Positions 1-64,000 of a stretch of DNA of 64,000 nt are shown here, in pieces. Numbering within the stretch: the first letter of the stretch is position 1; each line of letters begins with the position of its first letter. The stretch spans positions 1,116,001-1,180,000 of the forward strand of contig NZ_FNSV01000005.1 in NCBI RefSeq assembly GCF_900105905.1, written 5' to 3'. Source of the stretch: Rhodococcus koreensis. GTDB lineage: Bacteria > Actinomycetota > Actinomycetes > Mycobacteriales > Mycobacteriaceae. The translations under genes were made by a program, and so were the position numbers. The notes beneath the pieces are model-generated. The model saw nothing but the letters and a program-made list of their open reading frames with translations. It was not told where the DNA came from and ran no database searches.

Positions 1-334
1 GTGCGGCGGCGAGCCTCGCCTTGTCCGGTCCGTAGACCTCGATCTCGGATTCGGCCGCCACCACCAGTTCCTCGTGCGGCGTGCTCACCTGGAAGTACAG
101 GTCCCGGTTGCCGTACACGTCCGACCCGGTGGAGCGGTCTGCGGGCGGCGGTGTGATGTCGACGACGGAAGCGACGCACCGCTGTTCCTCGGTGTCGCGC
201 GGCAGGAGGTAACCCCGGCCGTACGACGAGGTCACCGGCCCCGAGTAGGTGTACGTCGTGCGGTGGGTGATCTTGTATCTGCGCAGAACCGGACGTTCCG
301 CTGCCGGGTCCGTGCGGGGCGTCGTGTCGGTCAT
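1..334 (-). CDS. Transglutaminase-like protein, N-terminal part (cut by window edge)
   Basis: Only the first 111 codons are present; the gene runs off the left end. Reading from an ATG at 334, the protein shows the beta-rich N-terminal region of bacterial transglutaminase-like proteins (RRYKITHRTTYTYSGPVTSS, then LLPRDTEEQRC). The catalytic Cys-His-Asp part would lie outside the window. The start overlaps the stop of the upstream ATP-grasp/alpha-E gene by four bases (ATGA), so the two are translationally coupled. In M. tuberculosis and many other bacteria this family sits with a circularly permuted ATP-grasp and an alpha-E protein, a trio thought to make or cut amide bonds in a peptide product. 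The substrate is unknown. Identification is good for the family; the function is inferred. Confidence 0.8.
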   Translation of the reverse strand, partial: MTDTTPRTDPAAERPVLRRYKITHRTTYTYSGPVTSSYGRGYLLPRDTEEQRCVASVVDITPPPADRSTGSDVYGNRDLYFQVSTPHEELVVAAESEIEVYGPDKARLAAA

Positions 335-2895
335 GCGGAGACTCCGCCCGGGGAGGTGCTCCACGAGGTGCCGCTGCCCCACAGCGGCTGGGTGCCGCCG
401 GGCAGCGACAGCTGACCCTTCAGCATCACGTCGGACAGTTCGCTCAGCAGTGCGCGCATCGTGGTCGTCAGCTCGCCCAGCTCCTTCCGGGACCCGCCCG
501 CGTCGACCGATTCGAGTCGGACGGGGTCGACGCGCCGCACGGTGTTGACCATGTCCTCGGCGAGCCGCTCCGCACGGGACGCACCCGAGGCGTCCGGCAG
601 TGCGGCCAGATTCGTGCGCAGCGCCTCCAGTTGGAACGCCAGCGACCGCGGGTTCTTCACGTCGAACAGCAGCAACTCGGCGACGGCCGCCGGGCGGATA
701 CTGCGGTTGCGGCGGCGGTAGACCACGGAACTCTCGGTGGCGACGAGAAGCGATTCGATCACCGCCCGTTCGGTCGCGGGATCCGTCCTCCGCCCGAGGG
801 TGGAGTCCACCAGCGCGATCAAGGTGGATGCCCTCTCGATCCGTTTGCCGATGTCCATGACGTGCCAGCCGGTGTCGCGAACCAGCGACTCCGCGGCGAC
901 CCCGGACAGCGCGAGCATGCCGCCGAGCACCGCGGACTGCGCCTCGAACAGCGCGGACCCGTCGTCGACGGTGTCGGCCGCGACCTGTCCGAGCGCGCGT
1001 TCGACGGAGCTGAGGACGGCCCAGATGTCGTTCGACAGTTGCCCGCGCACGGCCCGCGCGGCCTGCTCGACGCCGCGCACCGCGTGGGCGAGCGACCCGT
1101 CCCGGTCCGGGTCCGCCGTCAGCGAGCGGAACTCGGAGCGTACCCGCCGCTGGTCGGTGATCGGATCGGAACCCGAGTCGGCCACGGCGCGGTTCCCGGC
1201 GTCGGCGACCCGCAGGACCGTGTTCAGCAGGATCGGGAGGCTTCCGCCGCCCGCCAGCCACGGTCGCAGGCGGTAGTCGCGGTACTTCTCCCCCACGGCG
1301 ATCATCAGCCGGGCCGCACCCTCGGCGCGCTCCGCGAACCGGCCCATCCAGAACAGTTCGGTCAGCGCGCGCGGCGACGTCATCAGGTCGGACGTCGTCG
1401 CCGCATACGTGGGCAGGGTCTCCCCGTCCCGCTCGGCGCCGTCGCCCGGGTCGGTGGACGCCGTGCGCTGCGCCAGCCGGATCCACACGTCCTTCGCCCC
1501 GGCGTGGCGCCGGTCCCCGCGCTCAGCCCCGGGAACGAGGGACGTGCCGAGACCGCCGGCCATCGGCGTGAATCCCACCTGCTGCGCAACGCTGAACAGC
1601 CGCATCCCGACCGGTGCGAGCACGACGTCCCCGGATCCACCGGCGGCGGGTGCGTACGAGGGGTCCGGGACGATCTGCCCGACCCACCGCCCGGGTTCGG
1701 CCCGCACCCGGTCCAGCAGGGTGTCCCGGTCGGCGGCACCGAGGTCGGCGGGCACGATCGGCGCACCCCCGTGCACCGCGCGCAGCACCATCGACGAGGC
1801 GTTCGCGAGGATGTGCGACAGCTCCGACCGGTCGCCGCCCCAGAAGCTCGGAACCGACGGCAGCAGCAGATCCTCGTCGAGCAGCCGTCGGCACAGGTCC
1901 GGAAGCAACCGGGTGAGGGCGGGGTTCTCGAGGATTCCGCTGCCGAGGGTGTTGACGACGGTCACCGCGCCCCGCCGCAGCACCTCGACGAGACCGACCA
2001 CCCCGGACCGGGAGCCGGGGCGCAGGTCGAGGGGGTCGGCGAGGTCGGCGTCCACCCGCCGGACGATGACGTCGACGCGTTCCAGACTGCCGAGGGACCG
2101 CATCCACACGTGGCCGTCGCGGACCACCAGGTCGGCACTCTCCACGAGCGGGAAGCCGAGGACCGTCGCCAGATACGCCTGATCGAATGCGGCCTCGGAC
2201 CGGGTGCGGGGGCTGAGGACGACGACGAGCGGGTCCTCGGTGCCCGCGGGAGCGGCGTCGATCGCCGCGAGCCGCATCGACTGGGCGAACGAGGACAGCG
2301 GGCGCGGTCCGACCGTCTCGTAGATACCGGGCATCGCCCGTGCGATGACGCGGCGGTCCGCCATCGCGTAGCCGGCGCCCGCCGGGGACTGCGTGTGGTC
2401 GCGCAGCGCGTGGAACGTGCCGTCCGCCCCGCGGCCGACGTCGAGTCCGTGCAGGAACAGCTGGTGGCGGCCCGGCACCGTGATGCCGTGCGCCGCACGG
2501 ACGTAGCCGGGGTGCCCGAACACCGTGCGGGCCGGGACGGCGCCGCTCCGGACGAGAGTCATCGGTCCGTACAGGTCCGCGAGTACCGCGTCGAGAAGCC
2601 GGGAGCGCTGCACGAAGCCCGCCGCCAGCTGCTCCCACTCCTCGGCCGCGACGATCAGCGGGACGGCGTCGATCTCCCATCGTGGCGGTGCGATCGGCGC
2701 GTCCGAACCGTCGAGGGGGTTGTAGGTGATCCCGTGGTTGTCGACGAGCAACCGGATGCGGGACTGCAGGCGGCGGACGGAGTCCGGCCCGCCGTCCGTG
2801 AAGTCCTGGGCCAACTCCGCCCACGGTTCCCGGAGGCCGCCGTCGTGGTCAAACAGTTCGTCGTAGCCCGCGCCGTCGTGCGGCGAGACGCTCAT
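331..2895 (-). CDS. Fused circularly permuted ATP-grasp / alpha-E protein
   Basis: An 854-residue protein starting at ATG 2895, immediately after the stop of the DUF389 gene (TGATGA, one base shared). The first ~480 residues match the circularly permuted ATP-grasp family (PLDGSDAPIAPPRWEIDAVP, HGITVPGRHQLFLHGLDVGR, later VVNTLGSGILENPALTRLLP). The last ~320 residues match the alpha-E (DUF403) helical domain (SPRALTELFWMGRFAERAEG, then RRNRSIRPAAVAELLLFD). In many bacteria these are two genes; a single fused protein is known from mycobacterial Rv2567. Related systems are predicted peptide or amide ligases acting with the transglutaminase encoded next. The reading frame stays open upstream to 3567, but that part is antisense-frame noise over DUF389; the MSVSPHDG start fits the family length. 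Confidence 0.85.
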   Translation of the reverse strand: MSVSPHDGAGYDELFDHDGGLREPWAELAQDFTDGGPDSVRRLQSRIRLLVDNHGITYNPLDGSDAPIAPPRWEIDAVPLIVAAEEWEQLAAGFVQRSRLLDAVLADLYGPMTLVRSGAVPARTVFGHPGYVRAAHGITVPGRHQLFLHGLDVGRGADGTFHALRDHTQSPAGAGYAMADRRVIARAMPGIYETVGPRPLSSFAQSMRLAAIDAAPAGTEDPLVVVLSPRTRSEAAFDQAYLATVLGFPLVESADLVVRDGHVWMRSLGSLERVDVIVRRVDADLADPLDLRPGSRSGVVGLVEVLRRGAVTVVNTLGSGILENPALTRLLPDLCRRLLDEDLLLPSVPSFWGGDRSELSHILANASSMVLRAVHGGAPIVPADLGAADRDTLLDRVRAEPGRWVGQIVPDPSYAPAAGGSGDVVLAPVGMRLFSVAQQVGFTPMAGGLGTSLVPGAERGDRRHAGAKDVWIRLAQRTASTDPGDGAERDGETLPTYAATTSDLMTSPRALTELFWMGRFAERAEGAARLMIAVGEKYRDYRLRPWLAGGGSLPILLNTVLRVADAGNRAVADSGSDPITDQRRVRSEFRSLTADPDRDGSLAHAVRGVEQAARAVRGQLSNDIWAVLSSVERALGQVAADTVDDGSALFEAQSAVLGGMLALSGVAAESLVRDTGWHVMDIGKRIERASTLIALVDSTLGRRTDPATERAVIESLLVATESSVVYRRRNRSIRPAAVAELLLFDVKNPRSLAFQLEALRTNLAALPDASGASRAERLAEDMVNTVRRVDPVRLESVDAGGSRKELGELTTTMRALLSELSDVMLKGQLSLPGGTQPLWGSGTSWSTSPGGVSA

Positions 2896-3866
2896 CAGGC
2901 CCTCCGCCGCTGCGCCACGGAGCGTTCTTTCCGCGCCTGCTCGAGCAGCCGGCGGGGATCGCCGCCGCTGCGGAGTCGCAGCGCCAGGACCAGGACGCCG
3001 GCGACGACGATGCCCACCATGTTGACCCCGAGTTGCAGCGCCGCCAGTGCCGCGACGCGCCATTCGCCCACGGTGACCGCGACGACGGCGAATCCGGCGG
3101 CCGGAACGGTGGTGACGGAGATGAAGACGCCGACGAGCGCCGCCGACTTCGAGGACACGAGCGCGAGCATGCCCGCCGCGCCGGCGAGCAGCGCGACGAT
3201 CAGCGACAGCGGTCCGACCCGGTAGATGAAGTCGACCTGGTCGAGGGACTCGATGCTCTCGAACTCCATCCAGCCGAGCCGCTCCATCAGCAGGGTCGCG
3301 ACCAGCGTCGCCGCCATCGCGAACGGGAAACCGAACAGCAGGGCGATCAGCGACCGCCGCGCCAGCCCCAGCTTGCGCCGCATCAGGGCGACGGCAAGCG
3401 CGGCGAGCGGTCCGAACTCCGGTCCCACCACCATGGCCCCGACGACGGTGATCGGCGAGTCGGTCACCACACCCACCGCAGCCAGCAGGCACGCGATGGT
3501 GAGGAACGCGAGGAAGGTGCCGTTGAGCGTCGACTCCTCGCGCGTCCGGCTGACCAGTTCCTCCCACACGACGCTGTCCGCGGGATCGCCCGGGGCCGCC
3601 TTCTCCGCCTCGTGTGCGGACTTCGAGAGCACCGTGTCGACGGGCTCCACCGTGATCGCGCCGGTGCGATCGATTCCCAGGGCCTCGAGCGCGTCGATCA
3701 CGTCATTCGCGGACTCGCGGGCCACATCGGTCTGGATCGCGTCACCGGCGGGGTCGATCGCGGCGTCGCGCAGCACCACCACATGGGTCGCGCCGGGTTC
3801 CGCGGCGAGCACACCGAGGACGTCCTCGGTGCGCTCGGCCGGACAGATCACTCGCAGGTGCAACAT
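2895..3866 (-). CDS. DUF389 family membrane protein
   Basis: A 323-residue protein. Residues 1-80 form a small ACT/ferredoxin-like soluble domain (MLHLRVICPAERTEDVLGVL). From about residue 115 there are six or so hydrophobic segments, including the family-typical stretch DSPITVVGAMVVGPEFGPLA, which is the hallmark of DUF389 (TIGR00341) proteins. The C-terminus is basic and cytoplasmic. The transport or channel role of the family is not established. It lies between aspS and the ATP-grasp gene on the same strand and probably belongs to the transcript that continues into the ligase cluster. Start ATG at 3866 chosen because the soluble domain begins there. Confidence 0.85.
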   Translation of the reverse strand: MLHLRVICPAERTEDVLGVLAAEPGATHVVVLRDAAIDPAGDAIQTDVARESANDVIDALEALGIDRTGAITVEPVDTVLSKSAHEAEKAAPGDPADSVVWEELVSRTREESTLNGTFLAFLTIACLLAAVGVVTDSPITVVGAMVVGPEFGPLAALAVALMRRKLGLARRSLIALLFGFPFAMAATLVATLLMERLGWMEFESIESLDQVDFIYRVGPLSLIVALLAGAAGMLALVSSKSAALVGVFISVTTVPAAGFAVVAVTVGEWRVAALAALQLGVNMVGIVVAGVLVLALRLRSGGDPRRLLEQARKERSVAQRRRA

Positions 3867-3935
3867 CGTGTCCCCCGGCTGTTCCGCGTCGTCCGGTCAT
3901 CGAGTCCCGCCGGCAGATCGTGCCGGAGGACCCGC

Positions 3936-5744
3936 CTACTTGTCGGCGTGTGCGTCGGGCTTGGCCGCCGCGGCGTCGCCCTTCGGCTCCGGCTTGGCGT
4001 CCACCCCGGACTCCTTGCGCTGCTGCGCGGTGATCGGAGCCGGAGCACTCGTCAGCGGATCGACGCCGCCACCCGACTTCGGGAACGCGATGACCTCACG
4101 GATCGAATCGACACCGGCGAGCAGGGCGGTGATGCGGTCCCAGCCGAACGCGATGCCGCCGTGCGGCGGGGCGCCGAACGCGAACGCGTCGAGCAGGAAG
4201 CCGAACTTCTCCTCGGCCTCCTCGTGGGAGATGCCCATCACCTTGAACACTCGCTCCTGAATGTCCTTGCGGTGGATACGAATACTGCCGCCACCGATCT
4301 CGTTGCCGTTGCAGACGATGTCGTAGGCGTACGCGAGCGCGGACCCCGGGTCGGTGTCGAACGTGTCGATCGACTCCGGCTTGGGCGAGGTGAACGCGTG
4401 GTGCACCGCCGTCCAGGCGCTGTAGCCGAGCGCGACGTCGCCGCTCGCGGTGGCATCCGCCGTCGGCTCGAACAGCGGTGCGTCGACGACCCACACGAAC
4501 GCCCAGGCGTCCGGGTCGATGAGGTTCTGCTTGCGGGCGATCTCGCCGCGCGCGGCACCGAGCAGCGCCCGGGACGACTTGGTGGTGCCGGCGGCGAAGA
4601 AGATGCAGTCGCCCGGCTTCGCGCCGACGTGCGCGGCGAGGCCCTCACGTTCGGCGTCGGTGAGGTTCTTGGCCACCGGTCCACCGAGGGTGCCGTCCTC
4701 GCCGACGAGCACGTAGGCCAGGCCCTTCGCCCCGCGCTGCTTCGCCCACTCCTGCCAGGCGTCGAGCTGCTTCCGCGGCTGGCTCGCACCGCCGGGCATG
4801 ACCACCGCCCCGACGTATTCCTGCTGGAAGACCCGGAACGTGGTGTCGGTGAAGAATTCGGCGCACTCGACCAGTTCGACACCGAAGCGCAGGTCCGGCT
4901 TGTCGGAACCGTAGCGGCGCATCGCCTCGGCGTACGTCATCCGCGCGATCGGCGTCTTGATCTCGTGCCCGACCAGCTTCCACAGCGAGGCCAGCACCTC
5001 CTCGGCGAGGAGGATGACGTCGTCCTGGTTGACGAAGCTCATCTCGATGTCGAGCTGAGTGAACTCGGGCTGGCGGTCCGCGCGGAAGTCCTCGTCGCGG
5101 TAGCAGCGCGCGATCTGGTAGTAGCGTTCGATGCCACCGACCATGAGCAGCTGCTTGAACAGCTGCGGGCTCTGCGGCAACGCGTAGAAGCTGCCCGGCT
5201 GCAGACGCGCGGGAACCAGGAAGTCGCGGGCGCCCTCCGGCGTCGACCGCGTCAACGTGGGCGTCTCGACCTCGACGAACTCGTGGTGTGCGAGCACGGC
5301 GCGGGCCGCGGCGTTGACCTTGGACCGCAACCGGATGGCATGGCCGGGGCCCTCACGGCGCAGGTCCAGGTAGCGGTACTTCAGGCGCGCTTCCTCACCG
5401 GCCTGGTCGTCCAGCTGGAACGGCAGCGGCGCGCTCTCGTTGAGGACCTCGAGGTCGGTGACGTTGACCTCGATGGCCCCGGTCGGGATCTCGAAGTTCT
5501 GGTTGCCCTCGGGACGCACCTCGACCACACCGGTGACCTTGACGCAGTACTCCGCGCGCAGACGGTGAGCCTGCTCGGCGGCGGCACCCTCCCGGAACAC
5601 CACCTGGGACACGCCCGACGCGTCACGTAGATCGATGAAGATCACCCCGCCGTGATCACGACGCCTGGCAACCCAACCGGTGAGGGTTACGGTCTGCTGG
5701 GCCTGCTCGGCTCGCAATGAACCGGCGAGATGTGTGCGCAGCAC
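3936..5744 (-). CDS. aspS: Aspartyl-tRNA synthetase
   Basis: A class II aminoacyl-tRNA synthetase of 602 residues, cytoplasmic, charging tRNA(Asp); bacterial-type AspRS in actinobacteria commonly also charges tRNA(Asn) for later amidation. The order is N-terminal OB-fold anticodon domain ([20 protein letters not shown]), motif 2 with the flipping-loop region ([20 protein letters not shown]), an inserted GAD domain (about residues 300-420), and motif 3 ([19 protein letters not shown]). The start is GTG at 5744 with AAGGA about eight bases upstream. The C-terminal 20 residues are a charged Ala/Lys/Asp tail beyond the catalytic fold. Length matches the bacterial family. Confidence 0.97.
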
Positions 5745-5887
5745 GGGATTCCTTTCGAAACATGGGGCAAGCTACTTCGTTGGCTGAGATCCTACGGAGA
5801 CACCGTGCGTGAGCGGAAACGCATACCCGCTTCACGTGCGAGGCTCGATCGGCACGCACCGGAAAACTGACGAGAAAGCGAAGACAC
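5745..5887. promoter_or_regulatory. Divergent promoter region of aspS and the YpfJ-type peptidase
   Basis: This 143-base gap separates two divergently transcribed genes, so it must hold both promoters. I see the aspS ribosome binding site (AAGGA on the minus strand, around 5750) and no convincing palindrome or T-box-like leader. Exact -10/-35 boxes cannot be assigned with confidence. Confidence 0.4.
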
Positions 5888-6811
5888 ATGACCTTCAACG
5901 AGGGCGCCCGAATGGACTCCGGCCGGGTGTCGACCGGAGGTGGGGGCGGCGGTGGCCTCGGCGGCAAGTTCGCGTTGGGCGGCGGCGCCGGCGGGCTGAT
6001 CGTGCTGGTTCTGGCGCTGCTCCTCGGTGGCGATCCCGGTTCGCTGCTCGGCGGTCTCAGCGGTGCCACCGAGTCCGGCCAGAATTCCGGCGCGGGCCTC
6101 GAAGGGTGCGAGACCGGCGCGGACGCCAACCGCGACGTGAACTGCCGGGTGGTGTTCACCGCGGGCAGTCTCGACTCGGTGTGGGGACAGGAACTCGCGC
6201 AACAGACCGGCACCGCGTACGTGCCGCCGGAAGTCGTGCTGTTCTCCGGTTCCGTCAGCACCGGCTGTGGCAACGCCACCAGCGAGGTCGGGCCGTTCTA
6301 CTGCCCGGCCGACTCGACGGCGTACTTCGACACCAGCTTCTTCCAGCTCCTCGTCGACCGCTTCGGGTCCAGCGGCGGCCCGCTCGCGCAGGAGTACGTC
6401 GTGGCCCACGAGTTCGGCCACCACATCCAGAACCAGCTCGGCGACATCGGACGGGCACAGGCCGACCCGCGGGGCGCCGACTCGGCCGCGGTGCGAACCG
6501 AACTGCAGGCCGACTGCTACGCGGGCGTGTGGGCCCACTACGCCGACACCCTCCCCGGCCCCGACGGCGGACCACCGTTCCTGAACACCCTCACCGACAC
6601 CGACATCGACGACGCCCTCTCCGCCGCATCCTCGGTCGGCGACGACCGGATCCAGCAGTCCGCGGGCGCCCGGGTGAATCCGGAGGGCTGGACACACGGC
6701 TCCTCCCAGCAGCGCCAGAAATGGTTCGCCACCGGATACCGGACCGGCCAGGTACAGGCCTGCGACACCTACTCGGCACGCGATCTGAACAACCCGCCCG
6801 CGCTCCGCTGA
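5888..6811 (+). CDS. YpfJ-family neutral zinc metallopeptidase
   Basis: A 307-residue membrane-anchored peptidase. It opens with the conserved MTFNEG start of the family, a Gly-rich linker, and one hydrophobic segment at about residues 35-55, placing the rest outside the membrane. The zinc site is visible as VVAHEFGHHIQNQLG (HExxH) near residue 175, followed by a downstream RTELQADCYAGVWAHY segment whose Glu and Asp are typical of the third ligand region. Conserved Cys residues (CETG, CRVVF, CGNAT, CPAD) suggest extracytoplasmic disulphides. The orthologous position in M. tuberculosis is Rv2575. Substrate unknown. Confidence 0.9.
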   Translation: MTFNEGARMDSGRVSTGGGGGGGLGGKFALGGGAGGLIVLVLALLLGGDPGSLLGGLSGATESGQNSGAGLEGCETGADANRDVNCRVVFTAGSLDSVWGQELAQQTGTAYVPPEVVLFSGSVSTGCGNATSEVGPFYCPADSTAYFDTSFFQLLVDRFGSSGGPLAQEYVVAHEFGHHIQNQLGDIGRAQADPRGADSAAVRTELQADCYAGVWAHYADTLPGPDGGPPFLNTLTDTDIDDALSAASSVGDDRIQQSAGARVNPEGWTHGSSQQRQKWFATGYRTGQVQACDTYSARDLNNPPALR

Positions 6812-6823
6812 CCGGAATCCGCC

Positions 6824-6868
6824 GACAAATTTTTTTGTCTTGACAGAATTTACTGTCGGTGCGACAGT
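6824..6868. promoter_or_regulatory. Operator array of TGTC/GACA half sites before the ArsR gene
   Basis: Five TGTC or GACA half sites occur in 45 bases: GACA 6824, TGTC 6836, GACA 6842, TGTC 6854, GACA 6863. They build a perfect six-base inverted repeat ACTGTC-N5-GACAGT (6852-6868), a tight TGTC-TT-GACA (6836-6845), and GACAAA-N4-TTTGTC (6824-6839). A TTGACA box (6840-6845) is embedded in the array and could be the -35 box. The site ends six bases before the ATG of an ArsR-type regulator, so autorepression is the natural inference. The first inverted repeat with its T run might also end the upstream gene. Confidence 0.6.
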
Positions 6869-6874
6869 GGACGC

Positions 6875-7501
6875 ATGTTGGACCTAGCAGTGATCGATCA
6901 AGCGGCCGCCGCCGAGATCTCCCTGGACCCGGTCCGGGCGCGGTTGCTGGCGGCGCTCGCCGAACCCGGTTCGGCGAGTTCCGTCGCCGTCCAGGTGGGA
7001 TTGACACGGCAGAAGGCCAACTACCACCTCCGGGCGCTCGAGGAGCACGGCCTCGTCGAACTCGTCGAGGAACGCAAGAAGGGCAACGTCACCGAGCGGC
7101 TGTTCCAGGCCACCGCGGCGTCGTACGTCATCTCCCCCGCCGCGTTCGCCGCCCTCGCGCCCGATCCCGACCGGGCACCGGACCAACTGTCGGCCCGCTG
7201 GCTGGTGGCACTGGCCGCGCGACTGGTGCGTGAGGTCGGCGAGTTGATCGCCGGCGCCACCGCGGCGTGTCAGCCGCTGGCCACCTTTGCGATCGACAGC
7301 GAGATCCGGTTCTCGTCGGCGGCCGACCGGTCCGCGTTCGCCGACGAACTCGGCGAGTCCGTGAAGAACCTGGTGTCCCGTTACCACGACGAGAACGCCC
7401 CGAACGGGCGCAGGCACCGCCTCGTCGTCGCACTGCATCCGAGCCTGAAAACACCGCCCGCGCAAGCGAAGTCATCCGACAACCGCCACGAGGAGAGCTA
7501 G
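6875..7501 (+). CDS. ArsR-type winged-helix regulator
   Basis: A 208-residue cytoplasmic DNA-binding protein. Residues 15-85 form the winged helix (LDPVRARLLAALAEPGSASS, QVGLTRQKANYHLRALEEHG, LVELVEERKKGNVTERLFQA). The remaining ~120 residues are helical with no cysteine pair of the metal-sensing type, so the inducer is unlikely to be a thiophilic metal. It ends two bases before the SRPBCC gene, forming a two-gene operon; ArsR plus SRPBCC pairs are common, with the partner perhaps binding a lipophilic ligand. The start codon is the only ATG consistent with the palindromic promoter just upstream. Confidence 0.85.
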   Translation: MLDLAVIDQAAAAEISLDPVRARLLAALAEPGSASSVAVQVGLTRQKANYHLRALEEHGLVELVEERKKGNVTERLFQATAASYVISPAAFAALAPDPDRAPDQLSARWLVALAARLVREVGELIAGATAACQPLATFAIDSEIRFSSAADRSAFADELGESVKNLVSRYHDENAPNGRRHRLVVALHPSLKTPPAQAKSSDNRHEES

Positions 7502-7503
7502 CC

Positions 7504-8220
7504 ATGTCGAAGAATTTCGAGATCCGTCGCGAAGTCGTCCTGAACGCCACCCCCGAGGACGTGTTCGCCGCCGTCACCACCGGCACCGGCGGCTGGATGT
7601 TCCCCACCGAACTCGATCCCGGGGTCGGCAGCGAGGGGCCGGACGACCCCGCCGTCATCGCCTGGGAGCCGCCGCAGAAGTTCGCGGTCCGCCAGGAGGG
7701 CCCTGACGGCTGGTTCAACGCTCTCGAGTACCTCATCGAGGCGCGGGACGGCGGCACCGCGGTGCTGCGCTACGTGCACAGCGGCATCTTCACCGACGAC
7801 TGGGACGCCCAGTACGACGGCGCCGACAAGCACACCACGTTCTACCTGCACAGCCTCGGCCAGTACGTCCGGTACTTCGCGGGCCGCGCAGCCACCTACA
7901 TCGCGACCGGCGGCCCGGCGGCCTCCGCCGATCCCGGCGCGATGATCACGCTCCGCGGCGCGCTCGGCTTGTCCGACACGTCGACCGCCGGCGACACCGT
8001 CACCGTCGACGTCCCCGGATTCGGCACGGTGGACGGCGTCGTCGACTACCTGACGCCGCACTTCATCGGCATCCGGACCGCCGACGCGCTGTACCGGTTC
8101 TACGGTCGCAACGCATTCGGCGGAACGGTCGACGCGGCGCACCACCTGTTCGCCGCGGGCGCCGACCAGGAGAAGTCGCAGGACGCGTGGACGTCGTGGC
8201 TGGACGACGTCTTCGCGTGA
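7504..8220 (+). CDS. SRPBCC/AHSA1-type domain protein
   Basis: A 238-residue protein starting MSKNFEIRREVVLNATPEDV, which is the first strand and helix of the START/Bet v 1-like fold; GTAVLRYVHSGIF is the later strand typical of AHSA1-like members. The C-terminal ~100 residues add a second sandwich (VTVDVPGFGTVDGVVDYLTP) resembling another ligand-binding lobe. It is co-transcribed with the ArsR regulator upstream. No catalytic residues can be named. Likely a hydrophobic-ligand binding or stress protein; the specific role is unknown. Confidence 0.75.
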   Translation: MSKNFEIRREVVLNATPEDVFAAVTTGTGGWMFPTELDPGVGSEGPDDPAVIAWEPPQKFAVRQEGPDGWFNALEYLIEARDGGTAVLRYVHSGIFTDDWDAQYDGADKHTTFYLHSLGQYVRYFAGRAATYIATGGPAASADPGAMITLRGALGLSDTSTAGDTVTVDVPGFGTVDGVVDYLTPHFIGIRTADALYRFYGRNAFGGTVDAAHHLFAAGADQEKSQDAWTSWLDDVFA

Positions 8221-8239
8221 CTCTCCGTGGTGCCCGAGT

Positions 8240-8695
8240 TCAGGAGGCCGTGAACTCGCCTGTCCCCGGAATGTTCGGCGTGCTCGGGGTGATCTCGACA
8301 CGGACGCGACCCGCCCCCGGATCGAAGTAGACGGCTGTCGGAGCCCCCGGACCGTCCCATCCGCTCAACGCCCATTGCTTCGTTCCGGAGGCGCCGGTGT
8401 CGAGGTTGCGCCAACGCAACGTTCCGTCGACCATGCAGACCCGGGAACTGCCCACGAAATGCGTCCTCAGCATGACGTAGTTCGGCCCGTACGGCCCCGG
8501 GTAGCCGGACGACGCCTGGGCGTCGATTCGGCCACCGCACACGCTGATGTCGCCGGGGTTCAGACCGTGCCCGATCGTGAACGTGGGTGTCAGCGTCGCC
8601 GTATCCGCAACGGCAGCAGTGGGTGCGCCGATCAGCGCGGCAGCGGCGAGCGACGCCACCACCGCCGAACGGCCTACCAGATTTCCCACAGTCAT
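8240..8695 (-). CDS. Small secreted protein of unknown function
   Basis: A 151-residue protein with a clear Sec signal peptide (basic MTVGNLVGR, hydrophobic VVASLAAAALIGAPTAA, cleavage after about residue 30, AVAD). The mature part is about 120 residues and contains two cysteines (SVCGGRID and SRVCMVDG) that could form one disulphide. I do not recognise a family. It is convergent with the SRPBCC gene, with 19 bases between stops, and its promoter would lie at 8700-8850 next to the radical SAM 3' end. Confidence 0.7.
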   Translation of the reverse strand: MTVGNLVGRSAVVASLAAAALIGAPTAAVADTATLTPTFTIGHGLNPGDISVCGGRIDAQASSGYPGPYGPNYVMLRTHFVGSSRVCMVDGTLRWRNLDTGASGTKQWALSGWDGPGAPTAVYFDPGAGRVRVEITPSTPNIPGTGEFTAS

Positions 8696-8851
8696 GGCGC
8701 TCCTCGGTCGTGTGCGGCGGGCGAACCCCTCCCCCGTGTGTCTCCGGGAATGCGGGGCGCGTTACCCGTCCGGACCGCCGGGATCGACGTACCGTTCGTC
8801 GCGCGATCCATCCGGGTCTACGGCGCGGCCGATCAGCCGGTGGAACGGGCC

Positions 8852-9886
8852 TCAGAAGAGGGTGAGCGCCGGTCCGGGACGACCCGCCCCGACCAGTTCA
8901 CGGCGATCCGGTTCGGGCTGCCCGGCCTCCCGGTGTTTCGCACCACCGCCGAGACCGTATCGGTCGACGAGCGGGTCGACTCGCTGCCTCAGCCACGCCT
9001 TGTATTCGGGCGGAACGTAGGCCGCCCGCCCGTACAACTGCCGGTACTGACGGACCAGCGCGGGATGCTCCGTCGACAGCCAGTTCATGAACCAGCCCTT
9101 GGTGCTGCCGCGTAGATGCATCGGAAAGACGGTCACGCCCGAGGCGCCGGCATCGGCGATCGATTCGAGCAGGCCGTCCAGGTGCCGCACCGAATCGGTG
9201 AGGAACGGAATGACGGGGGCCACCATCACATTGCACGGCAGCCCGGCGTCGGTGATCGCCCGGATCAGATCGAGGCGCGCCTTCGGGGTGGGCGTTCCCG
9301 GCTCGATCGACTTCTGGAGGTCGGGATCGTGGATCGCCAGCGAGACGCCGATGCTCACCGGGACCTGCCGGGCGGCGAGAGTCAGCAGCGGGAGGTCGCG
9401 CCGCAGCAGCGTCCCCTTGGTCAGAATCGAGAACGGGGTCGCGGATTCGGCAAGCGCGCGAATGATGCCGGGCATCAGACGGTACCGGCCCTCGGCGCGC
9501 TGATACGGATCGGTGTTGGTGCCGAGCGCCACGTGTTCACGCTTCCACGACCTGCGCCCCAACTCCTTGCGCAGCACCGCCGCGACGTTGGTCTTCACGA
9601 CGATCTGGCTGTCGAAGTCGCGGCCCGCGTCGAGGTCGAGGTATTCGTGGGTGGGCCGGGCGAAACAGTAGCGGCACGAGTGTGAGCACCCGCGAAAGGC
9701 ATTGACGGTGAACCGGAATGGCAGTTGCGACTCCTCGGGCATCTTGTTCAGCGCGCTCTTGCAGAGCACTTCGTGAAAGGTGATGCCGTCGAACTCGGGT
9801 GTCTGCACGCTGCGCACCAGCCCGGCGCGTTCCAGCCCCGGCAATGCACCGTCGTCGGCGTCGACCGCTTGCCCATCCCACCTCAT
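8852..9886 (-). CDS. Radical SAM protein, Rv2578c family
   Basis: A 344-residue enzyme with the radical SAM cluster motif CxxxCxxC (RGCSHSCRYCFARPTHEYLD, near residue 70) that binds a 4Fe-4S cluster and S-adenosylmethionine. It belongs to the SplB-like/Rv2578c family by the segments ALGTNTDPYQRAEGRYRLMP and VTVFPMHLRGSTKGWFMNWL. The reaction is not known. The position after the aspS-YpfJ block matches M. tuberculosis synteny. The last 30 residues are a low-complexity tail. ATG at 9886 gives the usual family length. Confidence 0.88.
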   Translation of the reverse strand: MRWDGQAVDADDGALPGLERAGLVRSVQTPEFDGITFHEVLCKSALNKMPEESQLPFRFTVNAFRGCSHSCRYCFARPTHEYLDLDAGRDFDSQIVVKTNVAAVLRKELGRRSWKREHVALGTNTDPYQRAEGRYRLMPGIIRALAESATPFSILTKGTLLRRDLPLLTLAARQVPVSIGVSLAIHDPDLQKSIEPGTPTPKARLDLIRAITDAGLPCNVMVAPVIPFLTDSVRHLDGLLESIADAGASGVTVFPMHLRGSTKGWFMNWLSTEHPALVRQYRQLYGRAAYVPPEYKAWLRQRVDPLVDRYGLGGGAKHREAGQPEPDRRELVGAGRPGPALTLF

Positions 9887-10003
9887 GAGTACATGCGAAC
9901 ATTTGTTCTAACCGGTGTCAAGACTTCGCACCGAGTGGACACGAGATCGTCACCGTCGACCGCGCTGGTGAGCGCCGGATCGGGGCTTGCGACAATGTCG
10001 CTC

Positions 10004-10393
10004 ATGTCGAACAGAAACAACGTCTCGTCCGGTTCCGAGTGGGAAGGCAAGATCGGCTATTCCCGTGCCGTGCGTATCGGGCAACTCGTGTCCGTGTCGG
10101 GCACCACCGCGTCGGGTCCCGACGGCCCCGTCGGCGGAGATGATCTCGCAGAGCAGACCCGCGAGGCGCTGCGCCGAATCGAGGCGGCGCTCGCGGAGGC
10201 CGGCGCGAGCACGACCGACGTGATCCGCACCCGCATGTACCTCACCGACATGAGCCGGTGGGAAGAAGCGGGCATCGCACACGGCGAGGTCTTCGGCGAG
10301 ATCCGTCCCGCCACGACGATCCTCGAGGTCAGCGCGCTGATCGCCCCCGGCCTGCTCATCGAGATCGAGGCCGACGCCGTCATCGGCGACTGA
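10004..10393 (+). CDS. RidA/YjgF-family protein
   Basis: A 129-residue protein of the YjgF/YER057c/UK114 family, usually homotrimeric enamine/imine deaminases that protect PLP enzymes. Visible signatures are SRAVRIGQLVSVSGTT, the helix QTREALRRIEAALAEAGAST and the C-terminal IAPGLLIEIEADAVI, where canonical RidA has the Arg and Glu that bind the imino acid. An in-frame ATG at 9995 (MSL...) is an alternative start three codons earlier. The gene stands alone, divergent from the radical SAM gene. Confidence 0.88.
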   Translation: MSNRNNVSSGSEWEGKIGYSRAVRIGQLVSVSGTTASGPDGPVGGDDLAEQTREALRRIEAALAEAGASTTDVIRTRMYLTDMSRWEEAGIAHGEVFGEIRPATTILEVSALIAPGLLIEIEADAVIGD

Positions 10394-10503
10394 CCGTCCG
10401 GGGAGGCGGCACCACGCCGACGAGCCCACGTCCGCCTCCCCGCCTACCGGTGGTCCACCGGAAGTACCCACTCTTCGACGACATTGGGTGAACAATTGTC
10501 GCG

Positions 10504-11487
10504 GTGAGCCCCCTGGGACGAATCGGTCGAGCGCTCCTCGCGTTCGCGCTGGTCGTTGTCATCGGCACGGTCGGATACATCGTCCTCGGCTTCGGGCTCC
10601 TGGACGCGCTCTACCAGACCGTCACCACGATCACGACCGTCGGATTCCGCGAAGTACATCCGCTCAGCCGCGTCGGAGAAATATTCACGATCATACTCAT
10701 CCTTGCGGGGGTGGGCACCGCGCTGTACATGTTCGGCGTCCTCCTCGAGGCGCTCATCGAGGGCCACCTACGCCACCACATGGAGAGACGGCGAATGGAT
10801 CGACGCATCAGCCGGATGACCGGCCACATCATCATCTGCGGATGGGGCCGGGTGGGTACTGCGAGCGCGCAATACCTCACCTCACTCGGCCGCGAGATCG
10901 TCGTCATCGACCGCGAACCGGACAGACTCCGAGATATCGAGCATCCCACCGTCATCGGCGACGTCACCGACGACCGGACCCTCGAAGCAGCCGGGATCGC
11001 GCATGCACACGCCTTGATCTCCGCGCTCGACACCGACGCCGACAACGTGTACGTCACGCTGTCGAGCCGGGCATTGCGCCCGGATCTCATCATCATCGCC
11101 CGCGCCCGGAACGAGGGGTCGATGTCCAAACTGGTACGCGCCGGCGCCAACCGGGTTGTAAACCCGCAACTGATCGGCGGCCGCCGAATGGGTTCCTTTG
11201 CACTGCAACCCCACGTGGCCGAATTCTTCGACGTGGTGATGCACGACGAAACCCTCGACTACCGAATGGAAGAGATCACCGTCGGTTCCGCTTCACCCTG
11301 GGTGGGATACACGCTCGCGCAGATGGGACTTCACGTAAGCGGCGCACTGCTACTTGCGATTCGCACCGTCTCCGGTCAGTTCGTCGCCAATCCGGCGCCC
11401 ACTATCCAACTCGAACCCGAAACGATCCTCATCGCTCTCGGAACCCCCGACGAACTCGATGCGGCACGCCACCACGTCAACCCGTAA
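10504..11487 (+). CDS. Two-TM potassium channel with RCK (TrkA-N/TrkA-C) domains
   Basis: A 327-residue protein starting at GTG. Two transmembrane helices (about residues 8-30 and 62-85) flank a pore loop with the selectivity filter TTITTVGF, where TVGF replaces the common TVGYG. A Rossmann RCK domain follows (IIICGWGRVGTASAQYL, with conserved Asp at VVIDREPDRL), then a C-terminal RCK-C domain from about residue 245. This is the MthK/GsuK-like layout; nucleotide or ion binding to the RCK ring would gate K+ flux. No regulator is adjacent. Confidence 0.88.
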   Translation: MSPLGRIGRALLAFALVVVIGTVGYIVLGFGLLDALYQTVTTITTVGFREVHPLSRVGEIFTIILILAGVGTALYMFGVLLEALIEGHLRHHMERRRMDRRISRMTGHIIICGWGRVGTASAQYLTSLGREIVVIDREPDRLRDIEHPTVIGDVTDDRTLEAAGIAHAHALISALDTDADNVYVTLSSRALRPDLIIIARARNEGSMSKLVRAGANRVVNPQLIGGRRMGSFALQPHVAEFFDVVMHDETLDYRMEEITVGSASPWVGYTLAQMGLHVSGALLLAIRTVSGQFVANPAPTIQLEPETILIALGTPDELDAARHHVNP

Positions 11488-11913
11488 CTCCCTGCGCGGG
11501 TTGATCACCGGCCTACCCGAGGGCTCACACCGAACCGATGTGGGCGGCTCTCGAGGGGTCACCTCCCTGTGTTCTCTGCCGAAACAACCTCGGCTTCATC
11601 AGGTTTCCCAACGATCCGGACTCGACGAACTCGGTCGCGGCCGCGGATCGACAGATTCCGATCGAGGTCGACGGCCTCCGCCCCGCCCTTCCCCGGCGTC
11701 ACCGTCCTGACCATCCGGGTTGGCCGGAGGAGGACACACATGCGATGAATGCGCGGGGTGAGGCATCGCCCATGAGAGGCCGCGCGGCCGGTTGGTCACC
11801 CGTCACGTTGTGGCGGATGCGTGTCATTCGCGCCCCAACCGCGCCGAGTGGCCCGATAATCGGGCGAGCACCGGTTGCGTCGTTGCCGGTGCATCGTCGC
11901 AGGAGGTGCCGAA
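11488..11913. other. Long non-coding stretch before the PBP gene
   Basis: About 425 bases with no ORF I can support. A plus-strand frame from 11538 is open but runs into the PBP gene in another frame and loses protein-like composition, so I treat it as noise. The last 13 bases carry a strong AGGAGGT ribosome binding site (11901-11907) that decides the TTG start of the PBP. No riboswitch fold is recognisable. Confidence 0.4.
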
Positions 11914-13977
11914 TTGCAATCCAGGACCGTTCTCAAACTCACCGGCGCCACGGTGGCCGCGGGAGTGCTGCTGGCCGGGGTGATGTTCCCGATCGCCGCC
12001 GGGCTGGGGTACGCATCCAACCGCGCCGCCGACAGCGTCGGTAACTCCTCGGCCGAACTGGCCGACGGGGTGGTGCCTGCGGTGACGACCATGACCGACG
12101 TCACCGGCAACCCGATCGCCTGGCTGTACGACCAGCGCCGATTCGAGGTCCCGAGCGACCAGATCTCCAACGACATGAAACTGGCGATTCTCTCCATCGA
12201 GGACAGACGGTTCGGCGAACACCAGGGGGTGGACTGGCAGGGCACGATGCGGGCGTTCTTCACCAACACCACCAGCGGTCAGATCGAACAGGGTGCCTCG
12301 ACGATCAATCAGCAGTACGTGAAGAACTACCTGCTCCACGTGGTCGCCAAGACCGACGGCGAACGCCGGGCCGCGATCGAGACCACGCCGGTCCGCAAGA
12401 TCCGCGAGATCCGGATGGCGATGACCCTCGACCAGGAACTCTCCAAAGAGGAAATTCTCACCCGGTATCTGAATCTGGTGCCATTCGGCAACGGTTCCTT
12501 CGGGGTGCAGGACGCCGCCCGCACGTACTTCGGCATCGACGCCAAGGACCTGAACCTGGAGCAGTCGGCGATGCTCGCGGGCATGGTGCAGTCCAGCTCC
12601 GCACTCAACCCCTACACCAACCCGGAGGGGGTGTTCGAGCGCCGCAACGTCGTCCTGGACACCCTGGTCGTGAATGTTCCGGACCGGGCCGCCGAGATCC
12701 GCGCCCTGAAGGAGACGCCGCTCGGGGTGCTCCCGAAACCGAACAACCTGCCCCGCGGATGCATCGCCGCCGGCGACCGCGGGTTCTTCTGCGACTACGC
12801 GTTGCAGTACCTCCAGAACGCCGGACTGTCGCGGGAGCAACTCGAAAGGGGCGGCTACCTGATCCGCACCACCCTCGATCCGGCCGTACAGGGATCGGTG
12901 AAGTCGGCGGTGTCCACCTACGCCGACCCGAAACTCCCGGACATCGCGAGCGTGATGAACGTCGTGCAACCCGGGCAGGACCAACACCGAGTCCTGGCGA
13001 TGGCGGGCAGCCGCAACTACGGCCTGGACGCAGCCGCCGCCGAGACGGTGCAGGAGCTGCCCTATTCCCTCTCCGGGCACGGCGCCGGATCGGTGTTCAA
13101 GATCTTCACCACGGCAGCGGCCATGGAGAAGGGGCTGCGTCTGAACGCGATCCTCGACGTACCGGGCCGGTTCGATGCCTACGGGATGGGCGACGGCGGC
13201 GCGCCCGGGTGTCCCGGCGGCGCCTACTGCGTGCAGAACGCCGCCCCGTATCCGCGGGCACTGTCGCTCACCGACGCCCTCGCCCAGTCACCGAACACCG
13301 CGTTCGTGAAACTTCTCCAGGCCACCGGGGTCGATGCGACGGTGGACATGGCGGTACGCCTCGGCATGCGGTCCTACAACGAACCGGGCACGTCCGGGTT
13401 CGGGGACCAGAGCCTGGCCGACATGCAGAAAGACCAGAATCTGGGGTCGTTCACCCTCGGCCCGGTGTGGATCAATCCGCTGGAGCTGTCGAATGTCGCC
13501 GCGACCCTGGCCTCACACGGCAAGTGGTGCCCGCCGAGCCCGATCGACTCCATCGTCGACCGGCAGGGCCGGCCGGTCCCGCTCACCCAGCAGGCGTGCG
13601 AGCAGGTCATCGATCCCGGCCTGGCCGACACCCTGTCCAACGCGCTCAGCAAGGACGACCTGCCCGGTGGCACGGCGTCGGCCGCGGCCGGCGCCGCCGG
13701 GTGGAAACTGCCGATGTCCGGCAAGACCGGGACCACCGAATCGCACATGTCGTCGGCTTTCGTCGGGTACACGAACAACCTGGCCGGCAGCGTCTACGTG
13801 TTCGGGGACACTCCGACCCCCGGCCAGATCTGTACCAGCCCGCTGCGCGCGTGCGGGGACGGAAACCTGTTCGGCGGCACCGAGCCGGCCCGCACCTGGT
13901 TCACGGCGATGATGCCGATCGCGAACAACTTCGGCCCCACCGCCCTGCCTCCGATCGACCCGCGCTACGCCCGCTGA
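11914..13977 (+). CDS. Class A penicillin-binding protein
   Basis: A bifunctional peptidoglycan synthase of 687 residues. A single N-terminal membrane anchor (about residues 5-30) is followed by a GT51 glycosyltransferase domain (ILSIEDRRFGEHQGVDWQGT with the catalytic Glu, and GASTINQQYVKNYL) and then a transpeptidase domain with SVFK (SxxK), SPN (SxN) and KTG (SGKTGTTES). No PASTA repeats follow the transpeptidase, unlike PonA2. The start is TTG at 11914, chosen because a near-perfect AGGAGGT lies six bases upstream; the in-frame ATG at 11875 has no such site. It stands alone and ends before a strong hairpin. Confidence 0.92.
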   Translation: MQSRTVLKLTGATVAAGVLLAGVMFPIAAGLGYASNRAADSVGNSSAELADGVVPAVTTMTDVTGNPIAWLYDQRRFEVPSDQISNDMKLAILSIEDRRFGEHQGVDWQGTMRAFFTNTTSGQIEQGASTINQQYVKNYLLHVVAKTDGERRAAIETTPVRKIREIRMAMTLDQELSKEEILTRYLNLVPFGNGSFGVQDAARTYFGIDAKDLNLEQSAMLAGMVQSSSALNPYTNPEGVFERRNVVLDTLVVNVPDRAAEIRALKETPLGVLPKPNNLPRGCIAAGDRGFFCDYALQYLQNAGLSREQLERGGYLIRTTLDPAVQGSVKSAVSTYADPKLPDIASVMNVVQPGQDQHRVLAMAGSRNYGLDAAAAETVQELPYSLSGHGAGSVFKIFTTAAAMEKGLRLNAILDVPGRFDAYGMGDGGAPGCPGGAYCVQNAAPYPRALSLTDALAQSPNTAFVKLLQATGVDATVDMAVRLGMRSYNEPGTSGFGDQSLADMQKDQNLGSFTLGPVWINPLELSNVAATLASHGKWCPPSPIDSIVDRQGRPVPLTQQACEQVIDPGLADTLSNALSKDDLPGGTASAAAGAAGWKLPMSGKTGTTESHMSSAFVGYTNNLAGSVYVFGDTPTPGQICTSPLRACGDGNLFGGTEPARTWFTAMMPIANNFGPTALPPIDPRYAR

Positions 13978-13986
13978 CCGGGTGGT

Positions 13987-14020
13987 GTGGAGGCCCGCGA
14001 CGACCTGAGCGGGCCTCCAC
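13987..14020. terminator. Bidirectional hairpin between convergent PBP and methyltransferase genes
   Basis: A perfect 12-bp inverted repeat (GTGGAGGCCCGC 13987-13998 with its complement at 14009-14020, 10-base loop) lies between two converging stop codons. There is no T tract, as is usual for actinobacterial terminators. Confidence 0.7.
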
Positions 14021-14062
14021 CCCTGTGCGGTTCAGCGCCACCCGGGTTCGGCACGCCGCCCC

Positions 14063-15355
14063 TCAGGTGTGCGCCCGCAAGAGTTCGTCGCGGGTGCCGG
14101 GCATGCCGCTGCTGCCCCGATCGGTGCTTTTGACTGCCAGAATCTGGTTGATCCCGAGCCGGTTCGCCGAGAAGGCCAAGGCCGCTCCGGCCATGTACAG
14201 CCGCCACACCCGTGCCCGCCCGGCGCTGCTGGAGGCCACCGCCTCGTCCCAGTTCGCCTCCAGGTTCGCCACCCAAGCCCGCAGGGTCAGCGCGTAGTGC
14301 TCGCGCAGCGACTCGACGTCGCGCACCTCGAAGCCGGCACCTTCGAGCGCGTCGATCATCGGTGCCATCGGTTCGATTTCACCGTCGGGGAACACATAGC
14401 GATCGATGAACGACGTCGTGGAGAAACTGTCCGCGGTCTTGCGTGGTCGCCGCGAGATCGCGTGGTTGAGCAACCGGCCCTCCGGGCGTAACAGTGCGAA
14501 CAGGTCCGCAGCGTAGGTCGCCAGCATCGTTTCGCCGACGTGTTCGGCCATGCCGATGCTCGAGATCGCGTCGTAGGGGCCGTCCGCGACGTCGCGGTAG
14601 TCCTGGACCCTGATCTGCACCAACTCCCCCACCCCGGCGTCGACCATCCGTTTGGCGGCGTAGTCCGCCTGCTCGTGGGACAGGGTGACACCGACGACGT
14701 GCACACCGTAATGACGTGCCGCGTGCAGCGCGAAAGTCCCCCACCCGCAGCCGACGTCGAGTACCCGCATCCCCGCGGTCAGTCCGAGCTTGCGGGCCAC
14801 CAGATCGCATTTGGCGTACTGGGCCGCGTCCAGATCCCCGCCCGGCTCCGCCCAGTACGCACACGAGTAGGTCATCGACTCACCGAGCACGAGTCGATAG
14901 AAATCGTTGCCGACGTCGTAGTGGTGGCTGATCGCGGCGGCGTCACGAGCCTTGTCGTGCCGGCGCCCGCGCGCCAATTTCATCTCCTCCGCCGGCGGCT
15001 TCGGTGGCAGCCCGACGATCCCCAGGCGCAGCGCCGCCGTCACCAGTGCCTTCTTCGTCTGCCCGTCTATCCGCACACCGGGGCCCCGGCTCGGGTCCGC
15101 CACCTCCTCCAGCGCGTCCAGTCCGGCGAGCAGGTCACCCTCGATGTCGATGTCGCCGGACACGTAAGCCCGGGCGAAACCGAGATCGTTCGGCGCCCAC
15201 AGCAACCGCCGCAGACCACGCCGATTGGCGAGGTGCACCTGCCACGGCGCGTCCGGAGGCCCACTGCGACTACCGTCCCAGCACCTGATCCCCACCGGAA
15301 CCTGTGTACCGAGCACCGCGCGAACCAGCGGAGCCACCGTGTCAGCGACCGTCAT
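14063..15355 (-). CDS. Cyclopropane-fatty-acyl-phospholipid synthase family methyltransferase
   Basis: A 430-residue SAM-dependent methyltransferase of the CFA/mycolic acid cyclopropanase family. The SAM site is VLDVGCGWGTFALHAARHYG; upstream is the family signature ISHHYDVGNDFYRLVLGESM with YSCAYW, and downstream SIGMAEHVGE and NHAISRRPRK. It would add a methylene or methyl to membrane acyl chains (cyclopropanation, or UfaA-like 10-methyl branching). Start ATG 15355 (MTVADTVAPLV) has GGAGGTGGG directly upstream; a longer frame to 15427 lacks this site. The 3' neighbour on the other strand is the PBP gene. Confidence 0.9.
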   Translation of the reverse strand: MTVADTVAPLVRAVLGTQVPVGIRCWDGSRSGPPDAPWQVHLANRRGLRRLLWAPNDLGFARAYVSGDIDIEGDLLAGLDALEEVADPSRGPGVRIDGQTKKALVTAALRLGIVGLPPKPPAEEMKLARGRRHDKARDAAAISHHYDVGNDFYRLVLGESMTYSCAYWAEPGGDLDAAQYAKCDLVARKLGLTAGMRVLDVGCGWGTFALHAARHYGVHVVGVTLSHEQADYAAKRMVDAGVGELVQIRVQDYRDVADGPYDAISSIGMAEHVGETMLATYAADLFALLRPEGRLLNHAISRRPRKTADSFSTTSFIDRYVFPDGEIEPMAPMIDALEGAGFEVRDVESLREHYALTLRAWVANLEANWDEAVASSSAGRARVWRLYMAGAALAFSANRLGINQILAVKSTDRGSSGMPGTRDELLRAHT

Positions 15356-15427
15356 ACCCACCTCCGTCGAAGTGTGGGTCCGGCGTGCGCACTTCATGCC
15401 GCTCGCCGTGACCCACAGACCTGTCAA

Positions 15428-15570
15428 CCCTCAAACGTCCCGAAATCCACCTCGTCGACCATATCGATGGAACGTCCGTCGCCGCAGACCATCACACCAA
15501 CTACTGCTACCGATACGGGCGTCGCGATTCTCGAATCTCGCCGCCCGCACGCCTGGGAACGACTAGATCA
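15428..15570. other. Gap between methyltransferase gene and IS element, possible interrupted gene
   Basis: This 143-base stretch is the left flank of the IS element. On the plus strand one frame reads continuously into the element (RPEIHLVDHIDGTSVAADHH...) without an obvious start, so a gene fragment cut by the insertion is possible. It also must carry the methyltransferase promoter. I cannot match it to a family. Confidence 0.25.
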
Positions 15571-15720
15571 ACTACCCGGTCCTGAAGGACGCGGGTTTGC
15601 TGCTCACGTTCTCACTGGCTGTGAGAGGCGTGGCTGCTTTAGGCACGGTTGATTGGGCGGCCCGGTAGTTGTCGTGTCCGAGTGCGGCAATGTTGGCGGC
15701 GGCGTTATGGTCCGCGTGGC
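15560..15720 (-). ncRNA. Predicted omega (reRNA) region at the tnpB 3' end
   Basis: By analogy with characterised TnpB systems, the guide RNA scaffold overlaps the 3' end of tnpB and runs to the right end of the element, with the guide read from flanking DNA (here the bases just below about 15565, minus strand). The visible support is the stable hairpin at 15575-15595 overlapping the tnpB stop. Extent and 5' end are guesses. Confidence 0.3.
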
Positions 15721-16810
15721 CGGTCCATCCGCAGCCGCGGCACCGGAAGAGTGCTTGACTGTGCCTATTCGCGGTGTCGCAGTGCCCGCAGCGGTGGCAC
15801 GTCTTACTGGTATTGCGAGGGTTGATCACCTGCACCGGCACTCCTGCGGCGTGCGCCTTATAGGTGATCTGGTCGCGCAGTTGCGCGTAGGCCCAGGAGT
15901 GCAGTTGTTGCCGTTGTCTGCGTGCGAGCCGTACCCGGTCCCGGATTCCCGACAGGTCTTCTACCGCGATTCCTTGACCGGTGCGTTGTGCCTGGGCAAC
16001 AATCGTTTTCGAGAGTTGGTGATTGATGTCGGTGGCGTACCGAGTCTCCTTCCTACGCCGTTTCTTCAGTTTTCGTTTCGCGGACTTGGTCCCCACCTTT
16101 TGCAGCGCGGACCGGATGGTTCCGTTCTTTTTCCGGCGGGCGGTGACCGCACCACCGGACCACCGGACGTCGAGTTCGGCCGGGTCGTCTGCGGTGGTCA
16201 CCGCCAGGTTCACGATCCCCAAGTCCACGCCCAGCCACCCGGTGGGGTCGTCGGCGGGGACCAGCCGCTGCGGTGCGTCGGTGTCGACGGTTGCGTGCAG
16301 GTAGAAAGATCCGTCGCGGAAAATCAGATCCGACTCGCCTGTGCGGTCGGCGAGCATTGTCAGCTGCCACGGCGCGCACACGAATCCGACGTTGCGCATC
16401 CGGCCCGCGGTCGTCCAGATCGACACCGTCGATCGATCGATCTGCCACGACAAGCACCGATCGTCGAACGGTTGGCCCGCGTCCTGACGGAACACGATCG
16501 CCTTACCCGCAACCTTCGCATACCGTGTCGATCCCGGCGTGCCGTAATTGCCGTTACGCAGGTTCGCGGTCCGGGTCGCGTACGCATCCGCGACTTTCTT
16601 GATGACCCGGATCGCCGGTTGCGCCGACAACCCGCACGCTTTGAGCTGGGCATAGACCTGCTTTTGCAGCGCGAACGGGCGCCGATCAGCGGCGGTGTGC
16701 GCGAGCTGCGCAACCATGTTCGCCCCCGCATTGCACAACTCCAGTGTCGATTTCAGCGCCACATACTGCTCCGGGGTGGGAGCCAGCTTGACGACAACGA
16801 TCCGCTTCAC
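15572..16810 (-). CDS. tnpB: TnpB, RNA-guided nuclease of IS605-type element
   Basis: A 412-residue TnpB (OrfB with zinc ribbon). The RuvC-like catalytic triad is intact: D196 in GWLGVDLGIVNLAV, E284 in IAVEDLSGIR, D367 in GHADHNAAANI. The zinc ribbon CxxC...CxxC (C338, C341, C357, C360) is complete. A basic segment (RKLKKRRRKETR) precedes the second RuvC motif. TnpB proteins are guided by an omega/reRNA from the element's right end and cut DNA next to a TAM, helping the element persist. Length and motifs suggest a functional protein, unlike the many decayed copies in genomes. Confidence 0.93.
   Translation of the reverse strand: MKRIVVVKLAPTPEQYVALKSTLELCNAGANMVAQLAHTAADRRPFALQKQVYAQLKACGLSAQPAIRVIKKVADAYATRTANLRNGNYGTPGSTRYAKVAGKAIVFRQDAGQPFDDRCLSWQIDRSTVSIWTTAGRMRNVGFVCAPWQLTMLADRTGESDLIFRDGSFYLHATVDTDAPQRLVPADDPTGWLGVDLGIVNLAVTTADDPAELDVRWSGGAVTARRKKNGTIRSALQKVGTKSAKRKLKKRRRKETRYATDINHQLSKTIVAQAQRTGQGIAVEDLSGIRDRVRLARRQRQQLHSWAYAQLRDQITYKAHAAGVPVQVINPRNTSKTCHRCGHCDTANRHSQALFRCRGCGWTGHADHNAAANIAALGHDNYRAAQSTVPKAATPLTASENVSSKPASFRTG
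15575..15595. repeat. Subterminal hairpin at the tnpB end of the IS element
   Basis: CCCG-GTCCT pairs with AGGAC-(G)-CGGG around a two-base centre, with one bulged G. It overlaps the tnpB stop codon. In IS605-type elements such a hairpin is bound by TnpA and marks the right end. Confidence 0.6.
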
Positions 16811-16845
16811 ACCCTGCGCCTTTCCCTGCGGATACTCTTTGGTCT

Positions 16846-17358
16846 ATGTCACCGAGATGGCCGCCTGACCCGAACATACGCCGCGGTCGTAGCGTTGTCT
16901 CCAACCTACATGCACACTTGGTCTTCGTCACGAAGTATCGTCGCGGTGCGTTCACCGACCCGATGCTGACCCGATGCGGGCAGATCATGGCAGAGGTGTG
17001 TGACAAGTTCGGCGCAACGTTGACCGAGTTCACCGGAGAAACCGACCACGTCCACCTCTTGATCCACTACCCACCTACCGTGCAACTCTCCACCCTGGTC
17101 AACAGCCTCAAGGGCGTCTCCGCTCGATACCTGCGCCAAGAGTTCCCCGACCACATCCAGAAATACCTGTGGGGCAATCACTTCTGGTCACCGTCCTACT
17201 TCGCCGCCTCCGCCGGCGGAGCCCCACTCGCCATCGTCGCCGAGTACATCACCAACCAACAACGACCCGAACCCACACCAGAAAGCGACCCCGCTACGCG
17301 CGATCCCGCAATACAGAATCAGCTTCCTCCCGGCCCCCAAGGGCCAGGCTTCCTCTGA
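16846..17358 (+). CDS. tnpA: TnpA, Y1 (HUH) transposase of IS200/IS605 family
   Basis: A 170-residue transposase. The HUH motif is present at H68 and H70 (GETDHVHLLIHY), and the catalytic tyrosine is probably Y134 in AEYITNQQ. The fold start is SNLHAHLVFVTKYRRGAF. It cuts single-stranded DNA at the ends of the element, joins them through a 5'-phosphotyrosine, and acts as a dimer. The C-terminal ~30 residues (after NQQRPEP) are encoded by the element-end hairpin region and look like non-structural tail. Divergent from tnpB. Confidence 0.92.
   Translation: MSPRWPPDPNIRRGRSVVSNLHAHLVFVTKYRRGAFTDPMLTRCGQIMAEVCDKFGATLTEFTGETDHVHLLIHYPPTVQLSTLVNSLKGVSARYLRQEFPDHIQKYLWGNHFWSPSYFAASAGGAPLAIVAEYITNQQRPEPTPESDPATRDPAIQNQLPPGPQGPGFL
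17332..17345. repeat. Subterminal hairpin at the tnpA end of the IS element
   Basis: GGCCC-CCAA-GGGCC, flanked by near-matching GG/CC pairs, overlaps the 3' end of tnpA. It corresponds to the left-end hairpin read on the minus strand, placing the element boundary within about 20 bases to the right. Confidence 0.55.
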
Positions 17359-17370
17359 TTAACCCGGTGA

Positions 17371-17469
17371 ATGTCGGTGTTCTCTGCTCGTCACGCCGAC
17401 GACCCTGAAGTGGTCGCCCAGGTCGCCTGGACCCGCAGGCACAGCGAAAGGACTCTCCGTGCCCACTGA
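17371..17469 (+). CDS. Short ORF beside the IS element, possible gene remnant
   Basis: A 32-residue frame (MSVFSARHADDPEVVAQVAW...) begins just outside the IS element, directly after an in-frame TGA, and its stop overlaps the GTG start of the ANTAR gene by 11 bases. The overlap suggests that a real upstream gene once ended here and was coupled to the ANTAR gene; the IS may have removed its front. No family is recognisable and no ribosome binding site is seen. Confidence 0.25.
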   Translation: MSVFSARHADDPEVVAQVAWTRRHSERTLRAH

Positions 17470-17755
17470 CACCCCCGCTGCAGCCGGACGGAATCCGTCG
17501 AAGAAGGCACGTGCACAGCTCCTGTCGACCGCGGTAGCACTCCTGGCCGAGCAATATGGTTGCGGCCAGGAAGCCGCCTTCGACGCACTCCTCGACATTG
17601 CCCCCCGCAACCACGCCAGCGTCGCCAACGCGGCCGAACACGTCCTGTCCCGACGATCGATGGTTGACGGCCGGAAATTCTTCGCCCGCGCCCCGGACGG
17701 ACCTCGCGATTTGAGGCAAACGCCCCATGCGACGACGGAACCGGCGGACCGATGA
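17459..17755 (+). CDS. Small ANTAR-like RNA-binding protein
   Basis: A 98-residue protein starting at GTG 17459 with GAAAGGA seven bases upstream. Residues 20-65 (LLSTAVALLAEQYGCGQEAA, FDALLDIAPRNHASVANAAE, HVL) fit the three-helix ANTAR fold that binds paired RNA hairpins in antitermination. ANTAR proteins normally carry a GAF, PAS or receiver domain; none is present here, so it is either an orphan effector or the tail of a broken sensor. It ends eight bases before the ABC transporter gene and may be in its operon. Confidence 0.55.
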   Translation: MPTDTPAAAGRNPSKKARAQLLSTAVALLAEQYGCGQEAAFDALLDIAPRNHASVANAAEHVLSRRSMVDGRKFFARAPDGPRDLRQTPHATTEPADR

Positions 17756-17762
17756 TCAGGGC

Positions 17763-19541
17763 ATGACAAAGCGAGTTCAGGAATCACGGAAATCACCGGT
17801 CACGACCGAATCGACATTCGAACCACCGACCGTCGGGCGGGTCGGTACGTGCCTGTCGGATCACGCACCTGAAGCGGCGGACGGCGGGCGGGTCGATGCG
17901 GTCGACGTGAGCAGGAGTGTCGGGGGGCGGCAGATCCTCCAGGAGCTGTCGCTATCCGTCGAACCGGGCGAGTTGGTCGCCATTGCCGGCGGCAGTGGAG
18001 CAGGAAAGAGCACGTTGCTGGAGATCCTCGCCGGACTGCAACCACCGTCGGCCGGGGAGGTTCGGCACGACGGCGTCGTTCGCGGGGCCCGGGTCGGCGC
18101 CGATTCCCGTATCGGCTACGTACCCCAGGACGACATCATCCACCTCGAGATGCCCCTGCGCCGCACGCTGCGGTACGCGGCGCGGCTCCGGCTGCCCGCG
18201 GGCACGTCGGCGGCCGAAGCGGACCGGATCGTCGACGAGACCATGCAGGACCTCGACCTGGCCGATCGGGCCGAGGTGCCGGTCCGTGCGCTGTCCGGCG
18301 GCCAACGCAAGCGGGCCAGTATCGCCGTGGAGCTACTGACCCGGCCACGCCTCTTCTTCCTCGACGAACCCACCTCCGGGCTCGATCCGTCGACCGCAGC
18401 CGACGTGATGCGCCTGCTGCACCGACTCAGCCGGCGTGGGGTCACAGTCGTCCTCACGACACACGAGCCGGCCGGCATCGACCGCTGCGACCGGGTGGTG
18501 TTCCTGGCTCGCGACGGCCACCTGGCCTTCACCGGCAGCCCGACCGAGGCTCGACGCTACTTCGGTGTGAAGGATCTGGCCGAGGTGTACGACCGGCTGG
18601 CACGCGAGCACACCCCTCAGATCTGGGCGGAGCGATTCGCGGACAGCGGTGAGAATTCGGACGCCCGGCCCGGCTCGGCTCCACCGCCCCTCCCGGCCAC
18701 CCGTTCGGACGTAAAACGCACGGGCATGGTGCAGCAATGGTGGCTCCTCACACGACGCAATGTCGACGTTCTCCTTCGCAACCGGCTGACCCTGGCGGTC
18801 TTGCTCGGCTCACCGGTGCTGGTCACGGCGATGATGGCGACGCTGTTCCAGCGCGGCGCGTTCGATCCGCGCAGCGCGGCCGACCTCGGCCCCGCCCAGA
18901 TCGTGTTCTGGATCGCCTTCGCGGGCTTCTTCTTCGGCCTCACGTACGGACTGCTCCAGATCGTCGGGGAAATGGCCGTCTTCCGGCAGGAGCGCCTGGC
19001 CGGGCTCAGCGTGAGCGCCTACGTGGCATCCAAGGTGACAGCGCTGCTTCCGGTGCTGGCGGGAGTGAGCGGGCTGCTGCTCGGTGTTCTGCGGGCGCTC
19101 GGTCGGCTCCCCGCCGTCGGATGGCACGTGTACGCCTTCCTGTTCGTGACGATTGTGATCGAAGCGACGTCCGCGCTGGTCCTCGGTTTGCTCGCCTCGG
19201 CCGCGGTCTCGAACGCCGCGCAGGCCGCCCTCGCCCTGCCGATGCTCTGCTTCCCTCAGGTTCTGTTCGGTGGCGCCATAGTTCCCGTTGACGAGATGGC
19301 CGTCCCGGGACGCCTGATGAGCCTCGGCCTGTCCAACCGCCACGCATTCGAAGCATTGGGTCGCGACCTCGATCTCGACCGGTACAGCGCCACGGTGCCG
19401 GCCATGTCCGCCTACGGCGACACCTTCCGGGGTGGCACCGGCGGCAGTCTCCTCGCGCTCGCCTCGTTTGCCGTGGGCCTCACACTCGCCACGGTGTGGG
19501 TACTGGACCGGCGGTCCCGGCCCGGCGCATCCCGGCGATGA
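17763..19541 (+). CDS. ABCG-type half transporter (ATPase fused to ABC-2 membrane domain)
   Basis: A 592-residue protein starting at ATG 17763. The N-terminal ATPase has Walker A (GGSGAGKST), Q-loop (YVPQDDIIHLEMPLRRTLRY), signature LSGGQRKR, Walker B LFFLDEPTSGLDP and the His switch (TTHEPAG). After a Pro/Ala linker (residues ~300-330) an ABC-2 type membrane domain with about six helices follows (from RRNVDVLLRNRLTLAVLLGS). This ATPase-first order is the ABCG/White layout, like M. tuberculosis Rv1747 but without its FHA domains. Such proteins dimerise and export lipids or drugs. Substrate unknown. Confidence 0.88.
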   Translation: MTKRVQESRKSPVTTESTFEPPTVGRVGTCLSDHAPEAADGGRVDAVDVSRSVGGRQILQELSLSVEPGELVAIAGGSGAGKSTLLEILAGLQPPSAGEVRHDGVVRGARVGADSRIGYVPQDDIIHLEMPLRRTLRYAARLRLPAGTSAAEADRIVDETMQDLDLADRAEVPVRALSGGQRKRASIAVELLTRPRLFFLDEPTSGLDPSTAADVMRLLHRLSRRGVTVVLTTHEPAGIDRCDRVVFLARDGHLAFTGSPTEARRYFGVKDLAEVYDRLAREHTPQIWAERFADSGENSDARPGSAPPPLPATRSDVKRTGMVQQWWLLTRRNVDVLLRNRLTLAVLLGSPVLVTAMMATLFQRGAFDPRSAADLGPAQIVFWIAFAGFFFGLTYGLLQIVGEMAVFRQERLAGLSVSAYVASKVTALLPVLAGVSGLLLGVLRALGRLPAVGWHVYAFLFVTIVIEATSALVLGLLASAAVSNAAQAALALPMLCFPQVLFGGAIVPVDEMAVPGRLMSLGLSNRHAFEALGRDLDLDRYSATVPAMSAYGDTFRGGTGGSLLALASFAVGLTLATVWVLDRRSRPGASRR

Positions 19542-19579
19542 CGGCCCGGCACGGTCGGTCCCGCCGGACGGCGGACGCG

Positions 19580-21172
19580 TCACTTCCCCACGACTGCATT
19601 GACCGGGAATCCCACCAGACCCCGGTCGATCGCGGCGAGACTGGCCTGCGTGCGGTTGTTGACACCGAGCTTGGCGTAGACACGTTCGACGTGGTTGCGT
19701 GCCGTCTTCTCTGCAATGAACAGTTCGGCGGCGATGTCCCGGTTGGACCGGCCCTGCGCGACGAGTCGCAGGATCTCGACTTCGCGGTCGGTCAGCCCGG
19801 CCGGCCAGGGCGTGCGCCTCGACAGCCGTTGCCCGGCCGCCGCCAGCACGGCCGCCACCGACTCGGCGTCGAGGCGTCCGGCACGCGCCTCCTCGCGCAG
19901 CCGATCCGCAGCGCCGCGAGGATCGAGCGCCGGCCGGTATGGACGCGGTTCGAGCAGTCGCTGATATGCGTCCGCCGTGGCAAGCAGCCGGTCCTGCGCG
20001 GTCAACTCCGCGCCGGCGATCCCCCGGGGAAAGCCGGACCCGTCGATCCGTTCCCGGTGCTTCATCGCGACGGGCACCACCGATTCCAAGCCATTGACTC
20101 GGCTCAGTATCCGGCCGGTCAGATCCGGATACATCCGTACCCGTTCCCATTCGGCCGTGGTGAGAGGCCTCTTCTTCTCCCAGATCTGGTTGGACACCCC
20201 CATTTTGCCGAGACTGTGCACGAGACCGGCACGGTAGAGATTCGTGACGTCCGGTGGTGACATGCCCAGGTGTCGGGCCGCCCCGGCGACCAGATTCGCG
20301 ACGCCACGCGAATGCCCCAGGGTGAACGGCGATTTGAGATCGACGAAATCAGCCATGGCCCTGAGCAACTCGTCGCTCTCGTCGGCCCTCAGGGTTCGGT
20401 CACGATCCGGCGCTTGGGCCAACGCCGCGATCCACACGTCTGTTTCCAGCACCCCGTCGACGATCGCCGCCGCGTCACGTTCGAACACCTCCGCCACGGC
20501 CGGGCTGAACTGGCTGCCGCGCCGGGAACGCAGAACGTCCTTCGCGTGCGCGAGCCCACCCGTCCGCAGGTGCACCTCGACGACGTCTGCTACGTGAGCG
20601 ATGTGGATCTCGACCGGGATACCCTCCCCGCGACAACCGTTCGGCAATCCGCGGCCGTCCCAGCGTTCGAAGGCGTAGGCCAGCGCCTTTCCGACCTGCC
20701 CGTCCAAACCCATCCGATCGGAAAGAACCCCGGCGGAACTGCAATGCGAATGGATCAGCGTGGCGACCTGACCGCGCGCGGCGACCAGGAATGCTGCCGC
20801 ACGGATACCGCGCTCCCAGCCCGGCAATCCGCGTCCCACATGACTCATCGTCAGCCGCAGAAACGGCAGGCCTGTCATGTCCACCGCGTAGGTGTCGGCG
20901 CGGAAGGCGATGTCGTCGCCGAAGAGCGCCGAGAGTTCGTGGGAGTCGGCGTGACAACCGATCCACCCGATCAGATTGGCGTAGTAGACGGTCTCTCGCT
21001 GCCGGGGGTCGAGCCCCATCCGCTCGGCGATCCGTGTCGCGATCAACGACGACCGAAGCATGTGTTCCATCGGTTGACCCAGACCGAGGTCGATCGCCAG
21101 CGATACCGAGGCCAGCAGTTCGGCTCTGCTCAGTCCCTTTTCCGAGCCGGGCAGCGTCCCGTGCGGGTGCAT
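19580..21172 (-). CDS. Tandem HD-GYP-like domains fused to a LuxR-type helix-turn-helix
   Basis: A 530-residue predicted regulator. Two HD-related units are visible: residues ~30-200 ending [20 protein letters not shown], and ~270-430 with [20 protein letters not shown] and [20 protein letters not shown]. The C-terminal residues 458-520 are a LuxR HTH ([40 protein letters not shown]). In canonical HD-GYP enzymes the metal ligands are HD, HP and HHE; here they read HS (H319-S320), YP (348-349) and KHRE, so several ligands are gone and c-di-GMP hydrolysis is doubtful. It may bind rather than cleave a nucleotide. An in-frame TAG immediately precedes the ATG, fixing the 5' limit. Confidence 0.8.
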
Positions 21173-21181
21173 CTACCCATT

Positions 21182-21241
21182 GTCCACCTGAACACGGTCC
21201 ACCTGAACACGGTCCACCTGAACACGGTCCACCTGGACACG
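21182..21241. repeat. Four 15-bp tandem repeats before the HD/LuxR gene
   Basis: GTCCACCTGAACACG is repeated head to tail four times (three identical copies, the fourth with one A-to-G change), beginning nine bases upstream of the start codon of the minus-strand regulator and filling the gap to the divergent dehydrogenase gene. A 15-bp period puts copies on alternating DNA faces. It could be a cooperative binding site or a slippage-prone spacer. Confidence 0.9.
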
Positions 21242-21332
21242 GTCTAGCGCTGCCGGGAACAGTCGACGAATGGGACCGGTGTTGCCCGATTCGGGCTATG
21301 ACCGGCCCGCAAACTGGGTAGGGTCCGATTCC

Positions 21333-22418
21333 ATGGCTGACCAGGGGAAGATCCGGACCGTGGTATGGGGAACCGGGAATGTGGGGCGGGCCGCGATCCG
21401 CGCCGTCGACGCCCACCCCGGACTCGAGCTGTCCGCGGTGCTCGTGGCGAACCCGGAGAAGGTCGGACGCGACGCCGGCGACCTCGCGCGCCTCGGCCGC
21501 TCGCTCGGGGTGGCGGCAACCGACGATGCCGACGCAGTGCTCGCGAACTCTCCCGGCGCCGTCGTCTACGCCGCGTCGGGTGACATCCGCCCGGACGATG
21601 CCGCGGCCGACATCACCCGCGCGTTGAATGCCGGGGCGGTCGTCGTGACCCCGTCGATCTATGCGCTCTACGACCACCGTAATGCGCCGGCCGAATTGCG
21701 CGACCCGATCGAGGCGGCCGCGAAGTCCGGTGGCGGCGCGCTGTTCGTGTCGGGTGTCGATCCGGGATGGGGCAACGACATCCTGCCGATCCTGATGACG
21801 GGCCTGGCGGGCACGATCGACCGGATCCGGTGCCAGGAGATCTTCGACTACACCACGTACGACCAACACGATTCGGTGCGGTACCTCGTCGGCATGGGCC
21901 AGCCGATGGACTACGAACCGCCGATGGTCGCGGCGACGGTGCCGACGATGGTGTGGGGCGGCCAGATCCGGCTCATCGCCCGCGCTCTCGGGGTGGAACT
22001 CGACGAGATCCGGGAGACGCTGCTACGCCGGCCGCTCGAGGAGACGATCGCCACCGAACTCATGGGCGAGTTCGAGGCGGGAACCCAGGGGGCACTGCGT
22101 TTCGAAGTTCAGGGCATCGTGGGCGGCGAACCCCGCATCGTCATCGAGCACGTCACGCGGATCCACCCGTCGTGCGCCCCGGACTGGCCCGTGCCACCGG
22201 ACGGCGGGGACGGCGCCCACAAGGTGATCATCGAGGGCCGTCCGCGGATCGAGGTCAATGTGGAGGCCACCGACGAGGGCGGCAATCGAGCGGCCGGTGG
22301 CAATGCCACCGCGGTGGGGCGCCTGGTCAACGCGATTCCGTGGCTGCGGACGGCCTCGCCGGGGCTCTACGACGCCCTGGATGTCCCGCTCGTCCCCGGT
22401 CACGGCAAGCTCGGCTGA
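21333..22418 (+). CDS. DapB-like / diaminopentanoate dehydrogenase-like oxidoreductase
   Basis: A 361-residue NAD(P)-dependent protein. The Rossmann dinucleotide site is WGTGNVGRAAIRAV at residues 12-25; ADAVLANSPGAVVYAASGDI and FVSGVDPGWGNDILPILMTG are typical of the dihydrodipicolinate-reductase N-terminal family that includes 2,4-diaminopentanoate dehydrogenase and many uncharacterised actinobacterial homologues. The C-terminal half has the substrate-binding alpha/beta insert. It is not the lysine-pathway DapB, being ~100 residues longer. Divergent from the HD/LuxR gene across the 15-bp repeats. Confidence 0.75.
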   Translation: MADQGKIRTVVWGTGNVGRAAIRAVDAHPGLELSAVLVANPEKVGRDAGDLARLGRSLGVAATDDADAVLANSPGAVVYAASGDIRPDDAAADITRALNAGAVVVTPSIYALYDHRNAPAELRDPIEAAAKSGGGALFVSGVDPGWGNDILPILMTGLAGTIDRIRCQEIFDYTTYDQHDSVRYLVGMGQPMDYEPPMVAATVPTMVWGGQIRLIARALGVELDEIRETLLRRPLEETIATELMGEFEAGTQGALRFEVQGIVGGEPRIVIEHVTRIHPSCAPDWPVPPDGGDGAHKVIIEGRPRIEVNVEATDEGGNRAAGGNATAVGRLVNAIPWLRTASPGLYDALDVPLVPGHGKLG

Positions 22419-22431
22419 CACCAGCCAAACA

Positions 22432-22449
22432 GTTAGCCCTTGCGCTAAC
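22432..22449. promoter_or_regulatory. Inverted repeat operator before the second ArsR gene
   Basis: GTTAGC-N6-GCTAAC, perfect six-base arms, lies 26 bases before the GTG start of the ArsR-type gene. Its position over the likely promoter suggests autoregulation. Confidence 0.6.
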
Positions 22450-22475
22450 CATCGTTGCGGTGAATACTTTGCCTT

Positions 22476-22832
22476 GTGGCTCAGTATCCGGAGCAGCTCA
22501 ACGGTATCTTCCAAGCGCTCGCCGACCCCACCCGGCGGGCCGTGCTGGGCCGCCTGAGCCGCGGCCCGGCGACGGTCAGCGAACTGGCGAAACCGTTCGA
22601 CATGGCCCTGCCCTCCTTCATGAAGCACATCCACTTCCTGGAGGACAGCGGGTGGATCCGGACACGCAAGGAAGGCCGGGTACGGACGTGCGCGATCGAG
22701 AAGGCGCCGTTCACGGCGGTCGGAGTTTGGCTCGCGGAGCAACAGGAACTCTGGGAGGGCCGCACCGACAGGCTCGAACAATTCGTCACCGAACACGCAG
22801 TCACCACTCACGCGAAGGACACACCGCAATGA
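22476..22832 (+). CDS. ArsR-type regulator paired with SRPBCC
   Basis: A 118-residue winged-helix protein starting at GTG. IFQALADPTRRAVLGRLSRG, TVSELAKPFDMALPSFMKHI and DSGWIRTRKEGRVRTCAIEK are the signature helices and wing of the ArsR subgroup that regularly precedes SRPBCC/AHSA1 genes. No metal-binding cysteine pair is present. Its stop overlaps the next start by four bases (ATGA), so the two are translationally coupled. Confidence 0.9.
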   Translation: MAQYPEQLNGIFQALADPTRRAVLGRLSRGPATVSELAKPFDMALPSFMKHIHFLEDSGWIRTRKEGRVRTCAIEKAPFTAVGVWLAEQQELWEGRTDRLEQFVTEHAVTTHAKDTPQ

Positions 22833-23305
22833 CCGACACCGCGAGACCCGATCTCGACCTCACGATTTCGCGCATCATCCGGGCGCCCCGGGCCGTCGTG
22901 TGGCGCGCCTGGACCGACCCTGCCAGCTTCGAACAATGGTGGGTCCCCGCGCCTTCCCGGTGCCGGGTCGTCGACATGGAATTACGCCCTGGCGGCGCGC
23001 TCACCACCCAGATCAGCGAAGACGGCGGCGAATTCGTGCCCCACATGAATGGCTGCTTCCTCGCCGTCGACGAATTCGAACGCATCGTGTTCACCAACTC
23101 CCTCGTCGGTGGCTGGCGACCCGCCGAACAGCCGTTCATGACCGCGATCATCACGTTGACCGACCATCCGACGGGCACCGAATACGTCGCCCACGTGATG
23201 CACAAGAACAACGCCGACCGGAATACCCACGAAGAAATGGGCTTCTACGACGGCTGGGGCACCGTCACGGAGCAACTCGCCGAACTCGCCGAGCGACAGG
23301 CGTAA
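22829..23305 (+). CDS. SRPBCC (AHSA1-type) protein
   Basis: A 158-residue protein of the START-like superfamily: LTISRIIRAPRAVVWRAWTD, then FEQWWVPAPSRCRVVDMELR, and the C-terminal helix FYDGWGTVTEQLAELAERQ. This domain forms a hydrophobic pocket. It is coupled to the ArsR gene before it and 15 bases ahead of the DHFR-like gene. These three-gene sets recur in actinobacteria; ligand and reaction are not known. Confidence 0.88.
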   Translation: MTDTARPDLDLTISRIIRAPRAVVWRAWTDPASFEQWWVPAPSRCRVVDMELRPGGALTTQISEDGGEFVPHMNGCFLAVDEFERIVFTNSLVGGWRPAEQPFMTAIITLTDHPTGTEYVAHVMHKNNADRNTHEEMGFYDGWGTVTEQLAELAERQA

Positions 23306-23320
23306 CCGAGGAGGCCGGAC

Positions 23321-23944
23321 ATGCGCAAGATCGTCCTGCAGATGATGACGACCCTCAACGGCCGCCTCGACGACCCCGCAGCGTGGGTCCACGACGTCGT
23401 CGACGACCAGTACCGCGAGATCGATCGAATCTACTCGACCTACGACACTGTGCTGGTCGGGCGCACCACCTACGAGGAGATGGCCGCGTACTGGCCCCGC
23501 GCACTGGCCGAACACGAAGGGACCGAGACCAATCAGGTCATGGCCGAGCGAATGAACACCTACCGGAAACTGGTGTTCTCGCGTTCCGGCAACACTCCGC
23601 TGACCGAATGGGCCAACACCGAACAGGTCGTCGTGGCCGCGGACAGCGACCTGGCGACCTACCTCGAGAAGCTGAAGGCGGAGCCGGGCAAAGACATTCA
23701 TCTGTCCGGCGGATCTTCCCTGGCACGCTCGGTCGTGGCGGCGGGTCTCGTCGACGAGTTCTATTTCTTCGTCTACCCGGTGGTCTCGCCCGGCGCGCCC
23801 TGGTTCTCGGAGATCCCCGATCAGCGGCGCCTGCAGTTGGTCGGTTCCGAGTCGTTCGGCAACGGGGTGGTCGAAGTCCACTACGTGCCCCGCGAACACG
23901 ACGACGCACCGCGGCCGGAGAGCTTCACCGACCTGCTCGCGTGA
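23321..23944 (+). CDS. Dihydrofolate reductase / RibD C-terminal domain family protein
   Basis: A 207-residue protein of the RibD-C/DHFR-like reductase family. MRKIVLQMMTTLNGRLDDPA is the first strand and loop, VLVGRTTYEEMAAYW the NADPH-loop region, and DIHLSGGSSLARSVVAAGLV with DEFYFFVYPVVSPGAPWF the second half of the fold. It probably reduces an unknown substrate with NADPH. Preceded by GAGG and following the SRPBCC gene in the same operon; seven bases before the convergent carboxyltransferase gene. Confidence 0.85.
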   Translation: MRKIVLQMMTTLNGRLDDPAAWVHDVVDDQYREIDRIYSTYDTVLVGRTTYEEMAAYWPRALAEHEGTETNQVMAERMNTYRKLVFSRSGNTPLTEWANTEQVVVAADSDLATYLEKLKAEPGKDIHLSGGSSLARSVVAAGLVDEFYFFVYPVVSPGAPWFSEIPDQRRLQLVGSESFGNGVVEVHYVPREHDDAPRPESFTDLLA

Positions 23945-23951
23945 CGAGCGA

Positions 23952-25937
23952 TCAGCCCACCGTCGCGAATTCCCCTGCCGCGGACCATCGTTGCCGCTCA
24001 GCGGCGAACGCGACGGCCTGTTCGGCTCGGAATCCGCCGATCGATTCGGCATTGGCCGCGAGGAACTGCTGGTGCTCGGCGAGCGAGAACGTGCCCTCCG
24101 TGATCTCGATTCCGCCGCCGCGGCCGGCGGCGACGTCGGATCGCAGGTCCATCAGCTCGTCCGGTTCCACGGGGTACCAGGAGATCCGGTCGAAGAAGCG
24201 CAGCAGCCAGGGGGTGCCGTCCTCGAACGGTCCGGACTTCTCGGGGTGCCGATGGTTCCACACCTGGGTGGTGCGGCCGACGAACTGGTAGCCGCCGGGG
24301 CCCTCCATCCCGTAGATGCAGAGGTATGCCCCACCGATGCCGACCGCGTTCTCCGGCGTCCACGTGCGGGCGGGGTTGTACTTCGTTGTGACCAGCCGAT
24401 GCCGCGGGTCGAGGGGTGTCGCGACGGGCGCGCCGAGGTAGACGTCGCCGAGTCCGAGCACCATGTACTCCGCCCCGAAGACGGTGTCGAAGACGTCGTC
24501 GACACTGCCGAGGCCGTTCATGCGACGAATGAACTCGATGTTCCAGGGGCACCACGGCGCGTCGGCGCGGACACCGTGCATGTACCGCTGGATCGCCTCA
24601 CGCGTCGAGGGGTCGTCCCACGACAGCGGCATCCGCACGGACCGGCTCGGCACCACGAGTTCGTTCGCCGCGGGCAGCGCGTCCTCCGCCTCGGCGAGCA
24701 GCCCCATCAGCTTCGGGATCGGCAGCACGTCGGGGTCGACCCGCACCTGCAGTGACCGGATGCCCGGTGTCAGGTCGAGGAGCCCGGCCGGCTTCTCGAC
24801 CTCGAGCCGCTGGTGCAGCGCATGTGCGCGGGCCCGCAGTGCGAGGTCGAGGCTCATGTCGCCGTATTCGACCAGGACGTTGTCGTCGCCGGATCGCCGG
24901 TACGTCACGGCGGTCTCTCCGTCGCGCCGGGCGATCACGCCGTCGTCCCGGTCACCGGCGGTGGAGAAGACCGTCGAGAACGCCGCCCGCCGGGCAGGCC
25001 CCAGCGCACGCGTGGACGCGGCCCGGTCGGCCCGGATCGGCACGAAGCGCACCGTGTCGCCGGGGGCCAGTTGTCCGAGCTTCCAGCGTTCCGCGGAGAC
25101 GACCGTGACGGGGCACACGAACCCGCCGAGGCTCGGCCCGTCCGGGCCCAGGAGGATCGGGGTGTCTCCCGTGAAGTCCAGGGCGCCGACCGAATACGCG
25201 TTGTCGTGGATGTTGGACGGATGCAGGCCTGCCTCGCCGCCGTCCGTGCGAGCCCAGTCGGGTTTGGGCCCGATCAGCCGCACCCCGGTGCGGTCCGAGT
25301 TGAAATGCACCTCGTAGTCGGTCCGGTACAGCGTGTCGATGTCGGCGCGGGTGAAGAATTCGGGTGCGCCGTGCGGGCCCTCGGTGACCGCGATCTCCCA
25401 GCGACGGCACAGGGCCGGGACGTGTTCTGCGGGAACGGCGGCCGCGCGGGCGCCGGTGTGCTCACCGACCGCGAGAACATCGCCCTGCCGCAGCGTGCGG
25501 CCCTGATGACCGCCGAACTTGCCCAGTGTGAAAGTCGAGGCGCTGCCGAGGAAGTCGTCGACGTCGAGCCCGCCCTGGACGAGGAGGTAGATGCGCAGCC
25601 CTGGTCCGGCGACCGCGCCGACATCCAGGGTCCCGCCCGCCGGAACCCGTACCGGTCGCCACTGCGCGTGCAGCACGCCGTCGACGGTGACCGGGGCGGG
25701 CGCACCGGTCACGCAGACCACCGTCTCCTCGTCGAACTGCAACGCGGGGCCGGACATGGCGCATTCGATTCCGGCGGCGCCCTCGTCGTTGCCGAGCGCG
25801 GTGTTCCCGAGCCGGAACGACAGGTCGTCCATCGGACCTGACGGCGGCACCCCGACGTGCCAGTACCCGGTCCGGCCCGGGAAGTCCTGGACCGTGGTGA
25901 GCATGCCGGGCCGCTGAACCGTGATCTTGGCGCTCAT
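23952..25937 (-). CDS. Carboxyltransferase half of a urea/guanidine carboxylase-like enzyme (PxpC-PxpB fusion)
   Basis: A 661-residue protein joining a KipA/PxpC-type domain (AHS2, residues 1-~310: [35 protein letters not shown]) to a KipI/PxpB-type domain (AHS1, ~360-590: [20 protein letters not shown]). This is the carboxyltransferase core of urea carboxylase and guanidine carboxylase. The biotin carboxylase domain that would precede it and the biotin-carrier domain with its MKM motif that would follow are both absent; the protein ends soon after the AHS1 domain. It overlaps the upstream DUF1989 gene by ATGA. It may work with separately encoded biotin proteins, or act like 5-oxoprolinase subunits B and C. 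Confidence 0.85.
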
Positions 25938-26590
25938 GCGGGTGCTCCCGCCGGCCGGGTCACGATCATCCGCACCGGCGTCGGGTCGAACCCGTTGCAG
26001 GGGTTGTTGATCTGCGGGCAATTGGACACCAGTACCAGAACGTCGCGGTCCGCGCGGAGTGCGAGCCGGCGGCCGGGTGCGGAAAGGCCGTCGACGATGC
26101 CGAGTGTGCCGTCGGCGTCGACGGGGACGTTCATGAAGAAGTTGATGTTCGACACCAGATCCCGCTTGCCGATTCCCCACCGCGACCCTTCCGCGAGAAA
26201 GTTCTCGACGCAGGCGTGCTGATGCTTGGTGTGGTGGCCGTACCGCAGGGTGTTCGACTCCTGGGAGCAGGCGCCGCCCACCGTGTCGTGGGAGCCGACC
26301 TCGTCGGCGACGAGTGTCATCAGCGCGTCGTGATCGTCGGTGCGGAGCACACTTCCCGTGGTCAGGAACAGATTTCGCTGCGCCGACACCGTCGCGGCGG
26401 CCGAGTAGCGCTGCCGGTGGTCGCCGGCCGCGTAGATCAGGGTGTCGACGGCCTGGTTGCCGTACAGATCCACGATGGTCAGGACGTCGCCGGCCGCGAC
26501 GACGGCGGACCAGGGTCCGCGGGCGCCGACCTCCTCGTCCAGGATCACCGTTCCCGGTACCAGCGGCGCGGTCTCGATGGTGGTGGTCAT
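25934..26590 (-). CDS. DUF1989 protein (urea carboxylase-associated, second copy)
   Basis: A 218-residue protein of the urea carboxylase-associated family. Signatures are [40 protein letters not shown] and the Cys-rich [19 protein letters not shown]. In guanidine-degrading bacteria two DUF1989 subunits form the carboxyguanidine deiminase that works after guanidine carboxylase; this copy resembles the smaller subunit. It overlaps both neighbours by four bases, showing a tightly coupled operon. Confidence 0.85.
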
Positions 26591-27432
26591 GCCTGCTCCC
26601 GTCCCTGGCGCTGCGCTGCAGCCCAGACGTCTTCGGTGTTGAGGAAGGCGCGCCGGTACTCCGGGTCGGCGTCGACGGGCTCGGCCACGTCGGCGCCGGT
26701 CCAGGCGAGCACCTCGAGCGCGGTCGTGTCGTACGTCGGCGACGGATCCAGGGGGTGCGCCGTGTTGGCGATCAGGACGATCACCGGGAGGTGGATCACG
26801 AGTTCGACGGCGGTGTCCGCGCCGGCGGATCCGATGCTGCTCAGCGATCCGTCCGCGCCCACCCGCACCCCGTGGAAGAACGACAGCGAGGGCGGGAGGT
26901 CGCGACGCTCGAGCCCGTGCTTCGCGGCCGCCACGGTGAAGAGCTCACGGCCGGCTGGAGACCCCGAATGCAGGCTGCCGTCACCGTATTTCGCAGTGTT
27001 CGTGGCGAGCGAGGTGGTGCCGCAGAGGGCGTCGTGCCGGCCGGACCCGTCCGACACCACGGTCGCGAGGACGCGCCCCTGATCGGAGAGCAGCGGATGC
27101 CCGGTCCCCGTGTACGCCTGCCACGGCACCTTCACCGTGTCGGCGACGTTGAGCCGCTCCCACGGCGCGTCCGCCCGGTACAGCAGCAGGTGGGCGCAGG
27201 CCCGGCCGTCGAGGTCCCGCAGTCGCAGTCGGGTGCCGCGGCCCAGCACTTTCGTGGTGTACCGGCCGCCGGGAACGGTCTCCGCCCACGTGAGCAGCGC
27301 CGGATCGACACCGGACGGAGGGGTGGGCCAGGACGACGCGGGGACCACCGGCATCGAGTCGGTGACCACGCCCGACTGGGCACGCGCGTGTTCCTTCGCG
27401 GCACTGGTGGTCGAGGTGTCCACTGAGGTCAT
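26587..27432 (-). CDS. DUF1989 protein (urea carboxylase-associated, first copy)
   Basis: A 281-residue DUF1989 family protein, longer than its partner by an N-terminal extension of about 50 residues. The core has [40 protein letters not shown] and [20 protein letters not shown]. It is the larger subunit of the presumed heteromer with the next gene. It starts one base before the stop of the permease and ends overlapping the next DUF1989 start, so the four genes form one transcript. Confidence 0.85.
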
Positions 27433-27433
27433 G

Positions 27434-28999
27434 TCAGGCTCCGATCGTGACGGGGTTGGGGGTCGTGCGGCCGCGCGGAAAGCACGCGATCCCGAGCGCG
27501 ACCACGGCGGCGACGGTGATGGGGGCGGCCCACCGCAGGAGTGGGTAGTCGCCGCTGGGGTCGAAGATCTCGGCGCGCGGCCAGGACAGGTTGACGACCA
27601 TCAGCGCGCCGTAGCCGACGGCCAGGATGTTCACGGGCAGTCCGAACCGTCCGAGCGAGAACAGCGTCCGACCGTCCGCGTCGACCTGCGGTCCCCCGTG
27701 CGGCCAGCCCTTCAGCCTGCGCAGCAGGAGCGGCACCGTGACCATCAGGTAGGCGAGGTAGATCAGGATGATGCAGACGCTCGAGAGGGTCGCGAAGATC
27801 GCGGAGTTCCCGACGTTGACGGCGAGGATGCCGATGCACACGAGGCCGATCAGCACGGACGGCGCGATGGGTGTTCCGGTGCGGGGGTTCACCGTCGACA
27901 GAATCCGCGAGGCCGGCAGCCGGCCGTCCCGGGCCATCGAGAACACCAGCCGTGATGCCGCCGTCTGGATGGCGAGCGTGCAGACGAAGACGGCGATCGC
28001 GACGTCGACGAGGAGCAGGGTTCCCCACGGGGAGCTGAGGATCGACGAGAGCACGTACGGCAGTCCCTCGGCGGCGAGACGGCCGTCCGTCAGGCTCGGC
28101 GCGGCCATCAGGGCGCCGATGATCATCAGCCCGCCGCCGAGCGCCGACACGGACAGCGCGAGGCGGATCGTGCGCGGTGCGACCCGGCGCGGGTTCCTCG
28201 TCTCCTCGGCGAGTTCGCCCGCCGAACCGAACCCGACCATCACGTATGCCGCCATCAGCCCCGACACGATCCACGCCCATCCGTAGCCGGGCGACGCGCC
28301 CGCCGTGCCGGTGTCGAACACGACGTCCGGTCCGCGCCGGGCGTGAGTGAGGAACATCCCGACCACCGCGATGACCCCGACGATCTCGCAGGTCACACCG
28401 ATGTTGTTGATCCGGGACATCCAGTTGACGCCGATGCAGTTGATGAACGTGGTCAGCACGAGCAGGACGGAGCCGAGGAGCACCGCGTTGGCGGCACCGC
28501 TCGCGGACGTCAGTGTGCTGTCCTCCCCGATGATCTGGAATCCGCTCCACACGTTGGGGAGAACGACCTGCAGGGCGATGGCCGCGGCGGACGCCGTCAC
28601 CATCTGCGCGAGGATCATGAACCATCCGGCGAACCAGCCGACCACCTCGCCGCCCATCCGGCGTGACCACTGGTAGATCGCCCCCGAGATGGGGTACCGG
28701 GCGGCGAGTTCGGCGAAGTTGAGCGCCACCATGAACTGGCCGGCGAACACCACCGGCCACGTCCAGAAGAAGGCGGGCCCGGCAAACCCGAATCCGAGCC
28801 CGAAGAGCTGGAAGATCGTGGTGAGGATGGAGACGAACGAGAAGCCGGCGGCGAACGACGCGAACTTGCCCAGGGAGCGGTGGAGCTGCTGCTCGTAGCC
28901 GAATTCGCCGAGGTCGCCCGTGTCGTCGACGCCGGACGGGCGGAGAGGTGCGGGAGCCGGCGCGGTCGGCACCTGCGCAGTCCTTGTGGGTGTACTCAA
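27434..28999 (-). CDS. APC-family amino acid/amine permease
   Basis: A 521-residue transporter with about twelve transmembrane helices. The first helix region ASFAAGFSFVSILTTIFQLF, the VGFGSAGELAEETRNPRRVA loop between helices, and VNPRTGTPIAPSVLIGLVCI are typical of APC permeases linked to urea carboxylase operons. It begins at TTG 28999, supported by AAGGAG seven bases upstream and by the absence of a nearby ATG. As the first gene of the operon it probably brings in the substrate handled by the DUF1989/carboxyltransferase proteins. Confidence 0.88.
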   Translation of the reverse strand: MSTPTRTAQVPTAPAPAPLRPSGVDDTGDLGEFGYEQQLHRSLGKFASFAAGFSFVSILTTIFQLFGLGFGFAGPAFFWTWPVVFAGQFMVALNFAELAARYPISGAIYQWSRRMGGEVVGWFAGWFMILAQMVTASAAAIALQVVLPNVWSGFQIIGEDSTLTSASGAANAVLLGSVLLVLTTFINCIGVNWMSRINNIGVTCEIVGVIAVVGMFLTHARRGPDVVFDTGTAGASPGYGWAWIVSGLMAAYVMVGFGSAGELAEETRNPRRVAPRTIRLALSVSALGGGLMIIGALMAAPSLTDGRLAAEGLPYVLSSILSSPWGTLLLVDVAIAVFVCTLAIQTAASRLVFSMARDGRLPASRILSTVNPRTGTPIAPSVLIGLVCIGILAVNVGNSAIFATLSSVCIILIYLAYLMVTVPLLLRRLKGWPHGGPQVDADGRTLFSLGRFGLPVNILAVGYGALMVVNLSWPRAEIFDPSGDYPLLRWAAPITVAAVVALGIACFPRGRTTPNPVTIGA

Positions 29000-29118
29000 G
29001 GGCGTACTCCTTCGGCGAGGGCAATATCTGTCGCTCGATAGTTTTCTCGCGGAGAGGCCCCGATGGGTGACGCCCGCGTATCCAGATCGCGGTCGGCCGT
29101 AACAGCATCGTTGCCTAC

Positions 29119-29139
29119 GTTTCGGTCGCGTGACGAAAC
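29119..29139. promoter_or_regulatory. Inverted repeat in the divergent permease/TetR promoter region
   Basis: GTTTCG-N9-CGAAAC lies in the ~195-base gap between the permease operon (minus) and the TetR gene (plus), placed to control both. TetR-family operators are often imperfect palindromes of this size. I looked for a guanidine-type riboswitch in the permease leader and did not recognise one. Confidence 0.5.
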
Positions 29140-29193
29140 CCTCACGGAGGGTGGTCGGGGTCGGCTCCGGACGCGACCTGACATCATGGAGCG

Positions 29194-29901
29194 GTGACCA
29201 CAGGGCCGGGACGACCCCGACTGACCAGTCAGCGCAGACCAGGGCAGACCACTCCCGAGGAGATCCTCGACGCGGCCGGAGAGTTGTTCACCACCAAGGG
29301 TTTCGCCGCCACCTCGACCCGGCGGATCGCGGAGATGGTCGGCATCCGGCAGGCGTCGCTCTACCACCACTTTCCCAACAAGGAGGAGATCCTGGCGGCG
29401 CTGCTCGAGGAAACGGTCTCCCCCGCGCTCGCCGCCGCCGAGCGGCTCACCGGCGCCGACGCCCCCGCCACGGTGCGCCTGCACGCGCTGGCCACCTACG
29501 ACGTCACACAACTCACGGCCACCAGATGGAATCTCGGTGCGCTGTACCTTCTCCCGGAACTGCTGACCGATCGATTCGAGCCGTTCCGCACCCAGCGCAC
29601 CCTGCTCCGCGGGCACTATCGGCAGCTGGCGGACCGGGCGCTCACGGAAATCACCGGCGAATCCGGCAGCACCTCCCCAGCCCTGGCCGACCTGCCGTTC
29701 CGAATCGTCGAGAGCGCCATCGCAACCCGCGCCGACATCGAACGCGGACTGCTGCCCGGGCCCGAGAACGAGGGCGCTGCCGGACTCCTCGCCGACGCCT
29801 GCCTCCGCGCACTCGGATGGACGGACCCGCTGGACGAAATCCGGGCGAAGTCGCGCGCACTGCTCGCCGAGACCGAGGGCGGAACACCCCTTCACCTCTA
29901 G
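29194..29901 (+). CDS. TetR-family regulator of the permease/DUF1989 operon
   Basis: A 235-residue protein starting at GTG. Residues 20-70 are the TetR HTH (TTPEEILDAAGELFTTKGFA, RRIAEMVGIRQASLYHHFPN, KEEILAALL); the rest is the helical ligand-binding and dimer domain. It is divergent from the permease operon, across a shared region with a palindrome, which is the usual arrangement for a local repressor. The ligand is presumably the transported compound or a product. Confidence 0.88.
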   Translation: MTTGPGRPRLTSQRRPGQTTPEEILDAAGELFTTKGFAATSTRRIAEMVGIRQASLYHHFPNKEEILAALLEETVSPALAAAERLTGADAPATVRLHALATYDVTQLTATRWNLGALYLLPELLTDRFEPFRTQRTLLRGHYRQLADRALTEITGESGSTSPALADLPFRIVESAIATRADIERGLLPGPENEGAAGLLADACLRALGWTDPLDEIRAKSRALLAETEGGTPLHL

Positions 29902-29960
29902 CCGGGCATGTCGTTCCCGTGCGATAAAGTCTGGCGAACGCTTAACACTGGGGGGTTATC

Positions 29961-30290
29961 TTGAGCGAAGTCTTCGTCGTCACGGACGGCATCAGGAAAT
30001 ACGGCGCCACCGCTGCGCAGGCCGCCGAACAGATCAGCAGCGCCGCCGCACTCGATCTCGGCGCGAATCTCGCGGCGCTCGCGCCCGTGTTCGGCCCGAT
30101 CGGAGCCGACTTTCTCGCGTCCTTCGCTGCCGCGCAGGCACGTCACGCCACATCGGTCGCCGAACTCGCAACGCACTACGCGCAGACCGCGATCGCGGCC
30201 GACGCCACCGCCCGGTCCTACGACTCCGTCGACGGCGCCAACAGCGCAGCGCTCGGCGCCGTCGGCGACGGGCTCGGGGGCCTCGCATGA
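29961..30290 (+). CDS. EspC-like type VII secretion substrate
   Basis: A 109-residue, Ala-rich helical protein starting at TTG 29961 behind a G-rich ribosome site. It resembles the DUF2580/EspC family of ESX-exported helical hairpins: two helices split by a turn near P42-P46, and a YxxxD signal (Y87 to D91, YDSVD) at the end of the second helix as required for type VII export. There is no tryptophan of the WxG type, as in EspC itself. It overlaps the following gene by ATGA. No ESX machinery gene is in the window. Confidence 0.65.
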   Translation: MSEVFVVTDGIRKYGATAAQAAEQISSAAALDLGANLAALAPVFGPIGADFLASFAAAQARHATSVAELATHYAQTAIAADATARSYDSVDGANSAALGAVGDGLGGLA

Positions 30291-31684
30291 CCTCCCCCGA
30301 AGCCGCCGGTCATCCCGCCGAGCCCGGATCTGTTCTCGACCTGATCCAGGGCTCGCCCGTCGGCGACGCCCTCGCCACACCACTGCCGAGCACCCCGCTC
30401 GAGGCCCTGCAGAATTCCCCGCTCGGCCCGTTGCTGGATGCGCCGCTCGGTGAGCTGCCACCGTTGCCGGCCCTGCCGTCGTTGCCGCCCCTGCCACCGA
30501 ACCCGGTCGAGGCACTGCTGCAGGGGCACGCTCTGCCCGCACTGCCGGGTCTGGACGAATTGTTCAAGCCGCTCACCGATCTCGCCGGGAGCTTCGGCAC
30601 CGGCACGTTCGGCTCGTTCGACCCGACGTCCCTCCTCGACATGTCCTCGGGCCTGATCGACCAGGCCATGTCGATGAGCCTGTCGGGTCTGAAGGTCCTC
30701 GACCAGATCTGGCAGAGCCAGGCGGCGCAGGCGGCGCAGTCCCAGGGTGTGCAGGCCCAGGCGAGCGGCACCGAACTGAGCGAACGTGGCACGGAGATCG
30801 CGACCACCACCCAGACCGCCGCCGCGTCCGTGGCGCGGGGCAACGCGAACCTGATGACGATCTCGGAGTCGTTCGCGGCCACCGCGGTCGCCGCCGCGCC
30901 GATGGTGATGACTCCGCCTGGGCAGGCGATGCTTCTCGCGTCCGCGGCCGAGCACATCAAGGCGGCCATCGGAGTGGTGACGCAGACCCGCACCGAACTG
31001 AACGAGCAGACCCTCACGATGAACGGTCTCGCCGCGCCGGTCCCGGTACCGCCGCCCCCGGCACCCGGAGCCGTGGCGGGAGCGGCACCGACGTCACCGT
31101 TCGCTTTCGCGTCCACCGTCATCGAGGGCGTGGGCAAGCCGATGATCTCCACCGTTACCGACGGCGTCGGAGACCTGGTGTCGGCGAGTACCCAGGCGGC
31201 CAGTGTCTCCTCGTCCGATCTGCCCGCCGACACCGTCGCGGCGAAATCCGCCGTCACCCCGGCACACGGTGCCGTCGGCGGAGTACCCGGCGCGGTGGGC
31301 ACGGCAGGCGGCGCGGGCATCGGCATGTACGGCGGCGGCGCGGGCGGAAGCACCTCGGCGGGAAGCAGTTCGGTACCCCGCGGAGCGGTTTCCGGGGCGG
31401 TCGTGCCCCCGGCGACTGCGACCCCGACGACACCGGGCACCGCTCCGGCACCCGGCGCCACTCCGGCCGCCTCGTCCCCTCTCGCACCGGGCGGGGCAAT
31501 GGGCGGCGCCGGCATGGCGGGCGCGGGGCGCGGCGGCGACGAACAGCTGAGCGGCCGGTCCACACCGAGCTACCTCGTCAACGCCGGCGAGAACAACGCG
31601 TTCGTCGGCGACCTGCCGATGGTCGCGCCCGCCGTGATCGGCGGCGAGGATCTCGACGACGCCGCGTTCGGCGATCGGGGCTGA
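30287..31684 (+). CDS. Large Pro/Ala/Gly-rich protein coupled to the EspC-like gene
   Basis: A 465-residue protein without a signal peptide. Residues 1-110 are Pro/Leu-rich (repeats of PLPALP, LPPLPP type), 110-250 are Ala-rich helices with a single W in LKVLDQIWQSQAAQAAQ that resembles the helical part of PPE or EspB-like substrates, and 250-440 are a Gly/Ala/Pro/Thr-rich disordered region. It is translationally coupled to the EspC-like gene, a pairing seen for ESX-secreted partners such as EspC with EspA. No enzyme motif. Secretion by an ESX system is an inference. Confidence 0.55.
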   Translation: MTSPEAAGHPAEPGSVLDLIQGSPVGDALATPLPSTPLEALQNSPLGPLLDAPLGELPPLPALPSLPPLPPNPVEALLQGHALPALPGLDELFKPLTDLAGSFGTGTFGSFDPTSLLDMSSGLIDQAMSMSLSGLKVLDQIWQSQAAQAAQSQGVQAQASGTELSERGTEIATTTQTAAASVARGNANLMTISESFAATAVAAAPMVMTPPGQAMLLASAAEHIKAAIGVVTQTRTELNEQTLTMNGLAAPVPVPPPPAPGAVAGAAPTSPFAFASTVIEGVGKPMISTVTDGVGDLVSASTQAASVSSSDLPADTVAAKSAVTPAHGAVGGVPGAVGTAGGAGIGMYGGGAGGSTSAGSSSVPRGAVSGAVVPPATATPTTPGTAPAPGATPAASSPLAPGGAMGGAGMAGAGRGGDEQLSGRSTPSYLVNAGENNAFVGDLPMVAPAVIGGEDLDDAAFGDRG

Positions 31685-31688
31685 TCAC

Positions 31689-32348
31689 TCAGTCGAGCAG
31701 TGCCGCCACCTCGTGATCGGTGAGCGTGGTGGTGGGCACGCGGCCCTCCGAACGCACCAGTTCCACGGCCCGGAACAACGCGCGTTCGGGGAGAGCCGCG
31801 CCGCGCGCTTCCGCGCGGAGTTGCTCGATGAGGACCGACGCGATCGCCGCAGCCGGTACCAGCTCGCTAGTCGTCAGGGCGTCCGCCAGCCTGCGGAGCC
31901 CGAGGATCTCGAGTTCCCGGCCGCCGTCCGTCGTGTAGAGGGCGAGCGGAATCGCGAGGCTCCCGTCGGGATCCGTGATCCGGACACTCACCTCGCTGAC
32001 CCGGGCCGAACGGACCACCAGTTCCGCGGCCACCGCGCGGGTGACGTCGACGTGCCGGCTGCGCAGTCCCCCCGTCGACCGGATCCGCCCGGCCTGCAGC
32101 GTGATGCGACGCCGCAACGTGAGCAGCGCGGACGCGGCGGTCGGGACTGCGATCACGGCCCCGACCGTCACGCCGACCCACACCGGGCCGAAGAACCCGA
32201 CGACGACGCCGACCACGACACCGATCAGCACGGCGATCGCCGCGACCTTCTTGAGCCGCGGCGCGATCAACGCGATCGGGACGAGGTCGAGCGACACCGG
32301 CGCGGTGTCGTCAGGCGCCAAGGATGGCTCCGACGCGCGCGAGAACAT
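31689..32348 (-). CDS. Membrane protein of unknown function next to hisS
   Basis: A protein of up to 219 residues with two close hydrophobic segments (about residues 34-54 and 55-76) making a hairpin anchor and a ~140-residue cytoplasmic C-terminal domain ([40 protein letters not shown]). The reading frame begins at ATG 32348 and overlaps the hisS 3' end by 38 bases; an in-frame GTG at 32297, just after the hisS stop, is an equally good start and gives 202 residues. Tail to tail with the Pro-rich gene, four bases apart. Confidence 0.65.
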
Positions 32349-33582
32349 CCGCCGACGACACCGATTCCTGATCGCCGGTGGCGAGATTCTTGATTCCCAC
32401 CGTGCCCTCGGCGATGTCGCGGTCGCCGAGCACCAGCGCCAGCGCGGCGCCGGACCGGTCTGCGGCCTTCATCGCGCCCTTCACGCCGCGGTTGCCGTAC
32501 GCGAGATCGACTCGAATTCCCTCGGCGCGCAACTGCTGCGCGATCACCACCAGCTTCGCCTTCGCCTCCTCGCCCAGCGGGACGCCGAAGACCTCGCAGC
32601 GGGCCGTCGAGCCCGCGGTCTTGCCCTCGGCGGCGAGCGCCAGGACGGTGCGGTCGACACCGAGCCCGAAACCGATTCCGGACAACGGCTGACCACCCAG
32701 CTGAGCCATCAGACCGTCGTAACGTCCGCCGCCGCCGATTCCCGACTGCGCGCCGAGACCGTCGTGGACGAACTCGAACGTCGTCTTCGTGTAGTAGTCG
32801 AGGCCGCGGACCATCCGCGGGTTGACCACGTACGGCACCCCCAGCGCGTCGAGGTGCGCGAGCACCTCGTCGAAGTGCGCCTTCGCCGTGTCCGAGAGGT
32901 GATCGAGCATGAGCGGGGCGTCCGCCGTCATCTCGCGCACCTCCTTGCGCTTGTCGTCGAGCACCCGCAGCGGGTTGATCTCCGCCCGCCGACGGGTCTC
33001 CTCGTCGAGGGGAAGCGCGAACAGGAACTCCTGCAACCGTTCCCGGTACTGCGGACGGCACGTGTCGTCGCCGAGGGACGTGACCTCCAACCGGAAACCC
33101 TCGAGACCGAGCCCGCGGAAACCCGCGTCGGCGACGGCGATGACCTCGGCGTCGAGTGCCGGGTCGTCGACGCCGATGGCCTCGACCCCGACCTGCTGCA
33201 ACTGGCGGTACCGGCCGGCCTGCGGTCGCTCGTAACGGAAGAACGGGCCGGCGTAGCTCAGCTTGACCGGCAACTGGCCGCGGTCCAGGCCGTGCTCGAT
33301 CACGGCCCGCATGACACCCGCGGTGCCCTCGGGCCGCAGTGTCACCGAACGGTCACCGCGGTCGGCGAACGTGTACATCTCCTTGCTGACGACGTCGGTG
33401 GACTCGCCGACACCGCGGGCGAACAGCCCGGTGTCCTCGAAGATGGGAAGTTCGATGTGGCCGTATCCGGCCAGACGCGCAGCGCGCGTGAGTCCGTCAC
33501 GGACCGCGACGAACTCGGACGACTGCGGCGGGACGTAATCGGGGACGCCCTTGGGGGCGGAGAAGGTGCTGGCTTTGCTCAC
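32311..33582 (-). CDS. hisS: Histidyl-tRNA synthetase
   Basis: A 423-residue class II synthetase starting at GTG. Motif 2 region [16 protein letters not shown] with [20 protein letters not shown] and the histidine-A motif ([20 protein letters not shown], then GGGRYDGL) are clear, and [10 protein letters not shown] is motif 3. The C-terminal ~95 residues are the anticodon-binding domain. The order MBL hydrolase then hisS on the same strand is as in M. tuberculosis (Rv2581c-Rv2580c). Confidence 0.97.
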
Positions 33583-33597
33583 TGTCGTTACTTTTCC

Positions 33598-34305
33598 TTA
33601 TTTCGATCCCGGGAGTCCAACGAGAAACGGGTTCGACCCACGTTCGGCGCCGACGGTGCTCGAACCGCCGTGCCCGGGGAGGACCGCCGTGTCGTCGGCC
33701 AGGACCAGAAGCTTGTCGGCGATGGACTGCAGCAACTGTTCGTGATTGCCGCCGGGCAGGTCGCTCCGGCCGATCGATCCCTGGAACAGCGTGTCACCGG
33801 TGAGGGCGATCTCGACGGGGCCGTTCTCGGTGACGACCCGGGTGCGGAACACCACGGACCCCTGCGTGTGCCCGGGGGTGTGGTCGACGGCGAACGACAT
33901 CCCGGCCTGCTCGATCACGTCGCCGTCGGCCAGTTCGATCACCTCACCGGGCTCGACGAACGTCATGCCCTCGATGAACGGCTTCATCGTCGGGCCGATG
34001 CCGCGGCCGGGGTCCGACAGCATGTAGCGGTCCTCGGGGTGGATGTACGCGGGGATCCCGAACTTCTCGCAGACGTCGTAGGCGTTCCAGACGTGGTCGA
34101 GGTGTCCGTGGGTCAGCAGCACCGCCGTCGGCGTCAGATTCGACTGGTCCAGGAACTCGAACAACGGTTCGGCGGCATCCTGCCCTGGGTCGACGACGAC
34201 GCACTCCGGGGCATCGTCCTGCGCGAGGATGTAGCAGTTGGTCTGAAACATCCCGGCCGGGAATCCTGTGACGAGCACGCGCGACGCTCCTGTTCGAGTG
34301 GTCAT
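33598..34305 (-). CDS. MBL-fold hydrolase (glyoxalase II-like)
   Basis: A 235-residue metallo-beta-lactamase-fold hydrolase. The dinuclear metal site is THGHLDH (HxHxDH), with the third His in DHTPGHTQGSVVF and Asp in ALTGDTLFQGSIGRSDL, and the last His in VLPGHGGSSTVG. Glyoxalase II-type thioester hydrolysis is plausible. The ortholog in M. tuberculosis is Rv2581c. It ends 15 bases before hisS and is likely co-transcribed with it. Confidence 0.9.
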   Translation of the reverse strand: MTTRTGASRVLVTGFPAGMFQTNCYILAQDDAPECVVVDPGQDAAEPLFEFLDQSNLTPTAVLLTHGHLDHVWNAYDVCEKFGIPAYIHPEDRYMLSDPGRGIGPTMKPFIEGMTFVEPGEVIELADGDVIEQAGMSFAVDHTPGHTQGSVVFRTRVVTENGPVEIALTGDTLFQGSIGRSDLPGGNHEQLLQSIADKLLVLADDTAVLPGHGGSSTVGAERGSNPFLVGLPGSK

Positions 34306-34455
34306 TGCAGTCGCTACAGCCTAAGCCGCCGCCCCGCCAGGATGTTCTCAGGTTCGGATGGCAGACTCTGGAGGTCGTGTGCCGGGGGCAGTTCGCACCG
34401 GCCAACGGCCCTATCGACCGACTTCCAGCCAGACCGACACGGGAGGACCACCGCA

Positions 34456-35334
34456 GTGCCGAGCAACGAGCAGCGCCGGGAAGCAGCGAAACGAAAGCTC
34501 GAGCGTCAGCTCGAACGCCGCGCCGACAGAGCACGCAAGCGTAAGCAGCTGACCATCGCCGGTTCGGTGCTCGGTGTCGTGCTCGTGGTGGCCGCCGGCG
34601 CCGTCGTCTTCTCCCTCACCCGCGGCGACGACGAGGCGACGGAGGCATCGGCGGCGGAGTCGGTGTCGGCGTCACCGCAGTCGCCCGGTGTGATGCCCGC
34701 AGGCCGGTCCGAACCGCTGCCCGAGAAGGTGTCCTGCACGTACACCCCCGACAGTCAGCCGCCGGCGAAGCAGGTTAACCCGCCGCGCACCGACGAGATC
34801 GACACCACGCTCCGGGAAGTCAGCGTCAGCATGCAGACGACGCAGGGAAACATCGGTCTGGTCCTGGACAACGCCGACTCCCCGTGCACGGTCAACAACT
34901 TCCTGAGCCTGGCGAGCCAGAACTACTTCGACAACACCCCTTGCCACCGGCTCGTCACGTCCGAGGGACTGAAGGTCCTGCAGTGCGGCGATCCCACCGG
35001 CGCGGGCACCGGCGGTCCGGGCTACGGGTTCGCCAACGAATTCCCCACCGACCAGTACGAGGCGTCGGATCCGGCGCTGCAGGTTCCGGTGACCTACCCG
35101 CGCGGCACGATCGCGATGGCCAACAGCGGTCAGCCCGACAGCAACGGCAGCCAGTTCTTCCTCGTCTACGCGGATTCGCAGCTCCCCCCGCAGTACACCG
35201 CGTTCGGGAAGGTCGACGAGACCGGTCTCGCGACCATCGAGAAGGTGGCGGCGGCCGGTGACGACGGATCGATGCAGGCCGGCGGCGGCAAGCCGAACCT
35301 GCCCATCGACATCACGTCCGTCCGGATGGACTGA
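34456..35334 (+). CDS. ppiB: Membrane-anchored cyclophilin-type peptidyl-prolyl isomerase
   Basis: A 292-residue protein starting at GTG 34456 with GGGAGGA eight bases upstream. A charged cytoplasmic N-terminus (RREAAKRKLERQLERRADRA) is followed by one transmembrane helix (about residues 35-55), a Ser/Ala linker, and a cyclophilin domain (CTVNNFLSLASQNYFDNTPC, FANEFP, GTIAMANSGQPDSNGSQFFL). The catalytic Arg region reads CHRLV and the FxMAN/SQFF motifs are present. The domain faces the outside and would help fold exported proteins. Syntenic with Rv2582. Confidence 0.9.
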   Translation: MPSNEQRREAAKRKLERQLERRADRARKRKQLTIAGSVLGVVLVVAAGAVVFSLTRGDDEATEASAAESVSASPQSPGVMPAGRSEPLPEKVSCTYTPDSQPPAKQVNPPRTDEIDTTLREVSVSMQTTQGNIGLVLDNADSPCTVNNFLSLASQNYFDNTPCHRLVTSEGLKVLQCGDPTGAGTGGPGYGFANEFPTDQYEASDPALQVPVTYPRGTIAMANSGQPDSNGSQFFLVYADSQLPPQYTAFGKVDETGLATIEKVAAAGDDGSMQAGGGKPNLPIDITSVRMD

Positions 35335-35356
35335 CGTCACGTGTGAGGATGGACCG

Positions 35357-36151
35357 ATGAAACGCACCTCGATTCTCGTCGCAGGCGTGAGCCTCGCGGT
35401 CCTCCTCGCCGGCTGTTCGGATTCGTCCGACTCCGGCGGCTCGTCGACCAGCACCTCGTCGAAGGCGGCCGCCACGAGCGCGGCGGAGCAGTCGCTCGAC
35501 CTGTCCAAGTTCGGCACGCTCCCCGCGGTCCCGGCTCCCGCCGGGGCCACCGTGGACTGCACGTACCCGGCGGGGCGGCCCGCCGTCAAGGACGTCACCC
35601 CGCCGCCCACGTCCGGTGTGTCCACCGTGGGCACGGTTCCCGTCGATCTCCAGACCAGCGCCGGACCGATCGGCCTGGTCCTGGACCGCGCCGAGGCCCC
35701 GTGCACGGTGAACAGCTTCACGAGCCTGGCCCAGCAGGGGTACTTCGACGACACCCCCTGCCACCGGCTGACGACCGAAGTGGGTCTGCAGGTGCTGCAG
35801 TGCGGCGACCCGAGCGGGGCGGGCACCGGCGGCCCGGGCTACGGATTCGACACGGAGTACCCCGAGACCGCGTTCGCGCCGAACGATCCGGCACTCGCGA
35901 ATCCGGTGGTCTACCCCCGCGGCACCGTCGCGATGGCCAACAGCGGGCAGCCCGGCAGCAACGGCAGCCAGTTCTTCCTCGTCTACGCCGACTCGGTGCT
36001 CCCGCCCAACTACACCGTCTTCGGTTCGATCTCCGAGGAGGGCCTCGCGACCGTCGAGAAGATCGCGGCCGACGGCGACGACGGATCCATGTCCGCAGGC
36101 GGCGGCAAGCCCAACACCCCGGTACAGATCGAGACCGCGAAGGTCGGCTGA
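35357..36151 (+). CDS. Cyclophilin-type isomerase, lipoprotein
   Basis: A 264-residue paralogue of the preceding gene, 22 bases downstream. It begins with a lipoprotein signal peptide whose lipobox is LLAGC, so Cys21 would be lipidated. After a Ser/Thr-rich linker the cyclophilin domain follows (CTVNSFTSLAQQGYFDDTPC, GTVAMANSGQPGSNGSQFFL). The two genes share nearly the same catalytic core but differ in anchor type. A longer frame from 35258 overlaps the previous gene and lacks the signal peptide, so ATG 35357 is preferred. Confidence 0.9.
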   Translation: MKRTSILVAGVSLAVLLAGCSDSSDSGGSSTSTSSKAAATSAAEQSLDLSKFGTLPAVPAPAGATVDCTYPAGRPAVKDVTPPPTSGVSTVGTVPVDLQTSAGPIGLVLDRAEAPCTVNSFTSLAQQGYFDDTPCHRLTTEVGLQVLQCGDPSGAGTGGPGYGFDTEYPETAFAPNDPALANPVVYPRGTVAMANSGQPGSNGSQFFLVYADSVLPPNYTVFGSISEEGLATVEKIAADGDDGSMSAGGGKPNTPVQIETAKVG

Positions 36152-36167
36152 CCCCGCACCCGACCGC

Positions 36168-36214
36168 ACGAACGGGACGGTCGTTCGATCTGCTCGAACG
36201 ACCGTCCCGTTCGT
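36168..36214. terminator. Strong bidirectional hairpin between cyclophilin and rel genes
   Basis: A perfect 21-bp inverted repeat (36168-36188 with 36194-36214, five-base loop TCTGC) lies between converging stop codons. It should end transcription from both sides. Confidence 0.8.
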
Positions 36215-36229
36215 CGCCGGGAACAAGCG

Positions 36230-38605
36230 CTAGGCGGCGGACGTCACCCGGTACACGTCGTACACGCCCTCGACGTTGCGGACCACGTTCAGCACGTGCC
36301 CGAGGTGCTTCGGGTCGCCCATCTCGAACGTGAACTTACTGATCGCCACCCGGTCGCCGGACGTCGTCACCGATGCCGACAGGATGTTGACCTTCTCGTC
36401 CGCGAGCGCCTTCGTCACGTCCGACAGCAACCGGTGCCGATCGAGCGCCTCGATCTGAATGGCCACCAGGAACACCGACGACGGGGACGGCGCCCACTTG
36501 ACCTCGATGATCCGCTCCGACTGCTCCTGCAGGGAGCCGGCGTTGGTGCAATCGGTCCGGTGGACGCTGACCGCGCCGCCCCGGGTCACGAAGCCCATGA
36601 TCTCGTCGCCGGGAACGGGTGTGCAGCACTTGGCGAGTTTGGCGACCGTGCCCTCCGCGCCGGGAACCAGCACACCCGCGTCGCCGGTGCTCCGCGGACG
36701 CATCGGCATGGTCGACGGGGTGGACCGCTCGGCCAGCTCCTCCTCGACGTCGCCGACCCCGCCCAGATGGGCCACCAGACGCTGGACGACGTGCTGCGCC
36801 GACACGTGACTCTCGCCGACCGCCGTATACAGCATCGACACGTCGGTGTAGTGCAGTTCGTGTGCGATGGACGCCATCGACTCGGCGTTCATCAGGCGCT
36901 GCAGCGGCAGGCCGACCCGCCGCACCTCCTTCGCGATAGCGTCCTTGCCCGCCTCGAGCGCCTCTTCGCGGCGTTCCTTGGCGAACCACTGCCGGATCTT
37001 CGTCTTGGCGCGCGGCGACACGGCGAACGTCTGCCAGTCGCGGCTCGGACCGGCGTTGACGGCCTTGGAGGTGAAGACCTCCACCACCTCGCCGTTCTCG
37101 AGCTTGCGTTCGAGCGCCACCAGCCTGCCGTTGACCCGGGCGCCGATACAGCGGTGCCCGACCTCCGTGTGCACCGCATACGCGAAGTCGACGGGCGTCG
37201 ACCCGGCGGGCAGGGTCACCACGTCGCCCTTGGGGGTGAAGACGAAGATCTCCTTGACCGCGAGGTCGTAGCGCAGCGACTCCAGGAACTCACCCGGGTC
37301 GGCGGCCTCACGCTGCCAGTCGAGGAGCTGACGCATCCACGCCATGTCGTCGACCTCGGCGACGTCACCGGAGTGCCTGCCCTTGGTCTCCTTGTACCGC
37401 CAGTGCGCAGCGATGCCGAACTCCGCGGTCCGGTGCATGTCGTGGGTGCGGATCTGCACCTCGAGGGGTTTGCCCTCGGGTCCGACGACGGTGGTGTGCA
37501 GCGACTGGTAGACGCCGTAGCGCGGCTGCGCGATGTAGTCCTTGAACCGGCCGGCCATCGGCTGCCACAGCGAGTGGACGACACCGACGGCCGCGTAACA
37601 GTCGCGGACCTCGTCGCACAGGATCCGCACCCCGACCAGGTCGTGGATGTCGTCGAAGTCGCGGCCTTTGACGATCATCTTCTGGTAGATCGACCAGTAG
37701 TGCTTGGGCCTGCCCTCGACGACCGCGTTGATCCGCGACGCGGTCAGGGTCGCGTTGATCTCCGCGCGCACCTTCGCCAGGTAGGTGTCGCGGGACGGCG
37801 CCCGGTCGGCGACGAGCCGCACGATCTCGTCGTACTTCTTGGGATGGAGGATCGCGAAGGACAGGTCCTCGAGTTCCCATTTCACGGTGGCCATGCCGAG
37901 CCGGTGGGCCAGCGGCGCGATCACCTCGAGCGTTTCGCGGGCCTTGCGGGCCTGCTTCTCGGGTGGCAGGAACCGCATGGTCCGCATGTTGTGGAGCCGG
38001 TCGGCCACCTTGATCACCAGCACGCGCGGATCGCGGGCCATCGCGATGATCATCTTGCGGATGGTCTCGCCCTCGGCGGCGTTGCCGAGCACCACCTTGT
38101 CGAGTTTGGTGACGCCGTCGACGAGGTGCGCGACTTCTTCGCCGAACTCGTCGGTCAGCTGGTCGAGGGAGTAGCCGGTGTCTTCGACGGTGTCGTGGAG
38201 CAGGGCCGCGACCAGGGTGGTCGTGTCCATCCCCAGTTCGGCGAGGATGCTGGCGACGGCGAGCGGATGCGTGATGTACGGGTCGCCCGACTTGCGGCGC
38301 TGGCTGGCGTGCCGTTCCTCGGCAACGTCGTAGGCGCGCTGCAGGAGCGCCAGGTCCGCCTTGGGGTAGAGCTCGCGATGCAGACTGACGAGGGGTTCGA
38401 GAACCGGCCGGATGGTCGTGTTCCGCTGACCTGTGATGCGCCTGGCGAGTCGCGCTCGTACCCGGCGCGATGCGGACGCCGGAACGGCGAATCCCTGTGC
38501 TCCACGGTTGTTACCGGAAGCCGGGTTCGCTGCAGGTGACTCGGCATCGGATTGCGCAGACGCGGGTGTTCCCGTGTTCTGCGACCGATCAAGATTCGAA
38601 GTCAT
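36230..38605 (-). CDS. rel: Bifunctional (p)ppGpp synthetase/hydrolase
   Basis: A 791-residue Rel/RSH protein. The HD hydrolase domain is intact ([32 protein letters not shown] with HDxxED). The synthetase domain follows ([20 protein letters not shown] and [14 protein letters not shown]), then TGS ([20 protein letters not shown]), the zinc-finger-like helical region ([20 protein letters not shown]) and a C-terminal ACT domain. It makes and degrades the stringent-response alarmone. Start ATG 38605 has GGAGGTGAC upstream; the open frame to 38665 is not needed. Next to apt and the secDF cluster as in mycobacteria. Confidence 0.97.
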
Positions 38606-38708
38606 GCCGTCACCTCCTACCACTGAAATGGCTCGGGCTCTGGGGCCCTGGCTGGTCTCGGGCATGCGCCCCGGTGGCCGTGACGACCACCAGGCCCAAC
38701 TTTAGTAC

Positions 38709-39242
38709 TCAGACCGTGACGAGGGACGTGAGCGGGTACTTTCCGAGGCGCTCGCGGCCGCCCAGCGCGGCGATCTCCAGGACCACGGCGATGCCGATCA
38801 CGCGGGCACCTGCGGATTCCACCAGCCGCGCCGTCGCGTCGAGGGTGCCGCCGGTGGCGAGGACGTCGTCGACGACGAGAACCGAACGCCCCTCCAGGCC
38901 GATCGATCCGTCCGGGATCTCCAGCGTGGCCGTTCCGTACTCGAGGGTGTACGACTGCGACAGCACGGGCGGCGGCAGTTTGCCCGACTTCCGCACGGCC
39001 ACCACACCGGATCCCAGCTCCCGGGCCACGCCGCCGCCGAGGAGGAACCCCCGCGCGTCGACGGCGGCGATCACCTCCGCCGCCGGCGCGCACGCGGCCA
39101 GGGCGTCGACGACGACACGGAAACCGTCGGCGTCGGAGAAGACGGGCGTCAGATCGGCGAACCGCACGCCGGGTTGTGGGAAGTCGTCGGCCCACCGGGT
39201 GAGCCGGGTGACGGCGTCACGGGCCGCGGAATGATCGATCAC
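38709..39242 (-). CDS. apt: Adenine phosphoribosyltransferase
   Basis: A 177-residue purine-salvage enzyme that turns adenine and PRPP into AMP. The PRPP motif is VLVVDDVLATGGTL, preceded by the adenine-specific segments DARGFLLGGGVARELGSGVV and YTLEYGTATLEI. It begins at GTG 39242, overlapping the stop of the lipoprotein gene by four bases (GTGA), which fixes the start. Linked to rel about 100 bases downstream. Confidence 0.93.
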   Translation of the reverse strand: MIDHSAARDAVTRLTRWADDFPQPGVRFADLTPVFSDADGFRVVVDALAACAPAAEVIAAVDARGFLLGGGVARELGSGVVAVRKSGKLPPPVLSQSYTLEYGTATLEIPDGSIGLEGRSVLVVDDVLATGGTLDATARLVESAGARVIGIAVVLEIAALGGRERLGKYPLTSLVTV

Positions 39243-41005
39243 CGGCGCAGAACCCACCTGTCCATGTTCCACGCGGCGCCCGAAACAGTCGGATTGACCG
39301 TTCCCGCCTGCAGACCCGACGCGAACGCGACGGTTCGCGGCTGGTCGAACAGCGGCACCGTCGGCACGTCCGACCACAGGATGTTCTCGACCTCCGTCGA
39401 CAGCGACAGCTGGGTGGCGGTCGAGTCGTCGACGGCGAGCTGATCGACGATCCGGTCGACGCGACTGTTGCTGTAGTCGCCGAAGTTCGATCCGTTTCCA
39501 CTGCGGAGGGCGTACATCGCGGTGGTGGCCGCGGCGGTGCCTGCCGCACCGGGGGCGGACGCCGTCCCCGCGAGCACCACGTCCACCTGCCCGCCGCGCA
39601 GCATCGACGGTGTGAACTCCGGCGAGGCGACGTCCTGCACGGTGATCCCGGCCGGGGCGCATGCCGCCGCGACCGCGGACACGATGTCGGCGCGCCGCGG
39701 GTTCGGGCCCAGGTATCCGATCCGGACGGTCGCCGACGTGTTGTCGGTGTCGGCGAGCGCGGCGGTGGCCGCCGCCGTGTCCGCCGTCTCGTACCGGCCG
39801 CCGACAGCGCCGGCCACCGACTGGTGGACGAGACTGTCGGGTGCGGTGACCCGCGTGCCGACCGGACCGCCGGAGCCGGCGCCGTCCGCGTCCGGTTCCG
39901 CGGCGAGCCCGAATTTCGTCGCCAGCTCGTCGCGGGGCAGGCAGGCCGCGAACGCCCGCCGTCCCGCCGCGTTCTCGAACAGCCCCGAGGTGGACAAGAC
40001 GAACTGCTCGACGCTGCGGGAGGCCACCTCGGTCACCTCGAACCCGCCGAGGTCCAGATCCGGCGTCGATCCCGCGGCGACGTCGACGACCTCGACCGCA
40101 CCGTCACCGATCCGCGCGCTGATGTCGGAAGACTTGGGCCACACCACGATCCGGGACGTGGCGGGACGGTTCCCCCACCAGCGGTCGTTGGCCACCAGCA
40201 CCAGACCCTCGTCCGCGGAGAACGATTCGACCTTGTAGGGGCCGGATGCCGGGAACAGCGTGAGATCGAGGTCGCCCGGTGTCATCGTCCATCCGGAGTT
40301 CCAGAAGTCCGCGACGCGCGTGAGGGCCGCGGTGTCCGAATTCTGCACGGCGGACACGATGTCGGGGACACCGGTGGCAGTGGCGACGACGTGCGCCGGC
40401 ATCATCGACGTCGCACCGAACAGCGACTTCCAGTCGGTGACGTTCCGTCCCGCCTTGAACGTGACGACGGCATCCTTCGCACCGGTCTGGCAGTCGATCC
40501 GGTCGATGTCCGTGTAGCCGGCGGTACTCGCCGCATCGAACATCGGGACGGTCGCGCCCTGGTCGTTCCGGCGGGTGAAGCGGCCGCTGTTCGCCGCCCA
40601 GGTGAGCACCAGGTCGTCGCAGGACATCGGGACGCCGTCGGAGTAGACGGAGTTGGGGTTCAGCTTGTACTGGATGGTGAGGGCGTCCCCGGGCATCGCG
40701 TTGGCGGTGCCGATGTCCGTGTCGGCCACCGGTCCGCCTTCGGGCCCGGTGTAGTTGAACCCGGGCAGGACCCGCGCGAACGCCTGACGCGCCCCCGACA
40801 CCGCACCCGCGACGCTGTTCGCGTTGTAGGTGGTGACGGTGTTGTCGATGGCGTAGCCGATCGACGGGATCTGCTCGCCCTCCTCGGCGCATCCGACGAG
40901 GGTGCCTGCGAGGAGCACGGCCGTGAGGAGACCGGCACCCGACACGGCCGCCGTCCGGCCGCGTCGGGTGGGCGCACCGCGCCGGGTGCTGTGCGATGCG
41001 GGCAT
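39239..41005 (-). CDS. ABC-type substrate-binding lipoprotein (family 5), Rv2585c-like
   Basis: A 588-residue extracytoplasmic protein. The signal peptide ends in a lipobox (TLVGCAEEG, Cys39). The mature part has the SBP family 5 layout (DALTIQYKLNPNSVYSDGVP, GPYKVESFSADEGLVLVAND), normally for peptides or nickel, but no permease or ATPase genes are near. In M. tuberculosis the ortholog is in the same place, between secF and apt, suggesting a role tied to Sec export or envelope rather than simple peptide import. It starts two bases before the end of secF spacing (41005 against 41007). Confidence 0.85.
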   Translation of the reverse strand: MPASHSTRRGAPTRRGRTAAVSGAGLLTAVLLAGTLVGCAEEGEQIPSIGYAIDNTVTTYNANSVAGAVSGARQAFARVLPGFNYTGPEGGPVADTDIGTANAMPGDALTIQYKLNPNSVYSDGVPMSCDDLVLTWAANSGRFTRRNDQGATVPMFDAASTAGYTDIDRIDCQTGAKDAVVTFKAGRNVTDWKSLFGATSMMPAHVVATATGVPDIVSAVQNSDTAALTRVADFWNSGWTMTPGDLDLTLFPASGPYKVESFSADEGLVLVANDRWWGNRPATSRIVVWPKSSDISARIGDGAVEVVDVAAGSTPDLDLGGFEVTEVASRSVEQFVLSTSGLFENAAGRRAFAACLPRDELATKFGLAAEPDADGAGSGGPVGTRVTAPDSLVHQSVAGAVGGRYETADTAAATAALADTDNTSATVRIGYLGPNPRRADIVSAVAAACAPAGITVQDVASPEFTPSMLRGGQVDVVLAGTASAPGAAGTAAATTAMYALRSGNGSNFGDYSNSRVDRIVDQLAVDDSTATQLSLSTEVENILWSDVPTVPLFDQPRTVAFASGLQAGTVNPTVSGAAWNMDRWVLRR

Positions 41006-41006
41006 G

Positions 41007-42233
41007 TCAGTGCCTCTTCTTGTTGCGCTTCCCGGTGGGACGTGAGCCCGGAGCAGGTGCGGTCGACGCGGTTCGGGAACGCGGCACGGCCGCCTCCGGG
41101 GTGGATGCGGTCGCCGGCGCGCCGGCCTTCTGCGCTCCGCCTTCGGCCAGGGTCGCCCGTCGGGCGAGGACCTTCCGCGTGTGCGCGGCCACCGGACCCC
41201 ACCGCTCCTTCAGGGTGACCAGCAACGGTGTCGCGAAGAAGATCGACGAGTACGCACCGACGATGATGCCGACGAGCTGCACCAGCGCCAGGTCCTTCAG
41301 CGTTCCGACACCGAGCATCCACACCGCGACCACCATCAGCGCGAGCACCGGCAGCACGCTGATCAGTGTGGTGTTGATGGAGCGCATCAACGTCTGGTTG
41401 ACCGCGAGGTTCGCCTGCTCGGCGTACGTGCGTCGGGTCAGATGCAGAATTCCCCGGGTGTTCTCCTCGACCTTGTCGAACACCACCACCGAGTCGTAGA
41501 GCGAGAATCCGAGAATCGTCAACAGGCCGATGACGGTCGCCGGGGTCACCTCGAAGCCGACGAGCGAATACACACCGGCGGTGACGGCGATGTCGAAGAA
41601 CAATGCGACGATCGCGGCGATCGCCATGTCGCGCTCGAACCGGACGGCGATGTACACGCTGACGATCACGAGGAACACAAGCAGCGCGATCAGCGCCTTC
41701 TGGGTGATCTGCCCGCCCCACGTCTCGCTGACGTCGGCGACGCTGATCACGTTCTCGTTGACGGTGCCGTCACTGTCCTTCGGCTGGAACTCGTCGTACA
41801 GCGCGTTCTGCAGCTTCACCACCTGGGCCGCGTCGAGCGCCTCCGAGCGGATCTGCACGGTCGCACTCGAACCCGAGCCGACGGTCTGCACCGAGACGGG
41901 GTCCATTCCCAGCGCGTCGGAGTAGACGTTCTCCACCTGTGTGGTGTCGACCCCGTCGCCCGCGGGGAACTGGATCCGCGATCCACCCTCGAAGTCGATA
42001 CCGAGGGTGAATCCACGGACGAGGATGCTCAGCAGCGAGATCAGCACGATCGTGCCGGTCAGGATGTAGTAGAAGCGGCGGCGGCCGACCACCTCGAAGG
42101 CGCCGGTTCCGGTGTACAGCCGGGACAGCCAGCTGTGCCGGGGCATCGATGTCTGGTTGACGCCCGAATCGGACAGCGAAGACTCGGGGTCCGTCTGCGA
42201 CGCAGACTTGGACGACGTGGTCGATTCGCTCAT
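41007..42233 (-). CDS. secF: Protein translocase subunit SecF
   Basis: A 408-residue membrane protein with six transmembrane helices, first periplasmic domain after helix 1 ([15 protein letters not shown]) and the conserved [20 protein letters not shown] and [17 protein letters not shown] segments. With SecD it uses the proton gradient to pull exported proteins out of SecYEG. The ATG at 42233 overlaps the secD stop by four bases. N- and C-terminal tails are longer than in E. coli, with a Pro/Lys-rich cytoplasmic C-terminus. Confidence 0.96.
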
Positions 42234-43900
42234 ACTCGTGACTCCTTCGCCGACGCTGCGGCAGCCTTGCGTTCCTTGGCGATCTGCTGCACGGCACCCA
42301 GTCCGTTGACGCCCGGCCTCGACCAGAACGGCGACTTCGAGGCCAGGTGGACCAGCGGCCACGTCACCAGGAACACGACGACGACGTCGAGAATGGTGGT
42401 CAGGCCGAGGGTGAACGCGAACCCGCGCACCTGGCCGATCGCGAGGATGTACAGCACCGCGGCGGCGATGAAGCTGACCGCGTTACCGGACAGGATGGTC
42501 CTGCGCGCACGCGCCCAGCCGCGCGGAACCGCGGACCGGAAACTGCGTCCCTCTCTCATCTCGTCCTTGATTCTCTCGAAGAACACCACGAACGAGTCGG
42601 CCGTCATGCCGATGCCGATGATCAGACCGGCGATGCCGGCGAGATCGAGGGTGAAGTTGATGTACCGGCCGAGCAGCACCATGATCGCGTAGACCATCAC
42701 ACCGGACAGGACCAGGGACAGCGCCGTGAGCACTCCGAGCATGCGGTAGTAGAGCAGGCAGTAGAGCAGCACCAGGACCAGACCCACCAGACCGGCGATG
42801 AGACCGGCCTGCAGCGAGGCGAGACCCAGGGTCGCGGACACCGTCTCGGCCTCCGACGCCGCGAACGACAGCGGCAGCGAACCGTACTTCAGGGTGTTCG
42901 CGAGTTCCTTCGCGCTGTCCGCGGTGAACGAACCGGTGATCGACGTCGAACTGCCTGCGGGTGTCGCGCCCTGGACGACCGGCGCGCTCACCACCTTGGA
43001 GTCGAGTGTGAACGCGGCCTGCTTACCGATGTTCTGCGACGTGAACGTGGCCCAGGTGTTGCTGCCCTCGGACTTGAACGTCAGGCTCACCTCGTGCCGC
43101 GACTGCTGGGAGTTGTACCCGGACGTCGCGTCGGCGATCTCCTGGCCGTCGATGATCGCCGGTTCGAGCAGATACACGGCCTGACCGTCGGTGGAGCACG
43201 CAACCAGCGGCAGAGCCGGGTCGTCGTTGCCGCGCAACGGGTCGGGCACGCTGCAGTCGAGGGTCGCCATGGCCTGCTGCTGTACGGCGGGGTCGGTGCT
43301 CTGGCGCGTGGCCCGGGCGGCCGCGATCTCGTCAGCCGCCTCGGCGGTTTCGGTCCCGGACTCGTCGGTGGGCGCCGGTTCCGCCGTGGGGGCGGGCGCG
43401 GGTGACGTGGACGGGTCCTGTGCCGGGAACGGCCGGTTCTGCGGCGCGGGAGTCTCGGTTCCTGCGGGCGCCTGGGCCGGCGTCTCACCGGCGGCGGGCG
43501 CCTGCGTGCCTGGAGCGGCCGCGGCCTGCGACGTCTGGACGGGGCGGACGTACAACCGCGCCGTCTGGCCGAGCGACCGGGCCTGGGCGCTGTCGTCGCC
43601 GGGGACGGTAATGACCAGGTTGTCGCCGTCGATGACCACCTCGGAGCCGGACACGCCGAGTCCGTTCACACGGGTCTCGATGATCTCCTGCGCCTGCCGC
43701 AGGCTGTCCGGCGTCGGCTTGCTGCCGTCCGGGGTGCGCGCGGTGAGGGTGACTCGGGTCCCACCTTGCAGGTCGATGCCCAGCTTGGGTGTCGCGGACT
43801 TGTCGCCGGTGAAGAACACCAGGGCATACAGAACCGCCACGAGCACCGCGAAAACGGTGAGGTAGCGGACGGGATGCACCGATCCTGTGGAAGGTGCCAC
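42230..43900 (-). CDS. secD: Protein translocase subunit SecD
   Basis: A 556-residue protein starting at GTG. Helix 1 is followed by the large external domain ([20 protein letters not shown]), with an actinobacterial insertion of about 80 Pro/Ala/Thr/Glu-rich residues (~115-200), then the SecD membrane block ([40 protein letters not shown]). It works with SecF and YajC in the Sec pathway. Translationally coupled to secF. Confidence 0.96.
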
Positions 43901-44045
43901 GATCTCTATGTCTCCTCAGTACGTGCAGTTCGGGTGGGAACGCTCACAGCGCACCGGACCAGGCGGACGCAGGGCTGTGCCCCGGTCACCGCGCCCGGGG
44001 CGCCTGCGACACGACGGTTGCGCGGGTGCCGCGCGGAAGCGTCGA

Positions 44046-44423
44046 TCAATCCTTGTTCAGCCGCGGCGTGGTGTCGCCGCCGTTCTCACGATCCTCGCGC
44101 ACGATGTCGGTGGCGGGGGCGTCGGCGTCGATCGACTCGTGGTCGATGGCACCGTCACCCTGCAGCGGGGCGTCGACGATCTGCTCGCGGACGACGAGAC
44201 GCGACCACGTGGTGACCACGCCGGGAGCGATCTCGAGGTCGATCGTGTCGTCGCCGAGCGCGACGACGGTGCCGTGCAGACCGGCGGTCGTGAGGATACG
44301 GTCGCCCACCGAGAGCGAGTCCTGCAGAACGGTCACCTTGGCCGCCTCCTTCTTCTGCCGGCGGATCCCCAGGAACATCGGGACGAGCAGCGCCAGAATC
44401 AGGAGCGGGAAGAGAAAATCCAT
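44046..44423 (-). CDS. yajC: Preprotein translocase subunit YajC
   Basis: A 125-residue protein with one N-terminal transmembrane helix (MDFLFPLLILALLVPMFLGI) followed by RRQKKEAAKV and the beta domain LSVGDRILTTAGLHGTVVAL. The C-terminal 35 residues are an acidic tail. It precedes secD by 145 bases and forms the secDF-yajC export complex with it. ATG 44423 is chosen since the transmembrane helix starts there. Confidence 0.95.
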   Translation of the reverse strand: MDFLFPLLILALLVPMFLGIRRQKKEAAKVTVLQDSLSVGDRILTTAGLHGTVVALGDDTIDLEIAPGVVTTWSRLVVREQIVDAPLQGDGAIDHESIDADAPATDIVREDRENGGDTTPRLNKD

Positions 44424-44559
44424 CTGTAAGTCAACCTCGAGGTATGTCGCACGGTCCGAAGCACTGGTCCCGGTTGGACCGATGCAATACACCAGTGTGC
44501 CATCACCGGCCCGGACACCGGTTCGGTCGGCACGAGGCGGGCGTTTCTCCGGGAGTCGA

Positions 44560-45657
44560 TCAGGGGTCTTCCGGATCGAACAGGGAGGCCTGCGGTTCGT
44601 TGACGCGAACCTCGATTCCGCCGGTCACGGCGTCCGGCGGCGGGGTCAGGCCCAGTTGTATCCACGCGGCCGCGGTGGCGACACGGCCGCGGGGTGTGCG
44701 CGCGATCATTCCGGCGCGGACGAGGAACGGCTCACACACCTCCTCGACGGTGGCGGGCTCCTCACCCACCGCGACCGCCAGGGTGGACACCCCGACCGGG
44801 CCGCCGCCGAAGCTGCGCACCAGGGCGCTGAGGACGGAACGGTCGAGGCGGTCGAGTCCCAGCTGGTCGACGTCGTACACGGCGAGGGCGGCGTGCGCGA
44901 TCTCGCGGGTGACGACGCCGTCCGCGCGGACCTCGGCGTAGTCGCGGACGCGGCGGAGCAGGCGGTTCGCGATGCGGGGTGTGCCCCGGGACCGGCTCGC
45001 GATCTCGGCGCCGGCCTCCTCGCCGAGTTGCACCCCGAGGATGCCCGCCGATCGCATGAGGATCTGCTGCAGCTCCGCCGGTTCGTAGAAGTCCATGTGG
45101 GCGGTGAACCCGAACCGGTCGCGCAGCGGCCCGGTGAGCGCCCCCGAGCGGGTGGTGGCCCCGACCAGGGTGAACGGCGCGACCTCCAGGGGTATGGAGG
45201 TGGCGCCGGGACCCTTGCCGACCACGACGTCGACCCGGAAGTCCTCCATCGCGAGGTAGAGCATCTCCTCCGCCGGACGGGCGATGCGGTGGATCTCGTC
45301 GATGAACAGCACGTCGCCCTCGACGAGATTGCTCAGCATGGCGGCCAGGTCGCCGGCGCGCTCGAGCGCCGGACCCGACGTCAGTCTCAGCGAGGAACCC
45401 AGTTCGGCGGCGATGATCATCGCCATGCTGGTCTTTCCCAGCCCGGGAGGTCCGGAGAGCAGGATGTGGTCGGGGGTGCCGCCGCGCATCTTGGCGCCGG
45501 TCAGGACGAGTTGCAACTGCTCCCGGACCCGCGGCTGCCCGATGAAATCGTGCAGGTTCTTCGGCCGCAGGCTGGCCTCGATGTCGCCGTCGCCGGCGAC
45601 GAGATCGGCCGAGACCGGGGACTCGTCGTCGTAGTCGCCGCCGGGTTCCGGATTCAT
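44560..45657 (-). CDS. ruvB: Holliday junction helicase RuvB
   Basis: A 365-residue AAA+ motor. Walker A is [14 protein letters not shown], Walker [11 protein letters not shown], sensor region [20 protein letters not shown], and a winged-helix DNA-binding domain ends the protein. With RuvA it drives branch migration of Holliday junctions. The start overlaps the ruvA stop by four bases. The gene order ruvC-ruvA-ruvB on one transcript is the standard one. Confidence 0.97.
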
Positions 45658-46256
45658 CTGGTCTTCCCGAGCAGGGACAGGGCGGAGCGCAGCGCGGACG
45701 AGGTGGTCGACTCGGGGGCCTCGGCGAGGACGGAGTCGGTGGCCTGTTCGGCCTGCTTGGCCGGGAAGCCGAGCCCGACGAGCGCCTCGACGATCTGATC
45801 GCGGATCGATCCGCCGCCGCCCGCGCCGAGCGGCACCGCCCCGGACGTGGACGCGACCGCGTCGACCTTGTCGCGCAGTTCGACGACCATCCGCTCGGCC
45901 CCGCGCTTGCCGATGCCGGGCACCCGGGTGAGTGCCGTGACGTTGCCCTCGGCGAGCGCGGCCCGCAACGCCTCGGGTTCGAGGACGGCGAGTGTCGCCA
46001 TCGCCAGGCGTGGACCGACACCCGACACCGTCTGGAGCAGCCCGAACAACTCCTTGGACTCAGAGTCGGGGAACCCGTACAGCGTCATCGAGTCCTCGCG
46101 GACGATCATCGCCGTGACCAACCGGGCCTCGGTTCCCCGCTGCAGCCCGCCGAGGGTGGCCGGGGTCGCGTTCACGCGATATCCCACTCCCGCGGATTCG
46201 ATCACCGCATGGTCGAGGGCGATCTCGAGCACCTCGCCGCGGACGGACGCGATCAT
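45654..46256 (-). CDS. ruvA: Holliday junction protein RuvA
   Basis: A 200-residue DNA-binding protein. OB-fold domain 1 begins [20 protein letters not shown]; the two helix-hairpin-helix motifs are [20 protein letters not shown] and [20 protein letters not shown]; domain III ([20 protein letters not shown]) contacts RuvB. ATG 46256 overlaps the ruvC stop (ATGA), excluding the longer frame to 46367. Confidence 0.96.
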
Positions 46257-46822
46257 CGTGTACCTGCCTTCTTCACTTCGGCCAGCCGGGCCTGGTAGCG
46301 ACGTTTCTGTTCGGCGGCCGCGGCCTCGGCGCGGGCCATGCGTTCGATCATCGGCGCCCGCCAGCAATGGCAGATCGCCAGGGCCAGCGCGTCCGCGGCG
46401 TCGGCCGGTTTGGGCGCGGCCGCCAGCTTGAGGATGCGTGTCACCATCGCCGTCACCTGAGCTTTGTCGGCCGATCCGCTTCCGGTGACGGCCGCCTTGA
46501 CCTCACTGGGGGTATGGAAACACACGCCGATGCCGCGACGCGCGGCGGCGAGGGCGACGACGCCGCCCGCCTGCGCGGTACCCATCGCGGTGCGCACGTT
46601 GTGCTGGGAGAACACCCGCTCGATCGCCACGACCTCCGGCCGGTGCAGATCGATCCACGATTCGGCGGCCTCGGAGATCCGCAGCAGTCGTGACGACAAT
46701 TCGAGGTCTGCCGGGGTTCGGACCACGCCGACGGCCACCGGGGTGACGGTGCGGCCGTTGCCGCCGTCCACCACTCCGAATCCGCACCGGGTCAGACCGG
46801 GATCCACACCCAGCACACGCAC
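46253..46822 (-). CDS. ruvC: Holliday junction endonuclease RuvC
   Basis: A 189-residue resolvase. The catalytic acidic residues are seen in [16 protein letters not shown] (first Asp), [18 protein letters not shown] (Glu), and [15 protein letters not shown] (last two Asp). It cuts four-way junctions to finish recombination. Start GTG 46822 is supported by an AGGTGG ribosome site six bases upstream. The C-terminal helix is longer by ~20 charged residues than in E. coli. Confidence 0.95.
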
Positions 46823-46903
46823 GCAAAGCCACCTCTCCCACGCCGAACAGCTGTTCGATAGCTTAGCCGTGGGGTCGGACGTGGCGGCGCACCAACACGC
46901 AGG

Positions 46904-46946
46904 ACGGCGCGGGGCGGGCGAGCACCGCTCCCCCGCCCCGCGCCGT
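46904..46946 (-). terminator. Terminator hairpin after yebC
   Basis: A perfect 15-bp, very GC-rich inverted repeat (46904-46918 with 46932-46946) begins five bases beyond the yebC stop. It separates yebC from the ruvCAB operon. Confidence 0.75.
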
Positions 46947-46950
46947 GCGA

Positions 46951-47703
46951 TCAGTCGTCGAGTTCGGCGAGCACCTCGTCGGAGAGGTCGACGTTGGTGT
47001 AGACGTTCTGCACGTCGTCGGACTCCTCGAGTGCGTCGACGAGCTTGAACACCTTGCGGGCCCCGTCCGCGTCGACCGGGACCTCGACGGATGCGCGGAA
47101 GTCGGCCTCGGCGGAGTCGTAGTCGATGCCCGCCTCCTGCAGAGCGCTGCGCACGGCCACGAGGTCGGTGGGCTCGCTCACGATCTCGAACGTCTCGCCC
47201 AGGTCGGTGACCTCTTCGGCGCCCGCGTCGAGGACCGCCATGAGCACGTCGTCCTCGGTCTGGTCGCCCTTCTCCAGGGTGACGACGCCCTTGCGGGCGA
47301 ACAGGTAGGACACCGAACCCGGGTCGGCCATGTTTCCGCCGTTGCGGGTCATCGCGGTCCGCACCTCGCCGGCCGCACGGTTGCGGTTGTCGGTCAGACA
47401 CTCGATGAGGACGGCGACGCCGTTGGGTCCGTAGCCCTCGTACATGATGGTCTGCCAGTCGGCGCCGCCCGCTTCTTCACCGGCGCCGCGCTTGCGGGCG
47501 CGCTCGATGTTGTCGTTGGGGACCGACGTCTTCTTGGCCTTCTGGATAGCGTCGTACAGGGTGGGATTTCCCGCAGGGTCGCCACCGCCGGTACGGGCCG
47601 CCACCTCGATGTTCTTGATCAGCTTCGCGAAGGCTTTGCCACGCTTGGCATCGATCACAGCCTTCTTGTGCTTGGTGGTGGCCCATTTGGAGTGGCCGCT
47701 CAT
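46951..47703 (-). CDS. YebC/PmpR family regulatory protein
   Basis: A 250-residue cytoplasmic protein. It begins [20 protein letters not shown], the hallmark of the family, and contains [20 protein letters not shown] in domain 2. Members have been described both as transcription regulators and as ribosome-associated factors easing translation of proline-rich stretches. The gene lies next to ruvC, as in many genomes. ATG 47703 rather than the in-frame 47712 matches the invariant start. Confidence 0.94.
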
Positions 47704-47827
47704 GCGATTCAAGCCCCTTTCCTGCTGCTTTTGGCACGCCGACTGCGCGGTTTCAGCTTTGACGATGTTACCCGCAGCCCGGCCACCCCTGCGCTATCCC
47801 GGGGTAACAACTCGCAAAAGTCACCAT

Positions 47828-47848
47828 TGTTTGCATAGAATGCAAACA
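47828..47848. promoter_or_regulatory. Palindromic operator and probable -10 box over the GntR start
   Basis: Perfect arms TGTTTGCAT (47828-47836) and ATGCAAACA (47840-47848) with a three-base centre form an operator whose last base is the A of the ATG at 47848. The centre contains TAGAAT (47836-47841), a good actinobacterial -10 box, only six bases before the ATG. No Shine-Dalgarno sequence is present. The mRNA is therefore probably leaderless, and the GntR protein would cover its own -10 box and start site. Confidence 0.75.
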
Positions 47849-48204
47849 TGTTGATGCGAGTCGACCACAGCTCCGGCACCCCACTGGGCGAACAGATCGC
47901 CGCCAATGTGCGCGGCGCGTTCCTGCGCGGCGAGATCGGCGCGGGCGACCGGCTGCCCTCCGCCCGGGCACTGGCCGAGTCCATCGACGTCAACCTCCAC
48001 ACGGTGCTGCGCGCCTACGCCACCCTCCGCGACGAGGGGCTGATCGACCTCCGCCGGGGCCGGGGCGCGGTCGTCCGCGCCGACACAGACCCGATTCGTA
48101 CCGGATTGACCGAAGCCGCACGCACTTTCGTCGCCGAGGCACGGCGCCTCGGACTCGACACCGAACAGATGCTCGACGTGATCAAGGAGACCACCGAACG
48201 ATGA
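47848..48204 (+). CDS. GntR-family regulator (YtrA-like)
   Basis: A 118-residue protein: a GntR winged helix (GTPLGEQIAANVRGAFLRGE, LPSARALAESIDVNLHTVLR, DEGLIDLRRGRGAVV) followed by a short ~40-residue helical tail, the size of the YtrA subfamily that lacks a large ligand domain. It is coupled by ATGA to a DUF1648 membrane protein and probably represses the pair through the palindrome that overlaps its start. Confidence 0.9.
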   Translation: MLMRVDHSSGTPLGEQIAANVRGAFLRGEIGAGDRLPSARALAESIDVNLHTVLRAYATLRDEGLIDLRRGRGAVVRADTDPIRTGLTEAARTFVAEARRLGLDTEQMLDVIKETTER

Positions 48205-49121
48205 CGACCTCCCGCACGCGCCTCCTCGCCGCGACCTCGGCGGTACCCCTCCTCGCCCTCGTGATCGCGAGACTCGCGTGGGGCGGCGATCTGCCGCCGG
48301 TGGTGGCCAGCCACTGGTCCGGCACCCGACCCGACGGTTTCAGCGACACGACCACCTACTTCTGGATCGCCCTCGCCGTCTGCGCAATCGCCGCGGGCAC
48401 CGCCGGCGTCGCCGCGGCCCGGATCCGCACCGACGCCGCGCTCTGGCTCCCCGCCACCGTGTTCACCGGGTGGACGGTGGCCACGACGTGGATCGTCAGC
48501 GTCGCCGCCACCGTCCGTGCGGGCTCGCCCGGCGCGGCGACGCTGGGCTGGTGGATCGTGATCCCCCTGCTGGGAATCCTGTGGGCGGTCGCCACGTTCG
48601 TCCTGCTCCCCCGGCCGTCGCACGCCACGGAGAACGGCCCCGCGCCGACACTGCCCGTCCCCCTGGCGCCCGGCGAACGCGCGTCCTGGACCGGATACGC
48701 GCGCGGGCGCTGGGCGGGCGTGCTCGCTCTCGCCATGGCCGTCGCCGCGCTCGTGTCCGCGCTGGTGGGCGCACTCTGGCTCGCGGCGCTGTTCCTCGTC
48801 CTGGTGGTCGCCGGCGGCGCCTTCGCTTCCGTGACCGTGCAGGTCGACCGCACCGGGCTGAGCCTCGCGTCGTGGAACGTGCGCTGGCGGCACATCCCAC
48901 TCGACGCGGTCGACGAGGCGCAGGTGACCGAGATCCGCCCCGGGGACTGGGGCGGCTGGGGATACCGCTTCTCACCGCGCGGAACCGCGGTGGTGATCCG
49001 CGGCGGCGAGGGCATCGTGGTGACCCGCGCCGGCGGCCGCCCGTTCGCCGTCACCGTCGACGGCGCCGCTCAGGGTGCGGCGCTCCTCAACTCGCTCGCC
49101 GCACCCCGTCCGGCGGGTTAG
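48201..49121 (+). CDS. DUF1648-domain membrane protein
   Basis: A 306-residue membrane protein. The first segment carries the DUF1648 signature (LPPVVASHWSGTRPDGFSDT) between helices 1 and 2. About six hydrophobic segments follow, and the C-terminal ~90 residues are a soluble PH-like region (VQVDRTGLSLASWNVRWRHI, GIVVTRAGGRPFAVTVDG). GntR(YtrA)-DUF1648 pairs are common in Gram-positive bacteria and often respond to envelope stress or antibiotics; this is inferred from context. Confidence 0.8.
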   Translation: MTTSRTRLLAATSAVPLLALVIARLAWGGDLPPVVASHWSGTRPDGFSDTTTYFWIALAVCAIAAGTAGVAAARIRTDAALWLPATVFTGWTVATTWIVSVAATVRAGSPGAATLGWWIVIPLLGILWAVATFVLLPRPSHATENGPAPTLPVPLAPGERASWTGYARGRWAGVLALAMAVAALVSALVGALWLAALFLVLVVAGGAFASVTVQVDRTGLSLASWNVRWRHIPLDAVDEAQVTEIRPGDWGGWGYRFSPRGTAVVIRGGEGIVVTRAGGRPFAVTVDGAAQGAALLNSLAAPRPAG

Positions 49122-49128
49122 GGCGTGT

Positions 49129-49167
49129 CTCCCGATCCCTCTCGGGAGCGCCGAAACGGGGATCGGG
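49129..49167. terminator. Hairpin region between convergent DUF1648 and pdxT genes
   Basis: Two alternative stems are available: CTCCCGA with TCGGGAG (49129-49135, 49142-49148) and CCCGATCCC with GGGATCGGG (49131-49139, 49159-49167). They lie between the converging stops at 49121 and 49177 and probably end both transcripts. Confidence 0.6.
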
Positions 49168-49176
49168 GAAGGTGCC

Positions 49177-49785
49177 CTAGACCCCGCGGACGATGTCGAC
49201 GAACAACTCGTGCACTCGCCGATCCCCCGTGACCTCCGGGTGGAACGACGTCGCCACCACGGAACCCTGCCGCACGGCCACGATGCGTCCGGCGGCCGCG
49301 CCACCCGACTCGGGCACCCGGGCGAGGACCTGGACCTCGTCGCCGACGCGCTCCACCCACGGGGCCCGGATGAACACGGCCCGCATCGGGTCGCCGACGA
49401 TGCCCTCGAATTCGAGGTCGGACTCGAAGGAATCGACTTGACGGCCGAATGCGTTGCGGCGCACGGTCATGTCGATGGCGCCGAGGTGCTGGGCGTCGGG
49501 CCGGGTGTCGAGGATCTCGCTCGCGAGGAGGATCATCCCGGCGCACGACCCGTAGGCGGGCAACCCGTCGCGCAGGCGGGCCTTCAGCGGCTCGAGCAGT
49601 TCGAAGATCTGCAGCAGCTTGCTCATCGTCGTCGACTCACCGCCCGGGATCACCAGGCCGTCGATCTTCTCGAGCTCCTCCGGGCGACGGATGCCCACGG
49701 CGTCGGCGCCCGAATCATTCAGTGCAGCAAGGTGTTCACGGACGTCGCCCTGCAGGGCGAGCACTCCGACGAGGGGACGGGTCAT
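49177..49785 (-). CDS. pdxT: PLP synthase glutaminase subunit PdxT
   Basis: A 202-residue class I-like glutamine amidotransferase. It shows [16 protein letters not shown], the nucleophile region [11 protein letters not shown] (catalytic Cys), and the His-x-Glu pair in [13 protein letters not shown]. It supplies ammonia to PdxS for pyridoxal phosphate synthesis. The start overlaps the stop of the thioesterase gene by four bases. Separated from pdxS by two tesB genes and one opposite-strand gene. Confidence 0.95.
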
Positions 49786-50636
49786 GCCATGTTTCCTGTC
49801 TCGATGTCGCGCAGGTCCTGATCGCGCTGGATGCGGGTCAACCCCTCCTGCACCACGGCGGCGACCATGGTGCCGTTCCGGTCGAACATGCGGCCCTGGG
49901 TGAGGGCGCGGCCGAAGCCGGCGGAGGGTGAGGTCTGGTCGTAGAGCAGCCACTCGTCGGCGCGGAACGGGCGCAGGAACCACATGGCGTGGTCGAGCGA
50001 CGCAGTCTGGGTGACCACTCCGGGGTGCGGGACCTTCGACGCGCCGAGGAGCGTCATGTCACTGAGGTAGGCGAGGGTGCAGATGTGGAAGACCCGATCG
50101 TCGGGCAGTGTGTTGCGGTAACGCATCCACACGCGTTGCTGCGCGGCGATTCCGGGAGTCTTCCTGGTGCAGTCGGCCGGAACGATACGGACGTCCCATT
50201 CCTTCCACTCCCGGTAGAGATCGGTGGCGGCCATCTCCTCGACGGTCTGTGCGTCGACGAGCTCTTCGGGCTCGGGGACCGACGGCATCGTGTCCTGGTG
50301 CTCGATGCCCTCGTCCTGCGAGTGGAACGAGGCCGACATGGTGAAGATCGCCTTGCCGTCCTGGATGCCCGTGACGCGCCGGGTGCAAAAGGACCGGCCG
50401 TCCCGGATCCGGTCGACCAGGTACACGGTGGGTTCCGCCGGATTTCCGGGGCGCAGAAAGTACCCGTGCAGGGAGTGCACCTCGAATCTCTCGTCGACGG
50501 TGCGGACGGCGGAGACGAGCGACTGACCGGCGACCTGCCCGCCGAACGTCCTCTTCAGCACGGACGGATGAACCGACCCGCGGAAGATGTCCTTCTCCAG
50601 CGCTTCGAGTTCGAGAATGTCCTCGATGCTCGCCAT
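49782..50636 (-). CDS. tesB: Acyl-CoA thioesterase II, copy next to pdxT
   Basis: A 284-residue double-hotdog thioesterase. [20 protein letters not shown] and [14 protein letters not shown] form the first hotdog; [20 protein letters not shown] and [20 protein letters not shown] the second, with the catalytic Asp/Gln-Thr set ([13 protein letters not shown]). It hydrolyses acyl-CoA to free acid. Translationally coupled to pdxT. Very similar to the second copy 700 bases upstream. Confidence 0.92.
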
Positions 50637-50692
50637 CCGCCCTCCTTCTGTGCCTGGTCAAGGTTATCCGCACGGTTCGGGCTCGAGGCACC

Positions 50693-51316
50693 ATGGGTGC
50701 CATGACGATGTTCACACCGACGAGCCCGGACGGTCTCGTCGCACTCGTCACCGAGCGTTGTCTCGCGGTGGACGGCACCGCCGTCGTCGCGATCGATGCC
50801 CCCGACGCCGCGCAGCCGCTCCCCCTCTCGGACGCGATCTGCGCGTCGCTGCGCGAACAGGGCCGGCCCTGCGACGTCGTGTCCGTCCACGACTACGTCC
50901 GGCCCGCCTCCCTGCGGTTCGAGCACGGACGCGACGACGAACTCAGCTACCGCACGCTCTGGTTCGACTACGACGCACTGAACCGGGAGGTGGTGCGGTC
51001 GGTCCGCGCCGACCGCCGGTGGTTGCCGCGGCTGTGGGACGAGGCCGAGGATCGCTCCGCCCGCTGCGCCCGCGTGCCCGCCGCCGACGGGCAGGTGCTT
51101 CTCGTGACAGGCCCGATGCTGCTCGGCCGGGACCTCGACTTCGACGTCACCGTGCAACTCCACCTGAGTGAAGGGGCCCTGCGGCGCCGTACTCCGGACG
51201 ATCAACGATGGACCGTGCCCGCACTGCTGCGCCGCGCCGCCGACGTCACCGGCGAACCCGACCTGCTGGTGCGGTACGACCATCCGCCGAAACCCGCGGT
51301 CCGAGCAGGCCGCTGA
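50693..51316 (+). CDS. Uridine-kinase-like or unknown protein inserted between the tesB genes
   Basis: A protein of 207 residues (ATG 50693) or 204 (ATG 50702) on the strand opposite its neighbours. Content such as VVAIDAPDAAQPLPLSDAIC, VVSVHDYVRPASLRFEHGRD and WFDYDALNREVVRSVRADRR recalls uridine kinase-like actinobacterial proteins of the P-loop class, but I see no classical Walker A (the GxxGxGK site reads VAIDAPDAAQP). Either a degenerate kinase or an unrelated fold. It ends five bases from the stop of the other tesB gene. Confidence 0.65.
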   Translation: MGAMTMFTPTSPDGLVALVTERCLAVDGTAVVAIDAPDAAQPLPLSDAICASLREQGRPCDVVSVHDYVRPASLRFEHGRDDELSYRTLWFDYDALNREVVRSVRADRRWLPRLWDEAEDRSARCARVPAADGQVLLVTGPMLLGRDLDFDVTVQLHLSEGALRRRTPDDQRWTVPALLRRAADVTGEPDLLVRYDHPPKPAVRAGR

Positions 51317-51321
51317 GCCGC

Positions 51322-52143
51322 TCACGTCGTGCGCAGGAACCGGGTCAGCCCTTCCTGCACCACGGCGGCGACCAGGTTCCCCTTCCGGTCGAAGATCCGT
51401 CCCTGCGCGAGAGCCCGGCCGAAGCCGGCGGCGGGCGACGTCTGGTCGTACAGCAGCCATTCGTCGGCCCGGAACGGGCGCAGGAACCACAGCGCGTGAT
51501 CGAGTGAGGCACTGTCGATCTCGACACCGGGATGCGGGGTCATCGCGGAACCGATGAGCGTCATGTCGCTCATGTACGCCAGCGCGCAGACATGGAAGAC
51601 GGGGTCGTCGGGCAGCGTCCTGCGGGACCGGAACCACGCCTGCTGCTGGGCGGCCGCACCGCGGATGCGGTCGACCTCGCCGTGTCCGACGATCCGGATG
51701 TCCCAGTCGGACCACTCCCGGGCCAGCCAGGCGATCTCCGGGTCGTCGGATTCGCCGGTGAACGGCAGATTGTCGGGCGGCGGGACCACGGGCATCTCGT
51801 CCTGGTGCTCGATGCCCACGTCGTCGACCTGGAAGGACGCCGACATCGTGAAGATGGCCTGGCCGTCCTGAACGGCGCTGACCCGCCGGGTGACGAACGA
51901 GCGGCCGTCCCGGATGCGGTCCACGAGGTACACGATCGGCATCGTGGGATTTCCGGGGCGGAGGAAGTATCCGTGCAGCGAATGCACCGCGAAGCGGGGG
52001 TCGACGGTGCGGACCGCCGCCACCAGCGCCTGACCGGCCACCTGCCCGCCGAAGGTGCGGGGAAGCATGGTCTCGGTCGCTATGCCCCGGAAGATGTTCT
52101 CCTCGAGGCGTTCCACTTCCAGGATCTCTTCGATCGTCGCCAT
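51322..52143 (-). CDS. tesB: Acyl-CoA thioesterase II, copy next to pdxS
   Basis: A 273-residue TesB-type double-hotdog thioesterase: [40 protein letters not shown], and the C-terminal YDQTSPAAGFGRALAQGRIF. It is a close paralogue of the copy next to pdxT. Start ATG 52143 (MATIEEILEVERLEENIFRG) matches the start of its paralogue. Its promoter lies after the pdxS terminator hairpin. Confidence 0.92.
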   Translation of the reverse strand: MATIEEILEVERLEENIFRGIATETMLPRTFGGQVAGQALVAAVRTVDPRFAVHSLHGYFLRPGNPTMPIVYLVDRIRDGRSFVTRRVSAVQDGQAIFTMSASFQVDDVGIEHQDEMPVVPPPDNLPFTGESDDPEIAWLAREWSDWDIRIVGHGEVDRIRGAAAQQQAWFRSRRTLPDDPVFHVCALAYMSDMTLIGSAMTPHPGVEIDSASLDHALWFLRPFRADEWLLYDQTSPAAGFGRALAQGRIFDRKGNLVAAVVQEGLTRFLRTT

Positions 52144-52203
52144 CCACGGCCCCTTCCGATGCTCGTCCGCTGACACTCTCCCACGGTCCCGGGCACCGGT
52201 GCA

Positions 52204-52245
52204 CCGCACCGCACGAGGTCCTGGTCGGGGCCTCGTGCGGTGCGG
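52204..52245 (-). terminator. Terminator hairpin after pdxS
   Basis: A perfect 15-bp inverted repeat (CCGCACCGCACGAGG 52204-52218 with its complement 52231-52245) lies between the pdxS stop and the start of the adjacent tesB gene. Confidence 0.7.
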
Positions 52246-52295
52246 GCGAACTCAGTGCAGAGGGAGAGCGATCGATCACAGATCGATCGCGGAGG

Positions 52296-53198
52296 TCACC
52301 AGCCGCGCTCGGCGAGCCGGTGCGGGACGGGGATGTCGTCGACGTTGATGCCGACCATCGCCTCGCCCAGCCCGCGGGAAACCTTCGCGAGGACGTCCGG
52401 GTCGTCGAAGAACGTGGTCGCCTTGACGATCGCCGCGGCGCGCTCGGCCGGGTTGCCCGACTTGAAGATGCCGGAACCGACGAACACACCCTCCGCGCCG
52501 AGCTGCATCATCATCGCCGCGTCCGCCGGGGTGGCGATGCCGCCGGCGGTGAACATGGTGACCGGCAGCTTACCGGCCTTGGCGACCTCGACGACCAGGT
52601 CGTACGGGGCCTGCAGCTCCTTGGCCGCCACGTACAGCTCGTCCTCGCTCAGCGACGTCAGCCTGCGGATCTCCCCGCCGATGGTGCGCATGTGGGTGGT
52701 CGCGTTGGACACGTCCCCGGTGCCGGCCTCACCCTTCGAGCGGATCATCGCCGCACCCTCGGTGATCCGGCGCAGCGCCTCACCAAGGTTCGTGGCACCA
52801 CAGACGAACGGAACGGTGAACTTCCACTTGTCGATGTGGTTGGCGTAATCGGCGGGCGTCAGGACCTCGGACTCGTCGATGTAGTCGACACCGAGCGACT
52901 GCAGGATCTGCGCCTCGACGAAGTGCCCGATCCGGGCCTTGGCCATCACCGGGATCGACACGGCGGAGATGATGCCGTCGATCATGTCCGGGTCGCTCAT
53001 CCGGGACACGCCGCCCTGGGCGCGGATGTCCGCGGGCACCCGCTCGAGTGCCATCACCGCGACGGCACCGGCGTCCTCGGCGATCTTCGCCTGGTCGGGG
53101 GTGACGACGTCCATGATGACCCCGCCCTTCAACATCTCGGCCATGCCGCGCTTGACGCGCGCCGTACCGGTGGTGGGGGTGGTGTCGGGGGTGCTCAC
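52296..53198 (-). CDS. pdxS: PLP synthase subunit PdxS
   Basis: A 300-residue TIM-barrel enzyme that makes pyridoxal 5'-phosphate from ribose 5-phosphate, glyceraldehyde 3-phosphate and ammonia from PdxT. Signatures: [20 protein letters not shown] with the Schiff-base Lys region, [20 protein letters not shown], and [20 protein letters not shown]. Start is GTG 53198 with AGGAG upstream; the frame upstream to 53243 adds an unlikely His/Gln stretch. Confidence 0.96.
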
Positions 53199-53349
53199 AG
53201 CGAACTCCTGAGGTGTGGCGTGGATTGATTGCGATAGCGGCATGCGTGAGCGACGACGTTCACGCTGCAGTACTTGATTCTAGGACGAACGCCAGTCCAC
53301 TTCCGTAGCCAGTCCGCGATTGCTGGCTTTCTCCGGACCTGCGGGCGGC

Positions 53350-54372
53350 TCAGGTGATCGCGCGCACCTCGGGGTCGTCGGCGGCAACGGCGACCGCTTC
53401 GGCCTCGTCGAGGAGATCCGCGAGGTCGTGCGGGTACACGGCTTCGCCCGCCGCCGCCAGTTCCCGTACCGTGTCCGCGGTGCACCACCGGTGACCGGTG
53501 ATGGTGCGGCTCTCGAGTTCGGTGAAGCCGCCGTGATGCGGCTCGAACCCGTCGGTGCGCAACGCGAAGAACAGCTCCTCGGACCGGATGAGCTGCCCGT
53601 TCCAGGAGAAGATCGCCACCCGACGCCACATCGGTCCGCGCAGCGACTCGGGTGATGCGGTGTGCCCGGTCTCCTCGGCGATCTCCCGGACCGCCGCCGC
53701 CCGCAGGTTCTCGCCCTTCTCGACGGCGCCGCCGATCGTGAACCAGTAGTAGATGTCGGGGACGGTGGGGTCGTGGCCCCGCAGCAGCAGCACCCGGCCG
53801 TCACCGTCGAGCAGCACCACCCGGGCCGACGTCCGGACCGAGTCGAGGGACAGACCCTCGGTGACCGCGGCGGCGGACGAACGTTCGGTGATCTCGAAGT
53901 ACGTCGGCAGCGGGGCCGTGCCCCCGAGGTGCAGCCATCGGACGGGCCGCCGGGTGCGTAGGGCGAGCGTGTCGCGGACGGCGTCGTTGTGGAATCGGCG
54001 GGCGATCAGCACCCGCGCCTCGGCGTCGGCGAGTTCCGCCACCAACTGGGGGCGCAGGGTGTCCGGGTCGAGCGACGAGAGTGCGCTGGACAACGCGTTC
54101 TCGGCGATCTCCCGGTCGGCCCGGTCCGCTCGTTCGGCCCTGGCCGCCAACGCGGCCAGCGACCTGCCCTCGGGTGGGTCCATCGCCGCGGCCGCCGCAC
54201 GGACGACCACCGCCCGGCGGGCGAGGGCAGCGTCGAGGGCCTGCCAGGACAGGTCGGAGCGGACGTGCAGGCGGTCGAGGCGGTTGGCCGTGCCGTACGC
54301 CCACAGGCCGATCGCGAGGACGACGGCCGCGACCAGCGCGAGAACCAGGATCGTGAGGGCGGAGAGCGTCAC
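53350..54372 (-). CDS. Membrane-anchored Nudix hydrolase, Rv2609c-like
   Basis: A 340-residue protein starting at GTG. One N-terminal transmembrane helix (about residues 5-27) leads to a helical region with LemA-like spacing (residues ~35-135), then a Nudix domain with the full box GGAVEKGENLRAAAVREI plus AEETG. Nudix enzymes cleave nucleoside diphosphate-X bonds. It overlaps pimA by four bases, and the same pairing with pimA exists in M. tuberculosis, so a link to lipid or nucleotide-sugar metabolism is possible. Confidence 0.85.
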   Translation of the reverse strand: MTLSALTILVLALVAAVVLAIGLWAYGTANRLDRLHVRSDLSWQALDAALARRAVVVRAAAAAMDPPEGRSLAALAARAERADRADREIAENALSSALSSLDPDTLRPQLVAELADAEARVLIARRFHNDAVRDTLALRTRRPVRWLHLGGTAPLPTYFEITERSSAAAVTEGLSLDSVRTSARVVLLDGDGRVLLLRGHDPTVPDIYYWFTIGGAVEKGENLRAAAVREIAEETGHTASPESLRGPMWRRVAIFSWNGQLIRSEELFFALRTDGFEPHHGGFTELESRTITGHRWCTADTVRELAAAGEAVYPHDLADLLDEAEAVAVAADDPEVRAIT

Positions 54373-55496
54373 GAGCCGACCTCCCGCACGCCGTCGCGGC
54401 CGACGGTGACCGTCTCGTAGACACGCAGGATCTGCTCGGCCACCACCGGCCAGTCGTATTCGGTGACCACTGTGCGGCCGACGTCGGTGAGCGCGGCGCT
54501 GCGCTCGGGGTCGCCGAGCACCGAGTCGATCCCGGCGGCGAGCGCCGCCGCATCCCCCACCGGCACCAGCACGCCCGCCTGCCCGTCCCGCAGGACCCGG
54601 CGGAATGCGTCCAGTTCGCTCGCCACGACGGCGGCTCCGGCGGCCATCGCCTCCACCAGCACGATGCCGAAGCTCTCACCGCCGAGGTTGGGGGCGCAGT
54701 ACACGTCGGCGCTCCGCAGCGCCGACGCCTTCTCGGCGTCGTCGACCTGGCCGAGCAGACGCAGATGCCCGAACACCGGGCCCGCCTCGCGGCGCAACTT
54801 GTCCTCGTCGCCGCGGCCGACCACCAGCACCTCGAGATCGGGATACTTCTCCACCAGCGTGGGCAGCGCCTTCAGGAGCACGGCCATGCCCTTGCGGGGC
54901 TCGTCGTAGCGGCCGAGGAAGAGGATGGTCTTGCCGGGGCGCGGATAGCCGGGCAGCGGTTCGGCGTGCGCGAACGCCGGGACGTCGACGCCGTTCGGGA
55001 TTTCGACGGCGTCGGAGCCGAGCGATTCCACCTGCCAGCGCCGCGCGAGTTCCGATACCGCGATGCGCCCGCTGATCTTCTCCAGGTACGGCTGGAGCAC
55101 ACCCTGAAACGTGCTCAGCACCAACGACTTCGTGGTCGAGGTGTGGAACGTCGCCACGATGGGCCCCTCCGCCACCCGCATGGCGAGCATCGACAGGCTC
55201 GGCGCGTTGGGCTCGTGGATGTGCAGGACGTCGAAGTCGTTGTCCGAGATCCAGCGCCGGACCCGGGCACTCGCGGCGGGGCCGAAACTCAGCCGGGCCA
55301 CCGAACCGTTGTAGGGAATCGCGAGGGCGCGTCCCGCCGACACGACGAAACCGGGCAGGTCGACGTCGTCGGACGCCGGCGCCAGGACGCTCACCTTGTG
55401 CCCGCGCTCGATCAGGACCTCCGCGAGGTCGACGACGTGGGCTTGCACTCCGCCCGGGACGTCGAACGAGTACGGGCAGACCATGCCGATCTTCAC
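54369..55496 (-). CDS. pimA: Phosphatidylinositol alpha-mannosyltransferase PimA
   Basis: A 375-residue GT4 glycosyltransferase that moves mannose from GDP-mannose to phosphatidylinositol, the first step in PIM/LM/LAM synthesis at the inner membrane face. Signatures: MVCPYSFDVPGGVQAHVVDL at the start, VLHIHEPNAPSLSMLAM, FLGRYDEPRKGMAVLLKALP and the EX7E region GESFGIVLVEAMAAGAAVVA. Start GTG 55496 overlaps the patA stop. The upstream frame to 55673 lies in patA. Confidence 0.95.
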   Translation of the reverse strand: MKIGMVCPYSFDVPGGVQAHVVDLAEVLIERGHKVSVLAPASDDVDLPGFVVSAGRALAIPYNGSVARLSFGPAASARVRRWISDNDFDVLHIHEPNAPSLSMLAMRVAEGPIVATFHTSTTKSLVLSTFQGVLQPYLEKISGRIAVSELARRWQVESLGSDAVEIPNGVDVPAFAHAEPLPGYPRPGKTILFLGRYDEPRKGMAVLLKALPTLVEKYPDLEVLVVGRGDEDKLRREAGPVFGHLRLLGQVDDAEKASALRSADVYCAPNLGGESFGIVLVEAMAAGAAVVASELDAFRRVLRDGQAGVLVPVGDAAALAAGIDSVLGDPERSAALTDVGRTVVTEYDWPVVAEQILRVYETVTVGRDGVREVGS

Positions 55497-56398
55497 GAGT
55501 TCTCCATACGGGAGAGCCTCGCCTGCGACAGGTCGGACAGCCACAGCGGCTGAAGCATGTGCCAGTCCTCGGGATGTGCGGCGATGTTGGCCTCGAACCG
55601 GTCCGCCAGGACCTGGGTCGCCGCGGCCACGCCCGCGGTCGTGTCGATCGGCGGGTCGATGCGGAAACCCCACCCGCTGTCGGTGAACCAGCAGTGCACC
55701 GGCAGCAGCGGCGCACCGGTGTCGATCGCCAGCTTGGCGGGACCGGCGGGCATGCGGGTCGGTTCCCCGAAGAACGTCACCGGGACCCCCTTCTTCGCCA
55801 GGTCGCGTTCACCGAGGAGACACACGATGCCGTTGTCCCGCAGCCGCTCCGACAGTTCCACGAACGGGGGGTGCTCACCGCCGCTGAGCGGGAAGATCTC
55901 GAAGCCGAGGCCTTCGCGGTAGTCGACGAACCGCTGGTACAGCGATTCGGGTTTCAGCCGTTCGGCGACCGTGGACAGGCCACCCCAGTGCTGGGCGCAC
56001 CACACACCGGCCATGTCCCAGTTGCCGCTGTGCGGAAGTGCGAGAATCGCGCCCCGGCCGGCTTCCTTCGCGGCGTCGAGGTGCTTCTGTCCCTCGATCA
56101 GCTCGTCGAGGGCGGCGCCGGTCTTCACCAGGTCCATCGACGGCAGCCGGAACGCCTCCCGCCAGTACCGTGCGTAGGACCGCATCGACGCCCGCATCAG
56201 CGCATCGGGCACCTCGGCGGGGGTCACCCCCAGCACCCGGGCGAGGTTGCGGCGCAACTGGTCCGGGCCGCCGTTCCGGACGGCGAAGTCGGCTCCCCTG
56301 TCGAACAGGGTGACCGCGGCCTTCTCGGGCAGGGCACGCACCAGCCGCCAGCCTGCCGCGTACCCCAGGTCGCTGAGGCGTTCGGACACGCCGCTCAC
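55493..56398 (-). CDS. patA: Phosphatidylinositol mannoside acyltransferase PatA
   Basis: A 301-residue membrane-associated acyltransferase of the LpxL-like family. The HX4D motif is ILALPHSGNWDMAG, and GVPVTFFGEPTRMPAGPAKL is a second conserved block. It adds an acyl chain to the mannose of PIM1/PIM2. It starts at GTG 56398, overlapping the pgsA stop by four bases, and overlaps pimA in turn. Confidence 0.92.
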   Translation of the reverse strand: MSGVSERLSDLGYAAGWRLVRALPEKAAVTLFDRGADFAVRNGGPDQLRRNLARVLGVTPAEVPDALMRASMRSYARYWREAFRLPSMDLVKTGAALDELIEGQKHLDAAKEAGRGAILALPHSGNWDMAGVWCAQHWGGLSTVAERLKPESLYQRFVDYREGLGFEIFPLSGGEHPPFVELSERLRDNGIVCLLGERDLAKKGVPVTFFGEPTRMPAGPAKLAIDTGAPLLPVHCWFTDSGWGFRIDPPIDTTAGVAAATQVLADRFEANIAAHPEDWHMLQPLWLSDLSQARLSRMENS

Positions 56399-57060
56399 TG
56401 CGCGGTCGCCTGTCCGTCTTCCGGCGTCGGATCTGCGGGCGGCAGGGGCAGCACGTCCCGCGCCCCCGGCGACCGGCGGACCGCCAGAACCCGCTGGAAC
56501 ACGGTGATCACGCTGCCCGCCGACAGCAACCACATCGCGACGTGCACGGCCCACGGCACTCCGAGCCCGGTGACGCCGGCGCCGACGAGCACGATGATCA
56601 GCCGATCGGGCCGTTCGATGAGGCCGCCGTCGGCGGACAGTCCGCTCGCCTCGGCGCGCGCCTTGGCGTACGAGATCACCTGCGACGTGACGAGGCACAG
56701 CAGCGTCGCGATCAGCAGCGGCTTGCTGTTCTCGTGGTAGACGGCCCACCAGGCGAGGCCGGCGAAGATCGCGCCGTCGGCCACCCGGTCGCAGGTGGCG
56801 TCGAGCACGGCGCCGTACCTGGTCCCGCCGCCCCGCGCGCGTGCCATCGCGCCGTCCAGCATGTCGAACATCACGAACAGCCAGATGAACATCGCTCCCC
56901 AGAACAGATGTCCGCTGGGAAACAGTGTGACCGCACCCGCCACGGTCGCGACGGTGCCGATGACGGTGACGGAATCGGGGGTGAGCCCGGTCTTGACCAG
57001 GGCCTTCCCCAGCGGCGCCGTCACCTTGGACACCGATGCCCGCCCGAAGAAGCTCAGCAC
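56395..57060 (-). CDS. pgsA: Phosphatidylinositol phosphate synthase (CDP-alcohol phosphotransferase)
   Basis: A 221-residue membrane enzyme starting at GTG with about six helices. The CDP-OH-P motif DGx2ARx8Gx3Dx3D is complete (DMLDGAMARARGGGTRYGAV with LDATCDR). By its place before patA and pimA it is the PgsA1-type enzyme that joins CDP-diacylglycerol to inositol phosphate. The C-terminal ~25 residues are a Pro/Asp-rich tail. Confidence 0.93.
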   Translation of the reverse strand: MLSFFGRASVSKVTAPLGKALVKTGLTPDSVTVIGTVATVAGAVTLFPSGHLFWGAMFIWLFVMFDMLDGAMARARGGGTRYGAVLDATCDRVADGAIFAGLAWWAVYHENSKPLLIATLLCLVTSQVISYAKARAEASGLSADGGLIERPDRLIIVLVGAGVTGLGVPWAVHVAMWLLSAGSVITVFQRVLAVRRSPGARDVLPLPPADPTPEDGQATAQ

Positions 57061-57139
57061 CTCTCCACCCCGTTCTTCACTTCCCGACAGGAACCCCGAA
57101 CGCGTGAGTCAGCGACTCGCGCGTCATTCATCTATCGCG

Positions 57140-57715
57140 TCATTCATTCCAGGCCTTCGCCAGCAGCCCCCGGGTCTCGCGCAGCAATTGCGGCATGACC
57201 TTGACCCCGGCGAGGACCGTGATGAAGTTCGCGTCTCCGCCCCAGCGCGGAACGATGTGCTGATGCAGGTGCTCGGCGAGCGAACCACCCGCCGCCGCAC
57301 CGAGATTGAGGCCGACGTTGAAACCGTCCGGCCGCGACACCCGCTTGATCACGCGCAGCGCCTGCTGTGTGAACGACATCAGCTCGGCGCTTTCCTCTTC
57401 CGTCAGGTCCTCGAGCGCCGCGACCTTGCGGTAGGGCACCACCATCAGGTGCCCCGGGTTGTACGGGTACAGGTTGAGCACCGCGTACACGTGCTCCCCG
57501 CGGGCGACGATCAGCCCGTCCTCGTCGTCCATCTTCGGGATGTCGATGAACGGCTCGTTCGGGGTGTCCCGCGACTTCGGCGTCTCGGCGATGTACGACA
57601 TGCGGTGCGGCGACCAGATCCGCTGAAGGTGATCGGGCTCGCCGGGGCCGCGGTCGACCAGGCGGCCGGGGCCGCCGAGCATCTCGTCGGCCGTCAGGTC
57701 GTCACCTCCGGTCAT
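57140..57715 (-). CDS. HIT-family hydrolase/phosphorylase, Rv2613c-like
   Basis: A 191-residue histidine-triad protein. The triad is SLAEHLHQHIVPRWGG (HxHxHxx), preceded by LNLYPYNPGHLMVVPYRKVA. The M. tuberculosis ortholog Rv2613c has been described as an Ap4A phosphorylase, so nucleotide polyphosphate breakdown is likely. Start ATG 57715 (MTGGDDLTADEM) has AGGAAGG about nine bases upstream; a GTG at 57724 overlapping the thrS stop is possible but too close to the ribosome site. Confidence 0.9.
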   Translation of the reverse strand: MTGGDDLTADEMLGGPGRLVDRGPGEPDHLQRIWSPHRMSYIAETPKSRDTPNEPFIDIPKMDDEDGLIVARGEHVYAVLNLYPYNPGHLMVVPYRKVAALEDLTEEESAELMSFTQQALRVIKRVSRPDGFNVGLNLGAAAGGSLAEHLHQHIVPRWGGDANFITVLAGVKVMPQLLRETRGLLAKAWNE

Positions 57716-57720
57716 GTGCG

Positions 57721-59778
57721 TCACCCTTCCTGACCGGATTGCAGCAGTTCCGCGGTCGGCGAGGCGTTCTCGCGGCGGCCGATCCACTCGGTGACGATGC
57801 GCACGGCGTCGTCCACGGACACCCCGTTGACCTGGGTGCCGTCGCGGAATCGGAAGCTTACGGCGCCGGCTTCGACGTCGCGCGCACCCGCCAGCAGCAT
57901 GAACGGCACCTTCTGCGCCGTGTGGTTGAAGATCTTCTTCTGCATGCGGTCGTCGCTCGCGTCGACCTCGGCGCGGACACCGGCGGCCTTCAGCCGCTTC
58001 ACCACGTCGAAGAGGTGATCGGCGAACGTCTCGGCCACCGGGATGCCGACCACCTGGACGGGCGCCAGCCAGGCGGGGAACGCACCCGCGTAGTGCTCGG
58101 TGAGCACACCGAAGAACCGTTCGATGGAGCCGAACAGGGCCCGGTGGATCATCACCGGCCGCTGCTTGGTGCCGTCGTTGGCGGTGTATTCGAGGTCGAA
58201 CCGCTCGGGCAGGTTGAAGTCGAGCTGAATGGTCGACATCTGCCAGGTGCGCCCCAGGGCGTCCTGCACCTGCACCGAGATCTTCGGGCCGTAGAACGCG
58301 GCGCCACCCGGATCGGGAACGAGGTTCAGCCCCGACGACTCCGCGACCTCGGCCAGCGTCGCCGTCGCTTCCTCCCACACGGCGTCGTCGCCGACGAACT
58401 TGTCCGGGTTCTTGGTGGACAGCTCGAGGTAGAAGTCGTCCAGTCCGTAGTCCTTCAGCAGGCCGAGGACGAACTGCAGGGTGGTCGCCAGTTCGTCGCG
58501 CATCTGCTCGCGGGTGCAGTAGATGTGCGCGTCGTCCTGCGTCATACCCCGCACGCGGGTCAGTCCGTGGACGACACCCGACTTCTCGTACCGGTACACC
58601 GAACCGAACTCGAAGAGCCGCAACGGCAGTTCGCGGTACGACCGTCCGCGGGACCGGAAGATGAGGTTGTGCATCGGGCAGTTCATCGGCTTGAGGTAGT
58701 AGTCCTGGCCCGGCTTGCGCACGGTGCCGTCCTCGTTCAGTTCCTCGTCGATGTGCATCGCGGGGAACATGCCGTCGCGGTACCAGTCCAGGTGACCCGA
58801 CACCTCGTAGAGGTGGCCCTTGGTGATGTGGGGGGTGTTGACGAACTCGTACCCCTCCTCGACGTGGCGCTTGCGGGAGTAGTCCTCCATCTCGGTGCGG
58901 ATGATCCCGCCCCGGGGATGGAACACGGGCAGTCCCGAGCCGAGCTCGTCGGGGAAGCTGAACAGGTCGAGTTCCGACCCCAGTTTGCGGTGGTCGCGGC
59001 GCTCGGCCTCGGCGAGCAGTTCCAGGTGCTGCTCCTGCGCCTCCGCCGACTCCCACGCGGTGCCGTAGATGCGCTGGAGGTCGGCGTTGTCCTGGTTGCC
59101 GCGCCAGTACGCCGCCGAGCTGCGGGTGAGCTTGAACGCGGGGATGTGCTTGGTGGTGGGAATGTGCGGGCCGCGGCACAGGTCACCCCACACCTTCTCG
59201 CCGGTCCGCGGGTCCAGGTTGTCGTAGATGGTGAGCTCGTTGCCGCCCACCTCCATGATCTCCGGATCGTCGATTCCCGACTTGTCGTCGATGAGTTCGA
59301 GCTTGAAGGGCTCGTTCGCCAGTTCGGCGCGGGCCTCCTCCAGCGAATCGACGACGCGGCGCGAGAACCGCTGTGATCCCTTGACGATCTTCTTCATCCG
59401 CTTCTCGAGGTTCGCGAGGTCCTCGGGAGTGAAGGGGCGTTCGACGGCGAAGTCGTAGTAGAAGCCGTCCTTGATCGGCGGGCCGATGCCGAGTTTGGCC
59501 TCGGGGAATTCCTGCTGGACAGCCTGCGCGAGCACGTGCGCCGCCGAGTGGCGGATGACGCTGCGGCCGTCGTCGGTGTTCGCCGCGACCGGTTCGACCT
59601 CGACGTCGGCGTCGGGCACCCAGGACAGGTCCTTGAGCTGGCCCTCGGCGTCACGGACCACGACGACGACGTCCGGGCCCTTGCTGGGGTAGCCGGCCTC
59701 CCGAACCGCTGTACCGGCCGTCGTCCCCGCGGGCACCCGGACGAGGGTGGCTGGGGCGGCGGATGCGGGGGTGCTCAC
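57721..59778 (-). CDS. thrS: Threonyl-tRNA synthetase
   Basis: A 685-residue class II synthetase starting at GTG. N-terminal TGS domain, the editing domain with HxxxH ([20 protein letters not shown]) and its CRGPHIP zinc region, motif 2 ([20 protein letters not shown] with DDAHIYC) and motif 3 ([20 protein letters not shown]), then the anticodon domain. All active-site and editing elements are present. It heads the transcript that continues into the HIT, pgsA, patA, pimA genes. Confidence 0.97.
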
Positions 59779-59873
59779 GGCGATGTTCTCCTAGGTGAGG
59801 TGTGCGGTGCAGACATGGTGAATGTGCCAGCCCATGTTATCGGCCCAGCAGTGACACCCAATCATGCGTCCGG

Positions 59874-60347
59874 CTAGAGCGGGCTCTCCAGCCACGGGTA
59901 GTCGAGGCCGATCCACGTCCCGACGAGCCCGAACGTCCCGAGCAACCACAGCGTGGCGAGTACGACGGCACACGTCAGCAGCGCGCCCGCCCCCTTGACC
60001 ACCAGCGACTGCCGCGAGAACCAGTCCATGAACTTGTCGTAGCGCTGCCGCGCGTAGTGCAGCAACCGGTGCGCCCACGCGAACTCGGACGCGAGGATTC
60101 CGAGCCCCGCGAATACGATCAGCCAGCCGGGGCCGGGGTACGGGATCGCGACGATCCCGGCGGCGAGCACGAGAACGCCGATCACCCCCACCACGATGCG
60201 GTACGCCAGGTTGAGGCTCGGGCGCGCGGCGACGTGTGCCCGCCACCGGCGCCAGCGGCTCTCCGCTTCCTGGAACGGGGACAGATCCGAGTCGTCCACA
60301 TCCCCGTTCTCGGGCGCGGGTCCCGGTCGAGCTTCTCTGCTGGTCAC
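59874..60347 (-). CDS. PGPGW-motif transmembrane protein (TIGR02611-like)
   Basis: A 157-residue protein starting at GTG. After a charged 45-residue N-terminus come transmembrane helices with the signature AIPYPGPGWLIVFAGLGILA, then an amphipathic helix EFAWAHRLLHYARQRYDKFM and a final hydrophobic helix. The family is small and of unknown function. It is 27 bases upstream of rtcB's 3' end on the same strand and may be read through from it. Confidence 0.85.
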   Translation of the reverse strand: MTSREARPGPAPENGDVDDSDLSPFQEAESRWRRWRAHVAARPSLNLAYRIVVGVIGVLVLAAGIVAIPYPGPGWLIVFAGLGILASEFAWAHRLLHYARQRYDKFMDWFSRQSLVVKGAGALLTCAVVLATLWLLGTFGLVGTWIGLDYPWLESPL

Positions 60348-60376
60348 CAGTCCACCCTACCGACCGCGACCTGCGG

Positions 60377-61579
60377 TCACCCCTTCACACAGACGACCTG
60401 CCGCAGGTGTGCCACGACCTCGACGAGATCGGCCTGCGCTTCGATCACCTGCTCGATGTCCTTGTAGGCGCCGGGGATCTCGTCGATCACGCCGGCGTCC
60501 TTGCGCGACTCGACGCCGGACGTCTGCCGCACCAGGTCGTCGACGGTGAACCTCTTCTTCGCCTTGGTGCGGCTCATCGTCCGTCCCGCCCCGTGCGACG
60601 CCGAATTGAACGACAACTCGGAGCCCAGGCCCCGCACCACGTAGGAACCGGTGCCCATCGACCCGGGGATGAGTCCGAGATCACCCCGGCCCGCCCGGAT
60701 CGCGCCCTTACGCGTGACGAGCATCGGCTCGCCGTCGACGATCTCCTCCGACACATAGTTGTGGTGACAGGAGATCGGCTCGTCGAAGCGCACCGTCCTG
60801 CCGGGCAGGGACTGCCGGAAGGCCTGCATCACCAACGTGAGCATGACGGCACGGTTCCGGGCCGCGTATTCCTGCGCCCACGTCAGGTCGTGGCGGTACG
60901 CGTCCATCTCCTTGCTGCCTGCGAGGAACACCGCGAGATCGCGATCGACCAGCCGCTGGTTGTGCGGCAGGGCCCGCGCCACCGCGATGTGCCGCTCCGC
61001 CAGCTCCTTACCGATGTTGCGTGACCCGGAGTGCAGCATCAGCCAGACCTCGTCGGCGTCCGACAGGCACACCTCGATGAAGTGGTTGCCGCCGCCGAGG
61101 GTGCCGATCTGCTTCATCGCCCGCGACTCCCGGGACTGCACGCCGGAATGCAGGTCGCCGAACTCCTGCCAGAAGCGGTGCCACCCCTTCTTCACTCCCC
61201 CGGCATCCGTACCCAGCGCGCCGACGTTCACCGAGTGCTCGTGCATGGCGAAACCGACGGGCACCGCCCGCTCGATGTGCGACCTCATCGACCGCAGGCT
61301 GTCGGGCAGGTCGCCCGCGGTCACATCGGTCCGGACCGCCGTCATTCCGCAGCCGATGTCGACGCCGACCGCCGCGGGGGCGACCGCCGCCCGCATCGCG
61401 ATGACGGAACCGACCGTCGCGCCCTTGCCCACGTGGACGTCGGGCATGACGCGGACCCCGTGCACCCACGGCAGGTCCGCCATGTTCCGCAGCTGCTGCA
61501 ACGCCGCCTGCTCGATGGTCTGCTCCTCCGCCCACATCAATGTCGGCGCGGTGGTGCCTTCCAGCCTCACGGGGAACAT
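60377..61579 (-). CDS. rtcB: RNA-splicing ligase RtcB
   Basis: A 400-residue RNA ligase that joins 2',3'-cyclic phosphate or 3'-phosphate ends to 5'-OH ends with GTP and Mn2+. Visible landmarks are MPDVHVGKGATVGSVIA, VGVDIGCGMTAVRTDV (metal-binding Asp/Cys), TLGGGNHFIEVCL, LMLHSGSRNIGKELAE, CHHNYVSEE and SASHGAGRTMSRTKA with the guanylated His. No archease gene is adjacent. M. tuberculosis Rv2631 is the ortholog. Confidence 0.95.
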   Translation of the reverse strand: MFPVRLEGTTAPTLMWAEEQTIEQAALQQLRNMADLPWVHGVRVMPDVHVGKGATVGSVIAMRAAVAPAAVGVDIGCGMTAVRTDVTAGDLPDSLRSMRSHIERAVPVGFAMHEHSVNVGALGTDAGGVKKGWHRFWQEFGDLHSGVQSRESRAMKQIGTLGGGNHFIEVCLSDADEVWLMLHSGSRNIGKELAERHIAVARALPHNQRLVDRDLAVFLAGSKEMDAYRHDLTWAQEYAARNRAVMLTLVMQAFRQSLPGRTVRFDEPISCHHNYVSEEIVDGEPMLVTRKGAIRAGRGDLGLIPGSMGTGSYVVRGLGSELSFNSASHGAGRTMSRTKAKKRFTVDDLVRQTSGVESRKDAGVIDEIPGAYKDIEQVIEAQADLVEVVAHLRQVVCVKG

Positions 61580-61687
61580 GGGACTTCAATCCTTCGGTAG
61601 CGGATCACCCGGGAAATTTCGGCCGGCTCAGTTCATTGTCCGTCGCGCCGGAGAGTGGCAACAACCGATTTTCCGAGTGCGCACACG

Positions 61688-61728
61688 AAAAAGAAGAGGC
61701 CGTTTCCGATTTCGGAAACGACCTCTTC
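61688..61728 (-). terminator. Intrinsic terminator after tRNA-Val(CAC)
   Basis: On the minus strand GAAGAGG and CGTTTCCG arms pair with their complements (one mismatch between the two stem parts) and are followed by TTTTT. It is the best canonical terminator in the window, ending the tRNA transcript before it reaches rtcB. Confidence 0.85.
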
Positions 61729-61734
61729 TCTCGG

Positions 61735-61806
61735 TGGTCCCGGCTGGGATCGAACCAGCGACCTTCCCGGTGTGAACGGGACGCTCTTCCACTGAGCCAC
61801 GGGACC
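61735..61806 (-). tRNA. tRNA-Val, anticodon CAC
   Basis: A 72-base cloverleaf with acceptor GGTCCCG..., D loop with GGCTCAGTGG, anticodon loop TTCACAC and T arm GGTTCGATCC. The acceptor arms GGTCCC/GGGACC pair perfectly. CCA is not encoded. It reads GUG codons. Confidence 0.93.
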
Positions 61807-62058
61807 GAGGCGCGCCAGACACTCGCGCTCGAACGAGTTGGAACATTAACAGACCCGGCGGCCGAACGAAAATCACCCCGATGGGATTCGTGTGGGATTC
61901 GTGCCGGACCCCGCATGCGGCGCGCCCGCGACCCGGTCCCGTTCACACGCAGTTCACCGTCTGATGCCTTGACCTGCAGATTTGTAACTATCGCGGATGG
62001 TCGGCTAATGTTCTCAACCGCACCACGGAGAACATTCTCCGCGAGTTACACGGTGCAT
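61807..62058 (+). promoter_or_regulatory. Promoter region of the tRNA cluster with a long inverted repeat
   Basis: No gene is seen in these 250 bases. A plausible promoter is TTGTAA (61982-61987), 18 bases, TAATGT (62006-62011). The -10 box lies in a nine-base inverted repeat AATGTTCTC (62007-62015) and GAGAACATT (62028-62036), and a second overlapping palindrome CGGAGAA-CA-TTCTCCG sits at 62026-62041. The palindromes may bind a regulator or fold the 5' leader of the tRNA precursor. Confidence 0.45.
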
Positions 62059-62131
62059 GCGGACGTGGCGCAGCTGGTAGCGCACAACCTTGCCAAGGTT
62101 GGGGTCGCGGGTTCGAATCCCGTCGTCCGCT
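62059..62131 (+). tRNA. tRNA-Gly, anticodon GCC (first copy)
   Basis: A 73-base cloverleaf: acceptor GCGGACG paired with CGTCCGC, anticodon loop TTGCCAA, T arm GGTTCGAATCC. Identical to the copy at 62380. Confidence 0.95.
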
Positions 62132-62155
62132 CGAGAGGTTGGACTCAACCTTTAC

Positions 62156-62226
62156 GGTGGAGTGGCCGAGTGGTGAGGCAACGGCCTGCAAAGCCGTGCA
62201 CACGGGTTCGATTCCCGTCTCCACCT
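62156..62226 (+). tRNA. tRNA-Cys, anticodon GCA
   Basis: A 71-base cloverleaf: acceptor GGTGGAG with CTCCACC, anticodon loop CTGCAAA, T arm GGTTCGATTCC. The only cysteine tRNA in the window and not duplicated. Confidence 0.94.
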
Positions 62227-62227
62227 C

Positions 62228-62299
62228 GCGCGATTAGCTCAGCGGGAGAGCGCTTCCCTGACACGGAAGAGGTCACTGGTTCAATCCCAGTATCGCGCA
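62228..62299 (+). tRNA. tRNA-Val, anticodon GAC (first copy)
   Basis: A 72-base cloverleaf: acceptor GCGCGAT with ATCGCGC, anticodon loop CTGACAC, T arm GGTTCAATCC. It begins one base after tRNA-Cys, so the two are processed from one precursor. Confidence 0.95.
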
Positions 62300-62354
62300 C
62301 CGAGATAGATGCTAGATGCTCGACTGTTAGATGTTTGACTTGCTCGACAGTGAC

Positions 62355-62370
62355 GGCCCCGCAAGGGGCC
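62355..62370 (+). terminator. Small hairpin between the two tRNA blocks
   Basis: GGCCCC-GCAA-GGGGCC with a GNRA tetraloop, followed by TT. It may partly end transcription after the first tRNA-Val or act as a processing site. Confidence 0.45.
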
Positions 62371-62379
62371 TTCACGAAT

Positions 62380-62452
62380 GCGGACGTGGCGCAGCTGGTA
62401 GCGCACAACCTTGCCAAGGTTGGGGTCGCGGGTTCGAATCCCGTCGTCCGCT
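62380..62452 (+). tRNA. tRNA-Gly, anticodon GCC (second copy)
   Basis: Base-for-base identical to the copy at 62059 across all 73 positions, followed by a run of T (CTCTTTTTT) before the next tRNA. Confidence 0.95.
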
Positions 62453-62468
62453 CTCTTTTTTCCGTCCC

Positions 62469-62540
62469 GCGCGATTAGCTCAGCGGGAGAGCGCTTCCCT
62501 GACACGGAAGAGGTCACTGGTTCAATCCCAGTATCGCGCA
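62469..62540 (+). tRNA. tRNA-Val, anticodon GAC (second copy)
   Basis: Identical to the copy at 62228 across 72 bases; here the next three bases happen to be CCA. It is followed by the strong hairpin at 62567. Confidence 0.95.
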
Positions 62541-62566
62541 CCATTTCGCGTTCAACAGAACAGTTC

Positions 62567-62607
62567 ACGACGTGCGGCCCCGGTCACAGACCGGGGCCGC
62601 ACGTCGT
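62567..62607. terminator. Strong hairpin ending the tRNA cluster and the LeuA-domain gene
   Basis: A perfect 18-bp inverted repeat (62567-62584 with 62590-62607, five-base loop) lies between the last tRNA and the stop of the convergent gene at 62614. Confidence 0.8.
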
Positions 62608-62613
62608 TGTGCG

Positions 62614-63102
62614 TCAGGCGGGTCGGAGCCGGTTGGCGCCGGAGATCATCGCCCGCAGAGTCGATTCCGTGCCGGACTCCCCGATTCCCATCGCCCAGAG
62701 CCGGATGCCGGCACTCTCACACAGCAGGAAGGTCGCTGTGCGGTGCCCGATCTCGTGCTGATGGAAAGACAGGATCTCCATCGCACACCCCGCGTCGTAC
62801 AGCATCGAGGTCATGGCGGCGACGGGGCCGGGCGCGCTCGCACCGGTCTTGCAGATCGATTCGCCGATGCCGAGGGTAGCTTCGAAATCCCACATTCCGG
62901 GTCCGGTCTTCGTTTCCGACCAGCTACCCAGGCGGAACGGGCCGTTGGACGGCGCGTAGACGGTGTCGAACGCCTTCCAGGCCATTCCGGCGGCCTCGGT
63001 GCGGAGTTCCGACGGCAGCGACTTGCCGTGGCGGGCGGCGAACGGGTCGGCGGCCGGTGCCGACGAGGGAAAGGTCGAAGCGAAAGAAGTGTTGGCGCTC
63101 AT
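62614..63102 (-). CDS. Stand-alone LeuA-type regulatory (leucine-binding) domain protein
   Basis: A 162-residue protein resembling only the C-terminal regulatory domain of 2-isopropylmalate synthase. The match is clearest in GPVAAMTSMLYDAGCAMEIL followed by SFHQHE, and in the end segment RLWAMGIGESGTESTLRAMI, which corresponds to the VWGVGI..S.TTASL.AV.SA.NR end of mycobacterial LeuA. The TIM-barrel catalytic domain is absent, and the first ~40 residues are low complexity. ATG 63102 has AGGAAG about nine bases upstream; that site can pair with GGTCCTCC in the leader. It may sense leucine or form mixed oligomers with LeuA. A long frame to 63147 would overlap the leader and is rejected. Confidence 0.75.
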   Translation of the reverse strand: MSANTSFASTFPSSAPAADPFAARHGKSLPSELRTEAAGMAWKAFDTVYAPSNGPFRLGSWSETKTGPGMWDFEATLGIGESICKTGASAPGPVAAMTSMLYDAGCAMEILSFHQHEIGHRTATFLLCESAGIRLWAMGIGESGTESTLRAMISGANRLRPA

Positions 63103-63174
63103 TCTCGTGGTCTTCCTGAAAGGAGGGAGGACCAACGCGTAGCTCAACGACCCGCAGCGAGGGGTCGGTCCGTA
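63103..63174 (-). promoter_or_regulatory. Attenuator leader of the LeuA-domain gene
   Basis: Between leader peptide and gene the RNA can form competing pairs: CGUAGC in the leader ORF with GCUACG; GGGGUC of the last codons with GACCCC; GACCC with GGGUC; GGACC with GGUCC; and GGUCCUCC (63126-63133) with the ribosome-site segment AGGAAGACC (63109-63117). This is the logic of translational or transcriptional attenuation: a ribosome stalled in the leader changes which pair forms and frees the ribosome site. Actinobacterial leuA genes are known to have leucine leaders of this sort. Confidence 0.65.
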
Positions 63175-63216
63175 TCAGACCCCGCTACGGCGGAGAACTA
63201 CGAGGATGCGCTGCAT
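63175..63216 (-). CDS. Branched-chain-amino-acid leader peptide
   Basis: A 13-residue ORF, MQRILVVLRRSGV, in which six of thirteen residues are Leu, Val or Ile (including two CUC Leu codons). It ends 72 bases before the LeuA-domain gene. No ribosome site precedes it; the ATG is seven bases after a TACAGT -10 box, so it is probably the first codon of a leaderless transcript. Confidence 0.7.
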   Translation of the reverse strand: MQRILVVLRRSGV

Positions 63217-63223
63217 GGAGGAC

Positions 63224-63253
63224 ACTGTAAGCGACAACCGTCCGCCGAGACAA
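63224..63253 (-). promoter_or_regulatory. Promoter of the leader peptide / LeuA-domain transcript
   Basis: Minus-strand TTGTCT (-35, 63253-63248), 18 bases, TACAGT (-10, 63229-63224). Transcription would start at or next to the leader ATG at 63216. Confidence 0.55.
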
Positions 63254-63332
63254 CCCCGGTGCGTGCGGTAGTGCCGGCGACGGTCGGGTGACGAAATCGT
63301 TACCCCTGCTTCTGGAACGTGAGGAATTCCTC
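63254..63332. promoter_or_regulatory. Divergent regulatory region with palindromes
   Basis: Between the leucine leader and the MFS leader ORF. It holds GGT-G-ACGA-AA-TCGT-T-ACC (63287-63304, one mismatch per arm) and the perfect palindrome GAGGAATTCCTC (63321-63332) that ends at the start of the small ORF. Both are candidate protein-binding sites; no clear -10/-35 pair can be named for the plus strand. Confidence 0.4.
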
Positions 63333-63374
63333 ATGTATCGTCGACTTTGCCATCCACCCCCCCGATGGCAATGA
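63333..63374 (+). CDS. Possible leader ORF before the MFS gene
   Basis: A 13-residue frame (MYRRLCHPPPRWQ) whose stop codon TGA forms the first bases of a 12-bp hairpin arm. It contains three consecutive prolines and rare Trp/Cys. A stop codon entering the hairpin is the geometry expected for leader-peptide control, but the GAGGAATTCCTC palindrome just before the ATG is only a weak ribosome site. Confidence 0.35.
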   Translation: MYRRLCHPPPRWQ

Positions 63375-63411
63375 GCCCCAGCCATGACCCCCCATCCAAG
63401 GCTGGGGCTCA
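63372..63411 (+). terminator. Terminator-like hairpin in the MFS leader
   Basis: TGAGCCCCAGCC (63372-63383) pairs perfectly with GGCTGGGGCTCA (63400-63411) around a 16-base loop and is followed by a T-rich GTCTTGTT. It lies 130 bases before the MFS start, so it could be an attenuator or the end of a small RNA. Confidence 0.55.
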
Positions 63412-63494
63412 GTCTTGTTCCGGGCACCTCACCGACCGTCGCTTTCGGACATATCGCCCGCCGATCCGGAGAACGCTGCGCATCCCCGCAAAGT

Positions 63495-63512
63495 ATTGGA
63501 CACTCGTCCAAT
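63495..63512. promoter_or_regulatory. TetR-type palindrome before the MFS gene
   Basis: ATTGGAC-ACTC-GTCCAAT, perfect seven-base arms with a four-base centre, ends 31 bases before the MFS start. The TTGGAC/GTCCAA form is typical of TetR-family operators. The regulator is not in the window to the left and may lie beyond the right edge. Confidence 0.6.
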
Positions 63513-63543
63513 CATCGGATGTCCACGATCGAAGGCCGGCCCC

Positions 63544-64000
63544 ATGACGGATCCACCACGCGCGGAAGTGTCCACCGACCACCGATCGGCACGGATCGCC
63601 GCCGCGGCCGCCTTCGGACTGCAGGGTTTTCTCCTCGCAGCCGTCCTCACCCAGCTGCCGCAGTACCAGGACCGATTCGGGTTCGACGACACGGTCATCG
63701 TGGTCGCCGTCGTGACCGTGTCCCTCATCGCCGGGGCGGGCAGCATCCTCGCCGAGCACCTGGCCCGCCGATTCTCCAGCAGGACGGCACTGCAACTCGG
63801 GCTCGCGACGATCGCGGCCGCAGGCGGGGTGCTCGGTTTCAGCCCGAACACCGCCGCCTTCTTCGTCTGCCTGTCCGCGTACGGGGCCGGACTCGGCATC
63901 GTCGACGCCGCCGCCAACATGCAGGCGGTGACGATCCAGCACGCCTACGGCCGCTTCATCCTGTCGTCGTTCCACGCGGTGTGGAGTGTCGGCGCCATTG
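63544..64000 (+). CDS. MFS transporter, N-terminal part (cut by window edge)
   Basis: The first 152 codons of a major facilitator. Four to five hydrophobic segments are visible (AAAAFGLQGFLLAAVLTQL, VIVVAVVTVSLIAGAGSILA, LQLGLATIAAAGGVLGFSPN, FFVCLSAYGAGLGIVDAAAN). The EHLARRFSSRTAL loop between helices 2 and 3 holds the place of the MFS A-motif. The substrate cannot be told; a TetR-like operator upstream suggests an inducible efflux role. The gene continues past the right end. Confidence 0.8.
   Translation, partial: MTDPPRAEVSTDHRSARIAAAAAFGLQGFLLAAVLTQLPQYQDRFGFDDTVIVVAVVTVSLIAGAGSILAEHLARRFSSRTALQLGLATIAAAGGVLGFSPNTAAFFVCLSAYGAGLGIVDAAANMQAVTIQHAYGRFILSSFHAVWSVGAI

Follow-up and report, generated by a model that had tools for sequence, protein, structure and literature searches.

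An orphan LeuA regulatory domain in the Mycobacteriaceae and the valine-codon leader ahead of it, an apparent version of the LEU element

The locus and the orphan protein

Towards one end of the window, by which we mean the whole 64,000-nucleotide stretch of Rhodococcus koreensis DNA that was analysed, the minus strand carries a short gene related to the C-terminal part of 2-isopropylmalate synthase (LeuA). This gene, referred to below as the orphan, stands behind a compact leader, and the locus comprises the following features.

62570..62604, no strand assigned: perfect 16-bp inverted repeat with a 3-nt loop and no T run (read from sequence)
62614..63102, minus strand: stand-alone LeuA linker-plus-regulatory-domain protein, 162 aa (profile, hhalign, fold)
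63108..63134, minus strand: sequestor, 63134-63126 (UGGUCCUCC) with 63116-63108 (GGAAGACCA), one mismatch, over the Shine-Dalgarno sequence (folding)
63129..63171, minus strand: pseudoknot (anti-sequestor), loop 63171-63164 with 63136-63129 (pairing counts)
63139..63201, minus strand: outer stem, 63201-63194 with 63146-63139, which includes the Val codons (alignment)
63152..63190, minus strand: hairpin P1, 63190-63180 with 63163-63152, leader stop codon in its loop (alignment)
63175..63216, minus strand: leader ORF MQRILVVLRRSGV, 13 codons plus stop (sequence, alignment)
63196..63201, minus strand: Val-Val codons GUA GUU, probable control codons (codon conservation)
63224..63229, minus strand: -10 box TACAGT, ending 7 nt ahead of the leader ATG (sequence and conservation)
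63248..63253, minus strand: -35-like TTGTCT, with an 18-nt spacer to the -10 box (read from sequence)

The inverted repeat lies between the orphan gene and convergent tRNA genes and is a possible shared 3' end; a pattern scan of 62540-63450 found no terminator-like site. The adjoining tRNA array (61733-62543) comprises Gly, Cys, Val, Gly and Val genes on the plus strand and tRNA-Val(cac) on the minus strand. Of the 28 named loci scanned, 10 have a similar array next to the orphan, each of them from Rhodococcus and one with two more genes, in keeping with the frequent position of Rhodococcus copies next to a tRNA array. Mycobacterium copies mostly adjoin a gene that, from its sequence, we take to be a cytochrome P450. 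The conserved neighbours within about 3 kb of the 80 named loci among the matches listed included no leu gene. Divergent from the orphan promoter, a stretch at 63346-63416 (plus strand) resembles the 6C small RNA with its two C-rich loops, scoring 30.4 bits against the Rfam cut-off of 47 and thus falling under it; this stretch likewise precedes the orphan at other loci of the genus among those listed.

The 162-aa protein lacks the catalytic barrel and matched only the C-terminal part of the 2-isopropylmalate synthase models. Taken by itself, it is a weak match to PF08502 (LeuA_dimer; E 0.0017, with 18.7 bits against a curated cut-off of 24.9), while the family is a clear one, with 45 of 62 members matching at E<=0.01. 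Comparison of the orphan family with LeuA domains in hhalign gave 98.7% and the fold is confident, so that homology to LeuA_dimer is borne out by profile and fold alike. The original prediction of a LeuA allosteric domain without its barrel stands in that respect and needs one amendment: part of the linker subdomain is retained as well, residues 6-160 of the orphan model aligning with LeuA 422-643. In the alignments, the loop that caps the leucine pocket of LeuA is reduced to a shortened turn. That loop closes over leucine in LeuA, and a mutation in it is reported with loss of feedback (excerpts of PMC11057210). From the shorter turn, the orphan may bind another ligand or none. In 19 other same-genus orphans the open frame is conserved, at 39-94% identity to the window protein. 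One orphan, at L023 (G014:C1:1476824-1477378), has a short tandem peptide repeat inserted ahead of the last strands of the domain.

The orphan is present in 26 of 28 genomes of the genus, its own included; the two without it are G016 (74% complete) and G018 (610 contigs, 7% contamination). A profile built from 20 orphans finds matches in 298 of 301 family genomes, some via LeuA alone, and a scan of named genomes yielded at least 80 orphan loci, those listed belonging to Rhodococcus, Prescottella, Mycobacterium, Mycolicibacterium, Mycolicibacter, Gordonia, Aldersonia, Antrihabitans and further Mycobacteriaceae. At E<=1e-12, a threshold that would miss a diverged orphan copy, no stand-alone copy was found among 130 genomes from other families in the order sample, the matches there lying in frames of at least 377 aa, or in 192 genomes of the phylum sample, where three matches lay in frames of 605-624 aa. 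Plasmids gave no match either. Judged by these searches, the orphan is limited to the family within the samples covered; the gene is real as predicted and is not peculiar to the window genome, having relatives across the family.

In a tree that sampled every second orphan row of alignment A3, a long branch leads to the orphans, which group as a single clade (100/100), and a 100/100 branch splits the LeuA of the family and LeuA from outside it from LeuA2, a second full-length LeuA, together with the orphans. This topology fits descent of the orphan from the LeuA2 line, with long branches that leave its position in the tree unsure. Sixteen genomes of the genus hold a second match to the orphan, in 13 of them directly downstream of a LeuA2-type leader. 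LeuA2 was seen at L148, L152, L174 and L029-L031; its leader peptide ends ALLLDCRGGA at L148 and GLLLDRRGGV at L152. In another genus, g30, the best orphan-profile E is mostly about 1e-5, which suggests loss of the orphan, and leuA retains its leader in the two loci opened (L155 and L161).

Codons, promoter and pairings of the leader

The leader precedes the orphan gene in all 75 named loci searched, a set drawn from the 80 loci among the matches listed with the near-copies L063, L068, L070, L071 and L093 excluded. Within the genus, alignment A1 covers 23 of 26 loci (near-copies L008, L018 and L022 excluded) and shows near-invariant leaders; a number of the named Rhodococcus loci come from contigs that are also among the genus genomes, so the two sets are not independent. 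Mean pairwise identity across 24 loci is 84% in the 49-nt leader core, 58.5% in the gene and 36% upstream. The predicted 13-residue leader peptide, MQRILVVLRRSGV, with six Leu/Val/Ile residues in the order I, L, V, V, L, V, is thus present as described and belongs to a leader conserved in relatives.

The promoter proposed for the leader is favoured by the conserved position of TACAGT and not by a generic promoter scan, which had no site at its threshold for the orphan leader; the promoter call therefore rests on conservation. In 68 of the 75 named loci the leader start follows the end of a TANNNT box by 7 or 8 nt (a count made without a chance control), and no such box lies within 3-14 nt of the start in three. 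The TTG at the -35-like position also occurs in same-genus sequences among those listed. As TACAGT ends 7 nt before the leader ATG, the leaderless start suggested earlier is plausible and the leader ORF is probably leaderless. Leaderless transcripts and upstream ORFs have been published for mycobacteria (excerpts of PMC4633059).

The amino acid that the leader encodes at its probable control position is valine. Consecutive Val codons occur in 72 of the 75 named leaders, the others (L074, L078 and L104) having a single Val before the hairpin. Three leaders were framed by eye (L074 MKRMKLVFRP, L078 MKRIKLVFRP and L116 MTCLLVVAHP), and the count of 72 is unchanged by them. Many Rhodococcus leader peptides read M-x-R-I-L-V-V-x-R-R-S-G-V and many from Mycobacterium V-P-R-R-L-V-V-A-T-R-S-G-V, and those of Prescottella and two relatives read M-Q-R-I-E/Q-V-V-V-H-R-R-S-G-V, giving six leaders with Val-Val-Val and no Leu. 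By contrast, all 18 leuA-type leaders have L-L-L after A, V, M, T or G. A Leu codon is also present in 65 of the 75 orphan leaders by script count. Of the 169 internal Val codons in the 75 leaders, 136 are GTA, compared with 3 of 116 in four genes of the window; because the outer stem favours GUA too, this codon choice cannot count as independent evidence for stalling. Leucine-type control of the orphan leader was accordingly dropped, since the conserved codons in the 75 named loci are those of valine. The term 'leucine-type' attenuator in the original prediction is probably wrong about what is sensed: to judge from its codons, the leader probably senses valine rather than leucine.

The pairings were counted in alignment A6, which joins 17 of 18 leuA-type leaders (without L144) with 38 of 40 chosen orphan leaders (L122 and L157, missed by the pattern, were left out). 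In these 55 leaders, 99.0% of 879 cells of the hairpin and pseudoknot are paired, against 28-55% in slid controls, with rows anchored by a pseudoknot-strand pattern that favours that helix. Five pairs change on both sides, and further pair types are not above shuffles (345/500). One pseudoknot pair is A-U in 35 rows, most orphans, and G-C in 17, the leuA leaders; among same-genus orphans the pseudoknot is invariant, and its two-sided change in A6 may be a single event. In a separate search with GACCG sought on the 5' side and the 3' side unanchored, a pseudoknot of at least 7 bp was found in 74 of the 75 named leaders, compared with 30 of 1500 shuffled regions. Three of the eight pairs of the outer stem show two-sided changes, one of these three being unpaired in 13 of 21 sequences.

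The downstream strand of the pseudoknot, GUYGGUC, has a second partner. The segment from GUYGGUC to the gene start folds at -12.0 kcal/mol against -7.9 when shuffled, better than the shuffled mean in 73 of 75 leaders, and in the fold examples printed it is mostly GUYGGUC, or its GGUC with the next bases, that pairs with the ribosome-binding region. The pairings of GUYGGUC with the hairpin loop and with the ribosome-binding region are mutually exclusive. The competing hairpins of the original prediction, one of them hiding the ribosome binding site, are thus supported in the 75 named leaders as sequestor and pseudoknot. An alternative pairing over the ribosome-binding site, as in a translational attenuator, is present with a small predicted effect on access: Shine-Dalgarno accessibility barely shifts, from 0.29 to 0.33 (74 of 75 leaders, L123 skipped), and the opening cost, 6.0 kcal/mol, drops modestly to 3.8 kcal/mol, with a decrease in 62 of 74 leaders (control 5.8, L123 again skipped). 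The terminator hairpin with a T run of a classical transcription attenuator was not found ahead of the gene by the pattern scan of 62540-63450.

A basal stem of the type described by Seliverstov and colleagues, in which leader codons pair with the Shine-Dalgarno sequence, looks plausible by eye in the window and was rejected on 23 leaders, with 69.6% paired, no two-sided change and a result not above shuffles. An Rfam search of 55000-64000 returned no leader family. The hairpin sequence is more conserved than pairing would appear to require and is set apart, as a whole block, from its leuA counterpart; possibly a factor or a trans RNA binds it.

Kinship with the leaders of leuA and leuA2

Two leader models were used, R1 built from same-genus orphan leaders and R2 from 17 leuA-type leaders. 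The best R1 match precedes the orphan in 26 of 28 genus genomes; seven of its 19 weaker matches were opened, of which six precede full-length leuA and one a second leuA. Across the family, R1 matches 109 of 121 genomes at E<=0.01, leuA leaders included. Conversely, the best R2 match (4e-24 to 4e-18 in all 28 genomes) stands before leuA in the seven loci opened (L032, L142-L147). Of the next 15 R2 matches (4e-16 to 7.5e-11), 13 precede the LeuA2 matches of the genus-wide orphan search, one (L174, opened) precedes LeuA2 and one, in G016, is unplaced. The orphan leaders come next, detected by R2 with E values of 2e-11 to 1e-7 in 26 of 28 genomes, and nothing better than 0.0024 follows in the 28 genomes. 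In the window's own genome, leuA scores 1.7e-23, the orphan 2.0e-9 and the next match 0.009. From the placement of these matches, the element would serve leuA, leuA2 and the orphan in the genus, as far as these models see.

The leaders of the genus g3 have diverged. All seven sampled genomes match the orphan profile (E 4e-16 to 1e-42), and all seven, which are among the 12 that R1 misses, have no R1 match. At loci L172 and L173, R1 and R2 find no leader even when filters are switched off, the best E values being 0.23 and 0.043. By eye, both loci have a short ORF, MQTNILKRVAKATNPGGGRQD and MQKNIRLRRVAEATNPGGGMD, with one Val and no Val-Val, running into a hairpin with the loop strand GGACURAC; downstream, GGUUGGUCC or GGGUCGGUCC is complementary to the loop, and GGACC lies immediately ahead of the gene. 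One pair is A-U in one of L172 and L173 and G-C in the other, again a compensated change. Since g3 seemingly keeps the pairings without Val-Val, the valine run would seem to be younger than the RNA switch or less widely retained.

The leuA leaders have been described as the LEU element (Seliverstov et al. 2005, PMC1262725). In the excerpts of that paper, its bearers are leuA and one Bifidobacterium transposase gene, none like the orphan. We recognised no description of the orphan gene or its leader in the literature searched, which mostly excluded subscription journals. Our comparison suggests that the orphan leader is a valine-type version of this known actinobacterial element.

A possible brake on the leucine branch

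We read the orphan as a family-wide paralogue of LeuA under a leaderless valine-type LEU element, one that may damp LeuA in trans; as a whole we hold this to be possible, short of probable. It is weakened by the g3 leaders, which lack Val-Val, by the small predicted gains in Shine-Dalgarno access, by the Streptomyces work cited in PMC1262725 and by the neighbourhoods without leu genes in the 80 named loci listed. The mechanism we propose draws on the leader described above, on the mycobacterial ilvB1 leader with LVVI codons, which works via attenuation (excerpts of PMC13236596), and on ketoisovalerate as the shared precursor of valine and leucine (excerpts of PMC8406616). Transcription would begin at or close to the leader AUG. 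When valyl-tRNA is scarce, a ribosome would stall at the GUA GUN codons and leave the loop GACCGAC free to hold GUYGGUC, so that the ribosome-binding region opens more easily and the gene is on. With valine plentiful, the ribosome would reach the UGA in the hairpin and mask the loop, GUYGGUC would pair with the ribosome-binding region and the gene would be off. The protein would most likely pair in trans with the regulatory domain of full-length 2-isopropylmalate synthase, as its homology, retained linker and shared leader type suggest. The valine codons point to damping, which would direct 2-ketoisovalerate to valine; inactivation of isopropylmalate synthase together with ketopantoate hydroxymethyltransferase gave higher valine output (excerpts of PMC8406616). 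In its most specific form, a detached LeuA domain made on valyl-tRNA shortage enters LeuA oligomers and slows the leucine branch at the ketoisovalerate fork, a version we put forward tentatively and would not call likely.

The same leader could serve the opposite effect, the orphan pairing with LeuA under branched-chain starvation to relieve leucine feedback and raise leucine flux. Since leuA and leuA2, which carry the leader too, have biosynthetic roles, all three genes may be induced to raise synthesis, and a Leu codon is found in most orphan leaders; however, the control codons are Val in the orphan against Leu-Leu-Leu in the leuA type, and leaders with Val-Val-Val and no Leu would be odd if leucine shortage were the trigger. 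We consider this effect distinctly unlikely. It is doubtful, to a lesser degree, that the orphan binds valine, ketoisovalerate or another ligand and controls, in place of LeuA, some other target such as a transcription factor or acetohydroxyacid synthase. Such a role would suit the long branch between orphans and LeuA, the altered capping loop and the neighbourhoods without leu genes in the 80 named loci listed, yet the leader type is common to leuA and leuA2 in the placed matches and part of the LeuA linker has been retained.

Instead of stalling ribosomes, the leader itself might be bound by a regulatory protein, the explanation that Seliverstov and colleagues favoured for the LEU element. 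The excess conservation of the hairpin sequence agrees with this, as do the g3 leaders and work cited in PMC1262725, in the excerpts of which the Streptomyces leuA leader does not behave as classical attenuation predicts. Against it stand the reading frame maintained from a start 7-8 nt after the -10 box and the paired Val codons, mostly the rarely used GTA, of 72 of 75 leaders, and we regard protein binding as rather unlikely. That the orphan is a relic, a leuA fragment kept by chance along with its leader, might be argued from lineages apparently without it, such as most g30 genomes; the conserved open frame in the 19 other same-genus members, the single fully supported clade and the confident fold make this highly improbable.

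Should the damping of LeuA by the orphan hold, valine supply would govern leucine synthesis via a regulatory subunit that acts in trans and is itself controlled by a leuA leader with changed codons. The orphan would then probably be a regulator missing so far from the picture of branched-chain amino acid synthesis, common to relatives across the mycobacterial family. It also illustrates a regulatory domain freed from its enzyme, behind an attenuator-type leader that was apparently copied along with part of its gene and had its leucine codons replaced by valine codons. The orphan leaders offer natural further versions for testing the LEU element, whose mechanism the excerpts of PMC1262725 leave open.

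Compared with the LeuA C-terminal linker and regulatory domain (PDB 1sr9 and 3fig), the orphan is 24-26% identical and differs by the missing barrel and a shorter leucine-capping loop. HisZ with the short HisG (excerpts of PMC9734150) provides a working analogy, being likewise a separate regulatory polypeptide for a committed biosynthetic enzyme; homology to the orphan is not claimed, and LeuA, the orphan's presumed enzyme, retains its own regulatory domain. The mycobacterial ilvB1 attenuator shares branched-chain codons in a short leader ORF and ends in a terminator (excerpts of PMC13236596), unlike the orphan leader, where none was found. With the LEU element (excerpts of PMC1262725) the orphan leader shares homology, as its detection by the leuA-leader model attests, and a common plan: a leader ORF entering a hairpin, a pseudoknot from loop to downstream strand (GCCGGUC in leuA leaders) and an involved ribosome-binding site. 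The two differ in that the LEU element has a Leu run, pairs its ribosome-binding site with leader codons and controls an enzyme, whereas the orphan leader has Val codons instead, pairs that site with the downstream strand of the pseudoknot and controls a regulatory domain.
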